Origin: Lachnospiraceae bacterium
GTDB taxonomy: Bacteria > Bacillota > Clostridia > Lachnospirales > Lachnospiraceae
NCBI GenBank assembly: GCA_017539565.1
Contig: JAFYCS010000091.1
Span: forward strand, 1-64,000
Length of the DNA stretch: 64,000 bases
Direction: 5' to 3'
The translations under genes and the position numbers were made by a program. The notes below the pieces were generated by a model. It ran no database searches, was not told the DNA's origin, and saw only the letters and a list, made by a program, of their open reading frames with translations. Positions 1-64,000 of the stretch are shown here, in pieces (within the stretch, counting starts at the first letter, position 1; each line of letters opens with the position of its first letter).

Positions 1-1146
1 TATCAGCCTGTCCTCATATTCCCTGTACATGGCCGAGCCCTGCATGGGTGTAAAAATGGATATCGTAGGGATTATATCACGCTGCGCTATCCAGTCATAC
101 AGCTTTTTAAAATCTTCCTTAGTCATCTTCTGATGGACTATGAACAGCCCCGCGCAGAAGATATCATTCTCGGATAAGATACGGATGCATTCTTCATTCT
201 CGGAAAGGGATACATGCTTGTTATATGCATCAAGCTCGTCATCATTGTTGGCCTCGAGACCCACCATTATAAGCGCCAGTCCCACTTCCGCCAGTTCCTT
301 CATCAGATCCTCGTTATGCGCGATAAAATCCGCACGCCCGTAGATCAGATACTTTTTGTGTATATCCCGTTCCTTTAGCAGCCTGATGAATTCCTTCAGG
401 TACTTCCTGTCGGTAAGGAAATTGTCATCCGTTATATGGATCGCAGGCACATCAAGCGATGCTATCTCATCCACCAGCTTCTCCACGCTCCTGCAGGCAT
501 ACCTGCCGCTGTTCCTGTTGGTACAGAAGCAGAAATTGCAGTTGCCGGGACAGCTGTAGGAATTCTTGATAAGCGCAAGGGGTCTGAAACACAGATACCT
601 GAATCTGTGTTTATTCCTGTAAAAAAAACTTCGGTCGGGAACAGGAAGATCTTCCGGACTTTCAACTACCTTGGGATTACAGATCCACTTGCCTTCTTTT
701 CTGTAACATACCCCGGGTATATCCTCTATATCCGGGGCATCACTTCTTCCTTCGATATGATCTGCCAGTTTGAGCAGGTTTTCCAGCCCGCTCAAATGGT
801 AGAGATAGTCGGCCTTTGAGCCATAATAATTCTTATAGTTTATCTCGACATTGGAACCGCCCAGTATGATCCGTATATCCGGATCATACTTCTTTATCAC
901 ATCACAGTATCTTATCATCAGATCCTGCTGGGTGATGTATCCCGTGATGCAAACGATATCGGGCTTTTCCTGTTTAAGCTTTTTCTTAAGACCAGTCAGT
1001 TCATATCTGCGGTCATAAATGACTGCCTCATGTCCGCGTGCGGTAAACACCGTATACAGATACTCCATTTCCAGCGGCTCATGTTCTACCAGAAATGTGT
1101 AACTGAAAATACCCAGTGTTTCAGGTTTTATCAACAGTATCTTCAT
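1..1146 (-). CDS. B12-binding-domain radical SAM protein (3' end outside window)
   Basis: The visible part is 382 codons and runs off the left edge without a stop. The N-terminal ~130 residues resemble a cobalamin-binding Rossmann domain (a Lys-Pro-Glu opening strand, then ITGYITQQDL and a LGGSNVEIN segment). Near residues 197-204 is the radical SAM cluster motif CPGNCNFC (CX3CX2C), followed by a TIM-barrel-like stretch with HITDDNF and a MVGLEANNDDEL segment. Families with this layout perform methylations or other radical reactions, but the substrate cannot be told from this fragment. The start is the ATG at 1146, 15 bases after the stop of the esterase gene. I see no good Shine-Dalgarno site, so translation may be coupled to the upstream gene. 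No biosynthetic partner genes lie on the visible side. The family call is firm and the function is unknown. Confidence 0.85.
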   Translation of the reverse strand, partial: MKILLIKPETLGIFSYTFLVEHEPLEMEYLYTVFTARGHEAVIYDRRYELTGLKKKLKQEKPDIVCITGYITQQDLMIRYCDVIKKYDPDIRIILGGSNVEINYKNYYGSKADYLYHLSGLENLLKLADHIEGRSDAPDIEDIPGVCYRKEGKWICNPKVVESPEDLPVPDRSFFYRNKHRFRYLCFRPLALIKNSYSCPGNCNFCFCTNRNSGRYACRSVEKLVDEIASLDVPAIHITDDNFLTDRKYLKEFIRLLKERDIHKKYLIYGRADFIAHNEDLMKELAEVGLALIMVGLEANNDDELDAYNKHVSLSENEECIRILSENDIFCAGLFIVHQKMTKEDFKKLYDWIAQRDIIPTISIFTPMQGSAMYREYEDRLI

Positions 1147-1161
1147 GTATACCGCTGTGAC

Positions 1162-2766
1162 TTAATCCTCACGACTGAACTGTGATATAAACTTCCATGC
1201 AGCTTCGTTGGTATGCTGTCTGCACTCGTGTACCTGCTCGCTTATGCTCGCGAACGCGGTACGGCATACCCCGTCCTCGCTGTCATAATAACGGATGGTA
1301 AGGGTACTGCCCCTGCTCTCATCCTTGATCTTTTCTACCCTGTCAGGTTTCATACCATAGACAGGCTCTTCCCAATTATCCTTATCTTCAAACTTTACAT
1401 TGTCGAAAGTACACTTGCACTTATTTACCTTAGCCGCGTACTGCACTCTCTCTATGCACTGCTCTCCCTGGCAGGGAAGCTCAGGCAGGTGTGATTTCTC
1501 TCCGCCCGAATAGAAGAGGGGAACGGGAACATCCATGTTGATACCGTCCTCTATGGACTTTCCGAACATATTGTTGTGTATGGGGAAGAGTGCACTGGCA
1601 GGTGCCATTCCCGCAAAAAGCTTCGGATATTCCTGGAACAGATCCCAGGTCTTGCCGCTGCCCATGGAGAAACCTGTCGCATAGATACGCTTCTCATCGA
1701 TCTTATATCTCTTCTTTATCTCTTCGATGAATTCAACAGCTTCCGTTGCGGTAATGAACTGATGATTATCAACAGCGATATAGAAGAAGTCGTTCTTATG
1801 TGCAACTTCCCACCATCCTGCAACAAAGGTAAGATACATTGATGAATCACCGCCGCCATGGAAACCTATCACCATGGGAGCAGGGCCCTTATCAAAGATA
1901 CCGTTATTGTAATATGCAAAATATCCTATCTTATGTGTGGGATCATCCTTGAAAGGACTCTTGTTATCGGGTGAAGTCTTGACCGTTACTATACCGCAGT
2001 CCTCACTCATATTAAGGGCTTCGAAATCCGGCTCGAACTCCATCTTGCCGCACCACATCTTGAACTTGCGTACGAAACTCTTAAAGTCAGCCTTATAATC
2101 TGCCTTATCTTTGATAAGCAGGTTTTCGCATCCTTCGAAAACTGCATTTATCTCGGCACTGTTGCCTACGCTTAAGATACCGATATCTTTTCTCTGCACA
2201 TCGGGCTTAACGCTTAAGCGCTCCATTGAACACATGGCGGGAGTTATCTCTCCGGGTCCCCAGAGGTATTCACCGTCTATCTTCTTTAAAAGGTTCTTTG
2301 CCACATAATCAGCGGAAGCTCCGTAGCTGTATATATCAGCCCTGAATATAGCTCCCCTTACGAAATATCCCTTAAACTCGCGTGTAAAGAAATCCGTGAT
2401 CGAAACTAAACCATCCTCATAATCCGGATTCATCTTTACTTCGGCGATAACTGCCGCGTACAGATCTTCCGTTTCTTCTGCCCAGCCGCCCTTTGCAGTG
2501 GGATAGACGAAGAGTACATTCGCATCAACTGCTGCAGCTATATCCGATAATCCGCTTTCTTTTGCAAAAGCTACAGCCTCATCCTTACTTAGCCTGTTCT
2601 CCTCAAGTACAAGAAGAAGCGGCTGGCGGAAAGTATAATTATTAGTAGGTGAATCGATATCATTCGCGGGAACATAAGTCTTTAAATAAAACTTCTCATA
2701 TTTATGCTCCCAGTACTTTCCCCCATCCGGCAGTTCGATGACAGCCGGCTTTTCCATTATTGCCAT
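1162..2766 (-). CDS. alpha/beta-hydrolase, poly(3-hydroxybutyrate)-depolymerase/feruloyl-esterase-like
   Basis: This 534-residue protein has no signal peptide or membrane helix, so it is probably cytoplasmic. The last ~270 residues look like an alpha/beta-hydrolase: an oxyanion-type GFHGGGDSS segment, then the nucleophile elbow GFSMGSG (Ser near residue 367) followed by the helix that leads to [11 protein letters not shown]. This is the pattern of the PHB depolymerase/LpqC esterase group. The ~270-residue N-terminal region has no motif I recognise. The start ATG at 2766 is supported by an AGGAGGGGG ribosome site 5 bases upstream; a second in-frame ATG three codons later is less well placed. 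It lies 23 bases behind the PAS-chemoreceptor gene and 15 bases before the radical SAM gene, so all three may be co-transcribed. The natural substrate is not evident. Confidence 0.75.
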
Positions 2767-2789
2767 TTGTTACCCCCTCCTGATATTTA

Positions 2790-4217
2790 TTATTTTTTAT
2801 AAAGAGTAGATACCATCTCAGCTATATCGTTTGCAAAATTATGAAGTCCTTCAACTGTAGCATCTATCTTCTCCATCTCTTCGCTTTCCGTTGCAACATT
2901 CTCGCTTATCTTTGAGATCTTTTCGAGCATGTCTTTAACGGAAGCATTCATATCTCCCAGTATACGTGCTATATCATTGGTGGTTTCCTTTGTCGATGCG
3001 GAAAGACTCTGGACTTCCGTAGCAACGACCGCAAAGCCTCTGCCGGCCTCACCTGCACGTGCTGCTTCTATGCTGGCATTAAGTGAAAGCAGGTTGGTCT
3101 GATTGGCAATGCTCTGTATACTGTCAATTATCTTCATGGACTCATCTACGGATGAGCCTATCATCTTTGCAGATTCAACTATGTCTGCCTGACGCTCCGC
3201 AACATCCTTCATCTGTTTTGCGGCCACGCCCACATTGGAAGCTATATCGGTGATACCGTTACGCAAAGACTCGATATTGGGAGCCATCTCTTCTTCAAAG
3301 CGCATCTGATTCTTTTTCTGATCGCTGATATCCAGAATGGTACCGGCAGCCATAAGAGGCGTACGGCGGTCACGTGACCATACAACTGTACTGGACGCCC
3401 TTACCCAGCGATACTCCCCGTCTTTATGCTTCATACGGTACTCGGTATCGAAAACCGTCTTGCCGCTGGGATCGGAAAGCTGCTTACCCATCAGGGCAGA
3501 TGCAGCAGCCACATCATCGGGATGCATCTTGGTTATCCAGGAACTCATTACATCAGGAAAATCAACAGAATTGCTGTAGCCAAGGATCTTCTTAAACTGA
3601 TCGGAAAATACCATGGGCGAATTGGGATCATCGATAGCATATTTAGTCAGATCCATACTCCAGCTGCCTTCGAGCATCATCAAATCTACCGCACCCTGAC
3701 GTCTCTGGCTTATCTCAAGTATTTCAGCATTCTTCTTTGCTTCATCGATATCGGAGAATGTTCCTAAGAAAATCTTGGGAGATCCGTCGGAATAACGTAT
3801 TACATCTCCCGTAGCATGAAAGTATTTATATCCGTCTCTCTTTGTCAGAAGACGATAATCTATATCATATTTTGTTCTGCCGGTCTTATCATTCGCAGCA
3901 GCACCGAAAGCGCCGAATACCGCAGCTGTATCATCGGGATGGATGATCTTTCCGAGTCCGTCGATGACGTCGGGAAGTTCGGTTCTGCTGTATCCCAGCA
4001 TGTCCCTCATAACATCGGTAAAGAGCACTCTTTCCTGCTCGCCTGCTTCATTATAATAGCAGAACCACATACCCAGACGGGCACACTTATTGATCATGTT
4101 GAGCATCTTATCAAGTTCCTCAACAACGTCCTGCTTTTCCTCCAGATCTTCTTCAAGCTGTCTGATGCGCGCCTCGAGCTCTGCATTATTGCCTGCATTC
4201 TTTATCTTGCCAAACAT
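2790..4217 (-). CDS. soluble chemoreceptor with two PAS domains
   Basis: This 475-residue protein has no transmembrane segment, so it is a cytoplasmic methyl-accepting chemotaxis protein. Residues ~12-45 form a charged coiled coil. Two PAS/PAC modules follow (about 45-165 and 175-305), each with the MHPDD/IHPDD-type PAS core and a [10 protein letters not shown]- or [13 protein letters not shown]-type PAC core. The C-terminal third is a chemoreceptor signalling domain containing the highly conserved hairpin [20 protein letters not shown]. The domain is short, as in several soluble receptors. The PAS pair suggests an internal redox, small-molecule or energy signal, but no haem or flavin ligand can be assigned by eye. 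The start at 4217 has an AAGGGGG ribosome site. It follows the CheX/receiver gene, and both probably feed the same chemotaxis pathway. Confidence 0.9.
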
Positions 4218-4301
4218 GATCCGTACCCCCTTATAGTATTATTTGATCATCATGCCGTGTTAACGGACAGATGAAGTTTATCTTTGCCCTGTGTTAAAAT
4301 A

Positions 4302-5606
4302 TCATAAGATCTCCTTGATATTCCTTACTATCTCTTCTTCATTAAAAGGTTTGTTGATAAAACGTTTTGCACCTGTCTTCAAAGCTTTGATCAGCTTATC
4401 CTGCTGTCCTGCAGCGGTTATCATGATAACCTTTGCCTCAGGATCAAATTTCAATATCTGTTCCAGTGCTTCGAGACCGTCCATCTTCGGCATCGTGATA
4501 TCAAGTGTAACTATATCGGGCTTGAATTTCTTATATGCCTCCACGCCGTCTTCTCCGTTGGCTGCTTCTGCAACGACAGCCATATCGGCCTTCTCGAGTA
4601 TGCCTTTCATCATCAGTCTGGACATTCTGGAATCGTCCACGACAAGAACGGTATTTCCGTCACCTGTTGCAGCTTCACCTTCACCTGAAGATATAACGGC
4701 ACCTGTATTTTCCGGTGTCTCACCGGCAACAAAATCAGAGTCTACGGAGATCACTATGTTTATCTTTGCACCTTCAAGATATACGGGTACAACATAGAAA
4801 TCACCCACAGCCTTCTGTGCCTTAAAACTGAGGGGCGGCTCCATATCGATATTTACACCGTTCTTGCTGAGCTCGGTAACAAAGATACCGCTGGTAACAT
4901 TTATGAACTCACTGACGGAATCATAAGTATCTGCTTCCGTTTTTGTTTTATCATCATGTGAAAAACTGTTGCCTACTTTCAGGAAACCGCCATTATCCTC
5001 TTCCTCCGCGATGCCTATGAAGATGTTATGATCACCTGCCATCTCCTGGGTAGCGATATGTGTATAGGACAGTTCCTTAAGATGCTTTGCTTTTTCGATA
5101 TAGTAATCCGATGAAACGAACCTGACCAGATTTCTGGCCACGAGTCCCGCGATATCCATGATATAAGGCTTTGAGGAAAATACGAAAAGCGGCATAAGCT
5201 TGTCGATATCATCGGACTTAAGCGCCTCCAGTTCCTCATCCGAAAAGCCGGCGTCTTTCTTATATATCTTTAAGAATTCCTCTATATCACCGTTAGTAAG
5301 ACTTGTAAGCTGGGTGGTCAGTTCGATAAACTGCATATAAGCATTACCCTGCTTTGAAAGAAGGGTAACTATCTGCTCGGGAGTAAGCAGCCCCAGATCA
5401 ACGGCTATATCACCGAAGCGCTTATCCTGCTGCTTCTGCATCTCGTTGATCTCTTCAACCTGCTTCTCCGTAAGTATCCCATCGGATACGGCAATAGTAC
5501 CCAGCTTAACCCTTACAGTCTTTTGTTTTTCTATTATCTGTTTAAGGACGTCGGCACTTATTGCTTTCTTTTCTACAAGATATTTTCCGAACAGTTGAAT
5601 GAACAT
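4302..5606 (-). CDS. chemotaxis regulator: MshEN-like repeat, CheX-like domain, CheY-like receiver
   Basis: 434 residues in three parts. Residues ~5-95 contain two adjacent repeats of the type (K/R)(L/F)GxIAVxxGxLTxxQ...Q, resembling the MshEN/GspE N-terminal c-di-GMP-binding motif, though the two units follow each other without the usual long linker. Residues ~130-300 resemble a CheC/CheX-type domain (YDSVSEFINVTSGIF, GDFYVVPVYLEGAKI). Residues ~315-434 are a receiver: acidic pair in VVDDSR, phospho-acceptor Asp in LDITMPKMDG, conserved Thr/Ala (MITAAG) and Lys in FINKPF. It probably takes part in chemotaxis phosphate flow. c-di-GMP binding is inference. ATG 5606 is preferred over the TTG at 5612 because the GGGGG ribosome site sits 9 bases from the ATG and too close to the TTG. 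Confidence 0.8.
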   Translation of the reverse strand: MFIQLFGKYLVEKKAISADVLKQIIEKQKTVRVKLGTIAVSDGILTEKQVEEINEMQKQQDKRFGDIAVDLGLLTPEQIVTLLSKQGNAYMQFIELTTQLTSLTNGDIEEFLKIYKKDAGFSDEELEALKSDDIDKLMPLFVFSSKPYIMDIAGLVARNLVRFVSSDYYIEKAKHLKELSYTHIATQEMAGDHNIFIGIAEEEDNGGFLKVGNSFSHDDKTKTEADTYDSVSEFINVTSGIFVTELSKNGVNIDMEPPLSFKAQKAVGDFYVVPVYLEGAKINIVISVDSDFVAGETPENTGAVISSGEGEAATGDGNTVLVVDDSRMSRLMMKGILEKADMAVVAEAANGEDGVEAYKKFKPDIVTLDITMPKMDGLEALEQILKFDPEAKVIMITAAGQQDKLIKALKTGAKRFINKPFNEEEIVRNIKEIL

Positions 5607-5637
5607 ATTCAAACACCCCCAAAAAATAATGTCACAT

Positions 5638-5666
5638 ATTATATCCTACCATATTTTTGGTAAAAA
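5638..5666 (-). promoter_or_regulatory. promoter of the CheX/receiver gene with an inverted repeat in the spacer
   Basis: A perfect TATAAT (5638-5643 on the minus strand) stands 17 bases from a poor -35 (TTTTTA, 5661-5666). The spacer holds the inverted repeat TACCA-N6-TGGTA (5647-5662), which may be an operator. The weak -35 fits a promoter that needs or responds to a regulator. The leader before the ATG is about 25 bases and carries the ribosome site. Confidence 0.5.
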
Positions 5667-5703
5667 AGGAAGAAAACTTTGTTTATTCGGCATGTTTTTT
5701 TGT

Positions 5704-6900
5704 TTATTTTAACAACTCCAGGGTCTGTCTTGCTATTGCAAGCTCCTCATTTGTAGGAACTACCATAACAGTAACCTTGCTTCCGGGCTCGGTCACGATC
5801 AGCTCCTCACCGCGTACCTTGAGCTTCTCATCATCTATTATAGCTCCGAGATATCCAAGATACTTGCATACGCGCGTCTTAACTCCGTAACTGTTCTCAC
5901 CGATACCTGCGGTAAACGCTATGATATCGACGCCCTGCATAGCCATTGCATATGAGCCTATATACTTGGCAACACGATAGCTGTATGCATCCAGGGTCAT
6001 TGCTGCCAGGTCGTTTCCGTTATCGGCAGCATCGCACAGGTCACGGAAGTCACTGGACAGACCGTTTGACAGACCAAGTACGCCGCTCTTTTTGTTAAGT
6101 ATGTTGTTCATCTGTGCGGGAGTAAGGCCTTCCTTCTCGCAGATGAAATCAAAGATGGCGGGATCCATATCACCGCTCCTTGTACCCATGAACAAACCTT
6201 CAAGAGGAGTAAGGCCCATGGATGTATCGATACACTTGCCGTTCTGTACTGCCGAGATGGAAGCTCCGTTGCCCAGATGGCAGACGATGATCTTCAAGTC
6301 CTTGCGGTCCTTGCCAAGTATCTCTGCTGCACGTGCGGATACATAATCGTGGCTGGTACCGTGGAAACCGTAACGGCGGATCTTGTACTTCTCATAATAT
6401 TCGTAAGGAAGACCGTACATATATGCCTTTCTGGGCATAGTCTGATGGAAAGCGGTATCGAACACTGCCACCTGGGGAACACCGGGCATGTTCTTCTCGC
6501 ATGCATGTATACCTATTAAGTTGGCAGGATTATGAAGGGGTGCAAGACTGCTGAGCTCTTCGATATCTTTTATGACGCTCTCATTGATGATCACTGCCTT
6601 ATCGAATTTCTCACCACCATGTACAACGCGGTGACCTACCGCACCTATCTCGGAAAGTGACTTGATAACACCGTGCTCCGGATCTGTCAGCGCATCTATT
6701 ACCATCTTTACGGCAACAGAATGATCTGCCATGGGTTCTTCCTTAACTACTTTATCTTTACCGGCAGGTGAATGTGTAAGCACGCTGCCTTCAATACCTA
6801 TACGTTCTGCAAGGCCCTTTGCCAGTACCTGTTCGCTCTCGGAATCGATGAGCTGGTACTTAAGAGATGAGCTTCCGCAGTTGATGATAAGAATATTCAT
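5704..6900 (-). CDS. ackA: acetate kinase
   Basis: Acetate kinase converts acetyl phosphate and ADP to acetate and ATP, the substrate-level ATP step of acetate-forming fermentation. The 398-residue length is typical. Family signatures are present: N-terminal [13 protein letters not shown], the phosphate/nucleotide loops [11 protein letters not shown] and [22 protein letters not shown], and [11 protein letters not shown] with the catalytic-region Asp/Arg, plus [10 protein letters not shown] near the end. The start ATG at 6900 has AAGGAGG nine bases upstream. The usual partner pta is not next to it: the upstream gene is an amino-acid decarboxylase and the downstream gene a chemotaxis regulator. 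Acetyl phosphate would have to come from a phosphotransacetylase encoded elsewhere. Confidence 0.97.
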
Positions 6901-6950
6901 TTTTATGTTCCTCCTTATTGTTAGACGGGCCGGAGCCCATATTGTTATAG

Positions 6951-6979
6951 ATTATAGCATATTTCAGGGACGTATTCCA
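6951..6979 (-). promoter_or_regulatory. possible ackA promoter
   Basis: TATAAT at 6951-6956 (minus strand) lies 17 bases from TGGAAT, a poor -35 inside the end of the decarboxylase gene. A short GC hairpin (GGGC/GCCC) sits in the ~50-base leader before the ackA ribosome site. The -10 is perfect and the -35 matches only half of consensus, so this is tentative. Confidence 0.35.
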
Positions 6980-8343
6980 CTTATCCCCTTTACGGTACAG
7001 CCTGAATCTGCTAATGAAAGGATCTCTTCAACTATACTGTCTGTGATCACCTCTCCCGGTACCAGGACAGGTCTGCCGGGGGGATATGCCATAACGGATA
7101 CGGCACTGATACAGCCGGCAGCAGCTGCCAGCGGCAATTCTTCAGATTCAGCTTCCCAGGCGTCACTGATAGCCATTGATGATATTGCATCCCTGACACA
7201 GCGTATGCTGAATTTATCAGCGCAAGAGGCTGCATGACCGGTATCGGCATTTGATCTGTCTCCGGTCTGCCATGAGCTGTCGATATCCCTGACAGCCTCC
7301 GTTAACACGGCATAATCCTCATCCGTATCAGACACGGTGCATATCAGCAGTACATAGCCGGGCAGTGACATCTCCGGCTCGATACCGCGTGCACGCAGTT
7401 CTTCATGCAGCCTGATACCGCTTATGCCGTCTGCCGGACAAAGCAGGATCTTACAGGGTTCCGGAGAAAATGATCCTTCTGAGGTATATGCATCGCGGAT
7501 CTTTATATTCTTAAGTCCGCCCAGATCCATACTCAGTTTCCTGCGCCGCTTTATAAATCCCTCCCAGTCATACTCAGAACATATACAGTCATCCATAGCT
7601 GCCATCAGCGGATAGGAAGGGGATGTGGTCTGATATACGGAAAGGAAAGCAGCCGTTTTATCAAAATCTGCAAGTCCTTCCCTGACATGCAGTAAAGCTG
7701 CCTGATTGGGACATGGCATGGTCTTGTGAAGACTCATCACAACATAGTCGGCTCCGGCAGCAACGGCACACTGCGGAAAATGCTCCGAAAAAGCAAAATG
7801 TGCTCCGTGAGCCGCATCGACGATCAGCTTCTTTCCGACAGAATGCAGATAAGAAGCTATCTCTTTCACATCAGATGCAATTCCTTCATAAGAGGGTGAT
7901 GTTATAAATACAGCTTCTGCCGGAGGATCGGCCTCTACCGCTTCCTTAACCGACCGCAGGCTCACACCGCAGCCTGCGCCGCATAGCGGATCGCACTCCT
8001 CAAAAATATAAGAGAGTTTTATGTCCCTGATCACCGCGGCATGGTAAGCGCTCTTATGAGATGCCCTCTGCATTATCATGTGGCCGCCTTTTTTTACGGC
8101 CGCACTTATGGCAGTCAGCACACCCACGGTACTTCCGTTTACCAGATAGAAGCAGCGATCTGATCCGTAAAATGCTGCCGCCCTGTCCAACGCATCCTTT
8201 ATCATTCCGTCCGGCGCATACAGATCATCCAGTCCGGGCAGCTCCGTCACATCTATGGGATCAAGCCTGCCCTTATGCCCCGGCATATGGAAAGATATCA
8301 TTCCTTTTTCCGCATAGCTTTCAAGCTCTTTACGCAGACTCAT
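6964..8343 (-). CDS. Orn/Lys/Arg decarboxylase-family PLP enzyme
   Basis: Fold-type-I PLP decarboxylase of the short Gram-positive type, 459 residues from ATG 8343. The opening SFHMPGHKGR motif is diagnostic of the Orn/Lys/Arg decarboxylase major domain. Also seen are YLVNGSTVG, the PLP-contacting DAAHGAHFAF, and the Schiff-base lysine in MSLHKTMPC (about residue 205). It should make a polyamine precursor or amine from a basic amino acid, but substrate choice is not readable. A TTG six bases upstream would overlap the stop of the preceding gene; the ATG at 8343 is preferred because GGGAG lies 7 bases before it. The gene starts 2 bases after the stop of the 838-residue protein, so it is probably translated from the same message, downstream of the ATP synthase operon. 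Confidence 0.88.
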   Translation of the reverse strand: MSLRKELESYAEKGMISFHMPGHKGRLDPIDVTELPGLDDLYAPDGMIKDALDRAAAFYGSDRCFYLVNGSTVGVLTAISAAVKKGGHMIMQRASHKSAYHAAVIRDIKLSYIFEECDPLCGAGCGVSLRSVKEAVEADPPAEAVFITSPSYEGIASDVKEIASYLHSVGKKLIVDAAHGAHFAFSEHFPQCAVAAGADYVVMSLHKTMPCPNQAALLHVREGLADFDKTAAFLSVYQTTSPSYPLMAAMDDCICSEYDWEGFIKRRRKLSMDLGGLKNIKIRDAYTSEGSFSPEPCKILLCPADGISGIRLHEELRARGIEPEMSLPGYVLLICTVSDTDEDYAVLTEAVRDIDSSWQTGDRSNADTGHAASCADKFSIRCVRDAISSMAISDAWEAESEELPLAAAAGCISAVSVMAYPPGRPVLVPGEVITDSIVEEILSLADSGCTVKGISGIRP

Positions 8344-8345
8344 CG

Positions 8346-10862
8346 TCAATCTCCCAGAGCCACACTGCTCATAAAGCGGTTACCGCCCTGTAAGAACAGC
8401 TTTGTGGCATCATTACGGCCTATCTTATATACCTGCTCTTTAACAGCCGGATTCATAACCACCACATTGTACTCATTATAACCCACTATCAGCATGGCCG
8501 ATCCGTCCTTTAATTCAACAAAGACGGGCTCTTCATTAGCGACATAATACAGCACCGCATCCATGGGCACACCGGACAGATCCAGGATCTTACGTCCCGG
8601 CATTTCCATCTTTCCCGTATACTCGCAGCCTTCATAGGCAAACCAGGTCTCAAGGCAGTCCTTTTTATAGTCTTCCGGTTCTGCTCCGTTTGCGGATACG
8701 GATCCGCTTATCGCCATTATCTGGTTCTTTGCGGGAAGAGTAGTACGTCTGTAAACTGCCACACCTCTGGCATCGCGCACCGCCCCGCCGCTGCTAAATG
8801 CTTTCTCCACTGCGTCATAACAGTAAATACAGCGTTCACTCAGATGACCGCCGGTAAACAGGTCAAAGCCTTCGACCTTGGTGTTGTTATCGGTATCTAC
8901 CTGTCTTTCACCTTCATAGATCACCAGCCTGGGTTCCATAAGCTGCAGGGAGCCCAGATCTACTTCGTTACGGAGTACAAGACGCCTTATAGTCTCGTAG
9001 GTCTCTGTGACCGCACTTTCCAGAACGTTCTTGTCATTGACGCCGGTACTGTTGTTCAGTATCTGATCATCGGGCATGGCTGTGAGTACGCCGTTCTCAT
9101 CATAGGTCATGCGGCTTAAGTTGATCATGTCACCCAGCTGTTCAACGGCTGTAATATAGCATGCTTCCTGTCTGTATTCTTTGAGTATGATACCCGATTC
9201 ACCGCGTATGCTGACTGTATACATGGGAAATAATGTATGGCCGTTCTCATCCAGGGTGATATCCCTCTGCCTTGCCACACCGTATACCAGATCATTTCCG
9301 AAGAAGGTTATGGGCATTACCCTTTCTCCCGAAGATGCTTCTATGGCAGCAGATGTACCGTTTATGAGATTCTTAATGAATACGGTATCGGATGAATAGA
9401 TATCCTTACCGTTTCCCCAGGCTATGGTATTCTGATCCTGTGAAGAGATCAGTCCGTCCGCGGGAAGTTCCTCCGCAAGTTTCCTCAAACTTCTGTCATG
9501 CAGATCTATCTCCAGCAGATCCGCGTCCTTTAAGATATAAAGCTTGTTCTCACTTGCGTAACAGAGTCTCTCCATATCCTGCCTGAGCAGTTCGTAGCCG
9601 CCGGCATATGGAACAAAAAGCATCTCCTCCACGGTATTGAGCATACAGTCATAATGATATACTGCCACTCCCATGGTACCTTCATGATTGCCGCAGTTCA
9701 TATAACCCCAGACGCCGAATACCACATCGCCGGTTTCATCAACATCAAAGATACGTATATCATGAAGCCTGCAGGTCTCACGCCTGTCCTTCAGATCCTT
9801 ACGGTAAAATCCGAATATATACGCCAGCTTGTTACCGCTGGAATCATATGACATGAGTCTTCCGCAATTGGCAAATGCCAGGATATGTCCGTCATTGCTC
9901 TCTTTCTTTTCTATGTAGTCCGGTATCATACCCAGCTGAATTTTATTGGAGGCTATGACATAGTTATCCGGATCAAAAGCTTCCTCCATACGGCGGTTAT
10001 ACTCCAGCAGGTATATCCTCTCTTTACCTAAACGCATACGGTAAAACTCTTCAACGAAGCAATATGCTTCCCGGTCTCCTTCGTTAACCTTTACCGTATA
10101 TTCAAGAACTATCTGTGCGGAGTCCCCATCTATTTCCCTGACTTTGGCCCTTGCTTTTATCACACGCTCAACGTCAAGGCTGCCCCAGCTTACCTGCTCT
10201 ACACTGGAATGGATATCCACATAGGTAAAACTGCTGTTATCGCCCTGCTTGTTACTTTCCAGATAAGTGGGGAGTTCGATCTTTGCCTTTGCTTTATCAA
10301 AGGTGGCATTATGAAAATAAAAAGCATAATCCAGCTTGCTCCAGAGGGAATGATCGCTCATGGGGATCACCCTGGTATAATATCGCAGCAGCTTTCCGTT
10401 CGTAGTCTGCAACAGGAAACAGAATGAATACTCCGTTCCGTTCTTCATCAGGTCCTTTATGGTAACACTTCCCGTTACCGTATCCGCGGCCCTGGCATAA
10501 TCGAATATCTGGGTTTCTTCTATGAGTCGTTCGTCCTGAAGGGACCTTAGCTGAAATGACAGACGCTCGATCTCATTCCCGTACATCTCGATCTTAAAAT
10601 CTAAACTTCGGTCGCTGCCAAGCGGCGTTATATGATCGTTCATCCGCAGTATATCCATCTCCTGTGAATATGGCTGCATCTCGTTATATTCCATATCGCC
10701 GCACATCAGACACAGCAGCGGCATTGTGGCTCCGGACATCTCCACCGTCATATCGGTATTGCCCCTGTTCATTAATCTCCCAAGCAAAATAAGCGAGAGC
10801 ATAAAAATGCTCCCGCAATAGATGATCCTTAATATTCCTTTGGAAAAATGCTTAACTTTCAC
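8346..10862 (-). CDS. unknown 838-residue membrane-anchored protein downstream of atpC
   Basis: I do not recognise this family. It begins with a short basic segment and one hydrophobic helix (about residues 10-30), so the remaining ~800 residues are probably outside the membrane. The exterior part is rich in short beta-strand-like stretches with repeated Tyr/Asp/Gly turns (for example LAYIFGFYRKDL, VVFGVWGYMNCG, NKLYILKDADLLEIDL), which suggests a beta-propeller-like middle. No enzyme motif was found. The start is GTG 10862, only 8 bases after the atpC stop, with no clear ribosome site. This spacing and the following decarboxylase make it a likely 3' member of the ATP synthase transcript. Whether it assists the synthase or merely shares the message is not known. 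Confidence 0.75.
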   Translation of the reverse strand: MKVKHFSKGILRIIYCGSIFMLSLILLGRLMNRGNTDMTVEMSGATMPLLCLMCGDMEYNEMQPYSQEMDILRMNDHITPLGSDRSLDFKIEMYGNEIERLSFQLRSLQDERLIEETQIFDYARAADTVTGSVTIKDLMKNGTEYSFCFLLQTTNGKLLRYYTRVIPMSDHSLWSKLDYAFYFHNATFDKAKAKIELPTYLESNKQGDNSSFTYVDIHSSVEQVSWGSLDVERVIKARAKVREIDGDSAQIVLEYTVKVNEGDREAYCFVEEFYRMRLGKERIYLLEYNRRMEEAFDPDNYVIASNKIQLGMIPDYIEKKESNDGHILAFANCGRLMSYDSSGNKLAYIFGFYRKDLKDRRETCRLHDIRIFDVDETGDVVFGVWGYMNCGNHEGTMGVAVYHYDCMLNTVEEMLFVPYAGGYELLRQDMERLCYASENKLYILKDADLLEIDLHDRSLRKLAEELPADGLISSQDQNTIAWGNGKDIYSSDTVFIKNLINGTSAAIEASSGERVMPITFFGNDLVYGVARQRDITLDENGHTLFPMYTVSIRGESGIILKEYRQEACYITAVEQLGDMINLSRMTYDENGVLTAMPDDQILNNSTGVNDKNVLESAVTETYETIRRLVLRNEVDLGSLQLMEPRLVIYEGERQVDTDNNTKVEGFDLFTGGHLSERCIYCYDAVEKAFSSGGAVRDARGVAVYRRTTLPAKNQIMAISGSVSANGAEPEDYKKDCLETWFAYEGCEYTGKMEMPGRKILDLSGVPMDAVLYYVANEEPVFVELKDGSAMLIVGYNEYNVVVMNPAVKEQVYKIGRNDATKLFLQGGNRFMSSVALGD

Positions 10863-10870
10863 TACTCAGA

Positions 10871-11266
10871 TCATTTCAGCGAATTGATTCTGGCGATGGC
10901 ACGTTTAAGTGCAGCTTCGGCTCTGTCCATATCCAGATCATCGCCTCTTGCAGCTATACGCTCACGTGCTCTTTGCCCGGCGCTCTCTGCCCTCTGCTCA
11001 TCAATCTCATCGGGCCACTCTATAAGCTCCGCCAGGATAGTAACCTTATCCTGGAGTATCTCAACAAAACCTGCATGCAGAGCTGCCTTCTTTTCGCCTT
11101 CGGGAAGCTGCATATACAGTACACCGGGGCTGACGATAACGGTCATGGGCACATGATTTTTATAAATACCGATCTCGCCCTCTGTAGTATTAAATTCTAC
11201 CATCTCGCAGTCACCCTCAAAGAATACACGCTCAGGAGTGACAACGCTTAATTTGAATGTATCCAT
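10871..11266 (-). CDS. atpC: F-type ATP synthase epsilon subunit
   Basis: Epsilon subunit of the central stalk, 131 residues, the usual length. The N-terminal beta-sandwich is recognisable (FKLSVVTPERVFFEGDCEMV, EGEIGIYKNHVPM, GFVEILQDKVTILAE). The C-terminal helical hairpin that can inhibit ATP hydrolysis is present (RARERIAARGDDLDMDRAEAALKRA region). It is the last subunit gene of the operon and is separated from atpD by a 144-base spacer carrying a duplicated repeat. The next gene starts 8 bases after its stop. Confidence 0.95.
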   Translation of the reverse strand: MDTFKLSVVTPERVFFEGDCEMVEFNTTEGEIGIYKNHVPMTVIVSPGVLYMQLPEGEKKAALHAGFVEILQDKVTILAELIEWPDEIDEQRAESAGQRARERIAARGDDLDMDRAEAALKRAIARINSLK

Positions 11267-11311
11267 TTATTATACCTAAATCTATTATATCCCTTCGGAA
11301 ACCCGACATCG

Positions 11312-11405
11312 CTAAATTCGAACTGCGCCTACGGCTTGTTCTCATTAATCTCCTCGGGTAAGTTCGTACTAAATTCGGATCGCGCCTACGGCTTATCCTC
11401 ATTAA
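11312..11405 (-). repeat. two direct copies of a ~37-base repeat in the atpD-atpC spacer
   Basis: Copies at 11312-11348 and 11369-11405 are offset by 57 bases. Both contain CTAAATTCG, then GCGCCTACGGCTT, then CTCATTAA as read on the plus strand, with a few substitutions between them. The region is non-coding and lies between two ATP synthase genes. It looks like a dispersed intergenic repeat family duplicated in place, but I cannot check other copies in the genome. Confidence 0.75.
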
Positions 11406-11410
11406 GTACT

Positions 11411-12826
<1,416 letters not shown>

Positions 12827-12844
12827 CTATTCCTGTACTTCTGT

Positions 12845-12906
12845 CAAGATCCTTCGTCGCTGCGCTCCTCAGGATGACACTTATTATACGCTGCTCAGGA
12901 TGACAT
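12845..12906 (-). repeat. dispersed repeat with a second partial copy, atpG-atpD spacer
   Basis: On the minus strand the unit reads TGTCATCCTGAGGAGCGCAG followed by CGACGAAGGATCTTG (12845-12879). A second partial copy (GTCATCCTGAGCAGC, about 12892-12906) lies just upstream of it. A near-identical unit occurs at 41733-41767 in the same orientation relative to transcription, with about three differences over 34 bases. I recall similar intergenic units from many bacterial genomes, but the copy number here is unknown. Confidence 0.8.
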
Positions 12907-12937
12907 TCTCCGGAGTACGCTTCGTGCGGGCCCCTCC

Positions 12938-13825
12938 TTAAGAGATAGCATCTGCACCCGCAATGATCTCGGTAAGCTCTGTAGTGATCTTGCCCTGACG
13001 TGCTCTGTTATAGAGCAGTGCCAGATGATCGATCATCTCGGCTGCATTGTTTGTTGCATTATCCATTGCCTGCATACGCGCACCGTTTTCTGCTGCCTGG
13101 GCGGATATCAGGGCACCGTAGATCAGACTGGAAATATATTTGGGAATGATGAGGTTTAATGCCTCTTCATCCGCAGGTTCAAAATTCATAGGCGCCGTAG
13201 GAGCAGGCTTTTCATCTGTAACACCGTCTCCGTCTATATCCTGTTGTACGGTATCCACATCCACGGGAAGGAGCTTAATAAGAGTGGGCACATGGCTCAC
13301 GGTATTCTTAAAGAATGTATAAGCCAGATAAATCTCGCTTATCTCCCCTTCCTCAAATGCCTTAAGCAGATCCTGGGTAACGATCATACCGTCTTTATAT
13401 ACGGGCTCCTCAATGGCTTCGGAAAAATCCTTCATAATGGGATAACCCGCGCGCATTAAGGCATCCTTACCCTTCTTACCTATGGCATAGATGGTGGTAT
13501 TGTCCTTATTGAATTCTTCATTACGTGTAATGAGCTTGATCACGTTGGAATTGTATCCGCCTGCCAGACCCTTGTTGGAACTGATAAGGATAACAGCCTT
13601 CTTACCGCTCTCGCCGGCCTTAAGATACGGATGATCCACCGCACCGGCTTTTGCAAGTATGGAGGTGACCGTCTCATATACGGCGCGGAAGTAGAACTTA
13701 CTCTGCTCGGCTCTCGCCTTTGCACGCTGCAGCTTCACGGTAGAAACCAGCTTCATAGCCTTGGTTATCTGCTGTGTGCTCTCAACACTGGTCTTGCGCC
13801 TTTTAATGTCTCTCATGGATGCCAT
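12938..13825 (-). CDS. atpG: F-type ATP synthase gamma subunit
   Basis: Gamma subunit of the rotating central stalk, 295 residues. The N-terminal helix MASMRDIKRRKTSVESTQQITKAM-type sequence and the C-terminal helix with RMQAMDNATNNAAEMI and ARQGKITTELTEI are the conserved coiled-coil halves; the Rossmann-like middle contains SSNKGLAGGYNSNV. A ~30-residue acidic/proline stretch around residues 195-225 (DIDGDGVTDEKPAPTAP) looks like a loop insertion compared with short homologues. It lies 12 bases after atpA. Confidence 0.96.
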   Translation of the reverse strand: MASMRDIKRRKTSVESTQQITKAMKLVSTVKLQRAKARAEQSKFYFRAVYETVTSILAKAGAVDHPYLKAGESGKKAVILISSNKGLAGGYNSNVIKLITRNEEFNKDNTTIYAIGKKGKDALMRAGYPIMKDFSEAIEEPVYKDGMIVTQDLLKAFEEGEISEIYLAYTFFKNTVSHVPTLIKLLPVDVDTVQQDIDGDGVTDEKPAPTAPMNFEPADEEALNLIIPKYISSLIYGALISAQAAENGARMQAMDNATNNAAEMIDHLALLYNRARQGKITTELTEIIAGADAIS

Positions 13826-13837
13826 AAAGCTTCACCC

Positions 13838-15340
13838 TTAAAAATTCTTCTTAAATTCTTCGATAGCTTTTACAAGTTTCTCCTCTATCTCCGGCTTCAT
13901 TTCCTTATCCTTGCGGATGCTCTCGGGGATCTCGGGATACTTGGTATCAACATATTCAAACAGTTCACTCTCAAAACGCAGTACATCTTCTACGGGAATA
14001 TCCAGTAAGTACTTCTTGGTAGCCACATAGATTATGATGATCTGATACTCAACGGGCATGGGCTTGTACTGGGGCTGCTTGAGCATCTCACGGATACGCT
14101 CGCCCTGTGCCAGACGCTCTTTGGTATCTGCATCAAGCTCGGATCCGAACTGTGAGAAAGCTGCAAGCTCTCTGTACTGTGCCAGCTCAAGACGTATGGG
14201 ACCTGCGATCTTCTTCATTGCCTTGATCTGTGCGGAACCACCTACACGGGATACGGACAGACCTGCATTGATAGCAGGACGGAAACCGGAGTTGAACATT
14301 TCGGTCTCCAGATAGATCTGGCCGTCGGTAATGGAGATAACGTTGGTCGGGATGTATGCCGATACGTCGCCTGCCTGTGTTTCGATTATAGGTAATGCGG
14401 TAAGTGAACCACCGCCGTAATCCTTGTTCATTCTGGCTGCACGCTCGAGAAGACGGCTGTGCAGATAGAATACGTCACCGGGATATGCCTCACGCCCCGG
14501 GGGACGTCTCAGCAGCAGGGAGAGTGTACGGTATGCAGTTGCATGTTTACTTAAGTCATCATAGATGACCAGTACATCCTGACCTGCCTCCATCCATTCC
14601 TCACCGATAGCGCATCCTGAATAAGGTGCTATATACTGCAGAGGAGCCAGCTCGGAAGCCGTAGCGGCAACTACGGTGGTATATGCCATTGCACCGTATT
14701 CTTCCAGTGTCTTCACTATGGAAGCAACGGTGGAAGCCTTTTGGCCGATAGCTACGTATATACACTTAACATTCTGGCCCTTCTGATTGATTATCGTATC
14801 TATTGCGATGGCCGTCTTACCTGTCTGACGGTCACCGATGATCAGCTCACGCTGGCCCCTGCCGATAGGCACCATGGAGTCGATAGCCTTGATACCGGTC
14901 TGCAGCGGGGTATCCACTGACTGACGGGTGATAACGCCGCTTGCCACACGTTCGATCTGACGGAACTTGGTTGTAGCAATGGGTCCCTTGCCGTCTATGG
15001 GCTGTCCAAGAGCATTAACTACACGGCCCAGCATCTCATCGCCTACAGGCACCTCAACCACGCGGCCCGTAGTCTTTACGGTATCACCTTCGTTGATATT
15101 GCGGCTGCTGCCCAGAAGCACTGCACCCACATTATCTTCCTCAAGGTTCATGACCATGCCGTATACTTCACCGGGGAATTCCAGCAGCTCACCCTGCATA
15201 GCCTTTTCAAGGCCATGAACACGGGCGATACCGTCAGCCACCTGGATAACGGTACCTACTTCGGAAACCTCCAGCTTGTCGGCATAGCGCTTGATCTGCT
15301 CTTTGATCACCGAACTTATCTCTTCTGGTCTCAGATTCAT
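13838..15340 (-). CDS. atpA: F-type ATP synthase alpha subunit
   Basis: Alpha subunit, 500 residues, with the Walker A loop GDRQTGKT (about residues 169-176), the [11 protein letters not shown] Walker B region, and the family signature [17 protein letters not shown]. It alternates with beta in the F1 head and binds nucleotide at non-catalytic sites. It sits between atpH (21 bases) and atpG (12 bases). Length and motifs are ordinary, with no disruption. Confidence 0.98.
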
Positions 15341-15361
15341 GGATCTTATCTCCTTAAAACT

Positions 15362-15898
15362 TTATGCGATCAACTCTCTCTTCAAGCCTTCCAGCTTGGT
15401 CTTTATGCTCGAATCCACCACACGGTCGCCTATACGGATAACAAGTCCTCCGATAAGGCTTTCGTCCACGCTGTAATTCATCTCCATGGACTTGTATGAG
15501 GTGGTGCTTATGAGCTTTTCTTCTATCTCTTTTTTACGTGCCTGGGAAAGCTCCATGGCCGAAGTGACATATGCCACACCGATACCCTTATACTCCTTTA
15601 CCCTGGCCTCAAAATATTTAAGTATGGCCGGCAGCTGCGCATAACGGTCTTTTTGCAGTAACAGATTAAGGAAACCCGTCAGTTCTCCGCTGGCGCGTCC
15701 TGCAAAAACTTCTTCTATAACCTTCTGCTTTTCCTCTTTGGTCACCTTGGGGTGATTCATAAGGACTGTCAGATCAGGGTTCTGTGCCAGGATATTCTCC
15801 AGGGACATAACCTCTTCATACAGTGAGTCTATCTTGTTTTCCTCACAAGCGAGTGAAAACAGGGCTTCTCCGTATGTACCCGCAATTAGCTTAGCCAT
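15362..15898 (-). CDS. atpH: F-type ATP synthase delta subunit
   Basis: Delta subunit, 178 residues. It joins the F1 head to the peripheral stalk. The N-terminal helical domain (YGEALFSLACEENKID, NPDLTVLMNHPKVTKEEK) and the C-terminal end with SLIGGLVIRIGDRVVDSSIKTKLEGL are family hallmarks. The start at 15898 overlaps the last 13 bases of atpF, consistent with translational coupling. Confidence 0.95.
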   Translation of the reverse strand: MAKLIAGTYGEALFSLACEENKIDSLYEEVMSLENILAQNPDLTVLMNHPKVTKEEKQKVIEEVFAGRASGELTGFLNLLLQKDRYAQLPAILKYFEARVKEYKGIGVAYVTSAMELSQARKKEIEEKLISTTSYKSMEMNYSVDESLIGGLVIRIGDRVVDSSIKTKLEGLKRELIA

Positions 15899-16440
15899 GT
15901 ATCGTTACCTATTTCCTTTAATGTCTCATCTACCAGCGCATCCTGCACACTGGTATCGATCCTTCCTGCCACTACCTTGGACGCCATAAGTGACGCGATA
16001 TTTACCATTTCCTGCTTTACCTCATCGGCAACGCGCAGCTTCTCCTGCTCCGCTTCCTTATTGGCACGCTCTAAAATGGCAGCCGCTTCTTTTCTCGCCT
16101 CGTCAACGATCTTGTTCTCGCTGGCAAGAGCACGTTTGCGGGCATCACTTAAGATCTGCTCCACTTCTTTATCCACTTCCTTAAGCTTGTTCTCGTATTC
16201 CTCTTTAAGCTTAAGAGCCTCGTCCTTGTCATTCTGGGCTACGGCAATATCATTCTGTATCCTGTCACGGCGATCCTTTAAGATCTTCCTGGCGGGATTG
16301 AACAGATTATAGGAAAGGATAAGGAACAGTACAAAGACAGCCAGCAGTGTCAGCCCCGAATCAAAGAGGAGCTGCAGGTCCAGGCCGAACATACGCGGCG
16401 CCATCTGTTCGCCGGCTTCCAATAACATATACATTTCCAT
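15886..16440 (-). CDS. atpF: F-type ATP synthase b subunit
   Basis: Peripheral-stalk b subunit, 184 residues: one N-terminal membrane helix (about residues 25-46, LTLLAVFVLFLILSYNLF) and then a long charged coiled coil rich in Lys/Glu/Arg. An in-frame TGA two codons upstream fixes the start at or after ATG 16440. The only strong ribosome site (AAAGGAGG) is about 15 bases away, which is longer than usual and may lower initiation. The gene overlaps atpH by 13 bases and follows atpE by 46 bases. Confidence 0.95.
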   Translation of the reverse strand: MEMYMLLEAGEQMAPRMFGLDLQLLFDSGLTLLAVFVLFLILSYNLFNPARKILKDRRDRIQNDIAVAQNDKDEALKLKEEYENKLKEVDKEVEQILSDARKRALASENKIVDEARKEAAAILERANKEAEQEKLRVADEVKQEMVNIASLMASKVVAGRIDTSVQDALVDETLKEIGNDTWLS

Positions 16441-16486
16441 TGGTCAGCCCGTAAGCCTCCTTTCTTTATACTTTCAGATCCGTTCC

Positions 16487-16786
<300 letters not shown>

Positions 16787-17503
16787 TTATTCCGTTTCCA
16801 TCGCACTGGATATATATGTCATGGTGAGCATACAGAACACGTATGTCTGTATGGCACCTGAGAACATATCAAAGTAAACATGCAGCACTGCGGGCCATGC
16901 ATAAGCTATTACCTTGAGCAGACCGTATACGAGTGCCATCATAACGGTACCGGAGAGCACGTTTGCGAAAAGACGCAGGCTCAGTGAGATAGGTACCGCG
17001 AAATCACCGATCAGGTTGATCGGCAGCCAGAAAGGCCAGGGGTCGCACAATCCCTTGATAACACCGCTGACTTTCTGATAACGGAACTTCTGTACCGTAA
17101 CAATGGTAAAGGTCAGGATACCCAGAGGGAAGGTAACACCGTAATCCGCCGTGGGAGGCCTGAGTCCCAGAAGACCCGATATATTGCTGAAAAGGATAAA
17201 TATAAAGATGGTACCGATATAATTGCGAAAACCGGGTGCGAACTTACCCATGGTACCGTCAACTATGCCGTCAAGAAGCTCCACTATCATCTCCACGATA
17301 TTGCGGAAGCCCGAAGGAACCTCACCGCCCTTGCTGAGTGCGGCTTTTGCAAAAAATGAAAATATCACAAGTACCAGAAGTACTATCAGAAGACATATAT
17401 GAGAGGTGGTTATCCAGAGAGTCTGATCTCCTATCTTAAAGGAGAATACCCCCTCTATCATGAACCCCAGATCATCAGAGGATAAAAGCATGTTTGCTCC
17501 CAT
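16787..17503 (-). CDS. atpB: F-type ATP synthase a subunit
   Basis: Subunit a of the membrane sector, 238 residues and about six hydrophobic segments. It provides the ion half-channels beside the c ring. The conserved arginine lies in SLRLFANVLSG, and the preceding NLIGDFAVPISLSLR block is typical. The C-terminal YVFCMLTMTYISSAM helix carries small/polar residues of the channel. A GAAAGG ribosome site precedes ATG 17503, 14 bases after the atpI stop. Confidence 0.96.
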   Translation of the reverse strand: MGANMLLSSDDLGFMIEGVFSFKIGDQTLWITTSHICLLIVLLVLVIFSFFAKAALSKGGEVPSGFRNIVEMIVELLDGIVDGTMGKFAPGFRNYIGTIFIFILFSNISGLLGLRPPTADYGVTFPLGILTFTIVTVQKFRYQKVSGVIKGLCDPWPFWLPINLIGDFAVPISLSLRLFANVLSGTVMMALVYGLLKVIAYAWPAVLHVYFDMFSGAIQTYVFCMLTMTYISSAMETE

Positions 17504-17517
17504 AAAAGTTACCTTTC

Positions 17518-17988
17518 TTATTCCTGTTTCGCGGCCTTCATCATCTCATCCTGCTCCTCCGGTGATACCATCTCCCGGTAGAAAGCTTCTTCTCCGCATA
17601 CCGCAACGGATATTTTGTGGGTCAGCGGCTGTACATAAGCCGAAAGCTTAAGTGTGATAAGTCCCGCAAAAGCAGCTATCACATCCGCTACTCCCGTGAT
17701 ACCCAGCACTGCCAGAAAAACGGCCATGCCGAAATATCTTATCAGGTATCCTATCCACATCTGTTTGTTTGCACCGGCCTCACCTGCATCCAGAGCCTTA
17801 CCTATGGTATATTCCATATGTTTGGCTACCAGTATCGCGGCCGCAGCTCCCAGCCAGAGCCCCAGACTGTGATATCCCTTTCTCTCAAGGAATATCAGAA
17901 TCGGTATCTGAAGCACCGCTCCCCAGAGCACTATCCCTATCCATAGCTCCACCAGAGCGCTGTGGGTTATCCACCTGTCCTTCATCAT
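17518..17988 (-). CDS. atpI: ATP synthase subunit I-type membrane protein
   Basis: 156 residues with four hydrophobic helices (roughly 10-30, 42-60, 82-102, 104-122) and a charged C-terminal tail. Size, topology and position directly upstream of atpB match the ATP-synt_I (AtpI) family, which helps assembly of the c ring and may bind divalent ions. Two adjacent ATG codons (17988, 17985) are possible starts. The first membrane helix begins within the sequence shared with the upstream gene, so the ~100-base overlap with atpZ seems real. The family call rests on context and topology more than on sequence motifs. Confidence 0.75.
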   Translation of the reverse strand: MMKDRWITHSALVELWIGIVLWGAVLQIPILIFLERKGYHSLGLWLGAAAAILVAKHMEYTIGKALDAGEAGANKQMWIGYLIRYFGMAVFLAVLGITGVADVIAAFAGLITLKLSAYVQPLTHKISVAVCGEEAFYREMVSPEEQDEMMKAAKQE

Positions 17989-18220
17989 TCTTAAAATACT
18001 TCTTGGCTAATACGTATATATTCCTGAACCCGGCCAGTGCACCGACAAAAAACAGTATTATCGTCCACCACACCGTACCGAAATGTTTATCCAAAAACCT
18101 GCCTGCGAAAAAGCAGAGAAAGATCGGGACCATCATCGTTATCCCGAACTGGCTTATCATGCCCAGCAGAGCAAAAGCTTTACGCTTGTCCTTCTGCTTT
18201 TTTTCATTGCTTACTCGCAT
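17885..18220 (-). CDS. atpZ: AtpZ/AtpI-family small membrane protein, first gene of the atp operon
   Basis: 111 residues: a Lys/Arg-rich N-terminus, two hydrophobic helices (about residues 18-42 and 49-69) with the LLGMISQFGITMMVPIFL and GALAGFRNIY patterns of the F0F1-ATPase-associated AtpZ family, then a ~35-residue polar, acidic tail. The tail (from about residue 78) is encoded in DNA that also encodes the start and first helix of atpI in another frame. The start ATG 18220 has no Shine-Dalgarno sequence and lies 11 bases after a TATAAT, so the message may be nearly leaderless. Function in Mg2+/Ca2+ transport or assembly is known only for relatives. Confidence 0.8.
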   Translation of the reverse strand: MRVSNEKKQKDKRKAFALLGMISQFGITMMVPIFLCFFAGRFLDKHFGTVWWTIILFFVGALAGFRNIYVLAKKYFKNDEGQVDNPQRSGGAMDRDSALGSGASDTDSDIP

Positions 18221-18231
18221 ACCAACTAATA

Positions 18232-18260
18232 ATTATATAGATATATTCCTAAAAAGTCCA
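18232..18260 (-). promoter_or_regulatory. putative promoter of the ATP synthase operon
   Basis: TATAAT (18232-18237) is 17 bases from TGGACT (18255-18260, four of six consensus matches). It lies in the 45-base gap between the GGDEF/EAL gene and atpZ. The start codon is only 11 bases from the -10 box, so the predicted leader is about five bases. Confidence 0.5.
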
Positions 18261-18265
18261 GTAAA

Positions 18266-20551
18266 TTATTTATCCTCTTTATCAAAAGCAAATATCTCAA
18301 ATTCCTCTACAGGCATGGGTTTTGCAAAATAATACCCCTGGAAGAGCCTGCATCCCATTTTCGTAAGCTGCTTAAACTGTCCGGAAGTCTCGACACCCTC
18401 CGTAAGGGAAGACATATCAAGCTCCTCCGTCATCTTTATGATATGTTTTATTATCGTATCCGATCTGCCGTTATCCTCATCACCGGAAAGGAATTCCATG
18501 TCGATCTTAAGGACATCCACCGGCATATCCTTAAGGAGGTTCAGTGATGAATAACCGCTTCCGAAATCATCCATCTCCACTATGAAGCCGGCTTCCCTCA
18601 GCTCCTCCAGCATCTTCATCCTGTCATCGGCGCCGTTCATCATTACGGTCTCGGTGATCTCCAGTCTCAGCTTTACAGGCTCGATATCATATTCCTTTAC
18701 CAGAGCCTTTATCTCTGATACCACATCGATATAATAGAAATCCTTGGGAGAAATGTTGACGGAAATGAACACATCATCGTGCTTCCCTTTCCATTTGGCA
18801 AGCTGCCTGCAGGCACAGCGCCACATATGCCTGTCCACTTCAACTATAAGGCCGTTCTTTTCAAAAAGGGGAACGAACTTGACGGGTGGCATAAAACCGT
18901 TTATGGGATGTATCCATCTGACCAGAGCCTCTGCTCCCACCACCTTACCTTCGCGGTCTACAATGGGCTGCAGATATGGTCTTACCTGCATAGTCTCCAT
19001 TGCCTGCGGAAGCTCCGTACACAGTCTCTGGGATTCCAGCACCTTCTCCCTTATGTTTCCGTCATAATATGCCACATGGGTCTTATAATCTTTAAGTGAT
19101 GAAAGCGAAAGGTGCGCCCTGTCAAACATAACGGACACTTCCGTATCATCATTCGACAACACATATACCCCGGCATTTATCTGCAGCGGATGTTCTATGG
19201 ATCCGTCACGTATGATAAAATTGCCCAGCTTCTCTTCCAGCAGATCCGCATTGAATTCCATTACCGGCATGAACGCACCGAAGGTATCTCCCTCAAGCCT
19301 TCCGTATATACAGGCTTCCGTCATGTCTTCCCTTATACGGTCCGCTATCTGCTGAATAGCCAGATCACCGAAGTCCGCGCCGAAGACGTCATTAACTATC
19401 TTGAAATTCTTAACATCTATATATATCACAAGATACTTTGTATCCTGGTCTTCTGTAAGTTTCTTCTTAATACATTCATACATATACTGCTTGGTATAGA
19501 GACCCGTAAGGCTGTCGTGGGTAGTATTGTAATATTCTCTTTCCATGCGCAGATGCTCTTCGGTATCATCTCTTACGGAAAGATAACACCCTGCCAGAGC
19601 TTTTTTCTTATACTTTATATTCCGTTTTTCAACATAATAATACCTGGCGTTTGATCCTTCGCCTATCACATGGTTCTCCGACCATTCATCATCCGAAAAG
19701 CCCTTTTTTCCGAAGATCTCCGCCAGTTTTTCCGTGACCTTATAAAGCTCCCTTTCCGTAACTCCGGCCAGCTTATATCCCGGCTCGTTGGCCCATATAC
19801 ACTTATTGTCCGGATCATACAGATACATTGCCGCAGGCATGCCGGAAACTATATCGGAAAGCATTCGGTCCAGAAGACGCAGCGGTCTGTAATAGATCGA
19901 AAGATAAGTCATAAGGATACCCAGAAAACCGTAGCCTATCATGGAGCGGTCTATGGGAGTACGGGAAAAGATAAAATAAGTCTGGCTTACGGCAACCGAA
20001 AGCATGGCTATCAGTATAACAGTATACTTTTCCCTGTATATCCTTATCGTTTTTGCGATAGTAAGAATAAATATCAGAAGTACGCAGATAAAAACTCCAT
20101 AATCTACAACACGGTGTATAGTCTGTCCAAAATAAGGCACCAGTCTGTAATAGATCAGCCCCTGCACATCTATGGGTTCCACATCAAAGGCGTGCCCGGT
20201 GAAAGGATTTGCCAGAAGCTGGACAGCATCAGCAATGACTATCAGATACATTACCGTAGGTTTACGCTGGCCGTCCCCTGTACCCTTACAGTACTCGTTA
20301 GTATAATTCACAACACTGGCCATAATGCAGTCCATTCCCAGGAAATACATATAATAGCCGAAGATCGCCACCGGTCGCAGTGATGTTCCTATTATGATCA
20401 GATTACCTAATATAGGGGGAACAAAAGACAGGTCGAGAAGACCCATGGCTTTGCCAACGGGTCTTTTCGACCTTAAACTCATAACGGCACATATGATATC
20501 CAGTATCACCAGCACCGTAAGTATTGTTGAATAAAATATCCTATGATCCAT
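18266..20551 (-). CDS. membrane PAS-GGDEF-EAL protein, probable c-di-GMP phosphodiesterase
   Basis: 761 residues. Seven or so membrane helices fill residues 1-215, resembling the 7TM sensor region of some histidine kinases. A PAS domain (about 235-330), a GGDEF domain (about 340-500) and an EAL domain (about 515-755) follow. The cyclase signature is degraded to EGDTF, so cyclase activity is unlikely. The EAL domain keeps EALVRW, the VNISPKDF asparagine, the LEITET glutamate, the DDFGSGYSSL aspartates and the KID lysine, so it should hydrolyse c-di-GMP. The start is ATG 20551 with only a weak AAGG ribosome site. It ends 45 bases before atpZ. The stimulus is unknown. Confidence 0.9.
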   Translation of the reverse strand: MDHRIFYSTILTVLVILDIICAVMSLRSKRPVGKAMGLLDLSFVPPILGNLIIIGTSLRPVAIFGYYMYFLGMDCIMASVVNYTNEYCKGTGDGQRKPTVMYLIVIADAVQLLANPFTGHAFDVEPIDVQGLIYYRLVPYFGQTIHRVVDYGVFICVLLIFILTIAKTIRIYREKYTVILIAMLSVAVSQTYFIFSRTPIDRSMIGYGFLGILMTYLSIYYRPLRLLDRMLSDIVSGMPAAMYLYDPDNKCIWANEPGYKLAGVTERELYKVTEKLAEIFGKKGFSDDEWSENHVIGEGSNARYYYVEKRNIKYKKKALAGCYLSVRDDTEEHLRMEREYYNTTHDSLTGLYTKQYMYECIKKKLTEDQDTKYLVIYIDVKNFKIVNDVFGADFGDLAIQQIADRIREDMTEACIYGRLEGDTFGAFMPVMEFNADLLEEKLGNFIIRDGSIEHPLQINAGVYVLSNDDTEVSVMFDRAHLSLSSLKDYKTHVAYYDGNIREKVLESQRLCTELPQAMETMQVRPYLQPIVDREGKVVGAEALVRWIHPINGFMPPVKFVPLFEKNGLIVEVDRHMWRCACRQLAKWKGKHDDVFISVNISPKDFYYIDVVSEIKALVKEYDIEPVKLRLEITETVMMNGADDRMKMLEELREAGFIVEMDDFGSGYSSLNLLKDMPVDVLKIDMEFLSGDEDNGRSDTIIKHIIKMTEELDMSSLTEGVETSGQFKQLTKMGCRLFQGYYFAKPMPVEEFEIFAFDKEDK

Positions 20552-20586
20552 AAACGCCTTTTATCCTGTCTGTACCTTCCGGCCGC

Positions 20587-20628
20587 TTCGCTTATGATCG
20601 TATATCACATTCAGCTCTTCCATATGAT
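20587..20628 (-). pseudogene. scrap of chemoreceptor 3' sequence
   Basis: These ~42 bases resemble 20796-20836 inside the neighbouring chemoreceptor gene. Two blocks match at nearly the same spacing: TTCGCTTATNATCGTA and TTCAGCTCTTCCAT (plus strand). The spacing differs by about two bases, so the reading frame is lost. It looks like the residue of a duplicated chemoreceptor end. The similarity is short, so confidence is limited. Confidence 0.4.
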
Positions 20629-20709
20629 ACACGGGGACAGCACTTTTGTATCACTTGAAAAAAACAAATACGGTATTTCAAGTGAGGCAAAAAACTGCCC
20701 CCGTGTATC
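20626..20709. repeat. 84-base nested palindromic element
   Basis: The outer arms GATACACGGGGACAG (20626-20640) and CTGCCCCCGTGTATC (20695-20709) are inverted repeats with one mismatch. Inside them the arms TCACTTGAAA (20651-20660) and TTTCAAGTGA (20676-20685) are perfect, and the stretch between outer and inner arms also pairs partly. The whole can fold into one long hairpin. It lies just downstream of the chemoreceptor stop and touches the chemoreceptor scrap. It resembles a REP or MITE-type mobile unit more than a terminator. Confidence 0.75.
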
Positions 20710-20729
20710 GCAGATCTCACATGATCTCT

Positions 20730-22490
20730 TTATACTTTAAAGTAACTGATATTGTTCTTCAGATCCTCCGCAAGGCCCTGCAGTCTGCTTGCAGATTCGC
20801 TTATTATCGTAAAGGTTGCGTTCAGCTCTTCCATGGATGCATTGGTCTCCTCAGTGGATGCCGCATTCTCTTCGGAGATGGCAGACAGATCGGAGATTAT
20901 CTCCAGAAGGCCGTTCTTTGCATCATTGAGCATGCCTGCCTGCTTGGAGATGTCGGAAGATGTATTCTTAACGCTTGCAACATTACCGGACATGGATTCC
21001 ATATTATCCTTGGTGGATTCAAGCTGCTGTGCCTGAACACCAAAGCTTTCGTTGAGCTTCTCAAGAACACTGACGGATGAAGCAGAGTCAGCGAGGAGTT
21101 TTTCAACGATAGACTTGATCTTGTCTGCACTGTTGCTGGACTGGTCTGCCAGCTGACGGATCTCATCTGCAACTACCGCGAAACCACGGCCTGCATCGCC
21201 TGCACGTGCTGCCTCTATCGAAGCATTGAGTGAAAGCAGGTTGGTCTGTGTAGCGATATCGGTAATGGCCTGCGTAAACTCGGAGATCGACTTTGCTGAT
21301 TCGTTGGTGGAATTGATGGTATCACTGATATCCTTAACTGATGCCGTAACCTCTTCGCTCTGGCGGATCAGCTTATCCAGTGAGCTCATGGCCTTATCGC
21401 AGGCATCCTTCATCTCTTCCGCATAACGGTCCATCTCGCTTACCGCACCGCTGATATTCTCAATGTTCTTACCGATCTCATCGGTCTCATTAACCGCATT
21501 CTCAACACTTTCAGCCTGTGCCACAGCGCCCTTTGAAACCTCGGTAACCGCATCGGTAACCTGTTCAGATGCCTGTGTAGCCTGTGATGCGCTGTCTGCA
21601 AGGTCTGCACTGGTAGTTGTAACTTCTTCAGACATAGCATGGCTCTGGGACATAACATCCCTTAACTTTGCAGTGAGCATCTTTGCACTCTTTGTTATCT
21701 GACCTATATCATCTCTTCCTATATCGGAATCATCCGGATAGGAAAGGGTAAGATTTCCGTTTGCAAGCTCATCCAGATTATCGGTAACACGTCTGATACC
21801 AAGGCGGATACCACGGACAACAAATACCACGATAACTGTGAGCACTATCATAAGGATAATGTAAAGCAACGCTATGGTAACAACTCTTCCCTGGATCTCC
21901 TTAAGCAGCTGGGCATTCTCTTCTTCGGCCCAGGTCTCGGTTATCTGCTGCATATGATCAAGCGTATCCCTAGTAGTGGAAAACGTATTGTGATATGCTT
22001 CCCAGTCACCGGTGTTGGCTTCTATATTAAAGGCTGCCTCCCATGCTACCATATCATCCTCAAAAAGCTGGGCCTCTTCCTTGAATGTTGTCCCTGCCTC
22101 GGATTTAACGGAGGTAAACAGATCCTCATTCTGCTTTGCAGTATCTACTGCAAGACGGACCTTATCATATACCTGCTGCTTGTTACTGTTGTAATCATCC
22201 AGCGCACCGGGCAGCTGGGTTGCCGCAAACTCGGGAGGAGCTCCGGTGAATCCGTTGATAAAATCGTAGTACTGCATACCGCCTTTCATAGACTGATAGA
22301 AGTCACGGTCAGCATTTACAAGATTGCTGTTAACGGTATAGAGGATATCGTAATAAACAGCCGAAGTCTCTGAATGGGTAGTACGGATCTCTACAGCCAT
22401 GAACACAACCGAAAATACGAGAGCAATGGCAAGTGGTATGGTTATGATCAGAAGCTTTCCTCTTACACTTACATTATTTAACCACTTCAT
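20730..22490 (-). CDS. transmembrane methyl-accepting chemotaxis protein
   Basis: 586 residues. Membrane helix 1 spans about residues 10-32; an extracytoplasmic four-helix-bundle-like sensor ([21 protein letters not shown] to [10 protein letters not shown]) extends to about 190; helix 2 is near 193-216; then HAMP and a long signalling domain with [20 protein letters not shown] and a second copy of paired coiled-coil heptads. Late sequence [21 protein letters not shown] is the adaptation-helix type. ATG 22490 is preferred over the TTG at 22496 because AAGGAG sits 8 bases before it. A strong promoter lies 30-60 bases upstream. It probably senses a small ligand or membrane state through the helical bundle. 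The ligand is unknown. Confidence 0.95.
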
Positions 22491-22526
22491 ACACAATTCT
22501 CCTTCCCTGAAGATATAGTATGTACA

Positions 22527-22555
22527 ATTTTATCATCAAATTGCACAATGGTCAA
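22527..22555 (-). promoter_or_regulatory. chemoreceptor promoter with overlapping palindrome
   Basis: TTGACC (22550-22555) and TAAAAT (22527-22532) are 17 bases apart, each five of six consensus matches. An imperfect palindrome, TGTGCAATTT-N6-AAAATTGTACA, covers the spacer and -10 box and could be an operator. The leader of ~30 bases contains AAGGAG. Confidence 0.6.
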
Positions 22556-22560
22556 CGTGT

Positions 22561-24402
22561 TTAGGCCTCATAAACCCATGATTTTGCACTAAAATCGCCG
22601 CTTCCGCTGCCAAATTCGGCTATTACCCTGCCTCCGGCGGGTATTTCGGGTTCCCACTTAACGGAATCCGCAAAACGATGCAGTATGGCAAGGTACTTTC
22701 CGTTCCATTCACGTATAAGAAGCTGCTGCCCCTTCGGCTCGTTATATCCGGTTTCCTCATAGCGGTGCAGTATGGTCTTACCCTTCTGAATGATATCCGC
22801 TGCCATACGGTAGAACTCCATTCCTTCTTCCACTGCTGCCCACTGTTCATCGGACAGATCGTAGATATCACCGCTGAGACACATGCGCCCGAATAAGGTG
22901 GCGATAAGCGAATACTCTATCCTCTCCCGGCTGTCCTTCGCTCTTAACACTGCCCATATCTGACTCTGTTCAGGCTTTATCACCCTGTGCATGTTGGCTG
23001 CGATCAGCGGGATCGACTTTATCTCATGCGCATCGGAGAAGCTGGCCTGGCTGCACAGCTGCATCATGGAAGGCTCCAGCCTGTGGCCGCCGCTGGAGCA
23101 GTTCTCTATCACTATGCCCGGGATCGCGTTTCTTATCTTTTCAAAGAACCTTTGGGAAGCTGCTACCTTACGCCTTAATGCTTCACCCATGCTTTCGGCT
23201 CCGTCACATCCCATACCCAGGGTATCGTTATAATCCACCTTAAGATAACCGAAGCCGGCTTCCTTAAGCAGAGCTATAACCTTCTCCGAAAGATAATCGA
23301 TCACCCAGGGATCTTCCAGATCCCAGAAACGTCTGCCGCCTATTGTAAGCGGTACTCCATCCTTTCTTATCAGGTGTTCGGCTTCATTATAATGAACACT
23401 TCCGGAAGCAAGTGATTCCATCTCGTACCATAGACCTGGGATCATCCCCTTCGAACGGATATAATCTGCGATAGGTTTCATGCCCCCGGGGAATCGCTCT
23501 TCATTGACCTTCCAGTCACCTACACATTCCCACCAGGCATCTGCCCCATACCATCCCGAATCGATCACCAGGAATTTTATACCCTTACCTTCCAGCTTAT
23601 CGGCGATCTTTTTGACGTTTTCAAACGAAGGATTGCCCCAGGTGGTACAGTATTCGTTGAACATGATCCCCATGCCGCTGTCAACATCCGAAATAGCCGG
23701 ATGCTGGGCTTTTACCAGAGCATCACACACCTCATACAGCGATCTTCCCTTTGCGATCACAGCTTCCGGAGCATCAAAACTCTCTCCGGCTTCCAGTGTC
23801 TTCATCCACTGACCGAAGTCTCTGTCACCAAGTCCACCAGTCACGGTAAGGCTGTCATCCTCCTTACATATGATCTCCATCTGCCAGGTCGATGCCAGAT
23901 AAAGCTGTATCCCGATGAACTCCCCTGTAGCGCTGTCTTCGAGTGCCAGGAACGGAAAATATTTTCGTACCGGCATCGAACCGTTGTTGCCGAACTTTTC
24001 TATACGCAGTCCACAGCGGTTCCACGAAGGCTCAAGATGCAGATCCTTCACGCTTTCAGTACGCAGTTTTCCTTCCGCGCTCCAGAAAGTCTGAAGACGG
24101 TGTATCCTGTCTGCGGGGACACTCCCCAAAGCAAAACTCGTAAGCATTTCAAGGTTCACTCTTTTGCCGCTGTTGTTTGCAACAGAGGTTTTAACCCTGA
24201 GGGCCTCCCCGTCCCTCTTTTTGGTCAGCGAAAGAACAAGACCTTCTTCATCCTCGTAGACAGTCTTTCCTTCTTCAAATTCCTCATTGCCTTCCTTAAG
24301 AGCAAATCGCTCCATAGTCCGGCTGCCGTGCATTGTAAGTCCGCAGGAGAAGCCCCCGGCATAGCCGTCTCCGACGAGTTTCATTTCCGTAAATAGTCTC
24401 AT
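22561..24402 (-). CDS. alpha-galactosidase-type glycoside hydrolase (GH36-like)
   Basis: 613 residues, no signal peptide, so probably cytoplasmic. The N-terminal ~220 residues are beta-rich, as the super-sandwich domain of GH36. The barrel carries IDSGWYGAD, GDWKVNEERFPGG and IPGLWYEME, the probable nucleophile Asp in LKVDYND (about residue 386), ENCSSGGHRLEP, and the probable acid/base Asp in SFSDAHEI (about 457). It should release terminal alpha-galactosyl (or related) units from imported oligosaccharides. There is no ribosome site before ATG 24402; a strong promoter ends 6 bases before it, suggesting a leaderless message. The neighbouring sugar-binding-fold/GGDEF protein may sense a related sugar. 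That link is inference. Confidence 0.87.
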   Translation of the reverse strand: MRLFTEMKLVGDGYAGGFSCGLTMHGSRTMERFALKEGNEEFEEGKTVYEDEEGLVLSLTKKRDGEALRVKTSVANNSGKRVNLEMLTSFALGSVPADRIHRLQTFWSAEGKLRTESVKDLHLEPSWNRCGLRIEKFGNNGSMPVRKYFPFLALEDSATGEFIGIQLYLASTWQMEIICKEDDSLTVTGGLGDRDFGQWMKTLEAGESFDAPEAVIAKGRSLYEVCDALVKAQHPAISDVDSGMGIMFNEYCTTWGNPSFENVKKIADKLEGKGIKFLVIDSGWYGADAWWECVGDWKVNEERFPGGMKPIADYIRSKGMIPGLWYEMESLASGSVHYNEAEHLIRKDGVPLTIGGRRFWDLEDPWVIDYLSEKVIALLKEAGFGYLKVDYNDTLGMGCDGAESMGEALRRKVAASQRFFEKIRNAIPGIVIENCSSGGHRLEPSMMQLCSQASFSDAHEIKSIPLIAANMHRVIKPEQSQIWAVLRAKDSRERIEYSLIATLFGRMCLSGDIYDLSDEQWAAVEEGMEFYRMAADIIQKGKTILHRYEETGYNEPKGQQLLIREWNGKYLAILHRFADSVKWEPEIPAGGRVIAEFGSGSGDFSAKSWVYEA

Positions 24403-24408
24403 GCTTTG

Positions 24409-24437
24409 ATTATACGGATTATCACCTTTGATGGCAA
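24409..24437 (-). promoter_or_regulatory. promoter directly abutting the alpha-galactosidase start
   Basis: TTGCCA (24432-24437) and TATAAT (24409-24414) are 17 bases apart, 11 of 12 consensus matches. Only six bases separate the -10 box from ATG 24402, so transcription should start at or next to the start codon. The -35 box touches the T-run of the upstream terminator. Confidence 0.75.
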
Positions 24438-24467
24438 TAAAAAAGGGAGCAGGTTTTCCTACTCCCC
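24438..24467 (-). terminator. Rho-independent terminator of the sugar-binding-fold/GGDEF gene
   Basis: On the minus strand GGGAGTAGG, loop AAAA, CCTGCTCCC (one G-U pair) is followed by TTTTTT. The 5' half of the stem overlaps the last codons and the TAG stop (24459-24461) of the gene. It ends the clostripain-lipoprotein/GGDEF transcription unit. Confidence 0.85.
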
Positions 24468-26339
24468 ATGGATCCTTTTCTTTATCAGATACATCAGTGC
24501 ATCTGCTTCACGGACGTAATCCCATAGATCTGCGTTAGGCCGCTCCTTTGGCTCGGTCGTGACATAACCTATACTCGCCGTAAGTTCATATGGCAGCTTG
24601 TTCTCTTTCTTTTTCTCCTCTATACGTTCCTCTATACGCTTCTTAACACCTGCAGCTTTCTGCTTGCCGCAGTTGGGTACTATAACAAGGAATTCATCTC
24701 CGCCGTAACGCACTGCTACCCAGTCTTTCTCCAGGTTTTCCTCTATGGAAGCTGCAACGGTCTTTATCGCTATATCTCCCTGCTCATGACCGTAGGTATC
24801 GTTGATCCTCTTCATTGAATTGATATCAACAAAGAGTACCGTCAGCCTGGTGCCGTTTTTAATACTCTCATCATACAGCGGCAGTGCCTTATTCTCATAT
24901 CCGAACCTGTTATAAAGTCCGGTCATGGAATCCTTATCATACAGCTGTTTAAGTCTTAAGTTGATACGCAGCAGACGCAGTGACTGCTGCATCTTCTCAA
25001 GATACGTATATATCATTGATTCCTTCAGAACATAAGGATCATCAGTAAATACGAGATATCCGTAATTGTACTGATAATAATGAAGAGGCATCAGATAAAA
25101 TACATGCTGTTCGTTTTTCTTCTTTTTATATGCGGGTATCAGCACATCACTGCTCACACTCTTAACATCCAGGAGTTTATCTCCCCTGACTGCAACAGCC
25201 ACATCAAGATTTCCCTTAAGTCCGTCTCCGCATACTTCCTCATCCGACGCCATAACGTTCTTGAAGTATTCTTCATTAAATACCATATAGAACGCCGAAC
25301 CTTCATACTGGTGATTACCCAGATAATGCTGCTGCAATCTCTCTTTCATGTCCTCATAATCGGAGACATCCGAGATACGCTCACGCAAAACTCTTTCATT
25401 CTGCTCGACCAGATTATCATCCTGCGATCTCTGGAAAGACTGCCTGCAGTATGTTCTGCGCATCATTCCGTATTCTATGTTCTGACAGCCGCAGCTCTCA
25501 GCGATCACCGGTATCGTCGGCACAACTATACGGGGCGGTTTTTTCTTTGAACAGGGCTTACCGTATATGATCTCACAGGCTTTTTTTGCAACGGTCTCAA
25601 AATCCTGCTTTACCGTAGTGAGCGCAGGGAAGAATATCTTTCCGCTGTCAACATTGTCAAAACCGGTAACTTTAACCTGTCCGGGAACATCCACACCTCT
25701 TTTTTCAAGCTCGGTACATACTGCCAGAGCCATGATATCATTGGCACAGATTATCGCTTCGGGCAGCTTCTTTCTGCCTTTTAACAGCTGGTCCAGGGCT
25801 TCAATGGTACGGCGGTTGGACCATTTTCCGTATACTACATCCCTGTCCTTAAGCTTAAGACCGTGCTCAGCCATTACTTCCCTGGTAACTTCCAGTCTTT
25901 CACGGCTGTCCACATGATCCTCGGTACCACCCATAAACGCGATATCTTTTACACCATGATCCTCTATCAGATGCGTTATAAGAGTGCGTATACCTGTTGC
26001 ATTGCCTATGGTTATAGAGGGGATGCCGTCTATATTCATACCAAAGCTTACTATGGGTACATTTTTTTCCGTAGCATCGGCAACGATCTCTTTAACGGTC
26101 TCATCGGAATTGAGCATAGTCGAAAATACGACCACTCCGTCATAATCTGCAGGATCGCACAGTTTATAGATATTCAGTTCACCCTGCATAAGGGTACGGT
26201 GAACACTGTAGGATGCAAAGCCGATAAAAACAAATATATCGAAATCCTCTTTTTCGGCATAGGCTTTGAATCCTTTTAATGCATCTGCCAGTGCCTCAAG
26301 GCTCCATCCGTTTGCACATACCGCAATCTTTTTCTTCAT
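24459..26339 (-). CDS. cytoplasmic sugar-binding-protein fold fused to an active-looking GGDEF domain
   Basis: 626 residues without signal peptide, membrane helix or helix-turn-helix. Residues 1-280 are a LacI/RbsB-type type-I periplasmic-binding fold (DYDGVVVFST, GIRTLITHLIEDHGV, FMGGTEDHVDSRERLE, AIICANDIMALA, VTGFDNVDSGKIFFPALTTV). A middle region (about 290-445) has a coiled-coil end (YTYLEKMQQSLRLLRINLRLKQLYDKDSM). Residues ~450-626 are GGDEF with DSMTGLYNRFGYE and an intact RYGGDEF. Likely role: synthesise c-di-GMP in response to an intracellular sugar or related ligand. GGGAG precedes the ATG. It follows the clostripain-like gene by 15 bases and shares its promoter. The gene at 63246 is a paralogue. 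Confidence 0.9.
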   Translation of the reverse strand: MKKKIAVCANGWSLEALADALKGFKAYAEKEDFDIFVFIGFASYSVHRTLMQGELNIYKLCDPADYDGVVVFSTMLNSDETVKEIVADATEKNVPIVSFGMNIDGIPSITIGNATGIRTLITHLIEDHGVKDIAFMGGTEDHVDSRERLEVTREVMAEHGLKLKDRDVVYGKWSNRRTIEALDQLLKGRKKLPEAIICANDIMALAVCTELEKRGVDVPGQVKVTGFDNVDSGKIFFPALTTVKQDFETVAKKACEIIYGKPCSKKKPPRIVVPTIPVIAESCGCQNIEYGMMRRTYCRQSFQRSQDDNLVEQNERVLRERISDVSDYEDMKERLQQHYLGNHQYEGSAFYMVFNEEYFKNVMASDEEVCGDGLKGNLDVAVAVRGDKLLDVKSVSSDVLIPAYKKKKNEQHVFYLMPLHYYQYNYGYLVFTDDPYVLKESMIYTYLEKMQQSLRLLRINLRLKQLYDKDSMTGLYNRFGYENKALPLYDESIKNGTRLTVLFVDINSMKRINDTYGHEQGDIAIKTVAASIEENLEKDWVAVRYGGDEFLVIVPNCGKQKAAGVKKRIEERIEEKKKENKLPYELTASIGYVTTEPKERPNADLWDYVREADALMYLIKKRIHGE

Positions 26340-26354
26340 AAAGATACTCCCGGC

Positions 26355-28886
26355 TTAATCTTCGTAAAAACTTACTTCACCATTCTCATCAAGGGCAAAC
26401 ATCACGAAGTCCGACATGTAGTAATCGCCATAAATATCATCGATACAGAATGCATACAGATAATCTGCAACATCCAGCCAGTTATATTCTATCGTGGTCG
26501 AGGCGTCTACGACATATTCATCACCTTCATAAACGCCCTCTTCCATCTCATCATCATTTGTAAAGCTTGTGTACATGGGTATGATCTTGTCCCCGGCTTT
26601 AAGCTTTCTTACATCACGGGCAGCCATACCGTTTTCATCTATACCGCTCCATACGCCTTCTATAGTGACGCTGTAATCGTCAAGGTTCTGGCGCAGGCGC
26701 AGATTGGTCTCTTCACCGTTTACTTTAACGGGTGAGGTATAGATTATATAATCCTCATCGTAATCGACTATAAAGGTAGCCAGGTTCTGACCGTCGGGCA
26801 ATGACAGCCAGTATCCGTCAAAGCCATCCTCAAAATGTCCGCTGTCCCAGTCACCGTATACATCATAAGTCTCACCTAAAAGCAGCAGATCACCCTCGTC
26901 TTCCAGGATATCGAATACATATGCATAGACCAGTGCTGCATTTTCAATACCCTTCTCATCAAGGGTAAACGAGAAGTATCCGTCCTTATTGAAAGCAGGT
27001 GCTTCAGAGAACGTTATCCTCTTGCTCTCTCCGGTTATCTCATAATCATCCGAATAATCCCAGCGGTCAGAGTCGGAAGGTTTACTTCTGTAGCATCCGC
27101 TGCTCTCATCAAAGTAATTATCAAAGAATCCGAAACTCCATGTATCATCATCGTCATACCAGTAATCATCACTGTAATCTTCGGGCTCTTCATATTCACT
27201 CAGGTCGTACCACTCATCATCGTCTTCATCATAATAATAATATACATCTTCATTTACATCATACGCATAGAGTATACCGTCTTCTTCAAAATAGAAGATG
27301 CCTTCTTCCTCATCATAGTAGGTTTCTTCATTATCTTCATCATAGTATTCACAGTCGTCATCCATCTCATACCATTCGTCATCATCTTCGTCGTAATAAT
27401 AATAGGTATCGGAATCCTGATCATAGGCATACAGATGATCCTCATCCTCAAAATAGAAGATGCCTTCTTCCTCATCGTAATAGGTATTCTCATCATCGAG
27501 CTCATAGCTGTCGCCGTATCCGTATACGGTGCCGTAATCCTGACGCTCAACAAATGAAAGGTAATAAGGGCTTATGCAGATATCACCGAATATCTTCATT
27601 TCCTCGGAGCCCTCTATACTCAGAGGATAATACATGGAAAGGCCGCAGGCTGAGCGGTGATCATAACCCACTTTGTTATATACCACGGCATTATCCAATG
27701 CTTTGAGAACAGCCGAAGCATTTGAAGAATAATCCGAGCAGGCTTCTACAAGTCCGCCCATATCCACCATGTTGGTATATCCTTCACTCCTGTTGTTTCC
27801 TCCGAAGTTATCGGCATTTTCGATACCGCGTATCATATTTGCCAGTACAGAGGAATCATCACCGGCTTCATACATATCTTTTGCGAAGTCGTTGAAGCTT
27901 ACCAGTACGTCATCTATCTTATCAAGGTCGATCACGGACAGAGTCGCTTCGTCCTCCGAATCTATATCCTCACACATTTCATAAAAACTGTCGCATATTA
28001 TCTTTCCAAGCTCCGCACCGCTGGCATCGGGATTCTTTGCAAGGAAATCTCCCATCTGCTCATAATCCCATCCGTAACCGGGTTCGATCTCCTCGGAACC
28101 TACCATATATCTGGCATAGGGCGCCATGATATTTGCCGTCTCCATGGTTCCCATCAGGCAGGCATCAAAACCGACGAACTCAAAACGGTCGGTCATGGTA
28201 TCGGAAATACTTAAGAATGCATTATCAAGATCCCTCAGGGAAAGGGAATGTCTGTCATCCGTCTCGTCAAAGCAGACACCGGAAATACTTCCGCCGCCGT
28301 GATCCCAGAAGATCACGCCCATATGCTCTGCAGGATACTCCTGAACACCCCAGCGCAGGAAATCGGCAACTGTAGATATGTCTGCCATACTCCTGTGGGA
28401 CTCACTGTATACATTTTTAAGGCTGTTATCCTCGATCAGAAAACGCTCATTTTTTTTGGAATTGATACCGCTGATTTCCCAGTCTTTTGTTCCGCCGGTC
28501 TGTATTACATAATGCACCTTATCACTGGAATTGGCTGCCAGCATCTCTTCGATGTCACCGCTGGCCATACCGCCGCCTGATTCCAGATCAGTACCGCACA
28601 GATATACAAATATAGTCCAGGTGCCGTCACTTCCCATCGACGTATTACCGTAGCTGCCGCGGTCTATGGTCATCTTACCGCTGCTGCGGCTCACTGTCAT
28701 ATCGGTAGATCTGTTTCCTATGCTGCGCTTAACTTCGGTTTTTTCAGAAGTGCCGCTGTCCTTTTCTTCTTTTTCCCCACTCTCTTCGGTACTGTTTACT
28801 TCTTCTTCCGCATCATCCGCACAGCCGCTCAAAGCTGCCACAGACATGCTGAGGGCAGTAAATAATGCTATCAGCCTCTTTTTCAT
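26355..28886 (-). CDS. clostripain-family (C11) lipoprotein with acidic tyrosine-rich repeats
   Basis: 843 residues. Signal peptide with lipobox ALSGC places it on the outer face of the membrane. After a Ser/Glu/Lys linker, the C11-type caspase-like domain (about 90-440) has TWTIFVYLCGTDLE, the catalytic His in FWDHGGGS (about residue 194) and Cys in GFDACLMG (about residue 242). Residues ~460-590 are extremely rich in Asp, Glu and Tyr, with two ~54-residue tandem units each containing TYYDEEEGIFYFE and YYYYDEDDDEWY. The C-terminal ~250 residues form a separate beta-rich region. The repeat is probably a cation- or wall-binding spacer (inference). GGGGAGGAG ribosome site and a strong promoter precede it; the GGDEF gene follows. 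Confidence 0.88.
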   Translation of the reverse strand: MKKRLIALFTALSMSVAALSGCADDAEEEVNSTEESGEKEEKDSGTSEKTEVKRSIGNRSTDMTVSRSSGKMTIDRGSYGNTSMGSDGTWTIFVYLCGTDLESGGGMASGDIEEMLAANSSDKVHYVIQTGGTKDWEISGINSKKNERFLIEDNSLKNVYSESHRSMADISTVADFLRWGVQEYPAEHMGVIFWDHGGGSISGVCFDETDDRHSLSLRDLDNAFLSISDTMTDRFEFVGFDACLMGTMETANIMAPYARYMVGSEEIEPGYGWDYEQMGDFLAKNPDASGAELGKIICDSFYEMCEDIDSEDEATLSVIDLDKIDDVLVSFNDFAKDMYEAGDDSSVLANMIRGIENADNFGGNNRSEGYTNMVDMGGLVEACSDYSSNASAVLKALDNAVVYNKVGYDHRSACGLSMYYPLSIEGSEEMKIFGDICISPYYLSFVERQDYGTVYGYGDSYELDDENTYYDEEEGIFYFEDEDHLYAYDQDSDTYYYYDEDDDEWYEMDDDCEYYDEDNEETYYDEEEGIFYFEEDGILYAYDVNEDVYYYYDEDDDEWYDLSEYEEPEDYSDDYWYDDDDTWSFGFFDNYFDESSGCYRSKPSDSDRWDYSDDYEITGESKRITFSEAPAFNKDGYFSFTLDEKGIENAALVYAYVFDILEDEGDLLLLGETYDVYGDWDSGHFEDGFDGYWLSLPDGQNLATFIVDYDEDYIIYTSPVKVNGEETNLRLRQNLDDYSVTIEGVWSGIDENGMAARDVRKLKAGDKIIPMYTSFTNDDEMEEGVYEGDEYVVDASTTIEYNWLDVADYLYAFCIDDIYGDYYMSDFVMFALDENGEVSFYED

Positions 28887-28939
28887 CTTGTCTCCTCCCC
28901 TGTCATGATATGTGCATTTCGCACAAACCGACGCAATAT

Positions 28940-28968
28940 ATTATACTGCTGTTTGTTTCAATTGGCAA
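28940..28968 (-). promoter_or_regulatory. promoter of the clostripain-lipoprotein/GGDEF unit
   Basis: TTGCCA (28963-28968) and TATAAT (28940-28945), 17 bases apart, 11 of 12 matches. It is the same pair of boxes as the alpha-galactosidase promoter, but here with a normal ~50-base leader and a GGGGAGGAG site. Confidence 0.75.
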
Positions 28969-28982
28969 TATTCCACCCGCTA

Positions 28983-29011
28983 TTTACTTTCCCTGGTTTA
29001 TATCTTACAAT
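28983..29011 (+). promoter_or_regulatory. probable tex promoter
   Basis: TTTACT (28983-28988) and TACAAT (29006-29011) are 17 bases apart. It diverges from the clostripain-lipoprotein promoter, with the two -35 boxes only about 15 bases apart. The leader of ~28 bases carries AAGGAG. Confidence 0.55.
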
Positions 29012-29044
29012 GCTAACATTGTGATCAGAATCAAGGAGAATAAT

Positions 29045-31189
29045 ATGGATATAGCAAAAGTTATAGCAGCCGAACTCAAGATAAAACCTACCCAGGTCGA
29101 GACTGTCATCAAACTAATCGATGAGGGCAACACCATACCCTTTATAGCCCGTTACCGCAAAGAAATGCACGGCGGACTGAACGATGAAGTACTGCGCGAC
29201 CTGGAGGAACGCCTTAATTACCTGCGCAACCTGCAGGAGAGAAAGGATACCGTATTAAGCAGTATCGAGGAACAGGGTAAGCTTACAGCGGAGCTCAAAA
29301 AAGCCATTGAAGAAGCAATGACTCTGGTAGCTGTAGAGGATCTGTACAGACCTTATAAGCAGAAGCGCCGCACAAGGGCCATGATCGCAAAAGAAAAAGG
29401 CCTGGAAGGACTGGCTGCATGGCTGATGCTGCAACACTCCTCCCATTCTGCGGAAGAGGAAGCAAAGAAATACCTGGATGAGGAAAAGGGCGTATCTACT
29501 ATAGAAGAAGCCCTTTCAGGTGCAAAAGACATACTGGCGGAAGAAATATCGGATAATGCGGAATACAGGACCCGGATACGTAACGTCAGCTGGAAAGAAG
29601 GCGTACTGGTTTCGGAGGCAAAGGATAAAGAAGCTGCTTCAGTATATGAAATGTACTACGACTTTAAGGAACCTGTGGCTAAGATGAGCGGCTACCGCAC
29701 CCTGGCCGTTAACCGCGGAGAAAAGGAGAAGGTACTGAGTGTTAAGATCGATGCTCCCGAAGAAAAGATCATCACATATCTGGAAAAGAATACGATAAAC
29801 GGCAATGATCCTGTCACCGAGCCTTATCTTAAGGAAGTATGTGAGGATGCCTACCGCCGTCTTATAAAGGAATCGATAGAACGAGACATACGAAATGAGC
29901 TTACCGAGCAGGCCGAAGACGGAGCCATTGAGGTATTCGGAAAAAACTTAAACCAGCTGCTTATGCAGCCTCCCATCGCAGGACTGGTGGTACTTGGCTG
30001 GGATCCCGCCTTCCGTACGGGCTGCAAGCTGGCCGTAGTCGATGAGACCGGAAAGGTGCTGGATACAAAAGTCATCTATCCCACCGCTCCCCAGAACAAG
30101 GTAAAAGAAGCGAAACAGGACGTCAAAGCCCTGATAAAGAAATACGGCGTACGCCTTATCTCTGTCGGAAACGGTACCGCATCAAGAGAATCGGAGCAGG
30201 TTATAGTCGAGATGCTTCACGAGATCAAAGAACCCGTTCAGTATGTGATAACCAACGAAGCCGGCGCTTCCGTTTATTCCGCCAGCAAACTGGCAACTGA
30301 GGAGTTCCCCAATTTCGATGTAGGTCAGAGAAGTGCCGCCTCCATCGCAAGACGTGTTCAGGATCCTCTGGCAGAACTGGTAAAGATCGATCCAAAGTCC
30401 ATAGGTGTTGGCCAGTACCAGCATGACATGAACCAGAAAAAACTGGGTGAAGCACTGGGTGCCGTTGTAGAAGACTGCGTTAACCGAGTCGGTGTTGATC
30501 TGAATACCGCCTCCGCCTCACTCCTTGAATATGTATCAGGCATAAACAAGAGCCTGGCTAAAAATATCGTAAGCTACCGTGAGGAAAACGGAAGCTTCAA
30601 AAGCCGCAGGGAACTGCTCAAGGTTTCCAAGCTGGGCCCTAAGGCATATGAACAGTGCGCAGGCTTTTTAAGAATATTAAACGCTAAGAATCCTTTAGAC
30701 GGCACCAGCGTTCATCCCGAATCCTATGCAGCTGCAGAGAAGCTCATCACAAAGCTGGGGTATTCTCTTTCGGATCTGTCCGGCGGCGGACTGCCCGGTA
30801 TAGCGAAGGCGGCAAAGGATACCGCCGCCCTGGCAAAGGACCTCGAAATAGGCGAGATGACCCTTAAGGACATATTAAAGGAACTGGAAAAGCCCGGCAG
30901 GGATCCCCGTGAAGACATGCCCAAGCCTATCCTCCGCTCTGACGTACTTGGCATGGAGGACCTTACCGAGGGCATGGTACTTAAGGGAACAGTCCGCAAT
31001 GTCATCGATTTCGGTGCGTTTGTGGATATAGGTGTACATCAGGACGGTCTGGTTCACATCTCACAGATGTGCGACCACTACATCAAGCATCCCCTGGAAG
31101 TGGTTTCCGTCGGTGACATCGTGGAAGTAAAAGTACTCAGTGTCGATATAGCCAAGAAACGCATCTCTCTGACTATGAAAGGGATTTAA
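29045..31189 (+). CDS. tex: Tex-family RNA-binding S1-domain protein
   Basis: 714 residues from ATG 29045. The whole Tex layout is visible: N-terminal helical region (IPFIARYRKEMHGGLNDE), an RNase-H-like YqgF domain around residues 310-440 (LGWDPAFRTGCKLAVVDETG, SVGNGTASRESE), helix-hairpin-helix repeats (SASLLEYVSGINKSLAKNIV and following), and a C-terminal S1 domain (GMVLKGTVRNVIDFGAFVDIGVHQDGLVHISQM). Tex proteins bind nucleic acid and influence transcription and translation. The long in-frame extension upstream to 28865 is rejected because AAGGAGAATAAT directly precedes ATG 29045, and the extension would cross the promoter. It is separated from hydE by 32 bases. Confidence 0.96.
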   Translation: MDIAKVIAAELKIKPTQVETVIKLIDEGNTIPFIARYRKEMHGGLNDEVLRDLEERLNYLRNLQERKDTVLSSIEEQGKLTAELKKAIEEAMTLVAVEDLYRPYKQKRRTRAMIAKEKGLEGLAAWLMLQHSSHSAEEEAKKYLDEEKGVSTIEEALSGAKDILAEEISDNAEYRTRIRNVSWKEGVLVSEAKDKEAASVYEMYYDFKEPVAKMSGYRTLAVNRGEKEKVLSVKIDAPEEKIITYLEKNTINGNDPVTEPYLKEVCEDAYRRLIKESIERDIRNELTEQAEDGAIEVFGKNLNQLLMQPPIAGLVVLGWDPAFRTGCKLAVVDETGKVLDTKVIYPTAPQNKVKEAKQDVKALIKKYGVRLISVGNGTASRESEQVIVEMLHEIKEPVQYVITNEAGASVYSASKLATEEFPNFDVGQRSAASIARRVQDPLAELVKIDPKSIGVGQYQHDMNQKKLGEALGAVVEDCVNRVGVDLNTASASLLEYVSGINKSLAKNIVSYREENGSFKSRRELLKVSKLGPKAYEQCAGFLRILNAKNPLDGTSVHPESYAAAEKLITKLGYSLSDLSGGGLPGIAKAAKDTAALAKDLEIGEMTLKDILKELEKPGRDPREDMPKPILRSDVLGMEDLTEGMVLKGTVRNVIDFGAFVDIGVHQDGLVHISQMCDHYIKHPLEVVSVGDIVEVKVLSVDIAKKRISLTMKGI

Positions 31190-31213
31190 TTCCTCTTACC
31201 GATACTGTATAAT
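31185..31213 (+). promoter_or_regulatory. possible hydE promoter next to the start codon
   Basis: TATAAT (31208-31213) is perfect, while the -35 17 bases upstream (TTTAAT) is poor. Eight bases separate the -10 box from ATG 31222 and no ribosome site is seen, so the hydEGF message may be leaderless. Read-through from tex is an alternative. Confidence 0.45.
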
Positions 31214-31221
31214 ATAGCGGT

Positions 31222-32280
31222 ATGAATCCAGACGCTGTTAAACTGATAGAGCGGCTTAAAGACACCGGAACACTTTCCCCGGAGGAATGGGTCTTTCTCA
31301 TCTCCGGAGAAGACGATGAACTTGCGTCTTTTGCTGCTGAAGGGGCCCTTAAGATACGCCGGCAGTATTTCGGCAATAAGGTATATGTACGGGGACTTAT
31401 CGAATTCAGTAATTGCTGCAGGAATGACTGTTATTACTGCGGTATCAGACGCAGCAATAAAAACGCACAGCGCTACCGCTTAAATGAAGAAGATATACTC
31501 AGCTGCTGCCGCGAAGGCTATGAACTGGGATTCCGTACCTTCGTACTGCAAAGCGGTGAGGATCCGTATTTTACGGATGATAAGATATGCCGCATTGTAG
31601 ACCGGATAAAAAAAGCACACCCTGATTGTGCTCTCACCCTTTCCATAGGTGAAAAAAGCAGGGCAAGCTATCAGGCATATTTTGATGCGGGTGCAGAGCG
31701 CTATCTTCTGCGCCACGAGACCGCCGATCCCGTACACTATTCCTTACTTCATCCTGCAGAGCTTTCATCCGAAAACAGAAAACGCTGCCTGTATGATCTT
31801 AAAGATATAGGCTATCAGACGGGTGCGGGCTTTATGGTCGGAAGCCCTTATCAGAGTGCGGAGCAGCTGGCAGAGGATATGATATTCCTTTCGGAGCTTA
31901 AACCGCAGATGGTGGGTATAGGACCATTCATTCCCCATAAGGATACGCCTTTTTGTGATAAACCGCAGGGCAGCCTTAAGCAGACGCTGTTTATGCTGTC
32001 ACTGATAAGACTGATGCTGCCTGATGTACTGCTCCCGGCCACTACGGCTCTGGGCACCATACATCCTAAAGGTCGTGAGCTGGGGATACTTTCGGGAGCC
32101 AACGTGGTGATGCCCAATCTCTCACCCGTTGCTGTCAGGAAAAAATACGAACTGTACGATAACAAGATCTGCACAGGAGAGGAATCCGCAGAGTGCAGGA
32201 CTTGTCTTGATAAGCGGATAGAGTCCATTGGCTATGAGATAGTAACCGACAGGGGCGATCATCCGGATTTTGGGAGGTAA
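31222..32280 (+). CDS. hydE: [FeFe]-hydrogenase maturase HydE (radical SAM)
   Basis: 352 residues. HydE is a radical SAM enzyme needed to build the di-iron subcluster (dithiomethylamine side) of the [FeFe]-hydrogenase H-cluster. The signature is CRNDCYYCGIR (about residues 68-78) after the GLIEFSNCC strand. FRTFVLQSGEDPYF, LSIGEK, YLLRHETADP and GIGPFIPHKDTPF are typical HydE barrel motifs. The start at 31222 has no ribosome site, yet the N-terminus (IERLKDTGTLSPEEW) agrees with family form, so the start is accepted. It is the first gene of hydE-hydG-hydF. Confidence 0.96.
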   Translation: MNPDAVKLIERLKDTGTLSPEEWVFLISGEDDELASFAAEGALKIRRQYFGNKVYVRGLIEFSNCCRNDCYYCGIRRSNKNAQRYRLNEEDILSCCREGYELGFRTFVLQSGEDPYFTDDKICRIVDRIKKAHPDCALTLSIGEKSRASYQAYFDAGAERYLLRHETADPVHYSLLHPAELSSENRKRCLYDLKDIGYQTGAGFMVGSPYQSAEQLAEDMIFLSELKPQMVGIGPFIPHKDTPFCDKPQGSLKQTLFMLSLIRLMLPDVLLPATTALGTIHPKGRELGILSGANVVMPNLSPVAVRKKYELYDNKICTGEESAECRTCLDKRIESIGYEIVTDRGDHPDFGR

Positions 32281-32286
32281 TAAAAA

Positions 32287-33705
32287 ATGTATGATGTCCG
32301 TTCAATGAAGGCAGAGGATTTTATAGACCACGATGAGATATGCGCTTCCCTGGCCTATGCGGATGAAAACAAAAGCAATGCCGCCGTTATCGATGCCATC
32401 TTAAAAAAAGCGGAGGAGATGAAAGGACTCGACCACCGCGATGCACTGGTGCTCCTTTCCTGCGACATCCCCGAAAAAAACGAAGAGATCTGCCGTCTGG
32501 CAAAAAGAATAAAGCAGGAATTCTACGGAAACCGTATCGTGCTTTTCGCACCGCTCTATCTTTCAAACTATTGTATAAACGGCTGTACTTACTGCCCTTA
32601 TCACGGAAAAAATAAAACTATACCCCGTGTCAAGCTTACCCAGGACGAGATAAGAAAAGAGGTTATAGCCCTGCAGGATATGGGACACAAGCGCCTGGCC
32701 ATAGAATCAGGTGAAGATCCCGTACACAATCCCATCGAATATATACTGGAGAGTATCGACACGATATACTCCATCAAACATAAGAACGGCGCCATCCGCC
32801 GTGTTAACGTAAACATTGCCGCCACCACGGTGGAGAATTATAAGAAGCTGCATGATGCGGGTATAGGCACCTACATACTCTTTCAGGAAACTTATCACAA
32901 GGAATCATATAAGGCACTGCATCCTACGGGCCCCAAAAGCGATTATGCATACCATACGGAAGCTATGGACCGCGCGATGCAGGGCGGCATAGATGATGTG
33001 GGCCTGGGCGTGCTCTTCGGCCTGGATAAATACAGATATGAATTCGCCGGACTTTTAATGCATGCGGAACATCTGGAAGCCGTGCACGGCGTGGGTCCCC
33101 ACACTATATCGGTACCCAGAGTATGCCCTGCGGACGACGTGGATCTTTCATCCTTCACCAATTCCATCGATGACGATACCTTCGCCAAACTGGTAGCCTG
33201 CATAAGGATAGCAGTTCCCTATACAGGCATGATAGTTTCCACCAGGGAATCCCAGAAGTCACGTGAGCGTGTATTAAACCTGGGCATCTCACAGATCTCC
33301 GGAGGGTCCAGGACTTCCGTCGGCGGTTATACCACGGAAGAACGCCCCGAAGATACCGTACAGTTTGATGTATCCGACAGACGCAGCTTAGATGAAGTTA
33401 TACACTGGCTCATCGATATGGATTACATCCCTTCCTTCTGTACGGCATGTTACCGTGAGGGCCGTACCGGTGACCGCTTCATGTCCCTGTGCAAAGCAAA
33501 ACAGATACAGAACTGCTGCCTGCCCAACGCACTGATGACACTGGAAGAATATCTTTCCGACTATGCTTCGGCAGATACGGCAGCTGCCGGCCGCAGACTT
33601 ATAGAGTCCAATTTATCGGACATTACCAATCCCAAGGTTCTTGAAATAACCAAAGAAAGACTGTCTCTCATAAGAGAAGGCGGTGAAAGAGATTTCCGTT
33701 TCTGA
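32287..33705 (+). CDS. hydG: [FeFe]-hydrogenase maturase HydG (tyrosine lyase, radical SAM)
   Basis: 472 residues. HydG cleaves tyrosine to CO and cyanide, delivered as iron complexes to the maturing H-cluster. The SAM cluster motif CINGCTYC is near residues 97-104. The C-terminal second cluster motif (CTACYREGRTGDRFM...C) with its CX2CX22C cysteines is complete. The body shows ESGEDPVHNP, VNIAATTVENY and GVLFGLDKYRYE as in HydG/ThiH relatives; the C-terminal CX2C separates it from ThiH. Six bases separate it from hydE, and GGGAGG lies at the end of that gene. Confidence 0.96.
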   Translation: MYDVRSMKAEDFIDHDEICASLAYADENKSNAAVIDAILKKAEEMKGLDHRDALVLLSCDIPEKNEEICRLAKRIKQEFYGNRIVLFAPLYLSNYCINGCTYCPYHGKNKTIPRVKLTQDEIRKEVIALQDMGHKRLAIESGEDPVHNPIEYILESIDTIYSIKHKNGAIRRVNVNIAATTVENYKKLHDAGIGTYILFQETYHKESYKALHPTGPKSDYAYHTEAMDRAMQGGIDDVGLGVLFGLDKYRYEFAGLLMHAEHLEAVHGVGPHTISVPRVCPADDVDLSSFTNSIDDDTFAKLVACIRIAVPYTGMIVSTRESQKSRERVLNLGISQISGGSRTSVGGYTTEERPEDTVQFDVSDRRSLDEVIHWLIDMDYIPSFCTACYREGRTGDRFMSLCKAKQIQNCCLPNALMTLEEYLSDYASADTAAAGRRLIESNLSDITNPKVLEITKERLSLIREGGERDFRF

Positions 33706-33723
33706 TATTAATGAGGATAAACT

Positions 33724-34923
33724 ATGGGCATGAACGAAACCCCTTCGGGTGAGAGGACACATATCACATTCTTCGGCTGCGTGAATGCAGGTAAATCCAG
33801 CGTGGTAAACGCCTTTACTTCGCAGCAGCTTTCCATTGTATCAAAAGTACGCGGCACCACTACCGACCCGGTAAAAAAGAGTATGGAACTGCTGCCGTTA
33901 GGACCTGTCATGATCACCGACACACCGGGGCTGGATGACGAAAGTGCCCTTGGTGAAGAACGCATTGGCCGTGCACTGCGCGCCCTGGATGCCAGTGATA
34001 TCGCACTGCTCGTAGCGGATATCACCGCTCCCGTTAATGCCGCAGACAGAAAGCTGATAGATGAGTTTACCAAAAGAAACATCCCCTGGCTGCTGATACT
34101 GAACAAAGCGGATCTGTTAAATAATGATGCTTATCCCGATGCCTGGTCTGAATGGAAAGATAATGCCATATGCGTAAGCGCCTTAAAGGGTACGAACATT
34201 ACAGAACTTAAAGAACGTGTAGCCGCGATACTTAAAGATACCGGGAATGAACAGAAGCTCATCTCCGATCTGGTATCTCCGGGCGATCTGATCGTACTGG
34301 TAACCCCTATAGATAAGGCCGCTCCCAGGGGACGTCTGATACTCCCCCAGCAGCAGGTCATAAGAGATGCTTTGGACAGCGGTACCATACCTGTAGTCTG
34401 CCGCGAAAGCGAACTGGAAAGAACCTTAAATTCCCTGTCGGAACGCCCCCGCATGGTGATCACTGATTCCCAGGTCTTTGCATTCGTAAACAAAACAGTA
34501 CCTGAAGAAATACCGCTCACTTCATTTTCAATCCTTATGGCACGTTATAAGGGTAATCTTGAACCTTCCGTTAAAGGCGCTGCAGTCCTTAAAGAAATAA
34601 AGGACCATGATAAGATACTTATTGCAGAAGGCTGTACACATCACCGTCAGTGCGGTGATATAGGCAGTGTCAAACTGCCGGCGTGGATAAGGGAATACTC
34701 AGGCGCAGAGCCTGAATTCTCTTTTACTTCCGGAACGGAATTTCCCCGCGACTTAAGCGCATACCGCCTGATAATACACTGCGGCGGCTGCATGCTCAAC
34801 CGCAGTGAAGCAGTTTCGCGCTACAGACACGCCGCAGAACAGAATATCCCTATTACCAATTACGGTATTGCCATCGCTGCCATCAAAGGCATCTTAGACC
34901 GCAGTCTTTCGGTTTTTCAGTAA
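33724..34923 (+). CDS. hydF: [FeFe]-hydrogenase maturase HydF (GTPase scaffold)
   Basis: 399 residues. HydF is the GTPase/iron-sulfur scaffold on which the di-iron precursor is assembled before transfer to the hydrogenase. G1 loop GCVNAGKSS, switch motif RGTTTDPV, G3 DTPGLDD and G4 NKAD are present in the first 170 residues. The C-terminal iron-sulfur ligands form the family pattern CxH...CxxC (CTHHRQC near residue 303, HCGGC near 356). GAGG lies 7 bases before ATG 33724. The gene ends convergently with the 500-residue lipoprotein gene, overlapping it by 7 bases. No hydrogenase structural gene is in the window. Confidence 0.96.
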   Translation: MGMNETPSGERTHITFFGCVNAGKSSVVNAFTSQQLSIVSKVRGTTTDPVKKSMELLPLGPVMITDTPGLDDESALGEERIGRALRALDASDIALLVADITAPVNAADRKLIDEFTKRNIPWLLILNKADLLNNDAYPDAWSEWKDNAICVSALKGTNITELKERVAAILKDTGNEQKLISDLVSPGDLIVLVTPIDKAAPRGRLILPQQQVIRDALDSGTIPVVCRESELERTLNSLSERPRMVITDSQVFAFVNKTVPEEIPLTSFSILMARYKGNLEPSVKGAAVLKEIKDHDKILIAEGCTHHRQCGDIGSVKLPAWIREYSGAEPEFSFTSGTEFPRDLSAYRLIIHCGGCMLNRSEAVSRYRHAAEQNIPITNYGIAIAAIKGILDRSLSVFQ

Positions 34924-36419
34924 GACTTTGAATATGTTGCACCGTTGCCGGTCATATCCTTGAATACGGGATTGTATTTCATATCGATAACATTATAGCC
35001 TGTGTTATCTTCGTAGAACTTACCCTCTGCAAAAACGATATTTCCGGTATCACCTGCTAAAGTATGCAGGCGCAGATATTCATATCCGGGACCGGAATCG
35101 ATCACACAGTGACCTCCCAGTATAAAGTTACCTTCATCATCATAATAAGTCCAGTTATACTGATCATCAAAGACTATTTCCGTTCCCCTGGGTGTGGTCC
35201 AGCTTCCTGCTATCTCTTCGGGAACATAGAAGTCACTGTAGTAGAACTGCATATTTCCGGTAAAATTCATTACCATGTATCCGTCTTCATCTTCATATAC
35301 CAGCACGGGCTCGTAAAGATCCCCGTTTTCATCCAGCAGATTGTAAGCATAGTAACCGGCACTTCCGCCCCTGCCTTCTTCCCATGTACCGCACAGTCCG
35401 GTCGACTTTGTCAAAGAACCGTCCACCGTATATGAAGGCATGGTCTCAACTGCCAGCCAAGTACCGTCCTCAAATACTATATAGTCCTTGATATCCATAT
35501 TTACATAGCTTCTGAGACCCCAGCTGCCGACTATGGGTTCTGCAGACTGCTTTGTATTTGAAGCACTGCCACCCGTCGCGGTTGTAACCGCGCCTTTAAA
35601 GCTGTCAATAGACTTGAAAGCGATCTTCTGCATCTTAAAATCGTCCGCTATCTTCCAGAAATCCACACCGCTTATATTAAGCTCTTCGGAAATATCAGGA
35701 TCTGGAATGCCTTCATTATTGTGATAATATGCAAGGTCACTTGCTTTTTCATCGGTGAAATAAAAATCATCCCATATCATGACCGTTCCGTCATTGTTCA
35801 TATGAAACTCACCGAAGGAACTGTGTGAAGCACCGCTGGATCCGAAATTAAAGAACTTTCCGTCACCCATCCAGCGTATGGAATTACGCGCCCAGCCTTC
35901 GATCATCCATACCGGTTCTCCGTCAAGACAGGTAAAGCCTGCATATATGTAGCTGCTCTCCTTATCGTCCATTTCATCAAAAGCAGCATTCTCTCCGATA
36001 AGCAGCTCAGGTATTCCGTCTCCGGTCACATCTACAATAGCATATCCTATTGAATCAAGCAGAACATCTTTATCGGAATACATGATCTTTTCCAGCATAC
36101 CGTTTGATATGTAATCGTATTCCTTATCATAATCATATCCGTTCTGGATGGCATCGAGATTCTCCTGAAGTACGGGTGCATAGATCTCTTCGTAATCAGG
36201 CTTTGCTTCCTGGATGGGTTCGATATCCGGTTCGGGTGTCGGATCAGCCTCAGTAGGCTGTTCTTCAGCTTTCTCTGTAGGTGTAGGCGTCTCCTCATCC
36301 GCCTCATACAGATCCCTGTTATTACCGCTGCTGCCGCCATCGCAGGCTGATAATGAAAGTGCCAAAGGCAGTATTACCAGCAGGCCTGCTCCTCTGTTCC
36401 ATAGATTTTTCTTTCTCAT
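34917..36419 (-). CDS. unknown lipoprotein with VCBS-like and beta-rich C-terminal parts
   Basis: 500 residues; I do not recognise the family. The signal peptide ends in the lipobox LSLSAC, so it is membrane-anchored outside. A Pro/Glu/Thr-rich linker (about 35-72) follows. The middle contains YAIVDVTGDGIPELLIGE, a DxxGDGxxE calcium-loop pattern as in VCBS/FG-GAP-type repeats. The C-terminal ~200 residues hold two similar beta-rich segments (VGSWGLRSY and IAGSWTTPRGTEIVFDD) resembling lipocalin-like or DUF-type sandwich units common in Lachnospiraceae secreted proteins. AGGGAGGAG directly precedes the ATG. Its 3' end overlaps hydF. Confidence 0.8.
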   Translation of the reverse strand: MRKKNLWNRGAGLLVILPLALSLSACDGGSSGNNRDLYEADEETPTPTEKAEEQPTEADPTPEPDIEPIQEAKPDYEEIYAPVLQENLDAIQNGYDYDKEYDYISNGMLEKIMYSDKDVLLDSIGYAIVDVTGDGIPELLIGENAAFDEMDDKESSYIYAGFTCLDGEPVWMIEGWARNSIRWMGDGKFFNFGSSGASHSSFGEFHMNNDGTVMIWDDFYFTDEKASDLAYYHNNEGIPDPDISEELNISGVDFWKIADDFKMQKIAFKSIDSFKGAVTTATGGSASNTKQSAEPIVGSWGLRSYVNMDIKDYIVFEDGTWLAVETMPSYTVDGSLTKSTGLCGTWEEGRGGSAGYYAYNLLDENGDLYEPVLVYEDEDGYMVMNFTGNMQFYYSDFYVPEEIAGSWTTPRGTEIVFDDQYNWTYYDDEGNFILGGHCVIDSGPGYEYLRLHTLAGDTGNIVFAEGKFYEDNTGYNVIDMKYNPVFKDMTGNGATYSKSY

Positions 36420-36435
36420 AATCTCCTCCCTTTTT

Positions 36436-36460
36436 GTAAGGACACGATGACGGTCCTTAC
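36436..36460 (-). other. intercistronic hairpin before the lipoprotein gene
   Basis: Perfect 8-base inverted repeat GTAAGGAC / GTCCTTAC with a 9-base loop. It overlaps the stop codon of the patatin gene and ends about 16 bases before the ATG of the lipoprotein gene, next to its ribosome site. No T-run follows in either direction, so it is more likely an RNA-stability or translation element than a terminator. Confidence 0.55.
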
Positions 36461-37317
36461 ACTTTCAGATACTCCTTCAGCAGCTCATAGTTCATGGCTG
36501 CATCATGATATCCCTGCAGATACAGTACTTTCAGCTTTTTCGGATCCTTTTCTATACGTTCTATATCCACGAGTTTCTCGGGACGGAAAACGAATACCTT
36601 ACCATCCGCCTCAAGACGCTCGATGGCGTCGAGGGTTTTATTATATACTGTATGCCTGCGTATCATAGCCCTGCGAAGTCCCGGATACTTCGGATACTTC
36701 ATCAGCATCATCTGGCGGTTGGCCAGCGACTGGGGTTTCTTTCTGTATTCTATGGGTCTGGTAAGGACCACCACATTCTTTTTATTACCGTCACGCATGG
36801 ATTGCCTTAAAGGTATGGAATCAGCCATTCCTCCATCCAGATAAAACTTTCCGTTATACTCCACGTTTCTGGAAACCAGGGGAAGGGATGCAGATGCCTG
36901 CACCGCAGTGATCCCTTTTCTCATATTCTCCATGCGGAGATATTCTGCTTTTCCCGTTTCGATATTGGTAGCTACAGCATATGCTTTGCCGGGCCATTTA
37001 TCGGCAGTATCGTAATCATAGGGATCCAGCACGTTGGGGATGGTATCGTAGCACATCTTAACGTTAAAGAGATCACCCGTAGTCATGAAGCTTTTCATGC
37101 TGCAGTAGTTCTCATCATCCAGATAGTTTACGGATACACGGAAAGATCTGCCCCTCTGCCTTGAGATATAGCTGCAGAGATGGCAGGCTCCGGCCGAAAC
37201 ACCGTAGCTGTGATCAAACCACATTTCCTTTTCCATAAAGAAATCCAGTATGCCCGCGGTGTATGCACCGCGCATACCTCCGCCTTCAAGTATGAGGCCT
37301 GCATGTATCATTTCCAT
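36457..37317 (-). CDS. patatin-like phospholipase
   Basis: 286 residues. Oxyanion loop LEGGGMRGAY, nucleophile elbow GVSAG (Ser about residue 41) and the catalytic Asp in LDGGMADSIP (about 163) give the complete Ser-Asp dyad of bacterial patatins (YjjU/RssA group). It should hydrolyse acyl esters of lipids. No signal peptide or membrane helix, so cytoplasmic or peripheral. GGGAG precedes ATG 37317 by 10 bases. It follows the 1454-residue activase gene by 28 bases, so co-transcription is likely. The physiological substrate is not evident. Confidence 0.9.
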   Translation of the reverse strand: MEMIHAGLILEGGGMRGAYTAGILDFFMEKEMWFDHSYGVSAGACHLCSYISRQRGRSFRVSVNYLDDENYCSMKSFMTTGDLFNVKMCYDTIPNVLDPYDYDTADKWPGKAYAVATNIETGKAEYLRMENMRKGITAVQASASLPLVSRNVEYNGKFYLDGGMADSIPLRQSMRDGNKKNVVVLTRPIEYRKKPQSLANRQMMLMKYPKYPGLRRAMIRRHTVYNKTLDAIERLEADGKVFVFRPEKLVDIERIEKDPKKLKVLYLQGYHDAAMNYELLKEYLKV

Positions 37318-37345
37318 TTGGTTTAGTCTCCCTGTTTACTCTATC

Positions 37346-40300
37346 TTATCGCTCGCTGTCTGCTATACTCTCTTCCGTCTTCTGGTTCATGATGAGCATC
37401 TGCAGACGGTTCTCAATGTTCGCGCGGCTCACATCAGGGTCGTAATCCAAAGGAAGCAGTTCTATATCCGGGAACATTTCTTTAAGTTTCTTACATACGC
37501 CGCGGCCTATAACGTGGTTAGGCAGGCAGCCAAAGGGCTGAAGTATAACGAAATTCTTGCAGCCGTGTTTTGCATTATAGATTATCTCTGCGGGTATCAG
37601 TATTCCTTCGCCCGTATCAAAGGTGTGATGGATGATGGGATCGGAATCCACGGCAAGTTCATCCATGAGCACAGCCTTTTCATGTAAAGGCTGGTCTTTC
37701 GCGATCTTATCCGTTACCCAGTGTGCAAAGGTAAAGAACTTGTTTGCCACATTGCTCCAGAAGCGTGTAGCCTTGTCACGGTGTACCTTAAACTCCGTGA
37801 TCTGCTTGCCCTGGCAGAAATAGGATTTCTGAATAACGTCAGTCATCTTTGCTTCGATTATCTCAAAACCGTTATCCTCAAGATAACGCTCTATTTCATC
37901 GTTCGCACCGGGATGGAAGTTAAGCAGATACTCACCTACTATCAGTACCGTAGGCTTGGGATGGGATCTGTCGTAATCCACGGCACTCAATGTCTTCATG
38001 GCTTTCTTGAAACCGCTCATCGCTCCGATGGTACCGTGCTTTTCAAGTCCTTCGCATAACTGGTCCATGGCTATCTCAAATGCCGCATCCGCGCTGCCCT
38101 TAACCTTTTCATAAGGACGGATCTTTCTGAGCATCTCTTCCAGTGTATCTATCATAGGCAGGCACACGGAGATGCGCAGCAGTGAAGTCATATTGATCTT
38201 AAAACCGGGATGCATATCATGCAGGTCTACATCATCGTTTGTCATGATGGGTACATAATCGTAGCCCGCATCATCCAGTGATTTACGAAGTATGGTCGCA
38301 TAGTGGGGCAGACGGCAGCATCCTAAGTACTTGGCCATCGCCACGGATGTATTATGGGTATCATACTTTCCGCTGTTAAGTGCTTCCAGTATCTCACCAA
38401 TTACTATCTGTGCGGGGAAGCAGATATCGTTATGAGTAAATCGCTTGCCCAGACGTACAGCCTCACCGCGGCCTACACCAAGAGGCACGGTCCTGATATT
38501 CTGTGAAGCGAAGGCAGATGACATTATACGGCTGAATGCATGTGATGAATTGGGCACCAGCACTGTATGTATCTTGCGCTCCTTCTTTGTGAACTTAACG
38601 GGATAGGGATCGGGAAGGGGCTTCACCTCTTCCTTCATGTGTAGCTTACGCTTACGGCGTATGGTCTCGATAAAGCTTCTGACACGTATGCGCAGAGGTC
38701 CCTGTGCATCGCTTTCATCAACCTTAAGTATAAGGGGAGCCTTACCGCTTATCTCTTTCATCATACGTACTATCTCATCGGAAAGTACCGCATCATGTCC
38801 GCAGCCGAAGTTTACTATCTGTATGTATTCCAGGTGATCGTTCTGGGCCGCAAGTATACTGCTTCCCAGCATCCTGGCATGAAAATTGTTCACTATATCG
38901 ATACGTGAATTGCGCAACTCCACCTCCGGAAGATCAGGCAGTGAATCCGCAGTGAGCACAGGCACACCCATGCTGATAAGCAGTTCGGGAAGCTCATGGT
39001 TTACCAGAGGATCGTTGTGATAAGGCCTGCCCGCAAGTACCACTGCAAAGCTGTCGTTCTTCTCAACACCTTCCAGTACCATCTTGCCTGCTGCTTTAAG
39101 CTCGGTATCGTAATTCTTCTGTGCGCGGGCAGCCATCTCAACGGCATTGGCTGTCACAACGGGATCGATGTTATAGGTCTCCTTCATATAGTCGCAGAGC
39201 TGTTTCTCCCTGTCTTCATCGGAGTACCAGTAGAAATAAGGCGAATCAAATTTGATGCCGTATTTCTTTTCCGGATTATCGGAATTCTTTATTACTATGG
39301 GATAACCCTTAACAAGCGCGCAGCGGGAGAAGCTGGTCTCTTCCTTATTCTCGGAAGGCATTACCACTATCTCCGGCATAAAGATACGGTCCACCTTCAT
39401 CTTTACCAGCTCACGTATATGACCGTGCACCAGCTTCGCAGGGAAACATTCCGTATCGGAAGGCACCGCATGGATACCGTTCTCATATATTGCACGGGTA
39501 CTTATGGGTGAAGTCTTAAAGCCAAAACCCAGAGCCTTCCAGAAGGTACTCCAGAAAGGCATGCCCTCCCAGAAGTTGAGCACTCTGGGAATACCTATAG
39601 TTATATTCTGATCCGGCAGGAGCTGCTCCACGGGATAGTCCATGTTCTGAAGCTTCTTACGGGTCTCATACATATTGACCGGTTTATCAGACTTATTAAC
39701 TATGTCCTTGATACGCTGCTGCGTAGCCTTATCCTTGGGATCACCCAGTACCTCGCCCTTTTCGCAGCGGTTGTTGGTAACCCAGCTTTCTCCCGTGGAG
39801 AATGTAAGGATGGTACGGTTGCAGTGGTTGGTGCAGTAAGGGCAGGGTGAATTGGCCTGCTGTTTGTAAGTGAACTCTTCCAGTTCTTTTCTGTTAAGGA
39901 AGGTTCCCTTAAAGCCTTTGACTGATGCCGTTTCCTTTGCGGTAAGGGCACAGCCGATAGCGCCCATAAGTCCTGCGTAAGGAGCACGGATAACATCACG
40001 TCCCACATACTGCTCCATGGCGCGAAGTACCGCGTCATTCTGGAACGTACCACCCTGTACCACTATACGCTTTCCAAGTGAATCGATATTTGATACACGG
40101 ATAACCTTTGTGAAAACGTTCTCTATTATGGAACGGCAGAGACCTGCCATGATATCATCGGGCTGGCTGCCGTTACGCTGCTCTGTGATGATCGAGCTGT
40201 TCATGAATACGGTGCAGCGGCTGCCCAGCTTGGCAGGTGCATCGGAACGGAAAGCCGCAGTGGCTATCTCCTCTGTTTTTATATTAAGGGTATGTGCAAA

Positions 40301-41710
40301 GTTCTCAAGGAAGGAACCGCAGCCGGAAGAGCAGGCTTCGTTCACCACTATGTTGGTGATGATACCCTTCTCCAGCCATATTGCCTTCATGTCCTGTCCG
40401 CCTATATCAAGGATAAAACTGGGATCATCCACGTAATGGGATGCTGCCATGGCGTGTGCCACGGTCTCTACCAGATGAGTCTCTGTCCTGAAGGCCTTGT
40501 TAAAAAGGAACTCTCCGTAACCTGTAGATGCGGCAGCTATTATCTTAAGCTCCGCTCCGGCTTTTTCATATTTATCATACATATCCAGAAGGGCTTTCTT
40601 AGCCACATCCAGGGGATTACCTTTATTGGATGCATAGAAGGAATCTATAAGCTCCTCATTCTCATTCATCAATACCAGCTTGGTAGTGGTGGAACCGGAG
40701 TCTATACCCAGATATACTTCCAGCTTCTCACCCTTCTTAGGTGTATAGGAAGGCATATCGGGTTTCTTATGACGGGTTTCAAAAGTCTCCCTTTCATCCG
40801 CACTCTCAAAATACCTCTGGCCTTTTTCGGAAGCTTTCTCATCCAGGTTCTTAAGCGCCTTAAGACCTTCGATCAGGTCTTCCACAGTGCGTGTCCCTGC
40901 ATTTTTATGCAGTTCTTCTATAGATAAGGAAGCACCGTAAGCCACCATCATCTCGGGATGATCGGGGATGATCACATCCTTATCGCTAAGCTCAAGTCTC
41001 TCCTTGAACACTTCTCCCAGACGGGGATGGAAAGTAAGAGGACCGCCTTCGAAAGCCACGGGAGCCTTTATCTCAAGGCCCTGTGACAGACCGCCGATGG
41101 TCTGCTTTGCTATCGCATGATATGAAGAAAGGGCAATGTCTTCCTTCTTGACGCCCTGGTTTAACAGCGCCTGGATATCGGTCTTTGCGAACACGCCGCA
41201 GCGGCCGGAAATATCGTATACACTGCTGCCGCGCTCTGCTGCCGCATTAAGCTCCGTCGCCGGTATATTTAACACCGTTGCCACTTCGTCGATAAAAGCA
41301 CCGGTACCGCCTGCACAGCTTCCGTTCATTCTCATGTCGAAAACCTGGGGTTCACCGTTATCATCATCCTTAAAGAAGATGATCTTTGCATCCTGGCCGC
41401 CCAGCTCAATAGCCGTGCCGATATGATGATAGATGCGCTTTAAAGCAAGTGAGTTTGCAACCACCTCCTGGGTGAAGGGAACGCCCAGTCCCTCTGCCAG
41501 GTGTCTTGCACCGGAACCGGTCATGCACATTACCACATCTTTTCCGGCCAGTTCTCCCTTTGCTTCTTCCAGCAGATTGATTATACTTTCTCTCTGTCTG
41601 GCGAAATGCCTGATGTATTTATGATAAGTAAGTTCGCCGTTTTCTGTTATCGCTATCTTTGTAGTGGTGGAACCTACATCTATACCCACCGTGATCTTGT
41701 TGGTACTCAT
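37346..41710 (-). CDS. 2-hydroxyacyl-CoA dehydratase activase-related giant protein (two ASKHA domains)
   Basis: 1454 residues. Two BcrAD/BadFG-type ASKHA ATPase domains are arranged in tandem: the first with GIDVGSTTTKIAI and the cluster-ligand loop GSCAGGTGAFIDE, the second (about 330-600) with GIDSGSTTTKLVLM and EACSSGCGSFLE. A Cys-rich CPYCTNHC segment near 640 and a DUF2229-like region (about 690-900) follow. The rest resembles 2-hydroxyacyl-CoA dehydratase components (FGCGHDAVLSDE, YLGCCRLPHYATI). Relatives use ATP to inject low-potential electrons into an iron-sulfur enzyme. The specific partner or substrate of these giant fused forms is unknown. AAGGAAAG precedes the ATG. The upstream flavodiiron gene is separated by a repeat. 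Confidence 0.88.
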   Translation of the reverse strand: MSTNKITVGIDVGSTTTKIAITENGELTYHKYIRHFARQRESIINLLEEAKGELAGKDVVMCMTGSGARHLAEGLGVPFTQEVVANSLALKRIYHHIGTAIELGGQDAKIIFFKDDDNGEPQVFDMRMNGSCAGGTGAFIDEVATVLNIPATELNAAAERGSSVYDISGRCGVFAKTDIQALLNQGVKKEDIALSSYHAIAKQTIGGLSQGLEIKAPVAFEGGPLTFHPRLGEVFKERLELSDKDVIIPDHPEMMVAYGASLSIEELHKNAGTRTVEDLIEGLKALKNLDEKASEKGQRYFESADERETFETRHKKPDMPSYTPKKGEKLEVYLGIDSGSTTTKLVLMNENEELIDSFYASNKGNPLDVAKKALLDMYDKYEKAGAELKIIAAASTGYGEFLFNKAFRTETHLVETVAHAMAASHYVDDPSFILDIGGQDMKAIWLEKGIITNIVVNEACSSGCGSFLENFAHTLNIKTEEIATAAFRSDAPAKLGSRCTVFMNSSIITEQRNGSQPDDIMAGLCRSIIENVFTKVIRVSNIDSLGKRIVVQGGTFQNDAVLRAMEQYVGRDVIRAPYAGLMGAIGCALTAKETASVKGFKGTFLNRKELEEFTYKQQANSPCPYCTNHCNRTILTFSTGESWVTNNRCEKGEVLGDPKDKATQQRIKDIVNKSDKPVNMYETRKKLQNMDYPVEQLLPDQNITIGIPRVLNFWEGMPFWSTFWKALGFGFKTSPISTRAIYENGIHAVPSDTECFPAKLVHGHIRELVKMKVDRIFMPEIVVMPSENKEETSFSRCALVKGYPIVIKNSDNPEKKYGIKFDSPYFYWYSDEDREKQLCDYMKETYNIDPVVTANAVEMAARAQKNYDTELKAAGKMVLEGVEKNDSFAVVLAGRPYHNDPLVNHELPELLISMGVPVLTADSLPDLPEVELRNSRIDIVNNFHARMLGSSILAAQNDHLEYIQIVNFGCGHDAVLSDEIVRMMKEISGKAPLILKVDESDAQGPLRIRVRSFIETIRRKRKLHMKEEVKPLPDPYPVKFTKKERKIHTVLVPNSSHAFSRIMSSAFASQNIRTVPLGVGRGEAVRLGKRFTHNDICFPAQIVIGEILEALNSGKYDTHNTSVAMAKYLGCCRLPHYATILRKSLDDAGYDYVPIMTNDDVDLHDMHPGFKINMTSLLRISVCLPMIDTLEEMLRKIRPYEKVKGSADAAFEIAMDQLCEGLEKHGTIGAMSGFKKAMKTLSAVDYDRSHPKPTVLIVGEYLLNFHPGANDEIERYLEDNGFEIIEAKMTDVIQKSYFCQGKQITEFKVHRDKATRFWSNVANKFFTFAHWVTDKIAKDQPLHEKAVLMDELAVDSDPIIHHTFDTGEGILIPAEIIYNAKHGCKNFVILQPFGCLPNHVIGRGVCKKLKEMFPDIELLPLDYDPDVSRANIENRLQMLIMNQKTEESIADSER

Positions 41711-41732
41711 ATTACTTTCCTTATCTCACTAG

Positions 41733-41794
41733 TAAGATTCTTCGTCGCTGTGCTCCTCAGAATGACATTCCTATCATACTGAGCTCGGAATCTT
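41733..41794 (-). repeat. dispersed repeat forming an imperfect hairpin, flavodiiron/activase spacer
   Basis: 41733-41767 is a second copy of the unit at 12845-12879: TGTCATTCTGAGGAGCACAG then CGACGAAGAATCTTA on the minus strand. Immediately upstream is an opposing half unit (AAGATTCCGAGCTCAGTATGA), so the transcript can fold into a long imperfect hairpin starting at the stop codon of the flavodiiron gene. It may act on mRNA stability or termination between the two genes. Confidence 0.75.
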
Positions 41795-42967
41795 TTATTT
41801 AAGTAACTCTTCCGCCAGCTTCTCCAGCTGTTCTATATTCTCTGCCTTAAGTGTGGACTTAATTGTGACCATGGGCTCCACCAGTTCCACATCCTTAAAG
41901 CCTTCGATATACTGCTTCATAACACGGCCTGCGGAAGGTGCCCAGCTGCCGTTTTCTACCAGAGCCACCTTTCGCTTCTGGTATGCTTTTATATTAAGTA
42001 CGTTAAGAAACGCTCTCATGGGAGGGAATACATCAGCATCATAAGAAGATGCACAAAGTATCATCTTACTGTAGCGGAATGCATCCTCTACGCCCTCATG
42101 CAGATCGTCTTCTGTCAGATTGGTCACACCGCACTTTACGCCCTTTGCTTCAAGTATCTCCTGAAGCTTAAGAGCAGCAGGCTTTGTTCCTGCATCATGG
42201 ATGCCTGCATAGATTATTGCCACGCCTTCATCCTCGGGTTCGTATGCCGACCAGGTCTTATATTTATTTATATAAAAATCAAGTGATTCGTTTTCGGGAA
42301 GTACCGGTCCGTGAAGAGGACAGATATGCTCTATCTTTTTGTCCGCAAGCTTTTTAAGTACAGCCTGTACCTGGCTTCCGTATTTACCTACTATATTAAA
42401 GTAGTAACGTCTTGCCTCACATGCCCAGTCATCCGCCTCGGCTCCCTTAAACCCAAACTTGCCGAAAGCATCTGCAGAAAAGAGGGTCTCTGATACGGCG
42501 TCATAAGTCATGATGACTTCGGGCCAGTGTACCATGGGGGCCGCGATAAAACAAAGCTCATGCTTTCCCAGCTTAAGTATATCACCCTCTTTTATGATAT
42601 CTATACGGCTGCTTAAGTCCTCATCAAAGAACTGCTTTATCATATTCACCGCCAATGCGGAAGTCTTTATCTTTGCAGAAGGAAATTTATCAAGAAAAGC
42701 CTTAAGGGATCCCGAATGATCCGGCTCCATATGCTGTACCACTATATAGTCAACACTTCTGCCGCCAAGATACTTATCCAGATTTGACAGCCATTCATCC
42801 GTCACATCTGCATCTACGGAATCCATCACGCATACTTTCTCATCAAGTATCAGATAAGAATTATATGCCATACCGTCAGGAAGCTCATACTGATTCTCAA
42901 AAAGCTCGATCTTCCTGTCGTCAACACCTACATTTATTATGTCTTCAGTCACTTCAGGCTCGTACAT
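41795..42967 (-). CDS. flavodiiron protein (FprA-type A flavoprotein)
   Basis: 390 residues. The N-terminal metallo-beta-lactamase-like domain carries the di-iron ligand motif HMEPDHSG (about residues 79-86) with later His in PMVHWPE and CPLHGP. The C-terminal ~140 residues are flavodoxin-like with IIYAGIHDAGTKPAAL, ASSYDADVFPPM and ENGSWAPSAGR around the FMN. Such proteins reduce O2 (or NO) to protect anaerobes. ATG 42967 is chosen because GGAGGAGGTG lies 5 bases upstream; an ATG at 42994 would translate through that ribosome site. Promoter at 43001-43029. No rubredoxin gene is adjacent. Confidence 0.93.
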   Translation of the reverse strand: MYEPEVTEDIINVGVDDRKIELFENQYELPDGMAYNSYLILDEKVCVMDSVDADVTDEWLSNLDKYLGGRSVDYIVVQHMEPDHSGSLKAFLDKFPSAKIKTSALAVNMIKQFFDEDLSSRIDIIKEGDILKLGKHELCFIAAPMVHWPEVIMTYDAVSETLFSADAFGKFGFKGAEADDWACEARRYYFNIVGKYGSQVQAVLKKLADKKIEHICPLHGPVLPENESLDFYINKYKTWSAYEPEDEGVAIIYAGIHDAGTKPAALKLQEILEAKGVKCGVTNLTEDDLHEGVEDAFRYSKMILCASSYDADVFPPMRAFLNVLNIKAYQKRKVALVENGSWAPSAGRVMKQYIEGFKDVELVEPMVTIKSTLKAENIEQLEKLAEELLK

Positions 42968-43000
42968 AATGACACCTCCTCCATAATAACTCAAGTGGGC

Positions 43001-43029
43001 ATTATAGCATAAAACAAGGGGAACTGCAA
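43001..43029 (-). promoter_or_regulatory. flavodiiron gene promoter
   Basis: TATAAT at 43001-43006 with TTGCAG (43024-43029) 17 bases away. The leader of ~25 bases includes GGAGGAGGTG. It directly follows the terminator of the upstream unit. Confidence 0.55.
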
Positions 43030-43035
43030 ATTTAC

Positions 43036-43084
43036 ATAAAACCGGCTACCCCTGATCTGTTCTGTAAACATGCGGGGTAGCCGG
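43036..43084 (-). terminator. Rho-independent terminator after the mutS2-to-PQ-rich unit
   Basis: Perfect 11-base inverted repeat CCGGCTACCCC (43042-43052) / GGGGTAGCCGG (43074-43084) with a 21-base loop, followed on the minus strand by TTTTATG. GC-rich stem and location just after the stop at 43093 support termination. Confidence 0.85.
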
Positions 43085-43092
43085 CTATGATC

Positions 43093-44898
43093 TTACTGAT
43101 AATTTCCGTTATTGTTTGAGTTGGCGAATGCGCCCTGGAACACTTTCTTCATCTGCGTGTTATCCGCATACAAAGGTGCGTTTTCATCCTCCGCAGGCGG
43201 TGCGCTCTTCTTTTCAGGTGCAGCAGCAGGCGCCGTTCCGTATATGGGTGAGGGCGGCGTTGCGGGACCGCTTCCGTAAATCGGTGAAGGCGGCGTTGCG
43301 GGACCGCTTCCGTAAATCGGTGAAGGCGGTGTTGCAGGTGCTGCCGTACTTTCCGGCTGTGCGGGAGGCATCACAAATGAATTGCCGCTGCTTACCTGCG
43401 TAGGCGATACTCCCAAAGGCAGTGTCGCAGGCTGTGATGTTGCCTGTACATTGGCTGCATTTCCTCCAAGAGGAAGCATTGCGGGCTGCGATGAACCGAA
43501 GGACATCGCTGCGATCTGTGCAGCCTGCTCTTCCGTCATGGCCGGTTTTTCTTCAGTTGCGGGAGCAGGTGCTGCCGGTGCCGGCTGCGGTTCACTGCCT
43601 GATATCGACGACGGGCCTAAGGGTGAAGGGCCGGACTGTGAAGGTCCCGATATTCCTCCCGAAGGGCCAAGGGGTTCGCTTCCGGGTAATGATGACGGTC
43701 CCAGAGGTGAAGGGCCGGACTGTGCAGCTGCTCCGGGAGCAGGTCCTAAGGATATTCCCGGAATATAAGGTATCTGCGTTGTCTCCAGACTGGCAGTTGA
43801 GTATGAACTGCTCTGGGGCTGAGCTGTTGCAGGCTGCGCTCCTCCAAACATAGGACTCTGAGGCTGCGCTGCCGCAGGCTGCGAGCCTCCAAACATAGGA
43901 CTCTGAGGCTGCGCTCCTCCGAATACAGGACTCTGAGGCTGGGCTGCCGCAGGCTGCGAGCCTCCGAATGCAGGATTCTGGGGCATGGGCTGGGGTCCGC
44001 CGTATGTTGTATTCTGTGCAGGTGATTGACTTCCGGCAAACGCAGAACCCATAGCTGCTCCCTGGCTTCCGGCAAACACGGATCTCACGGGCTCACCCGG
44101 CGTAACTGTCTGCCCGCCGGCAAATGCCTGTCCGAAAGGTACGGTTCCGCTCGGTGCTGCCTGGTTACCGGAGAAAGCTGCGCCTGCTGTTGTTGAAGCG
44201 CCACCGCCGTAATCGGGTGTACGGGGTGCACCGTAGGCAGGCATGGGATTACTTCCTGCCGCTCCCTTAAGTACAAGGAATATTATCACCAGGTCGGCCA
44301 TAACCAGTAAAATACCTATTATGGACATGACCTTTGATGCTCCGGGATTTATAATAGGTACGAAAAGTACCGGGAGCATATAATCTTCCAGACGCTCACC
44401 CGGTGACAGGGTAGCCTCAAGCTGTTTACGCATATCATTCGGGATCTTCTCTATCCTTCCGTCAAGATGTATGGAACTGATAGGCAGATCTTCAAAATCA
44501 CCCTCTGTCTCCCACCAGCTTTCGGTTTGGCTTATCTGATTGTCCATGGCGGAATTATACTGGGCGGGTAGCCTCATCATCAGGTAAGGTGTCGGATAGA
44601 CCAGACCTCCTTCTACATCCTGACAGAACGGTATCAGATAATACCTGCCCGTTTCCTTGGATGATGTCGTAACGCCAAAGGTCTTGCTTTCCTCTATCTG
44701 GGTTCCTATCTGATCCCAGACCAGGGATACATCCAGACATACATGATCATCTTTTTTTATCTGCCTGTAATCATAATCCCAAAGATTGGTGATGTCCTTG
44801 GGGGCTTTCTGCAGGCACAGCCAGTCCGGCAGCGCACCGACTACAAGCGCAATGCCGATCACACCTATTGCCAGGATGATCCTCCATTTCATCTTCAT
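43093..44898 (-). CDS. two-helix membrane protein with Pro/Gln/Ser/Gly-rich repetitive tail
   Basis: 601 residues; family not recognised. Membrane helix 1 is at about residues 5-24, an exterior domain of ~165 residues follows (YLIPFCQDVEGG, PYLMMRLPAQYN), and helix 2 is at about 192-214. The remaining ~385 residues are low-complexity and probably cytoplasmic: units like QSPMFGGSQPAAAQP, SGPSPLGPSS, and three exact-looking repeats of GSGPATPPSPIY, ending in a charged segment with NTQMKKVFQGAFANSN. The tail resembles a flexible scaffold. GGAGGAGG precedes ATG 44898. It lies 18 bases behind a sensor kinase gene and shares its transcript, so it may be a partner or target of that two-component system. 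That role is inference. Confidence 0.8.
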   Translation of the reverse strand: MKMKWRIILAIGVIGIALVVGALPDWLCLQKAPKDITNLWDYDYRQIKKDDHVCLDVSLVWDQIGTQIEESKTFGVTTSSKETGRYYLIPFCQDVEGGLVYPTPYLMMRLPAQYNSAMDNQISQTESWWETEGDFEDLPISSIHLDGRIEKIPNDMRKQLEATLSPGERLEDYMLPVLFVPIINPGASKVMSIIGILLVMADLVIIFLVLKGAAGSNPMPAYGAPRTPDYGGGASTTAGAAFSGNQAAPSGTVPFGQAFAGGQTVTPGEPVRSVFAGSQGAAMGSAFAGSQSPAQNTTYGGPQPMPQNPAFGGSQPAAAQPQSPVFGGAQPQSPMFGGSQPAAAQPQSPMFGGAQPATAQPQSSSYSTASLETTQIPYIPGISLGPAPGAAAQSGPSPLGPSSLPGSEPLGPSGGISGPSQSGPSPLGPSSISGSEPQPAPAAPAPATEEKPAMTEEQAAQIAAMSFGSSQPAMLPLGGNAANVQATSQPATLPLGVSPTQVSSGNSFVMPPAQPESTAAPATPPSPIYGSGPATPPSPIYGSGPATPPSPIYGTAPAAAPEKKSAPPAEDENAPLYADNTQMKKVFQGAFANSNNNGNYQ

Positions 44899-44916
44899 CT
44901 TTTTCCTCCTCCTTTT

Positions 44917-46350
44917 TTACTCATCTTTTTTCTCTTTTTCCTCTTCTGCAAGCTGCAGACTGAAAATAAATTCCGTTCCTACTCCTTCAGTACTTATAAC
45001 ATTGATGTTTTCACCATGAGCCCTGATTATCTCCTTTGTTATGGACAATCCCAGACCTGTGCCCTTCTTATCCTTGCCTCGGGAGATATCTGATTTATAA
45101 AAACGGTTGAACACCAATGGTACACTTTCTTTCGGAATACCTATACCGCTGTCCTTTACGGATACAAAAACTTTATTATGCCGTTCCGTGGTCTCGACCT
45201 TTATTACAGAATTATGGTGGCTGAACTTGATCGCATTATCTATCAGATTGTACAGCACCTGCTGTATCCTGGTAAGGTCCGCATGTACCGGAAGTACCTC
45301 TCCCGTAAGGGAAAGCTCCATGGCGATCTTCTTCTCGCGGCAGCTTCCTTCAAAGGTGGAAATGGTCTTGCGGATAACGTCATTGATATCAAAATCCGTT
45401 TTATCAAGGATCATTCCCTCGGTATTTAAGTTGTTGAGCGTCAGCAGATTATTGGTGAGCTTTATCAGACGCTCCGTTTCGTTCAAAACTATATCTATAT
45501 ATTTAGGATACAGTTCCGGAGGTATCGTACCGTCTTCCATTGCTTTAAGATAACCGTTTATCGATGTGAGCGGTGAACGGAAATCGTGGGAAACATTGGC
45601 CACGATGTGCTTCTGGTTGTCTTCTCCCTTAGCCAGCTCCTGGGCCATGTATGCAAGCGACGCCGCAAGGTATCCTATCTCGTCATCACTCTCTACGCTT
45701 ATGGGATATCGCAGGTTGCCTGCAGCATATTCCTCGGTAGCAGCGATGATACGCCGCAGCGGCATATATACCAGCTCTGTAAAGAATATCAGTATTATCA
45801 GCGACAATACGAAAAGTATGAATACCAGTATGTAATCTATATCTACAAGATGATCCGCTGTCTTCTGGAGTAATTTGCAGTCGTAATGGATCAGGACATA
45901 TCCGCGCACCGAATATCCCATGGTAATAGGTGCTGCCACCGAAAGATGCTCTTCGCTGAACTGATTATAGAAATTTCCTATAGTAAAAAAGGATCCGGAA
46001 AGTGTCGACATATCAAAACCTTCCACATTGGGAGGATTTTCCACATCAACGGGCAGAGCGGAATCTACTATAATAAGACCCGAAGGATTTATGATCTGAA
46101 GTCTGGCATTGAGCATTGCGGCGTACTGATCAACAACTGCCTTCGTTCCTGCTATGGACGATTCATTCTTATACAGTGCCAGACCTTCGTTTTCCGAAAG
46201 TATATCGGCAAAACGATAAAGCTCCTCGGCCTTATTCTGCTGCAGGCGGCTGAGCGTCATCTGCTGCATGAACGTCGCCACTACTATAAGACCGAAGACA
46301 GCAAATATCGCATATGCTATCAGCAGTTTAACGTATAGGGTTTTTTTCAT
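44917..46350 (-). CDS. membrane sensor histidine kinase
   Basis: 477 residues: helix 1 (about 8-28), an extracytoplasmic sensor of ~145 residues, helix 2 (about 176-198), HAMP, HisKA with the phospho-acceptor His in NVSHDFRSPLTS (about residue 251), and an ATPase domain with N-box LYNLIDNAIKFS, G1 DSGIGIPKE and G2 KKGTGLGLSI. A typical OmpR-class kinase (PhoR/ResE-like). The ATG overlaps the stop of the response-regulator gene by four bases (46347-46350), so the two are translationally coupled. The extracytoplasmic sensor has no recognisable ligand motif. Confidence 0.95.
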   Translation of the reverse strand: MKKTLYVKLLIAYAIFAVFGLIVVATFMQQMTLSRLQQNKAEELYRFADILSENEGLALYKNESSIAGTKAVVDQYAAMLNARLQIINPSGLIIVDSALPVDVENPPNVEGFDMSTLSGSFFTIGNFYNQFSEEHLSVAAPITMGYSVRGYVLIHYDCKLLQKTADHLVDIDYILVFILFVLSLIILIFFTELVYMPLRRIIAATEEYAAGNLRYPISVESDDEIGYLAASLAYMAQELAKGEDNQKHIVANVSHDFRSPLTSINGYLKAMEDGTIPPELYPKYIDIVLNETERLIKLTNNLLTLNNLNTEGMILDKTDFDINDVIRKTISTFEGSCREKKIAMELSLTGEVLPVHADLTRIQQVLYNLIDNAIKFSHHNSVIKVETTERHNKVFVSVKDSGIGIPKESVPLVFNRFYKSDISRGKDKKGTGLGLSITKEIIRAHGENINVISTEGVGTEFIFSLQLAEEEKEKKDE

Positions 46351-47048
46351 AATACTTCAAAGCGATAACCACGGCCCCAGATAGTGGATATCTTCCAGGC
46401 AGTGTGATCGCCTATCTTCTCACGTATACGCTTGATGTGCACATCAACTGTACGTGTATCACCGACATAATCGTAACCCCATATCTGATCCAGCAGCTGC
46501 TCGCGGCTGTATACACGATTGGGCGCCGACGCCAGATAATATAAAAGCTCCAGCTCCTTGGGCGGCATATCCAGACGGTGTCCCATACAGGTCACGCTGT
46601 AATTGGTCTTGTTGATGATAAGGTCGGGAAAGCGCAGTTCTTCCGCATCTTCCACTTCTTCTTCAGCGGGTGCACTGCCCTTATAACGGCGCATTACCGC
46701 TTTGACCCTGGCCACCAGCTCCTTTGAATCAAAGGGCTTTTCCATATAATCATCAGCCCCCAGTTCAAGACCCAGAACCTTATCAAACACTTCACCCTTT
46801 GCGGAAAGCATTATGATAGGTATCTGTGATGTACTGCGTACCTCACGGCATACCTGATAACCGTCGATGCCCGGAAGCATCAGATCCAGCAGTATCAGAT
46901 TGGGATTGAACTCCTTTACCGCATCCAGTGCTGCTTCGCCGTCGCCTACTATCTCCGTCTCAAAACATTCTTTCGTAAGATAAAGACTGATAAGCTCAGC
47001 GATGTGTTCGTCATCGTCAACGATCAGTACTTTCTGTTTCTCAGCCAT
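46347..47048 (-). CDS. OmpR-family response regulator
   Basis: 233 residues. Receiver with acidic pair in IVDDDEH, phospho-acceptor in LILLDLMLPGIDG, Ser in MLSAKG and Lys in YMEKPF. C-terminal winged helix (about 135-233) with PPKELELLYYLA, VYSREQLLDQIWGYDYVGDTRTVDVHIKRIREKIG. ATG 47048 is preferred over ATG 47063 because the GGGGGGAA ribosome site sits between the two. It is 18 bases downstream of mutS2 and overlaps the kinase gene. It should activate or repress genes not identifiable here, perhaps including the following PQ-rich membrane protein. Confidence 0.95.
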   Translation of the reverse strand: MAEKQKVLIVDDDEHIAELISLYLTKECFETEIVGDGEAALDAVKEFNPNLILLDLMLPGIDGYQVCREVRSTSQIPIIMLSAKGEVFDKVLGLELGADDYMEKPFDSKELVARVKAVMRRYKGSAPAEEEVEDAEELRFPDLIINKTNYSVTCMGHRLDMPPKELELLYYLASAPNRVYSREQLLDQIWGYDYVGDTRTVDVHIKRIREKIGDHTAWKISTIWGRGYRFEVL

Positions 47049-47066
47049 GTAGATTCCCCCCATTAG

Positions 47067-49460
47067 TTAAAACGAAACAATTGTTACTCCGGCGTCACCC
47101 TCACCATGGGCCGCCAGCTCATAATGCTTTACGATGGAGTTAAAGCGAAGATAATCGTGTATGCCTTTACGCAGGGCACCGGTGCCTTTTCCGTGAACAA
47201 TACGCACCTTATCCGCATGTGACATATATGCATCATCAAGATATTTGTCTATCCTTGCGATGGCCTCATCAACAGTGCAGCCCAGCACATTTATCTCCGC
47301 AGAGATATGCGATGCTCTCGAAAGATCCAGCTTGGGCTGGCTCTTTTTCGGCTTGTTCATTTCTATCTGTTTATCGCTTAACTCTGTCTTTACCAGTTCG
47401 TCCAAAGGTACACGGCTGGTGATTATGCCGCAGCGTACCTGTACATTTCCGTCCTTATCGGGAGCACTTATTATCTCGCCGTCCACATCCATGCTCAGCA
47501 CATGCACGGTGGTTCCGGGAAGTGCCTCGGAAGGTTTGAGCGCAGCTCCCACGCTCTCCTTCTTTTCTGTTTTATTACGCTTTAATGTATCCTTATAAAG
47601 AGCCTCATCCTGCTTGCTGAGCCATTCCCGCACATTACTGCGCTTCTTTTCCATGGTCTGGATCTTCATCTGGTTGCCCTGGTTATTAAAGGCACGGATG
47701 GTCTCGTCTGCCACTTCCTTGGCTTCCTGCAGCAGTTCCTTTGCTTCCTCACGGGCGTTGTTAAGTATCTTTTCCTTCTGGCTCTCCAGTTTGGATTCAC
47801 GCTCCGTAAGCTCTTTAATACGCTGCTCGAGTACTTCCTTTTCCTTAGAGAACTCTGCCAGCTCCGCTTCCAGCCTGATACGCTTATCCTGCAGTTCACT
47901 GATAACTGACTCAAAGCTCTCTTCTTCGTTACTTAAATATTGTCCGGCATTATCGATTATGTCTTCCGGTAATCCCAGCTTACCCGCTATCGCAAAGGCG
48001 TTACTTTTTCCGGGTATACCTGTCAGCAGACGGTAAGTGGGGCTTAAAGTCTCCACATTAAATTCGCAGCCGGCATTCTCCACCCCTTCCGTTGAAAGGG
48101 CATAGATCTTAAGCTCACTGTAATGTGTGGTGGCCATGGTGCGTATGCCCTGTGAATGCAGGCGGTCCAGTATAGCCGTGGCAAGAGCCGCGCCTTCTAC
48201 GGGATCGGTACCTGCGCCCAGCTCATCAAAAAGCACCAGGCTGTCACGCTTTGCCTTCTTTAATATCCATACTATATTGCTCATATGGGATGAGAAGGTG
48301 GACAGGGACTGTTCTATACTCTGCTCATCTCCTATATCCGCAAAAATATCACCGAATAACGACAGTTCCGAACGGTCGGCTGCCGGTATGTGCAGGCCCG
48401 CCTGTCCCATAAGGCACAAAAGACCTACGGTCTTTAATGATACGGTCTTGCCGCCGGTATTGGGTCCGGTAACTATCAGCAGGTCGTATTTATCTCCAAG
48501 ACTTATATCTATGGGTACCGCTTTGGACTGATCCAACAGCGGATGTCTTGCGCTGCGCAGTCTGATACGTCCTTCGGTATTATAGACCGGACGCATCGCA
48601 TTTAATTTAAGCGCATATTTCGCTTTTGCGAAAATGAAGTCCAGCATGGTAACGCTTTTCTGGTCCTCATTGACTATATCGGCGTTTTCCGCAAGCTTTG
48701 CCGTCAGGGCCGCAAGTATACGGCGGATCTCATCATCCTCTTCACGCTTTAAGCTGTTAAGCTGGTTGTTCAGCTCCACTATGGCTGCAGGCTCTACAAA
48801 AAAGGTAGACCCCGTCGAGCTCTGGTCATGTACTATACCGGGCACCTGTGATTTGTATTCCGACTTAACGGGTATACAGTAACGGTCACCCCTTTTGGTG
48901 ATGATGGCATCCTGCAGATATGTCCTCAGGGACTGATTGACCATATGGTTTAGCTGATTGTGGATGCGTCCGCTCACGGTAGCAAATGAGTTGCGTATAC
49001 GCCTAAGCTCCGACGACGCATCATCAGCCATTTCCTCTTCACTCACTATACAGCGGTTTATCTCATTTTTAAGAGGACTGACAGATATCAGGGTATTAAA
49101 GAGTTCCGTCAGGTCATCAGCAGTTTCGGCAGCTGTATCCTCTCCGTACTTAATCAGATCCTCAACGCACTGCAAAAGGCGGGCCACCTTTAAAAGCTCC
49201 TCCATTGACAGCGGTCTGCCGATAGAAGCGTCCTTTAAAAGCTGCCTTGCATCAAAATTAGCTCCAAAAGAGAGGCGGTCACTCTTAAGCATCCTGCTGA
49301 AAGCCGCAGCTGTCTGCGCCTGTGCCTTCTCTATCCATTCGGGATTCTGCGAAGGACGCAGGGTAGCACACATATTTTTTGCGGGCGCACTGCCGCAGTA
49401 ACCTTCCAAAATGGAGGTTATCTTATCAAATTCAAGGGTATGCAAAACTTTTCCGTTCAT
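47067..49460 (-). CDS. mutS2: MutS2-family endonuclease/ATPase
   Basis: 797 residues. The N-terminal clamp/lever helices (TLEFDKITSILEGYCGS) lead to a MutS ATPase with Walker A GPNTGGKTVSLKT (about residue 330), Walker B LVLFDELGAGTDP and ATTHYSELK. A long coiled coil (about 515-620) follows, and the C-terminal Smr nuclease domain has VLGCTVDEAIARIDKYLDDA and RIVHGKGTGALRKGI. MutS2 proteins suppress recombination or act in ribosome rescue. The start at 49460 fits the family but has no ribosome site, and a promoter ends 9 bases before it. First gene of the unit with the two-component system. Confidence 0.96.
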   Translation of the reverse strand: MNGKVLHTLEFDKITSILEGYCGSAPAKNMCATLRPSQNPEWIEKAQAQTAAAFSRMLKSDRLSFGANFDARQLLKDASIGRPLSMEELLKVARLLQCVEDLIKYGEDTAAETADDLTELFNTLISVSPLKNEINRCIVSEEEMADDASSELRRIRNSFATVSGRIHNQLNHMVNQSLRTYLQDAIITKRGDRYCIPVKSEYKSQVPGIVHDQSSTGSTFFVEPAAIVELNNQLNSLKREEDDEIRRILAALTAKLAENADIVNEDQKSVTMLDFIFAKAKYALKLNAMRPVYNTEGRIRLRSARHPLLDQSKAVPIDISLGDKYDLLIVTGPNTGGKTVSLKTVGLLCLMGQAGLHIPAADRSELSLFGDIFADIGDEQSIEQSLSTFSSHMSNIVWILKKAKRDSLVLFDELGAGTDPVEGAALATAILDRLHSQGIRTMATTHYSELKIYALSTEGVENAGCEFNVETLSPTYRLLTGIPGKSNAFAIAGKLGLPEDIIDNAGQYLSNEEESFESVISELQDKRIRLEAELAEFSKEKEVLEQRIKELTERESKLESQKEKILNNAREEAKELLQEAKEVADETIRAFNNQGNQMKIQTMEKKRSNVREWLSKQDEALYKDTLKRNKTEKKESVGAALKPSEALPGTTVHVLSMDVDGEIISAPDKDGNVQVRCGIITSRVPLDELVKTELSDKQIEMNKPKKSQPKLDLSRASHISAEINVLGCTVDEAIARIDKYLDDAYMSHADKVRIVHGKGTGALRKGIHDYLRFNSIVKHYELAAHGEGDAGVTIVSF

Positions 49461-49469
49461 AACATATCA

Positions 49470-49498
49470 AATATACTCTAAAAACAGCGAAAAATCAA
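49470..49498 (-). promoter_or_regulatory. mutS2 promoter next to the start codon
   Basis: TTGATT (49493-49498) and TATATT (49470-49475) are 17 bases apart, nine of 12 matches. Nine bases separate the -10 box from ATG 49460, predicting a leader of only two or three bases and no room for a ribosome site. Confidence 0.55.
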
Positions 49499-49560
49499 GG
49501 AATCATCTCTTCTTCGCCTCCCGGAAAACTGTAAAAACAGGCAATATCCGTATATTTTTC

Positions 49561-49589
49561 TTGACAATAACGTGATATTCAGCCATCAT
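49561..49589 (+). promoter_or_regulatory. promoter of the chemoreceptor/sugar-binding-fold fusion gene
   Basis: Perfect -35 TTGACA (49561-49566) with CATCAT (49584-49589, four of six matches) 17 bases downstream. The leader is ~45 bases and contains AGGAGGG. Confidence 0.5.
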
Positions 49590-49641
49590 TAGCATAAGGC
49601 AACCTGTTTCATAATTCCGAATAGAATAGGAGGGTAAGCTT

Positions 49642-51519
49642 TTGTTCAGGAAAAATACTTCCCATGAGAGCGAGATCATTCAGGCTAACCTTACTACCTT
49701 CGTAGAAGCCACAAAAGTAAATGTGGTCACACTTTCAGATGCCATCAATGATCTTTCCGAAAGCGTCAATGCCAACAGCAGAGGTAATGAGCAGATCGCA
49801 AACAGTGCTACAAACGTGGCTCAAAAGACTGCCGAGCAGCTGGAGCTTGTAAAAGACAATTTAAACCTCATCGAAGAAAACAATACCAGCATGCAAAACA
49901 TCGATGCCGCTCTGACGGATATCAAGACCATTCTGGATGATACCGTCAATGAAAGCAACAGCGGCATACGCAGTATCGAACAGCTGGATATAGATATGAA
50001 GGCTATGAGTAATGACTTAAGCCGAATAAACGATATACTCTCCAAATTCAATAACGAGATCGAACGTATAAGTGAAGTCGGCGATTTCATCATAGAAGTG
50101 GTCGATCAGCTGAAACTGCTGGCTCTTAATGCTTCCATAGAAGCGGCCCGTGCCGGTGAAGCAGGCCGCGGCTTTTCCGTTGTTGCCAACGAGATGAACA
50201 GCATGTCGACCAAGACCAGAGAAGGTATGGATACCATCAGCGAGATCTTATCGGAGATCACTGATTCCAGCCGTATGGTAAACGAGAGCATAGAAAACTG
50301 CACAAATACATATAATAAGAGCAACGAGGCTTTCACTTCCGTAAGTGACTCTTTCAGGACGATAAATGAAAGCTCCCATGGCATACATAATAAATTAAAA
50401 GATATCTCTTCCCTCTTCAGTGACATGAGCCATAATTCCGATAAGTCAAAAATGAAGGCTGAGAATCTTTTTGAGACAGCTGAAGCCATCAGCGAAAACA
50501 CCCACGAGATAGCTGCAGTATCCGAAGAAGTTGCTGCAGAGTCTGTTAAGATAGGCGCAAATACCGAAAACCTTGATAACATGCTCACCGGTATACGTAA
50601 CCTGTTAAAGCAGTATAATACCGCCATCGTTCCCACCAGCAGAAGGACCTCCAAAAAGGTAAAGATACTCTCGATGAGTATGCTGGATAACGATTTCTGG
50701 TACAGCGTGCGCAAAGGTGTTTTATATGCCCAGAAGGAACTGGAAGAATATAATGCAGTTGTAGAATACATTCCTCTGATCCCCGGTGAATTCTCCCTTG
50801 ATGAAATGGTCATCAATTCTATCAGGTCAGCTATCGACCGCGGTTTCGACGGAATAGTGTTCCCCGGCTTTTTAGGCGGAGCCAACAGATACTTTAAAGA
50901 AGCAGCTTCCAAAGGTATAAAACTCATGGCATACAACTGCGACTGCAGTAAGGATATCCCCAGGATAGCCTGCCTGCGTCCCGATCCCATGGAGCCCGGT
51001 ATACTGGGTGCCAAAGCGGCGGAAAAGAAAACCGACGGGCACGGCAATATCCTTATGCTGACCGGTGACAGATCCGTCGGCGTAAATGTTGAAAGAAGTG
51101 AAGGCTTTAAGAACCAGCTTAAGAATTATAAGGGCGTTAAGGTCTGTGCCGAATTAACGGTTCCCGATAATGCAGATCAGGTTTACAAGATCGCTAAAGA
51201 CGGATTAAACGCACATCCCGAAGCAGATGTGATCTTCCTGACAAACGGCTTCCCCATCTCCGTGGCAAAAGCCATCAGGGATACGGGCAGGATACGAAAG
51301 ACTTCCCTGGTATGTTTCGACCATAACCAGGAAATCTTCTCCGAAATAAAGTCCGGTATCATCAGCGCCGCCATCGGGCAGGATGCTTTCGGCCAGGGAC
51401 ACGATCCCGTTATATGGCTCTACAATCACATCGTCACCGGTGAAAAACTGGATGAATTCATTCCATGTAAACTGTCGGTAGTCGATAAAACTAATGTAGA
51501 AAGTCTGATAGAGGTTTAA
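49642..51519 (+). CDS. cytoplasmic chemoreceptor signalling domain fused to a C-terminal periplasmic-binding-protein fold
   Basis: 625 residues with no signal peptide or membrane helix. Residues ~1-330 are long helices of a chemoreceptor signalling domain; the hairpin tip [19 protein letters not shown] is near residues 155-175 and the late helix has AAVSEEVAAES. After a basic linker (TSRRTSKKVK, about 335-345), residues ~345-625 are a type-I sugar-binding fold: ILSMSMLDNDFWYSVRKGV, GFDGIVFPGFLGGANRYFKEAASKGIKLMAYN, GNILMLTGDRSVGVNVERSEGF, VIFLTNGFPISVAKAI and ISAAIGQDAFGQG. The start is TTG 49642, chosen because AGGAGGG is 7-8 bases upstream and no ATG is near. Likely role: chemotaxis toward or from an intracellular sugar or similar ligand. 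The domain order, output before sensor, is unusual. Confidence 0.88.
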   Translation: MFRKNTSHESEIIQANLTTFVEATKVNVVTLSDAINDLSESVNANSRGNEQIANSATNVAQKTAEQLELVKDNLNLIEENNTSMQNIDAALTDIKTILDDTVNESNSGIRSIEQLDIDMKAMSNDLSRINDILSKFNNEIERISEVGDFIIEVVDQLKLLALNASIEAARAGEAGRGFSVVANEMNSMSTKTREGMDTISEILSEITDSSRMVNESIENCTNTYNKSNEAFTSVSDSFRTINESSHGIHNKLKDISSLFSDMSHNSDKSKMKAENLFETAEAISENTHEIAAVSEEVAAESVKIGANTENLDNMLTGIRNLLKQYNTAIVPTSRRTSKKVKILSMSMLDNDFWYSVRKGVLYAQKELEEYNAVVEYIPLIPGEFSLDEMVINSIRSAIDRGFDGIVFPGFLGGANRYFKEAASKGIKLMAYNCDCSKDIPRIACLRPDPMEPGILGAKAAEKKTDGHGNILMLTGDRSVGVNVERSEGFKNQLKNYKGVKVCAELTVPDNADQVYKIAKDGLNAHPEADVIFLTNGFPISVAKAIRDTGRIRKTSLVCFDHNQEIFSEIKSGIISAAIGQDAFGQGHDPVIWLYNHIVTGEKLDEFIPCKLSVVDKTNVESLIEV

Positions 51520-51525
51520 ATTGAT

Positions 51526-51547
51526 GAGGACGCTTCAAAGCGTCCTC
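51526..51547. terminator. hairpin between convergent genes
   Basis: Perfect 8-base stem GAGGACGC / GCGTCCTC with loop TTCAAA, seven bases after the stop of the fusion gene and three before the stop of the opposing gene. T-runs are weak on both sides, so it is a probable bidirectional terminator rather than a canonical one. Confidence 0.6.
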
Positions 51548-51549
51548 TG

Positions 51550-52557
51550 TCATTTCCCATCCTTCCCGGGATCACGTTTAAGAAACAATTCCGTACAGAC
51601 ACTCAGCACATCCATAACTGCCGGATATTCTTCAAAATGACTCTGTACATTATCTGAATGCACATATTCCACATGCATGTATCCGGGATCCATAGGCCTG
51701 CTGACACAAACTGTCTTGATATCAAATACAGGCTCCTGCGTAGTAAGCATCATACGCTCCTCCCGCCCCGCTTCTACATCCTGCAAGGCTTTCCGGACTG
51801 TATCCGTAAAATTATCGATATCGTAAATGACCTGCTTTTTACCGGCGGTCTCTATCGTCCACATTTCATCGGGAACGATACTGCTGTGATCGATCCCCTT
51901 TTTTGCTTCCCTCATCAATGCAGCCTGTTTGGCTTCTCTGAGCCTTTCTGCTCCTGCCTCCGCATGGGAAAAACCACGCGCTACTTCTTTATCCGTGAGC
52001 AATCTGCCGTTTCCGCTAGTAGCATAAGTAGGGATATGGATTTTTTTATTCTTATGGTAAAACTGAAAGAAAACATAGGTCGTAAAATTCTTAGTCATAT
52101 ATGGCACATGATTTACTAAGATCTTCCCTATCGATGCGGCAGATATCATCTGAAACTTCCAGGGGTTCATATTGGAAATATAGGCTATCCGCCCGTTAAG
52201 TGTATCGATGAGTACGGTTCCGGAATATCCGCGAAAGATATATGCCTCTTCAAAACCATACTTTCCCCTGTTTTTATCTATCGTTTTTGAGATGGCCCGG
52301 TAAAAAACACTGTGGTGATCACCGGCATTTATGTTGAACAGAAACCAGAAAATGGCAACCATAAGCGACATGCATAAAAAGAGCGGGATAAAACCCGTTT
52401 TCTCCATTTTTAATTTGAATAACGCTGCAACTGCCGCACCGCCGCTGAAAATAACAAACAGATTACATATCAGATAATCCGCGCCAAGAGTATGTAATCT
52501 GTCTGTATATTCTTCAGTTATATTTTCTGTATTATCTGTCATTTCTTCAGTGACCAT
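51550..52557 (-). CDS. unknown membrane protein
   Basis: 335 residues; family not recognised. Two hydrophobic helices lie at about residues 32-50 and 58-76 after an acidic N-terminus rich in Thr/Glu. The soluble remainder (about 80-335) begins with a small beta-rich section (YIFRGYSGTVLIDTLNGRIAYISN) that could be a PH-like or membrane-sensing domain, then a charged helical segment (RGFSHAEAGAERLREAKQAA) and a beta-rich end. No catalytic motif. The start is uncertain: ATG 52557 or ATG 52542, neither with a strong ribosome site. It follows the four-helix protein by 13 bases and probably forms a pair with it. Confidence 0.7.
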   Translation of the reverse strand: MVTEEMTDNTENITEEYTDRLHTLGADYLICNLFVIFSGGAAVAALFKLKMEKTGFIPLFLCMSLMVAIFWFLFNINAGDHHSVFYRAISKTIDKNRGKYGFEEAYIFRGYSGTVLIDTLNGRIAYISNMNPWKFQMISAASIGKILVNHVPYMTKNFTTYVFFQFYHKNKKIHIPTYATSGNGRLLTDKEVARGFSHAEAGAERLREAKQAALMREAKKGIDHSSIVPDEMWTIETAGKKQVIYDIDNFTDTVRKALQDVEAGREERMMLTTQEPVFDIKTVCVSRPMDPGYMHVEYVHSDNVQSHFEEYPAVMDVLSVCTELFLKRDPGKDGK

Positions 52558-52570
52558 ATTGTTCTGATAT

Positions 52571-53077
52571 TTATAATCCGTCTTTTACGCACTGGCGGGC
52601 TCCCAGAAAATCCGGTATCAGCCAGAAAAGAACGAATACTTTTGCCAAGAACAGGGCGAATACGGTTTTCTCCACTGCATCCTGAAAATCATGCATCTCT
52701 CCCGCCATCAATCCTATTATAAGGAAAGACGCAAAAGCATTGAATATTATTTCCAAAATACCAAATATCGAAAATATCTTATAATACTTATAAGCGTTTT
52801 TCTTTATGGCATTTCTGCAGATAAGGATCTTTGCCACCATTTCGGCTATAACGATCAGCGCGAGTACGCCAAGGATCGCTATAACAAATCCGGTAAAAGC
52901 GGTAAGCAGACCATCAAAAAGTGTTGCTTCCGAACCGTCTATATATGACGGAGTAGCCTCTTTAAGTCTTGTTACGGAGATCCCGATATCACAGATCACA
53001 GCGCTCAACTCGATCAGGTTAACGATGATCAGTACTATCAGGCATAACAACGAACACCACTTAACAAAATGCTTCAT
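52571..53077 (-). CDS. small four-helix membrane protein (DUF2975-like?)
   Basis: 168 residues from ATG 53077 with hydrophobic helices at about 8-30, 55-80, 95-120 and 130-155. The topology and the LICRNAIKKNAYKYYKIFSIFGILEI segment recall DUF2975 proteins, but I am not sure. AAGGGGGG precedes the ATG. A longer start at 53128 is rejected because it would read through the terminator at 53093-53119. It sits just downstream of the por operon terminator and upstream of another unknown membrane protein. Function unknown. Confidence 0.7.
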   Translation of the reverse strand: MKHFVKWCSLLCLIVLIIVNLIELSAVICDIGISVTRLKEATPSYIDGSEATLFDGLLTAFTGFVIAILGVLALIVIAEMVAKILICRNAIKKNAYKYYKIFSIFGILEIIFNAFASFLIIGLMAGEMHDFQDAVEKTVFALFLAKVFVLFWLIPDFLGARQCVKDGL

Positions 53078-53092
53078 GTCCCCCCTTAACAC

Positions 53093-53119
53093 AAAAGACC
53101 GTTTCAAAAACGGTCTTTT
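53093..53119 (-). terminator. terminator of the por operon
   Basis: Perfect 11-base stem AAAAGACCGTT / AACGGTCTTTT with a 5-base loop. The stem carries its own A and T tracts, as in strong bidirectional terminators. It begins 15 bases after the stop of the CbiE/CbiT-like gene. Confidence 0.85.
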
Positions 53120-53133
53120 GATCAACATGCTTT

Positions 53134-54039
53134 TTATACACCTGCCTTCGCGGTGATTATCCAGGGCGCAGGCTGGTCCTCAAACACATTGTTTGATTTG
53201 AGTCTCGATACGGCGATACGGATGATGTTCACATCATTAAGGCCGTAATCTGCCAGGATATCCTTGATATTCGCCGCCACCTTAAAATCCAGCGTATAGA
53301 TAACGAAATCCATAGCGGGATTAAGCTTAGTCAGATACTCAAGCTCATGTTCAAGGCTGGCGCTGGCCACCAGCATGGTGGTATCGGGAACGGGCAGGCC
53401 CGTGAAGGTATCCTCACCCACGTGATCCACGATAGTTACATTGCGGAGACCGAACTGGTTTACATTCTCCTCCATGGTCTCACGGTCCTGGCTCTTATAC
53501 TCGACAGCGATGACCGTACCTTCGGAAGCCATCATCGCAGCCTCGACCGCTATACTCTCGCCGCTTATCACACACAGGTTCTTATGCTCGTCGATCTGCA
53601 TACGTGAGAGCAGTACGGAACGGATCTCGCTTCCCACATACTTAACGGAACCTGTTGCAAAAAGCTTATTATCCATGCCGAACTTAACGGTAGATCTGGC
53701 ATTGGGATTAAGAACGATCATTCCGGCACTTGCATTGATGCCACGGTCGATCATGGCCGATACCTTATCCCTCTTGATGGGGCCTTCAGGCTCGGAGCCT
53801 TCATTATAGATGACCTCGCACTCACCCAGACCTACATCCCACATCTTATAGAAGATGTCCATATTGCCGGCTTCGGTAAATACCAGCACGCAGCGGTGTG
53901 CTTCCACCGCGGGGATAAGGCTTTTATTCTTCCTGGTGATATCCAGTATCTTCACATGCTCCAGATCGATATCAGTATTCTCCGAAAAATATCTGAGCCA
54001 TGAAAGTATATTTGTGTTGCTGAAAAGTTTCTGATCCAT
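53134..54039 (-). CDS. CbiE/CbiT-like (CobL-like) methyltransferase homologue in the por operon
   Basis: 301 residues. The N-terminal half resembles a shortened CbiE-type tetrapyrrole methylase (VLVFTEAGNMDIF, GLGECEVIYNEGSE, DRGINASAGMIVLNPNA). The C-terminal half matches CbiT: the SAM-loop position CVISGESIAVEAAMMA, then VIAVEYKSQDRETMEENVNQFG and NVTIVDHVGED. The usual GxGxG loop is altered to SGES, which may affect SAM binding. No other cobalamin gene is nearby. Instead it is the last gene of the pyruvate:ferredoxin oxidoreductase operon, 20 bases after porB, and is followed by the terminator. It is probably a diverged or repurposed relative. Its role is unknown. GGGGG ribosome site present. 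Confidence 0.7.
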   Translation of the reverse strand: MDQKLFSNTNILSWLRYFSENTDIDLEHVKILDITRKNKSLIPAVEAHRCVLVFTEAGNMDIFYKMWDVGLGECEVIYNEGSEPEGPIKRDKVSAMIDRGINASAGMIVLNPNARSTVKFGMDNKLFATGSVKYVGSEIRSVLLSRMQIDEHKNLCVISGESIAVEAAMMASEGTVIAVEYKSQDRETMEENVNQFGLRNVTIVDHVGEDTFTGLPVPDTTMLVASASLEHELEYLTKLNPAMDFVIYTLDFKVAANIKDILADYGLNDVNIIRIAVSRLKSNNVFEDQPAPWIITAKAGV

Positions 54040-54058
54040 GTTATAACCCCCTTATAGT

Positions 54059-54994
54059 TTAATTACACTTGGATAACAGTTCTTCCCACTTCTTATCTAC
54101 ATATTCCTGAGCGGCCTCGATGGTCCACTCATTTCCCTTTGCAAAGCAGTGCTTGAAACGTCCCTGCAGCTTCATGAACTCTTCCACAGGCAGTTTCTTT
54201 TTAGGCTCATATGTAAGCCTGTACTCACCGTTCACTACCTCATACAGCGGCCATACACAGGTATCGATGGCAGCCTTACAGATCTTAAGCAGATCCTCGG
54301 CCGGATAGTTCCAGCCTCTGGGGCAGGGTGTTAAGCAGTTAACGAAGGTAGGGCCTTCCGTATAGATAGCTCTGTGAGCTTTCTCATGAAAGTCCTTCAT
54401 ATTTCCGAAAAGCGTGGTCTGCGCAACATAAGGAGCGCCGTGCATTACCACGATCTGGGTCAGATCTTTCTGATTCTGCTTCTTACCTACGCTCTCCACG
54501 CCTGAAGGAGTGGTGGTAGCAGATGCGAATCTGGGCGTAGCTGATGAACGCTGGGTACCGGTGTTCATGTACGCATTATTGTCATAGCAGAAATAAGTAA
54601 AATCATGGCCGCGCTCAAGTGCACCGGAAAGAGACTGGAAACCTATATCATAGGTACCGCCGTCACCGCCGATAGCAAGGATCTTTATGTTCCTGTCTGC
54701 CTCGATCTTACCCTTCTTCTTCATTATCTTATATGCTGCCTCAACACCGCTGGCTGTGGCAGATGCATTCTCAAATGCAGTATGGATGTAGGAATCTTCC
54801 CAAGCCGTATACGGATACTGGAAGGACGAAACCTCCAGACAGCCCGTTGCATTACATATAACAGCCTGATCCTCAGGGTTCACCGCACGCATCATGGCAC
54901 GGCAGACTATACCGGCTCCGCAGCCTGCGCACAGTCTGTGACCTGAGTGAAAGCGCTCGGGCTTGTTCATTTCCTGCTTTAAATTATAAGCCAT
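54059..54994 (-). CDS. porB: pyruvate:ferredoxin oxidoreductase beta subunit
   Basis: 311 residues. The beta subunit binds thiamine diphosphate and a 4Fe-4S cluster. LCAGCGAG (cluster cysteines, about residues 22-29), VICNATGCLE, the TPP/Mg site GGDGGTYDIGFQSLSGAL and CYDNNAYMNTG are family signatures; a further cysteine lies in NCLTPCPRGW. It works with PorA, PorC and PorD to oxidise pyruvate and CoA to acetyl-CoA, CO2 and reduced ferredoxin. GAGG precedes the ATG. A 102-base spacer with a strong hairpin separates it from porA. Confidence 0.94.
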   Translation of the reverse strand: MAYNLKQEMNKPERFHSGHRLCAGCGAGIVCRAMMRAVNPEDQAVICNATGCLEVSSFQYPYTAWEDSYIHTAFENASATASGVEAAYKIMKKKGKIEADRNIKILAIGGDGGTYDIGFQSLSGALERGHDFTYFCYDNNAYMNTGTQRSSATPRFASATTTPSGVESVGKKQNQKDLTQIVVMHGAPYVAQTTLFGNMKDFHEKAHRAIYTEGPTFVNCLTPCPRGWNYPAEDLLKICKAAIDTCVWPLYEVVNGEYRLTYEPKKKLPVEEFMKLQGRFKHCFAKGNEWTIEAAQEYVDKKWEELLSKCN

Positions 54995-55044
54995 TTTTTT
55001 ATACCTCTATTCCTTTCAACTGACCGATTCCGTCTCTACACGGT

Positions 55045-55075
55045 AGCATCCGCCATGCTCTGCATACCGGATGCT
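55045..55075 (-). other. intercistronic hairpin between porA and porB
   Basis: Arms AGCATCCG (55045-55052) and CGGATGCT (55068-55075) pair perfectly, and inside them ATGC and GCAT pair around a 3-base loop with one mismatched step. No T-run follows, so it is likely an mRNA processing or stability element in an otherwise tight operon. Confidence 0.6.
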
Positions 55076-55096
55076 GCCTGCCTGGCCGACAACTTC

Positions 55097-56281
55097 TTAT
55101 CTCTCTCTCTGTCCCATGTGGGTATAGAGTTCACCGACCTCGCCGGTGGCTGCGATGTTCTTCAGTCTGTCGAATACGCTGAGTGCGGCTTCTACGGTGA
55201 AGTCACGGCCGCCCAGACCAAATACGATATCTGCCATCAGCGGACGGTCCGGCATGTTGATGCATGCGCCTGCAGTCTCTGCGAAGAGAGGTCCGCCGCA
55301 TGCGGAGAAGCCTTCGCTCTTATCCATGACTGCCACTGCTTTTACGCCCTTAAGGACTGCTGCCAGTTCCTCTCCGGGGAAAGGTCTGAAGACACGGATC
55401 TTGATAACGCCGGCTTTTACACCTTCTGCACGGAGCTTATCCACTGCAGCCTTTGCGGTACCTGCACTGGATCCCATGATCACCATGGCCACCTCGGCAT
55501 CGTCCATCTTATATGCCTCGAAGAAACTGTAGCTGCGGCCGAAGGTCTTTTCGAAATCGGCTGCAACATCCAGGATGACTTTCTTGGCATTCTTCATAGC
55601 CTGTGCCTGAGCCACACGCGCTTCCATATAATAATTGGATACGCCGTAAGGGCCCACTGCCAGGGGATTTTCTTTCTTTAACAGATAATTTCCGGGATGA
55701 TACTCACCTACGAACTTCTTAACAGCGTCATCCTCTTCCAGCTCGATATTCTCGATAGCATGTGAAGTGATGAAACCGTCCTCACATATCATAAGAGGCA
55801 GGCGTACGTCGGGATGCTCCGCGATACGGTGAGCCTGCAGATAATTATCATAAACTTCCTGATTGTTTTCCGCATAGATCTGGATGAAACCGCTGTCGCG
55901 CTCAGCCATTGAGTCGGAATAATCGTGATTGATATTGATGGGGCCCGTCAGTGCACGGCAGGCAACCGCCAGTACGATGGGAAGTCTTGAAGATGCCGCA
56001 ACATAGAGCACCTCATTCATAAATGAAAGACCTGCTGATGAGGTAGCGGTCACGGCTCTGACACCTGCTGCCTCAGCACCCATACATGCGGAAAGTGAGG
56101 AATGCTCGCTCTCCACGGTGATGAACTCCGTATCCACCCTGCCGTCTGCCACATACTGTGCATAGTACTGAGGGATCTCCGTTGAAGGAGTGATGGGGAA
56201 CATTGCGAATACATCCGGATTGATCTGGCGCATAGCCGTAGCTATGGCTTCGTTACCGGAAAGTCTCTCTCTTATGCTCAT
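55097..56281 (-). CDS. porA: pyruvate:ferredoxin oxidoreductase alpha subunit
   Basis: 394 residues. Alpha subunit with the pyrimidine-binding TPP domain (FPITPSTEIPQYYAQYVADG, ITVESEHSSLSACMGAEAAG, TSSAGLSFMNEVLYVAAS) and the CoA-contacting domain (GSSAGTAKAAVDKLRAEG, KIRVFRPFPGEEL). RALTGPININHDYSD and the AERDSG run favour a pyruvate-type rather than 2-oxoglutarate enzyme. The ATG overlaps the porD stop by 4 bases (56278-56281). Together with porC, porD and porB it is a complete four-subunit enzyme. Confidence 0.94.
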   Translation of the reverse strand: MSIRERLSGNEAIATAMRQINPDVFAMFPITPSTEIPQYYAQYVADGRVDTEFITVESEHSSLSACMGAEAAGVRAVTATSSAGLSFMNEVLYVAASSRLPIVLAVACRALTGPININHDYSDSMAERDSGFIQIYAENNQEVYDNYLQAHRIAEHPDVRLPLMICEDGFITSHAIENIELEEDDAVKKFVGEYHPGNYLLKKENPLAVGPYGVSNYYMEARVAQAQAMKNAKKVILDVAADFEKTFGRSYSFFEAYKMDDAEVAMVIMGSSAGTAKAAVDKLRAEGVKAGVIKIRVFRPFPGEELAAVLKGVKAVAVMDKSEGFSACGGPLFAETAGACINMPDRPLMADIVFGLGGRDFTVEAALSVFDRLKNIAATGEVGELYTHMGQRER

Positions 56282-56577
56282 GCCTCCTCCTTCCAGACTA
56301 TAGCGTCAAAAGGACAGGCATTTATGCAGATACCGCAGCCCTTGCAATGATCATAGTCAAAATCTTCTCTCTTTCCATCCTTTACGGGTATGGAAGCATC
56401 GGGGCAGAAGGGTGCGCACAGTACACACTGCTTACACTTATCCTGCAGCCACTGCGGTGTGCGGCTTCTCCACTCACCGGTCTTAGTCAGGCGGGATGTA
56501 CCGGGCTCGTAAATCTCACAGCCGGTGGTCATATCCTGCCATGCTATCTTTTCATTGATCTCTGATGCTGATAACAT
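56278..56577 (-). CDS. porD: pyruvate:ferredoxin oxidoreductase delta subunit (2x[4Fe-4S])
   Basis: 99 residues with two ferredoxin-type clusters: CKQCVLCAPFCPD (about 47-59) and CKGCGICINACPFDAI (about 78-93). It relays electrons from the TPP subunit to ferredoxin. The N-terminal half (WQDMTTGCEIYEPGTSRLTKTGEWRS region) is the PorD-specific extension. AAAGGAAA precedes the ATG; the stop overlaps porA. Confidence 0.94.
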   Translation of the reverse strand: MLSASEINEKIAWQDMTTGCEIYEPGTSRLTKTGEWRSRTPQWLQDKCKQCVLCAPFCPDASIPVKDGKREDFDYDHCKGCGICINACPFDAIVWKEEA

Positions 56578-56638
56578 GATATTTCCTTTCTGTACTTCTT
56601 AAAAATCAACAGGGTCATAAGGTGATCTTCCTTACAAC

Positions 56639-57214
56639 TCATCCTTGTACTTCATCCATCGCTTCCCTCAGGCACTTAAGGTTACCCTCTACCACCTGGG
56701 GCTTCTTTGCAAATTTATGACGATAGGAACCTTCCATATCATTAAGGAACTGCTCCCTGTCCACACAGCCGCTCACTGCCACTACTGCTGCCAGCATGGG
56801 AGTGTTGGGGAAATACGCACCCAGATTACGCATGGATATCTCCCTTGCATCAATGGTGCATACCCTGCCCTTATAGCCCTTGAGCAGAGGCTTTAATTCC
56901 TCGGGACTTTTGGAAGAATTGATTATAACGGCTCCGTTTTCTTTAAGACCGCCGCATACATCAACACTCTCAAGTAAGGTCTCATCCACAACCGCCACGT
57001 AATCGGGATCGTAGATATTGGAATGAACATTGCAGCGTTCATCTGAAATACGGTTATACGCCGTGATAGGCGCACCGCTCCTCTCCGGACCATACTCCGG
57101 AAAACTCTGTACATACTTGCCTGCCATAAAAGCGGCATCAGCAAGCAGCTGGCTTGCCGTCTTTGCTCCCTGGCCTCCGCGGCCGTGCCAGCGTATTTCG
57201 ATCATGTCACTCAT
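56639..57214 (-). CDS. porC: pyruvate:ferredoxin oxidoreductase gamma subunit
   Basis: 191 residues. The IRWHGRGGQGAKTASQLLADAAF opening and YGPERSGAPITAYNRISD block are diagnostic of the gamma subunit. VAVVDETLLE and NLGAYFPNTPMLAAV also fit. It completes the CoA-binding part of the complex. AGGAGAAAG precedes the ATG. It follows the VYGPP-repeat lipoprotein gene by 33 bases with no terminator between, so the lipoprotein and DUF308 genes probably lead the same transcript. Confidence 0.94.
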   Translation of the reverse strand: MSDMIEIRWHGRGGQGAKTASQLLADAAFMAGKYVQSFPEYGPERSGAPITAYNRISDERCNVHSNIYDPDYVAVVDETLLESVDVCGGLKENGAVIINSSKSPEELKPLLKGYKGRVCTIDAREISMRNLGAYFPNTPMLAAVVAVSGCVDREQFLNDMEGSYRHKFAKKPQVVEGNLKCLREAMDEVQG

Positions 57215-57247
57215 TTCACTTTCTCCTATATAAAATAACTAACTCTT

Positions 57248-57688
57248 TCACTCTTCTTCCGGAGGAGGACCGTATACAGGCTCCATTATATTTCTATCCG
57301 GATCCATATCATCCTCAAACCATTCGGGCGGACCATATACATTAGGTTCCATATTATCGTCAGGTTCTGTTCCGTCAAACCATTCCGGCGGGCCGTATAC
57401 ATCATCCAGCTCATTATCATCCGGCGAAATATCCGGTCCGTCATCAAACCATTGAGGGGGACCATATACTCCCTCGATCTCATTATTATCCGGATCGATA
57501 TCATCTATAGGCGGACCATATACATCTTCAACCTGATTATTATTCACATCTATATTTGAATCATCATACAGTCCCCTGTCCGGCATACCGTATACGTCAG
57601 GCTCCTGATTAAACGGACAGCCTGTCACCGTAAACAGCGTTGATGCCGCAAGGCCTAAAAGCATCTTCTTCCTTTTAGTGATCTTCAT
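57248..57688 (-). CDS. small lipoprotein with six VYGPP-type repeats
   Basis: 146 residues; family not recognised. A basic N-terminus and hydrophobic core end in the lipobox TVTGC (Cys24), so the mature protein should be lipid-anchored outside. The mature part is almost entirely repeats: VYG(P/M)P at residues 32, 56, 74, 97, 117 and 138, often followed by (E/Q)WF(D/E), and preceded by acidic PDxN-type segments (DPDNNE, SPDDNE, EPDDN, DPDRN) that look like possible calcium loops. No Cys other than the lipidated one. AAGGAGA precedes the ATG. It lies between a DUF308 membrane protein (11 bases) and porC (33 bases). Confidence 0.82.
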   Translation of the reverse strand: MKITKRKKMLLGLAASTLFTVTGCPFNQEPDVYGMPDRGLYDDSNIDVNNNQVEDVYGPPIDDIDPDNNEIEGVYGPPQWFDDGPDISPDDNELDDVYGPPEWFDGTEPDDNMEPNVYGPPEWFEDDMDPDRNIMEPVYGPPPEEE

Positions 57689-57699
57689 ATCAGGTCTCC

Positions 57700-58206
57700 T
57701 TATTTCTTAAGCGCAACCCACAGACCAAGTGCAGCATTGAAGAGCATTACTATACCTGCCACACGGAGCATGATCTCTTCTACCCTGAATACACGCAGCA
57801 GTATCAGTACACCGAAAAGAATAATAACAGCCGCTATGATAGCGGGAACATAACTCTTAACACTCACTTCTTTATTATCCAGTGCACCGATCAGCAGGGT
57901 CACACCATGCACAACAATTATCGCACCGAATATCACATTAAACAGATGGGTAACGGCACCCGCATTAAAGATCAGTATCAGGCCGATGATGGCTATTATA
58001 ACATTACCCAGCAGGCCTGCCGTATTCGTCAGCTTGAAATCATGCTGGAGAAGATTGGTAATGATCGCTCCCGCACCGAATATCAGAAGTGCCACTCCGA
58101 CCAGCCTGATGCCGGTGTGGATGACCCATCCGGGATTAAGTATAAGTATCAGTCCCAGAGCAAACATCACTACCAGTGATACGTATGAACCCATTTTCTT
58201 TGTCAT
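57700..58206 (-). CDS. DUF308/HdeD-type membrane protein
   Basis: 168 residues from ATG 58206 with about six hydrophobic helices in pairs, each with the LGLILILNPG or IIGLILIFNAG type of motif typical of HdeD/DUF308 proteins. In Escherichia coli HdeD is linked to acid resistance; the molecular role is unclear. GGGAGG is 7 bases before the ATG; a longer start at 58248 is rejected because it reads through this site and lies next to the promoter. It is the first gene of the por transcription unit. Confidence 0.85.
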   Translation of the reverse strand: MTKKMGSYVSLVVMFALGLILILNPGWVIHTGIRLVGVALLIFGAGAIITNLLQHDFKLTNTAGLLGNVIIAIIGLILIFNAGAVTHLFNVIFGAIIVVHGVTLLIGALDNKEVSVKSYVPAIIAAVIILFGVLILLRVFRVEEIMLRVAGIVMLFNAALGLWVALKK

Positions 58207-58239
58207 GATAATACCTCCCTTCGAAAGGTCGCTATTCCT

Positions 58240-58268
58240 ATTATACACTCTTTATCACAGAATGTAAA
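58240..58268 (-). promoter_or_regulatory. promoter of the DUF308-lipoprotein-por unit
   Basis: TTTACA (58263-58268) and TATAAT (58240-58245) are 17 bases apart, 11 of 12 consensus matches. The leader of ~27 bases ends in GGGAGG. Confidence 0.75.
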
Positions 58269-58285
58269 TCAGATATAAAAATGGC

Positions 58286-60367
58286 TTACAGATACTTGAG
58301 GGCTTCAGTTACCAGATCCTCGACAGTAGAAAGAGAAACAGATGTAATACCGTTGCTGCTGCAGCCGTTAAGCACACAGTCACGGCCGTAAAGCAGGAGC
58401 TCCTGCGACATGCTTACTCTTACGGTTGAATCTTCGGCTCCGAATTCCATTGCCACTACCTCATGCAGATTTCCCTCCGCATCCTTTACATTAAGGCCGG
58501 ATACCAGGCAGGCTCCGGACTTGATGGTGGTACCGGTCTTTAAACCGAAGCAGTCAGGCAGGTTATAGAGCAGGGGGTTGGTATTGCGAACTTCACGGCT
58601 CATCGCTTCCGTATAAAAGCTCTTGGAGGAAGTGAGCTCCTTGATCTGCGGATATGTCTTAAGTATATGCTGCACCAGCTTAAACATGCTGCGGGCAGTC
58701 ATATGGTTCTGGATCTTGCTGGTCGCTGTATTGTCCGGATATTCCGGCAGACCGTGACAGTTGATAAAGAGTGTTCCCTCGGATATGCCAAGGAGCGCAG
58801 CTTTGGTATTCATCCTCTCAACAAATGCCTCCTCGCTTCCGGCCACATGCTCGGCCAGAGTCAGGGCACATTCGTTACTGCTGGGCAGCAGCATGCCCTT
58901 TAACAGCTGATCCACAGGGATCTGCTGGCCCTCATCAATCTTTATAACACCGTCTATGCTGCGGGATAAGGTCTCACCCTTCTTGCTCACCGTAGCAATA
59001 TCATCTAATGATATCTCACCCGCGCTCACAGCATCCATAATGCACAGGTAAGTCATAAGCTTGGTCGTGCTGGCTATGGGCACCGGGGTATCTTCCATGG
59101 AAGAAACGAATATCTCTCCTGTGGTAACGTCCCCCACAAGGGCACTGTTTACCTCATCAAAGAATCCTTCCTGTTTAAGGGCGGCTATATCCAGATAATA
59201 ATGGCCCTGTGTGTTAACCATGAGCTTGCCGTCCTGTATGTTCATATCAAGGTCCATCATCATGGCCAGATCCGTCAGGTTGATGTATGCATCCTTATTA
59301 CCTGCGGTATTGCTTCCTATAAAAGTGTAGTACTTGACCGTAGCGCCGTTATATTCCATAGTATTGAACTTGAGTACCCCGGTATTATACAGGGGATCCT
59401 CTTCATCGGGCTCTCTCTGCGTCCTGGGGAACAGATCACCTTCGCCGCCCACTGCACCATACGCCTTACCACCGGTTATGGTTATGGTATCGGCAGTCAC
59501 ACTCAGCTCAAACTGCTTATCCGTACCGCTTAATGCTGCTGCCACATCTCTCATGGATACAAAACGGTTGTTGCGGTAGTCATAATGAAGAGTCTTGATA
59601 TTGCAGCTTCTGCCGCCGTCCACTACCATGGTCAGATTTTCAAGAATGTTATGGTTATTACCGGCAGCATATACGTTCATAGGTTTTAGAAAACCAAAGA
59701 GATCTACAGCCTCAGGAGTTTCTTCGCCCGCCCTGCGCCAGGTCCAGCTTTCGGTATCGTTTGCCAGGACCAGAAGCTTGTCATCTACCAGGAAGCTCAT
59801 ATCCTCCATGCCGTCGCGGGATATCTTTCCCTTTCCGGCACTATACCTGCCCTGCAGGTTATATTTTGTGCTGATTGATGATCCTTCCGGCATCAGTACC
59901 GGACCGTTTTGCATAGCATACTCATAAGAGGAGATCCCGCAGGCTTTTATGATGGCTTCTTCTGCCTGCTCATCGGATACCGTAGCGCCAAGTTCTGCCG
60001 CACGCAGTATCACCAGGCTCCGCAGACCCTTTGCCAGTGACTGGTAGGCCTTTGTTTTTTCCTGTTCATAGGCAGCCTCATCCATATACATCTTCCAGCT
60101 GTCATCCTTATTAAGTTCCAGGGTCAGTTTGACATTGGCATCGCCCAGACCGCCCAGGTCCACTTCGTTTCCCAGTCTGGCCGAATCCAGCCACTCCCTT
60201 CCAAGTGAAAGGGCCTCATTCTCAACTGCCTGCTCACACTTCCAGGTTCCGGAAAGCTTCCTCTCCGGACGAAGCATCAAAACGACGAAAAAAACACCTC
60301 CCGCTGTTATCATCAGCAGGAAGGTGATTATAAATATCGGTAATTTTCTTCTCATTCCTTTTGCCAT
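58286..60367 (-). CDS. membrane-anchored D-alanyl-D-alanine carboxypeptidase (S11) with N-terminal stalk
   Basis: 693 residues. One N-terminal membrane helix (about 8-30) anchors it outside. Residues ~35-400 are a non-catalytic region, including a copper-amine-oxidase-N-like segment (NNRFVSMRDVAAALSG, LTDLAMMMD). The C-terminal S11 penicillin-binding domain has SxxK in ASTTKLM (Ser about 434), SxN in LPSSNECAL (about 492) and KTGT in GLKTGTTIK (about 609). It should trim peptidoglycan pentapeptides. Its ATG follows the TAA of the ParA gene with no intervening base, so the two are translationally coupled. The size is about twice that of simple DacA proteins. Confidence 0.9.
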   Translation of the reverse strand: MAKGMRRKLPIFIITFLLMITAGGVFFVVLMLRPERKLSGTWKCEQAVENEALSLGREWLDSARLGNEVDLGGLGDANVKLTLELNKDDSWKMYMDEAAYEQEKTKAYQSLAKGLRSLVILRAAELGATVSDEQAEEAIIKACGISSYEYAMQNGPVLMPEGSSISTKYNLQGRYSAGKGKISRDGMEDMSFLVDDKLLVLANDTESWTWRRAGEETPEAVDLFGFLKPMNVYAAGNNHNILENLTMVVDGGRSCNIKTLHYDYRNNRFVSMRDVAAALSGTDKQFELSVTADTITITGGKAYGAVGGEGDLFPRTQREPDEEDPLYNTGVLKFNTMEYNGATVKYYTFIGSNTAGNKDAYINLTDLAMMMDLDMNIQDGKLMVNTQGHYYLDIAALKQEGFFDEVNSALVGDVTTGEIFVSSMEDTPVPIASTTKLMTYLCIMDAVSAGEISLDDIATVSKKGETLSRSIDGVIKIDEGQQIPVDQLLKGMLLPSSNECALTLAEHVAGSEEAFVERMNTKAALLGISEGTLFINCHGLPEYPDNTATSKIQNHMTARSMFKLVQHILKTYPQIKELTSSKSFYTEAMSREVRNTNPLLYNLPDCFGLKTGTTIKSGACLVSGLNVKDAEGNLHEVVAMEFGAEDSTVRVSMSQELLLYGRDCVLNGCSSNGITSVSLSTVEDLVTEALKYL

Positions 60368-61129
60368 TTATTTTCTGCCGACCACTTCCTGCGCCAGTCT
60401 GCGATATGCATCCGCGCCTGTGGACTTGCTGTCGTATACGGTAATGGGCTGTCCGAAGCTGGGCGCTTCCGACAGACGGACATTTCTGGGGATCTTTGTC
60501 TGATATACTTTATCGGGGAAGTGGGAAGTAACATTCTCTACCACTTCAGCGGAAAGCAGGGTACGGCTGTCATACATGGTAAACACTATACCCTCCAGAT
60601 CCAGTGCGGGATTTAAACGCTCCTTGACCAGATTGACGGTCTGTATCAGATCGGAAAGTCCCTCCAGGGCCAGGTACTCACACTGGATAGGCACTATCAC
60701 GGAATTGGCTGTTGTGAGCGCATTAAGAGTAAGGGTAGTAAGCGCGGGAGGACAATCGATGATCACATAATCAAAATCATCCTTAATAAACTCTATTTCC
60801 TTACTTAAAATGAACTCTTTATTCTCTATGCCTATAAGCTCTATCTCGGCAGCCGCAAGGTTGACATTGGCCGGTATCACGGAGATATTGGGCATTACGT
60901 CCCTGATGATACACTCTCCTATAGATACCTCCTGCAGCAGCAGTTCGTAGATAGTATTCTCCTGTTCTACTTTATTTATAGAGAGACCACTGGTCGCATT
61001 GCCCTGGGGATCCGTATCTATGAGCAAAACGCGCTTTCCCAGCTCGGCCAGGCAGGCTGTCAGGTTGACTGCAGTTGTTGTCTTGCCGACCCCGCCTTTC
61101 TGATTTGTGATAGCGATTATTTTTTCCAT
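60368..61129 (-). CDS. ParA/Soj-family ATPase
   Basis: 253 residues, full-length ParA-type ATPase: deviant Walker A KGGVGKTTTAVN (about 11-22), LLIDTDPQGNAT, and Walker B YVIIDCPPALTTL. Such ATPases segregate DNA or position large protein complexes. ParB/Spo0J is not next to it; instead it is immediately followed by a D,D-carboxypeptidase gene, so it may not be the chromosomal Soj. AAGGGGAAAA precedes the ATG. Confidence 0.92.
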   Translation of the reverse strand: MEKIIAITNQKGGVGKTTTAVNLTACLAELGKRVLLIDTDPQGNATSGLSINKVEQENTIYELLLQEVSIGECIIRDVMPNISVIPANVNLAAAEIELIGIENKEFILSKEIEFIKDDFDYVIIDCPPALTTLTLNALTTANSVIVPIQCEYLALEGLSDLIQTVNLVKERLNPALDLEGIVFTMYDSRTLLSAEVVENVTSHFPDKVYQTKIPRNVRLSEAPSFGQPITVYDSKSTGADAYRRLAQEVVGRK

Positions 61130-61242
61130 TTTTTCCCCTTCTTAAAAACAAACATACTGCATATATTTTCCAATGTTACGGATCAAAAATCAAGTCCAAG
61201 ATTTAGGCCTCAAACCACTATATCTTGTATGATCTGCAGTCA

Positions 61243-61271
61243 TTGACGCTGTTTTTTCCATATGCTAAAAT
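61243..61271 (+). promoter_or_regulatory. strong promoter next to the start of the EAL-protein gene
   Basis: TTGACG (61243-61248) and TAAAAT (61266-61271) are 17 bases apart, 10 of 12 matches. Nine bases separate the -10 box from ATG 61281 and there is no ribosome site, so the message is probably leaderless. Confidence 0.7.
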
Positions 61272-61280
61272 AAGCTTAAT

Positions 61281-63230
61281 ATGACAGATGGCCTACTCTA
61301 TAATCCACATTATTGTATAGCATCCGCAGGTGCGACGTGTATATTGCTGATCGTGTTTTTCATGAAGCGCAATTACTCCCTGCGCTCAAACAGGATCTTT
61401 TTTGTGATGCTTATAGACAGCCTTCTTTCTTCTCTGATAAATATCGTTACTTTTTATACGATATCTTTTCCCGAAAGATACCCCATGTGGTTTAATTATT
61501 CCAGTAACATGGTTTATCTGATCCTGTATAATTTCATGGGTGTTCTGTTCCTGCTGTATGTAGACAGTAAGACCAAAATAGGATCGATAAAAAAGGTAAT
61601 GCTGTTGATAGGTGCGGCCGTAATAATTTACGATGCCTTCATGATCGTGACCACGCCTTTCACCAAATGGATCATATATTATGATGAAAACGGCAGATAC
61701 TGTCACGGAAGCATGATGAATTCCCTTTATGTGACGGCCTTTATCTGTGTTGCCATAGCTATTACCATCTTTATCGCAAAGCGCAAGATGTTCAACCATT
61801 ATCAGGTTCTGTCCATTATGTTCTTTGCGATCGGCGTGTTCTTTGCCATACTGTTCCAGATACATCACAGATCACATGTTATATCCAATTTCGTATGTAC
61901 CATGGTATTGTTCTTTATACATACCGCTTTTGAGAACCAGGCCTATTATCTCCACGGCGATACCCTCTGCTATAACCGCCGCGCTTTCATAAAGACCATC
62001 GACCAGTACCGTTACCGTAAAGAAAACTATCTGATGGCCATCATAAAGATCGACGACTTTGAAAACATCAAGCACTCCCTGGGACGAATGGGTGTCGACG
62101 ATCTGTCTGAACGAATCGCAGAACGTATCTGCCGTGAGTTCGGAAAGAGTGCTTATTATGTAGACTTAAACTGCTTTGCGGTTATCAAGATAGTTGCCAA
62201 TACCCACCAGCTCAGGGAACAGATAAAGGAATGCTTTACCACCAGCTTTATCCTCGAGATAGGTGATGATGAAGTGATACTGGATCTGGAGCCGGTAATA
62301 AGCTTTATAAATGTACACGGCGAAAATGTGGAAGGTTACGAGATGACCACCATCATCCAGAACACCGCAAACCGTTACTCGGATTCCGATTACACCATTC
62401 AGGAAAGCGACGAGCTGATCAAACCCATACGCCGCGAAAAGGAAGTTCTCCGTCTTATCGACAACGCCATCAAGAACGACGGCTTTATGGTCTATTACCA
62501 GCCCATACTTGATATCCGTTCCAGGACCTTTACCTGTTCGGAAGCCCTGATCCGTTTAAAAGATGAAAAGATGGGCTTTGTCGGACCGGAAGAGTTCATA
62601 CCCATCGCGGAAAAGAACGGCCGTATCCACGACATCGGCGATTACGTATTCCGTACCGTCTGCCGTTTCATCAAAGAAAACGACGTACTTTCAAAAGGAG
62701 TCAACTATATAGAGATCAACCTCTCTCCCGAGCAGTGCAACCGTATGGAACTGGCAAACCAGCTTATAGGCGTTGCCACCGAGTTCGGCGTGGACTTCCG
62801 CCAGATCAATCTGGAGATCACGGAAACTGCCGAGATGAAGAGTTACGGTATGGAAAGCGTTAATGAGCTGATAACCAACCTTCACAGCAAGGGCGTTACA
62901 TTCTCACTGGACGATTTCGGTTCAGGCTTTGCAGCTATCGATTATCTGATCAAGCTGCCCGTAGATATAGTCAAGATCGATAAAGGAATACTCTGGCAGG
63001 CTATGAACGATGAGGCCTCCATGAAGATATTAAAGAACACGATCCGCATGATCAAAGAGGTCGGCAAAAAGATCGTTGTTGAGGGTATAGAAACCAAGGA
63101 AATGGCTGATATACTCATAGCAAACGGCTGCGACTACCTGCAGGGTTATCTGTTCTCCAAACCTCTGCCGCCGGATGCTTATATTGAATTCATATCGGGA
63201 AAATGGGAAGAAGTAATGATCACCTATTAG
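61281..63230 (+). CDS. membrane EAL protein with degenerate GGDEF, probable c-di-GMP phosphodiesterase
   Basis: 649 residues. About seven hydrophobic helices cover residues 10-220. A GGDEF-like domain (about 225-385) lacks the motif altogether: VDLNCFAVIK stands at its place. The EAL domain (about 395-640) is complete, with CSEALIRL, EINLSPEQC, LEITETAEM, LDDFGSGFAAIDYL, IVKIDKGIL and VVEGIETKE. It should therefore degrade c-di-GMP. The downstream gene, 15 bases away, encodes a sugar-binding-fold protein whose paralogue at 24459 carries GGDEF, so a phosphodiesterase and a probable cyclase seem paired in one unit. No ribosome site precedes ATG 61281. Confidence 0.9.
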   Translation: MTDGLLYNPHYCIASAGATCILLIVFFMKRNYSLRSNRIFFVMLIDSLLSSLINIVTFYTISFPERYPMWFNYSSNMVYLILYNFMGVLFLLYVDSKTKIGSIKKVMLLIGAAVIIYDAFMIVTTPFTKWIIYYDENGRYCHGSMMNSLYVTAFICVAIAITIFIAKRKMFNHYQVLSIMFFAIGVFFAILFQIHHRSHVISNFVCTMVLFFIHTAFENQAYYLHGDTLCYNRRAFIKTIDQYRYRKENYLMAIIKIDDFENIKHSLGRMGVDDLSERIAERICREFGKSAYYVDLNCFAVIKIVANTHQLREQIKECFTTSFILEIGDDEVILDLEPVISFINVHGENVEGYEMTTIIQNTANRYSDSDYTIQESDELIKPIRREKEVLRLIDNAIKNDGFMVYYQPILDIRSRTFTCSEALIRLKDEKMGFVGPEEFIPIAEKNGRIHDIGDYVFRTVCRFIKENDVLSKGVNYIEINLSPEQCNRMELANQLIGVATEFGVDFRQINLEITETAEMKSYGMESVNELITNLHSKGVTFSLDDFGSGFAAIDYLIKLPVDIVKIDKGILWQAMNDEASMKILKNTIRMIKEVGKKIVVEGIETKEMADILIANGCDYLQGYLFSKPLPPDAYIEFISGKWEEVMITY

Positions 63231-63245
63231 AGAGGCATAATGATA

Positions 63246-64000
63246 ATGAAGAAAAAATTAGCTGTATTTGCAAACGGTTTCAGTATCGATTCCCTGCTTA
63301 ATGCACTGAAGGGCATCCGGCAGTTTGCTGCGGAAAAGGATTTTGATATCTTTGTCTTTATGAGCTTTGCTTCATACAGCGAAAACCGGTTCCTGAATCA
63401 GGGCGAGCTTAATATCTATAATCTGCCCCTGTTAGAGGATTTTGACGGTGTCATTGTTTTCTCCAATCATCTTAATTCCAATGAAACAGCAGTATCTCTC
63501 TGCAAAAAAGCCAGAGAACAGAAAATACCGGTAGTAAGCATAGGCATGCCTATAGAAGACATACCTTCGGTATGCATTTCAAATGAGACCGGCATGCGCG
63601 AACTGGTAACACATCTTATTGAAGAACACGGGGTAAAGCGTATCGTCTTTTTGGCCGGCACACCCGATCATGTGGACAGTAATGCCAGACTTGAGACCAC
63701 CAAAGCTGTACTTAAGGAACACGGTCTTGAGCTTAAAGAAGAAGATATACGCTACGGCGACTGGGGTAACACTCTGGCACGTGAGCTTGTCCAGGAATTT
63801 GTCAAAAAGAAGGAATTCCCGGACGCCCTTGTATGTGCAAACGATATAATGGCCCTGGCTGCAGCTACCGAGTTTAACCATTTTGGATATATGGTTCCCG
63901 ATGATATGATAATCACGGGATTTGATAATACCGCATATGGCAGGAATTACTATCCTGCGATTTCCACCGTCGATCAGAATTATAAGGAAATCGGATATAA
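63246..64000 (+). CDS. cytoplasmic sugar-binding-fold protein, paralogue of 24459-26339 (3' end outside window)
   Basis: The visible 251 codons form most of a type-I periplasmic-binding fold, beginning MKKKLAVFANGFS, without signal peptide or DNA-binding domain. It shares long blocks with the protein at 24459-26339: DFDIFVF, FASYS, QGELNIY, THLIE(E/D)HGVK, GTxDHVDS, CANDIMALA, TGFDN. By analogy the missing part should contain GGDEF, but that is inference. ATG 63246 is preferred (AGAGG 10 bases upstream, and agrees with the paralogue); ATG 63240 in the same frame is only 4 bases from AGAGG. It follows the EAL gene by 15 bases. Confidence 0.85.
   Translation, partial: MKKKLAVFANGFSIDSLLNALKGIRQFAAEKDFDIFVFMSFASYSENRFLNQGELNIYNLPLLEDFDGVIVFSNHLNSNETAVSLCKKAREQKIPVVSIGMPIEDIPSVCISNETGMRELVTHLIEEHGVKRIVFLAGTPDHVDSNARLETTKAVLKEHGLELKEEDIRYGDWGNTLARELVQEFVKKKEFPDALVCANDIMALAAATEFNHFGYMVPDDMIITGFDNTAYGRNYYPAISTVDQNYKEIGY

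Follow-up and report, generated by a model that had tools for sequence, protein, structure and literature searches.

The window that we analyzed, a stretch of 64,000 nucleotides of DNA from a gut bacterium of the Lachnospiraceae, carries on its forward strand a gene whose product joins the helical hairpin of a methyl-accepting chemotaxis protein (MCP) to a type-I sugar-binding fold (Table 1). An earlier note on this DNA had assigned a TTG start to the gene, and our reading agrees. A ribosome-binding site (RBS), AGGAGG, lies 8 nt upstream of this start; AGGAGG likewise precedes the gene in the relatives L009, L010 and L011. The same note had credited the gene with a promoter and a hairpin terminator of its own. 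A promoter-like site is present and is common to the L011 relative, in which the same hexamers occur at the same spacing 5' of the gene, but in a promoter scan of the locus the number of sites was not above that in shuffled sequences. A perfect inverted repeat does follow the stop codon, but its T-tract is weak and a terminator scan of the locus gave a result not above shuffles. The convergent neighbor (51550–52557, − strand, 335 aa) had no Pfam match at 1e-5.

Table 1. Features of the gene and its product, in positions of the window.
Feature	Position	Strand	Basis or remark
Promoter-like TTGACA-17-CATCAT	49561..49589	+	promoter scan
RBS AGGAGG, 8 nt 5' of start	49628..49633	+	
Whole gene, 625 aa, TTG start, TAA stop	49642..51519	+	intact frame; Pfam two-domain match
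Short N-terminal tail, residues 1–15	49642..49686	+	position of a hydrophobic helix and juxtamembrane stub in most relatives
MCP helical hairpin stalk, residues 16–323	49687..50610	+	no indel in 51/51
Signaling tip, residues 157–181	50110..50184	+	alignment of 51 family members
Candidate methylation pair E295-E296	50524..50529	+	5/6 consensus positions
Linker joining stalk to sensor, residues 324–339 (16 residues)	50611..50658	+	16 aa in 49/51
Type-I sugar-binding fold, residues 340–625	50659..51516	+	Pfam Peripla_BP_4, predicted fold, profile matches
N432, in XylFII D103 column	50935..50937	+	invariant in 51/51
FGQGHDP signature, residues 583–589	51388..51408	+	basis of pattern used to find family
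Perfect 10-nt inverted repeat, terminator-like, weak T-tract	51526..51547	+	directly 3' of stop, between convergent genes

The Pfam MCPsignal family matched the protein at 90.3 bits, against a curated cut-off of 34.6. The C-terminal half matched Peripla_BP_4, with an additional match at 31.5 bits to Peripla_BP_1, which is described as including the LacI family; no match to CZB was found in Pfam at E ≤ 0.01. The earlier note had allowed that this half might prove to be something other than a binding-protein fold, and structure prediction gave a type-I binding fold, so that by sequence family and by fold alike it belongs with the type-I sugar-binding proteins. The pTM of the prediction was 0.54, at which the placement of the sensor relative to the stalk is unreliable. 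The order that had been claimed, hairpin first and sugar-binding fold second, was confirmed by Pfam, by the predicted fold and by 51 of 51 relatives scanned, every one of which matched both MCPsignal and Peripla_BP_4. HAMP was absent among the Pfam families that these 51 members matched at E ≤ 0.001.

The same architecture, which the earlier note had proposed to look for in Lachnospiraceae, was found there as a family. When 299 genomes of the taxonomic family were searched at E ≤ 1e-40, eight matched, the window's own genome included. A collection of 84,980 species was also scanned with the sensor alignment, using the single pattern F[GS]QGHDP[IV]; 180 stretches matched, 113 of these encode relatives, and 80 loci of the 113 were kept. 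Most of the 80 are titled Lachnospiraceae, and those further out include Thermoclostridium, Acetivibrio, Pseudobacteroides, Herbivorax and others. Two loci are cut by a contig end (L021 and L072) and one has a short, odd frame (L048); in the other 77 the frame is long enough to hold both domains. A phylum-wide sample searched with the sensor profile at E ≤ 1e-60 returned only the own genome among 398 and is too thin to map the family.

Conservation in the stalk, tip and pocket was counted in an alignment of 51 rows. The stalk is 308 residues long in every row, with zero gap columns; such constancy of stalk and linker length is what a coiled coil needs if it is to work in a fixed register. In an alignment with 2ch7, a receptor from T. 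maritima, each arm of the stalk is shorter by seven residues. Within the tip, residues N163, E167, G172, G177, F178 and V180 are invariant (51/51) and position 170 is Arg in 45/51; on the pattern of E. coli Tsr, we take all of these but G177 to be trimer and CheA/CheW contacts. Scored against the methylation consensus that we assumed, the E295-E296 site reaches five of six positions in 34/51 members and all six in three. The tip differs from those of other MCPs in the genome. Twelve of these other tips could be read, and just before the leucines they have [QE]-T-[NS] (Q in 11, T in 12, N in 10), whereas this receptor has Q-L-K; within the family (n = 51), L157 is found in 51, Q in 39 and K in 26. 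With Leu where 12 other MCPs have Thr, mixing of the receptor into a common array is not assured.

The genome itself has 14 MCPsignal matches, 13 of them over the cut-off and the receptor gene among them, as well as one CheR match, one flagellin match and four CheW-domain matches, whose frames (180, 710, 304 and 307 aa) we read as CheW, CheA and two CheV proteins, in that order. CheW was found in 8/8 genomes that carry the receptor, as compared with 162/299 in the whole family sample and 154/291 among non-carriers (one-sided Fisher p = 0.007). This co-occurrence supports wiring to the Che system but little more, because any true MCP should show it. Thus, for the claim that the protein drives the chemotaxis kinase directly, the evidence is circumstantial, consisting of the CheW-domain, CheR and flagellin genes and of the distribution of CheW. 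Two other MCPs without a hydrophobic helix were observed in the same genome: one, also soluble, within the window (2802–3218, − strand; 482-aa frame), and a 646-aa frame (L098; G000:C73:20179-20643) whose N-terminus by eye resembles an iron-sulfur ferredoxin.

The unusual tip could mean that an MCP-shaped protein with a cytosolic ligand does not steer flagella at all and instead serves another pathway as scaffold or regulator, with CheV or a two-component system as possible routes. The Leu kept in 51/51 members would fit such a role, as would the position of the gene in L009 and L010, 13–20 bp behind those for a response regulator and a histidine kinase. We nevertheless regard this explanation as unlikely, since N163, E167, G172, F178 and V180 are invariant and R170 is nearly so, a methylation-like site is kept in two thirds of the members, and every carrier genome has CheW.

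In profile comparisons, the solved sequences closest to the sensor were GanP (5e-41), XylFII (3e-37) and the T. maritima glucose-binding protein (7e-37 to 9e-37). The titles of the structure entries give glucose/galactose as the ligands of GanP and glucose as that of the T. maritima protein, and a reference title gives xylose for XylFII. Proteins that bind AI-2 scored lower (4pz0, 7.5e-16; SmLsrB, 1e-12; LsrB, 2e-12). Of the ligands that the earlier note had suggested, sugars therefore fit best, and AI-2 as the top guess is disfavored by the profile scores. Judging from these relatives, the ligand is likely an aldopyranose (xylose, glucose and galactose are examples) or a compound closely derived from one. 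The sensor's only other match in its own genome was a 364-aa frame with 25% identity.

Residues D349, F352, W353, N432 and D560 are invariant in the 51 members, R485 is kept in 49/51 and Q580 in 48/51; on the pattern of ribose-binding protein, we take the kept aromatic residues together with Arg485, Asp560 and Gln580 to be pocket residues. The column of N432 is occupied by Asp in GanP, XylFII and the T. maritima glucose-binding protein and by Asn throughout the family. It is the column of the XylFII Asp that was replaced in a D103A structure entry, and the two XylFII rows differ there. Because an invariant Asn replaces the Asp of these three proteins, the predicted ligand might be no ordinary sugar. 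The FGQGHDP signature follows soon after Q580, and its residues F583, Q585, G586, H587, D588 and P589 are invariant in 51/51. By analogy with ribose-binding protein, the chain presumably returns at this point to the subdomain that is attached to the stalk, and this suggests a role in coupling or in the dimer.

Selection was assessed by dN/dS of the window gene against relatives, with stalk and sensor treated separately. Against L009 and L010 the values were 0.05–0.07 for the stalk and 0.04–0.05 for the sensor, figures that are rough, as dS was near saturation at 1.4–2.1. The L018 sensor gave 0.06 at a dS of 2.5; its stalk, like both domains of L011 and L012, had a dS that exceeded the range of the method. 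These low values for the sensor bear on a second alternative, in which the binding domain no longer binds a ligand and serves only as a dimerizing or array-spacing module. The Asn for Asp substitution in 51/51 members at the XylFII D103 column would be in keeping with lost binding, but F352, W353 and D560 never vary, and R485 and Q580 rarely do, in a domain with a mean column identity of 54%. Taken with the low dN/dS, this makes the alternative improbable.

The genes around the family were compared for hints of the ligand's source. In the anchored close kin L014, L015, L016, L019 and L022, a GH43-like gene on the same strand ends 24–154 bp upstream of the chosen start, with GH39-like genes further upstream; a GH3 gene lies downstream in L014, L015, L016 and L019, not in L022, and an AraC regulator is present too. 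In this group L016 was scanned with Pfam and the others were joined by BLAST cluster; L017 is cut there and L020 is without the arrangement. A second group (L039, L040, L043, L044 and L046) has a GH10-esterase gene that ends 38–42 bp upstream (Pfam on L039), and GH10 is also found nearby in L025 and L050. These hydrolases are a hint, in two groups and with no background rate, that plant-fibre pentoses may be the source of the ligand; glycoside hydrolase genes are common in fibre-degrading bacteria such as these. As proof of a xylan-derived ligand the context was rejected, given that only two groups have it and that it was not seen in the clade whose members lack a membrane anchor, where 0/7 scanned neighbors were glycoside hydrolases (L009, L011, two in L012, two in L018, and the window).

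The block upstream of the receptor gene in L009 and L010 consists of homologs, 90–96% identical, of the window's response regulator, histidine kinase and 797-aa gene, the last of which we take to be mutS2. In L009 and L010 the block is collinear with the receptor gene, and in the window it points away (44917–49460, − strand); judged by gene order, this change of orientation is a rearrangement beside the receptor gene. At another locus, L056, the MCP-sensor gene is preceded at a distance of 177 bp by an 871-aa frame (2027–4639, + strand). Peripla_BP_3 is found in the first third of this frame, and HisKA, HATPase_c and Response_reg follow; no signal peptide was seen by eye. The frame is apparently a second output fused to a cytoplasmic binding fold.

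The earlier note had described the protein as lacking a signal peptide and a membrane helix, and had placed the sensor inside the cell for that reason. Both statements agree with our results. No hydrophobic stretch was found in the window frame by hydropathy, and with a sensor that begins internally at residue 340 and no hydrophobic N-terminus, there is no sign of export. What that note missed is that the family is mostly anchored to the membrane and that soluble members were seen in only part of one genus. Most relatives start with a hydrophobic helix, encoded in the first 50–60 codons, which the window protein lacks; its N-terminal hydropathy maximum is 0.81, as compared with 2.4–3.5 in relatives whose start is placed before the helix. 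No relic of a transmembrane helix was seen in another frame upstream of the gene.

Helices were counted by a hydropathy rule and by eye; in seven rows the automatic choice of start had removed the helix, yet the open frame holds one. A maximum-likelihood tree of 79 rows was built by a short search with SH-aLRT support and repeated without the N-terminal columns, leaving out nine of 88 proteins, namely the cut or odd L021, L048 and L072 and the duplicates L013, L034, L036, L039, L056 and L066. The rows comprise 14 with two helices, 59 with one and six with none, and two changes in all, the minimum possible, account for them. The six helix-free rows form one clade with a support of 100, nested inside the one-helix rows, and were reached by a single change. 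That the anchor was lost rather than gained is our reading with the two-helix group chosen as outgroup, a direction that the tree alone cannot tell. In the window's genus, 14/35 genomes have the family, eight in the anchored form and six, including the window's own, in the unanchored form. The remaining five of these six match tree rows L009, L010, L011, L012 and L018 at 99.8–100%.

By the positive-inside rule, the flank of a membrane helix that is rich in Lys and Arg faces the cytoplasm. In 57 one-helix rows, some of which are copies of one gene, seven Lys/Arg residues precede the helix and 286 lie in the 20 residues after it; therefore, the stalk and sensor lie in the cytoplasm in the anchored relatives as well. 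By this reading, the whole family has an intracellular sensor, and fully soluble members were seen in part of the window's genus only. It is extremely improbable that the protein is an artefact, either of an assembly that joined two genes or of decay in a gene without its 5' end, for although the window copy lacks the helix-coding codons of most relatives, the same short form occurs with good start sites in five other genomes of the genus and the frame is intact with low dN/dS. A frameshift or assembly join at the domain boundary (about residue 335–345), a doubt raised by the earlier note, was looked for and is ruled out by the fusion in 51/51 relatives and by the six independent genomes that share the short form.

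In the LacI repressor, the effector part is followed by a short hinge and then by the N-subdomain of the binding fold. The order of effector module, linker and binding fold is the same here, and we therefore propose a LacI-like mechanism based on ligand closure: the protein would be a cytoplasmic chemoreceptor that uses its type-I sugar-binding domain to detect an intracellular small molecule and relays this to CheA, a reading that we consider probable. The far tip of the hairpin would bind CheW/CheA. At the opposite end, where the two ends of the hairpin meet, the sensor would hang by its linker after the C-terminal helix, and the two binding domains of a homodimer would be paired as in LacI. 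Closure on the ligand would shift the paired domains against each other and twist or splay the end of the four-helix stalk, much like the movement of the LacI hinge helices, and this change would travel to the tip and alter CheA activity. In most relatives, one or two helices would tie the stalk to the membrane, leaving the sensor in the cytoplasm; in the unanchored clade, the receptor would have to enter arrays through its tip alone or build an array free of the membrane. The history may have been that the lineage adopted a LacI-style cytosolic sugar sensor beneath the membrane, steered by internal sugar and then shed the anchor in part of the genus, a scenario that we offer tentatively, at somewhat less than even chances.

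If this scenario is true, the cell steers by the level of a sugar (or altered sugar) inside it and not outside, and the unanchored form is a fully soluble, metabolite-gated receptor. How bacteria couple swimming to internal metabolite levels could be tested directly with one protein and a ligand set that can be named. The series of two, one and no helices, with sensor and stalk length unchanged, also amounts to a natural experiment on the contribution of membrane anchoring to chemoreceptor function.

Chemotaxis linked to binding proteins is a textbook case of sensing from outside. With LacI/PurR, the window protein would share the architecture that we assume for those repressors, in which an effector module at the N-terminus precedes a type-I binding fold in the cytoplasm; unlike them, its effector is a chemoreceptor stalk and not a DNA-binding head. 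As in the XylFII-LytS and CuaD-CuaS systems of clostridia, a sugar-binding protein would drive a sensor, and XylFII is itself among the closest solved sequences, but here the binding domain is fused and inside the cell. Going by entry and reference titles, XylFII would be a separate binding protein that meets its LytS sensor outside the membrane. CuaD, according to the part of the source available, likewise meets its sensor there as a separate protein (PMC10384115). A search of open-licence literature, a weak test of novelty, found no description of an MCP followed by a C-terminal type-I binding fold. In the accessible part of a catalog of chemoreceptor sensor domains, one Peripla_BP_5 sequence appears in plant-linked clusters and an MCP-sugar-fold fusion was not seen (PMC8547431); a paper that touches chemoreceptors, Peripla_BP_4 and MCPsignal treats LsrB/LuxP and dCache receptors in its accessible part, where this fusion was not seen either (PMC12268683).

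Membrane-free receptors of Rhodobacter sphaeroides and Vibrio cholerae form CheA/CheW arrays, and fragments of E. coli Tar without transmembrane regions also build such arrays with crowding agents (PMC3964821). No sugar-binding domain is mentioned for the cytoplasmic arrays of the two species in the portion of that source available. Output placed before sensor, which the earlier note had stressed, holds as an order and is not new in itself: Helicobacter pylori TlpD is a soluble receptor in which a C-terminal CZB sensor comes after the MCP domain (PMC13001251; PMC12871147). TlpD resembles the window protein in this arrangement, but as far as the excerpts of those sources go, its sensor is a zinc-binding four-helix bundle, it has an N-terminal PAS domain and no sugar-binding fold, and its MCP domain is about half the length of that of Tsr. 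Already known, within the same limits, are cytoplasmic receptors with a C-terminal sensor (TlpD) and sugar-binding proteins that drive kinases from outside (CuaD); in the window protein, the same binding fold lies inside the cell and is part of the receptor.
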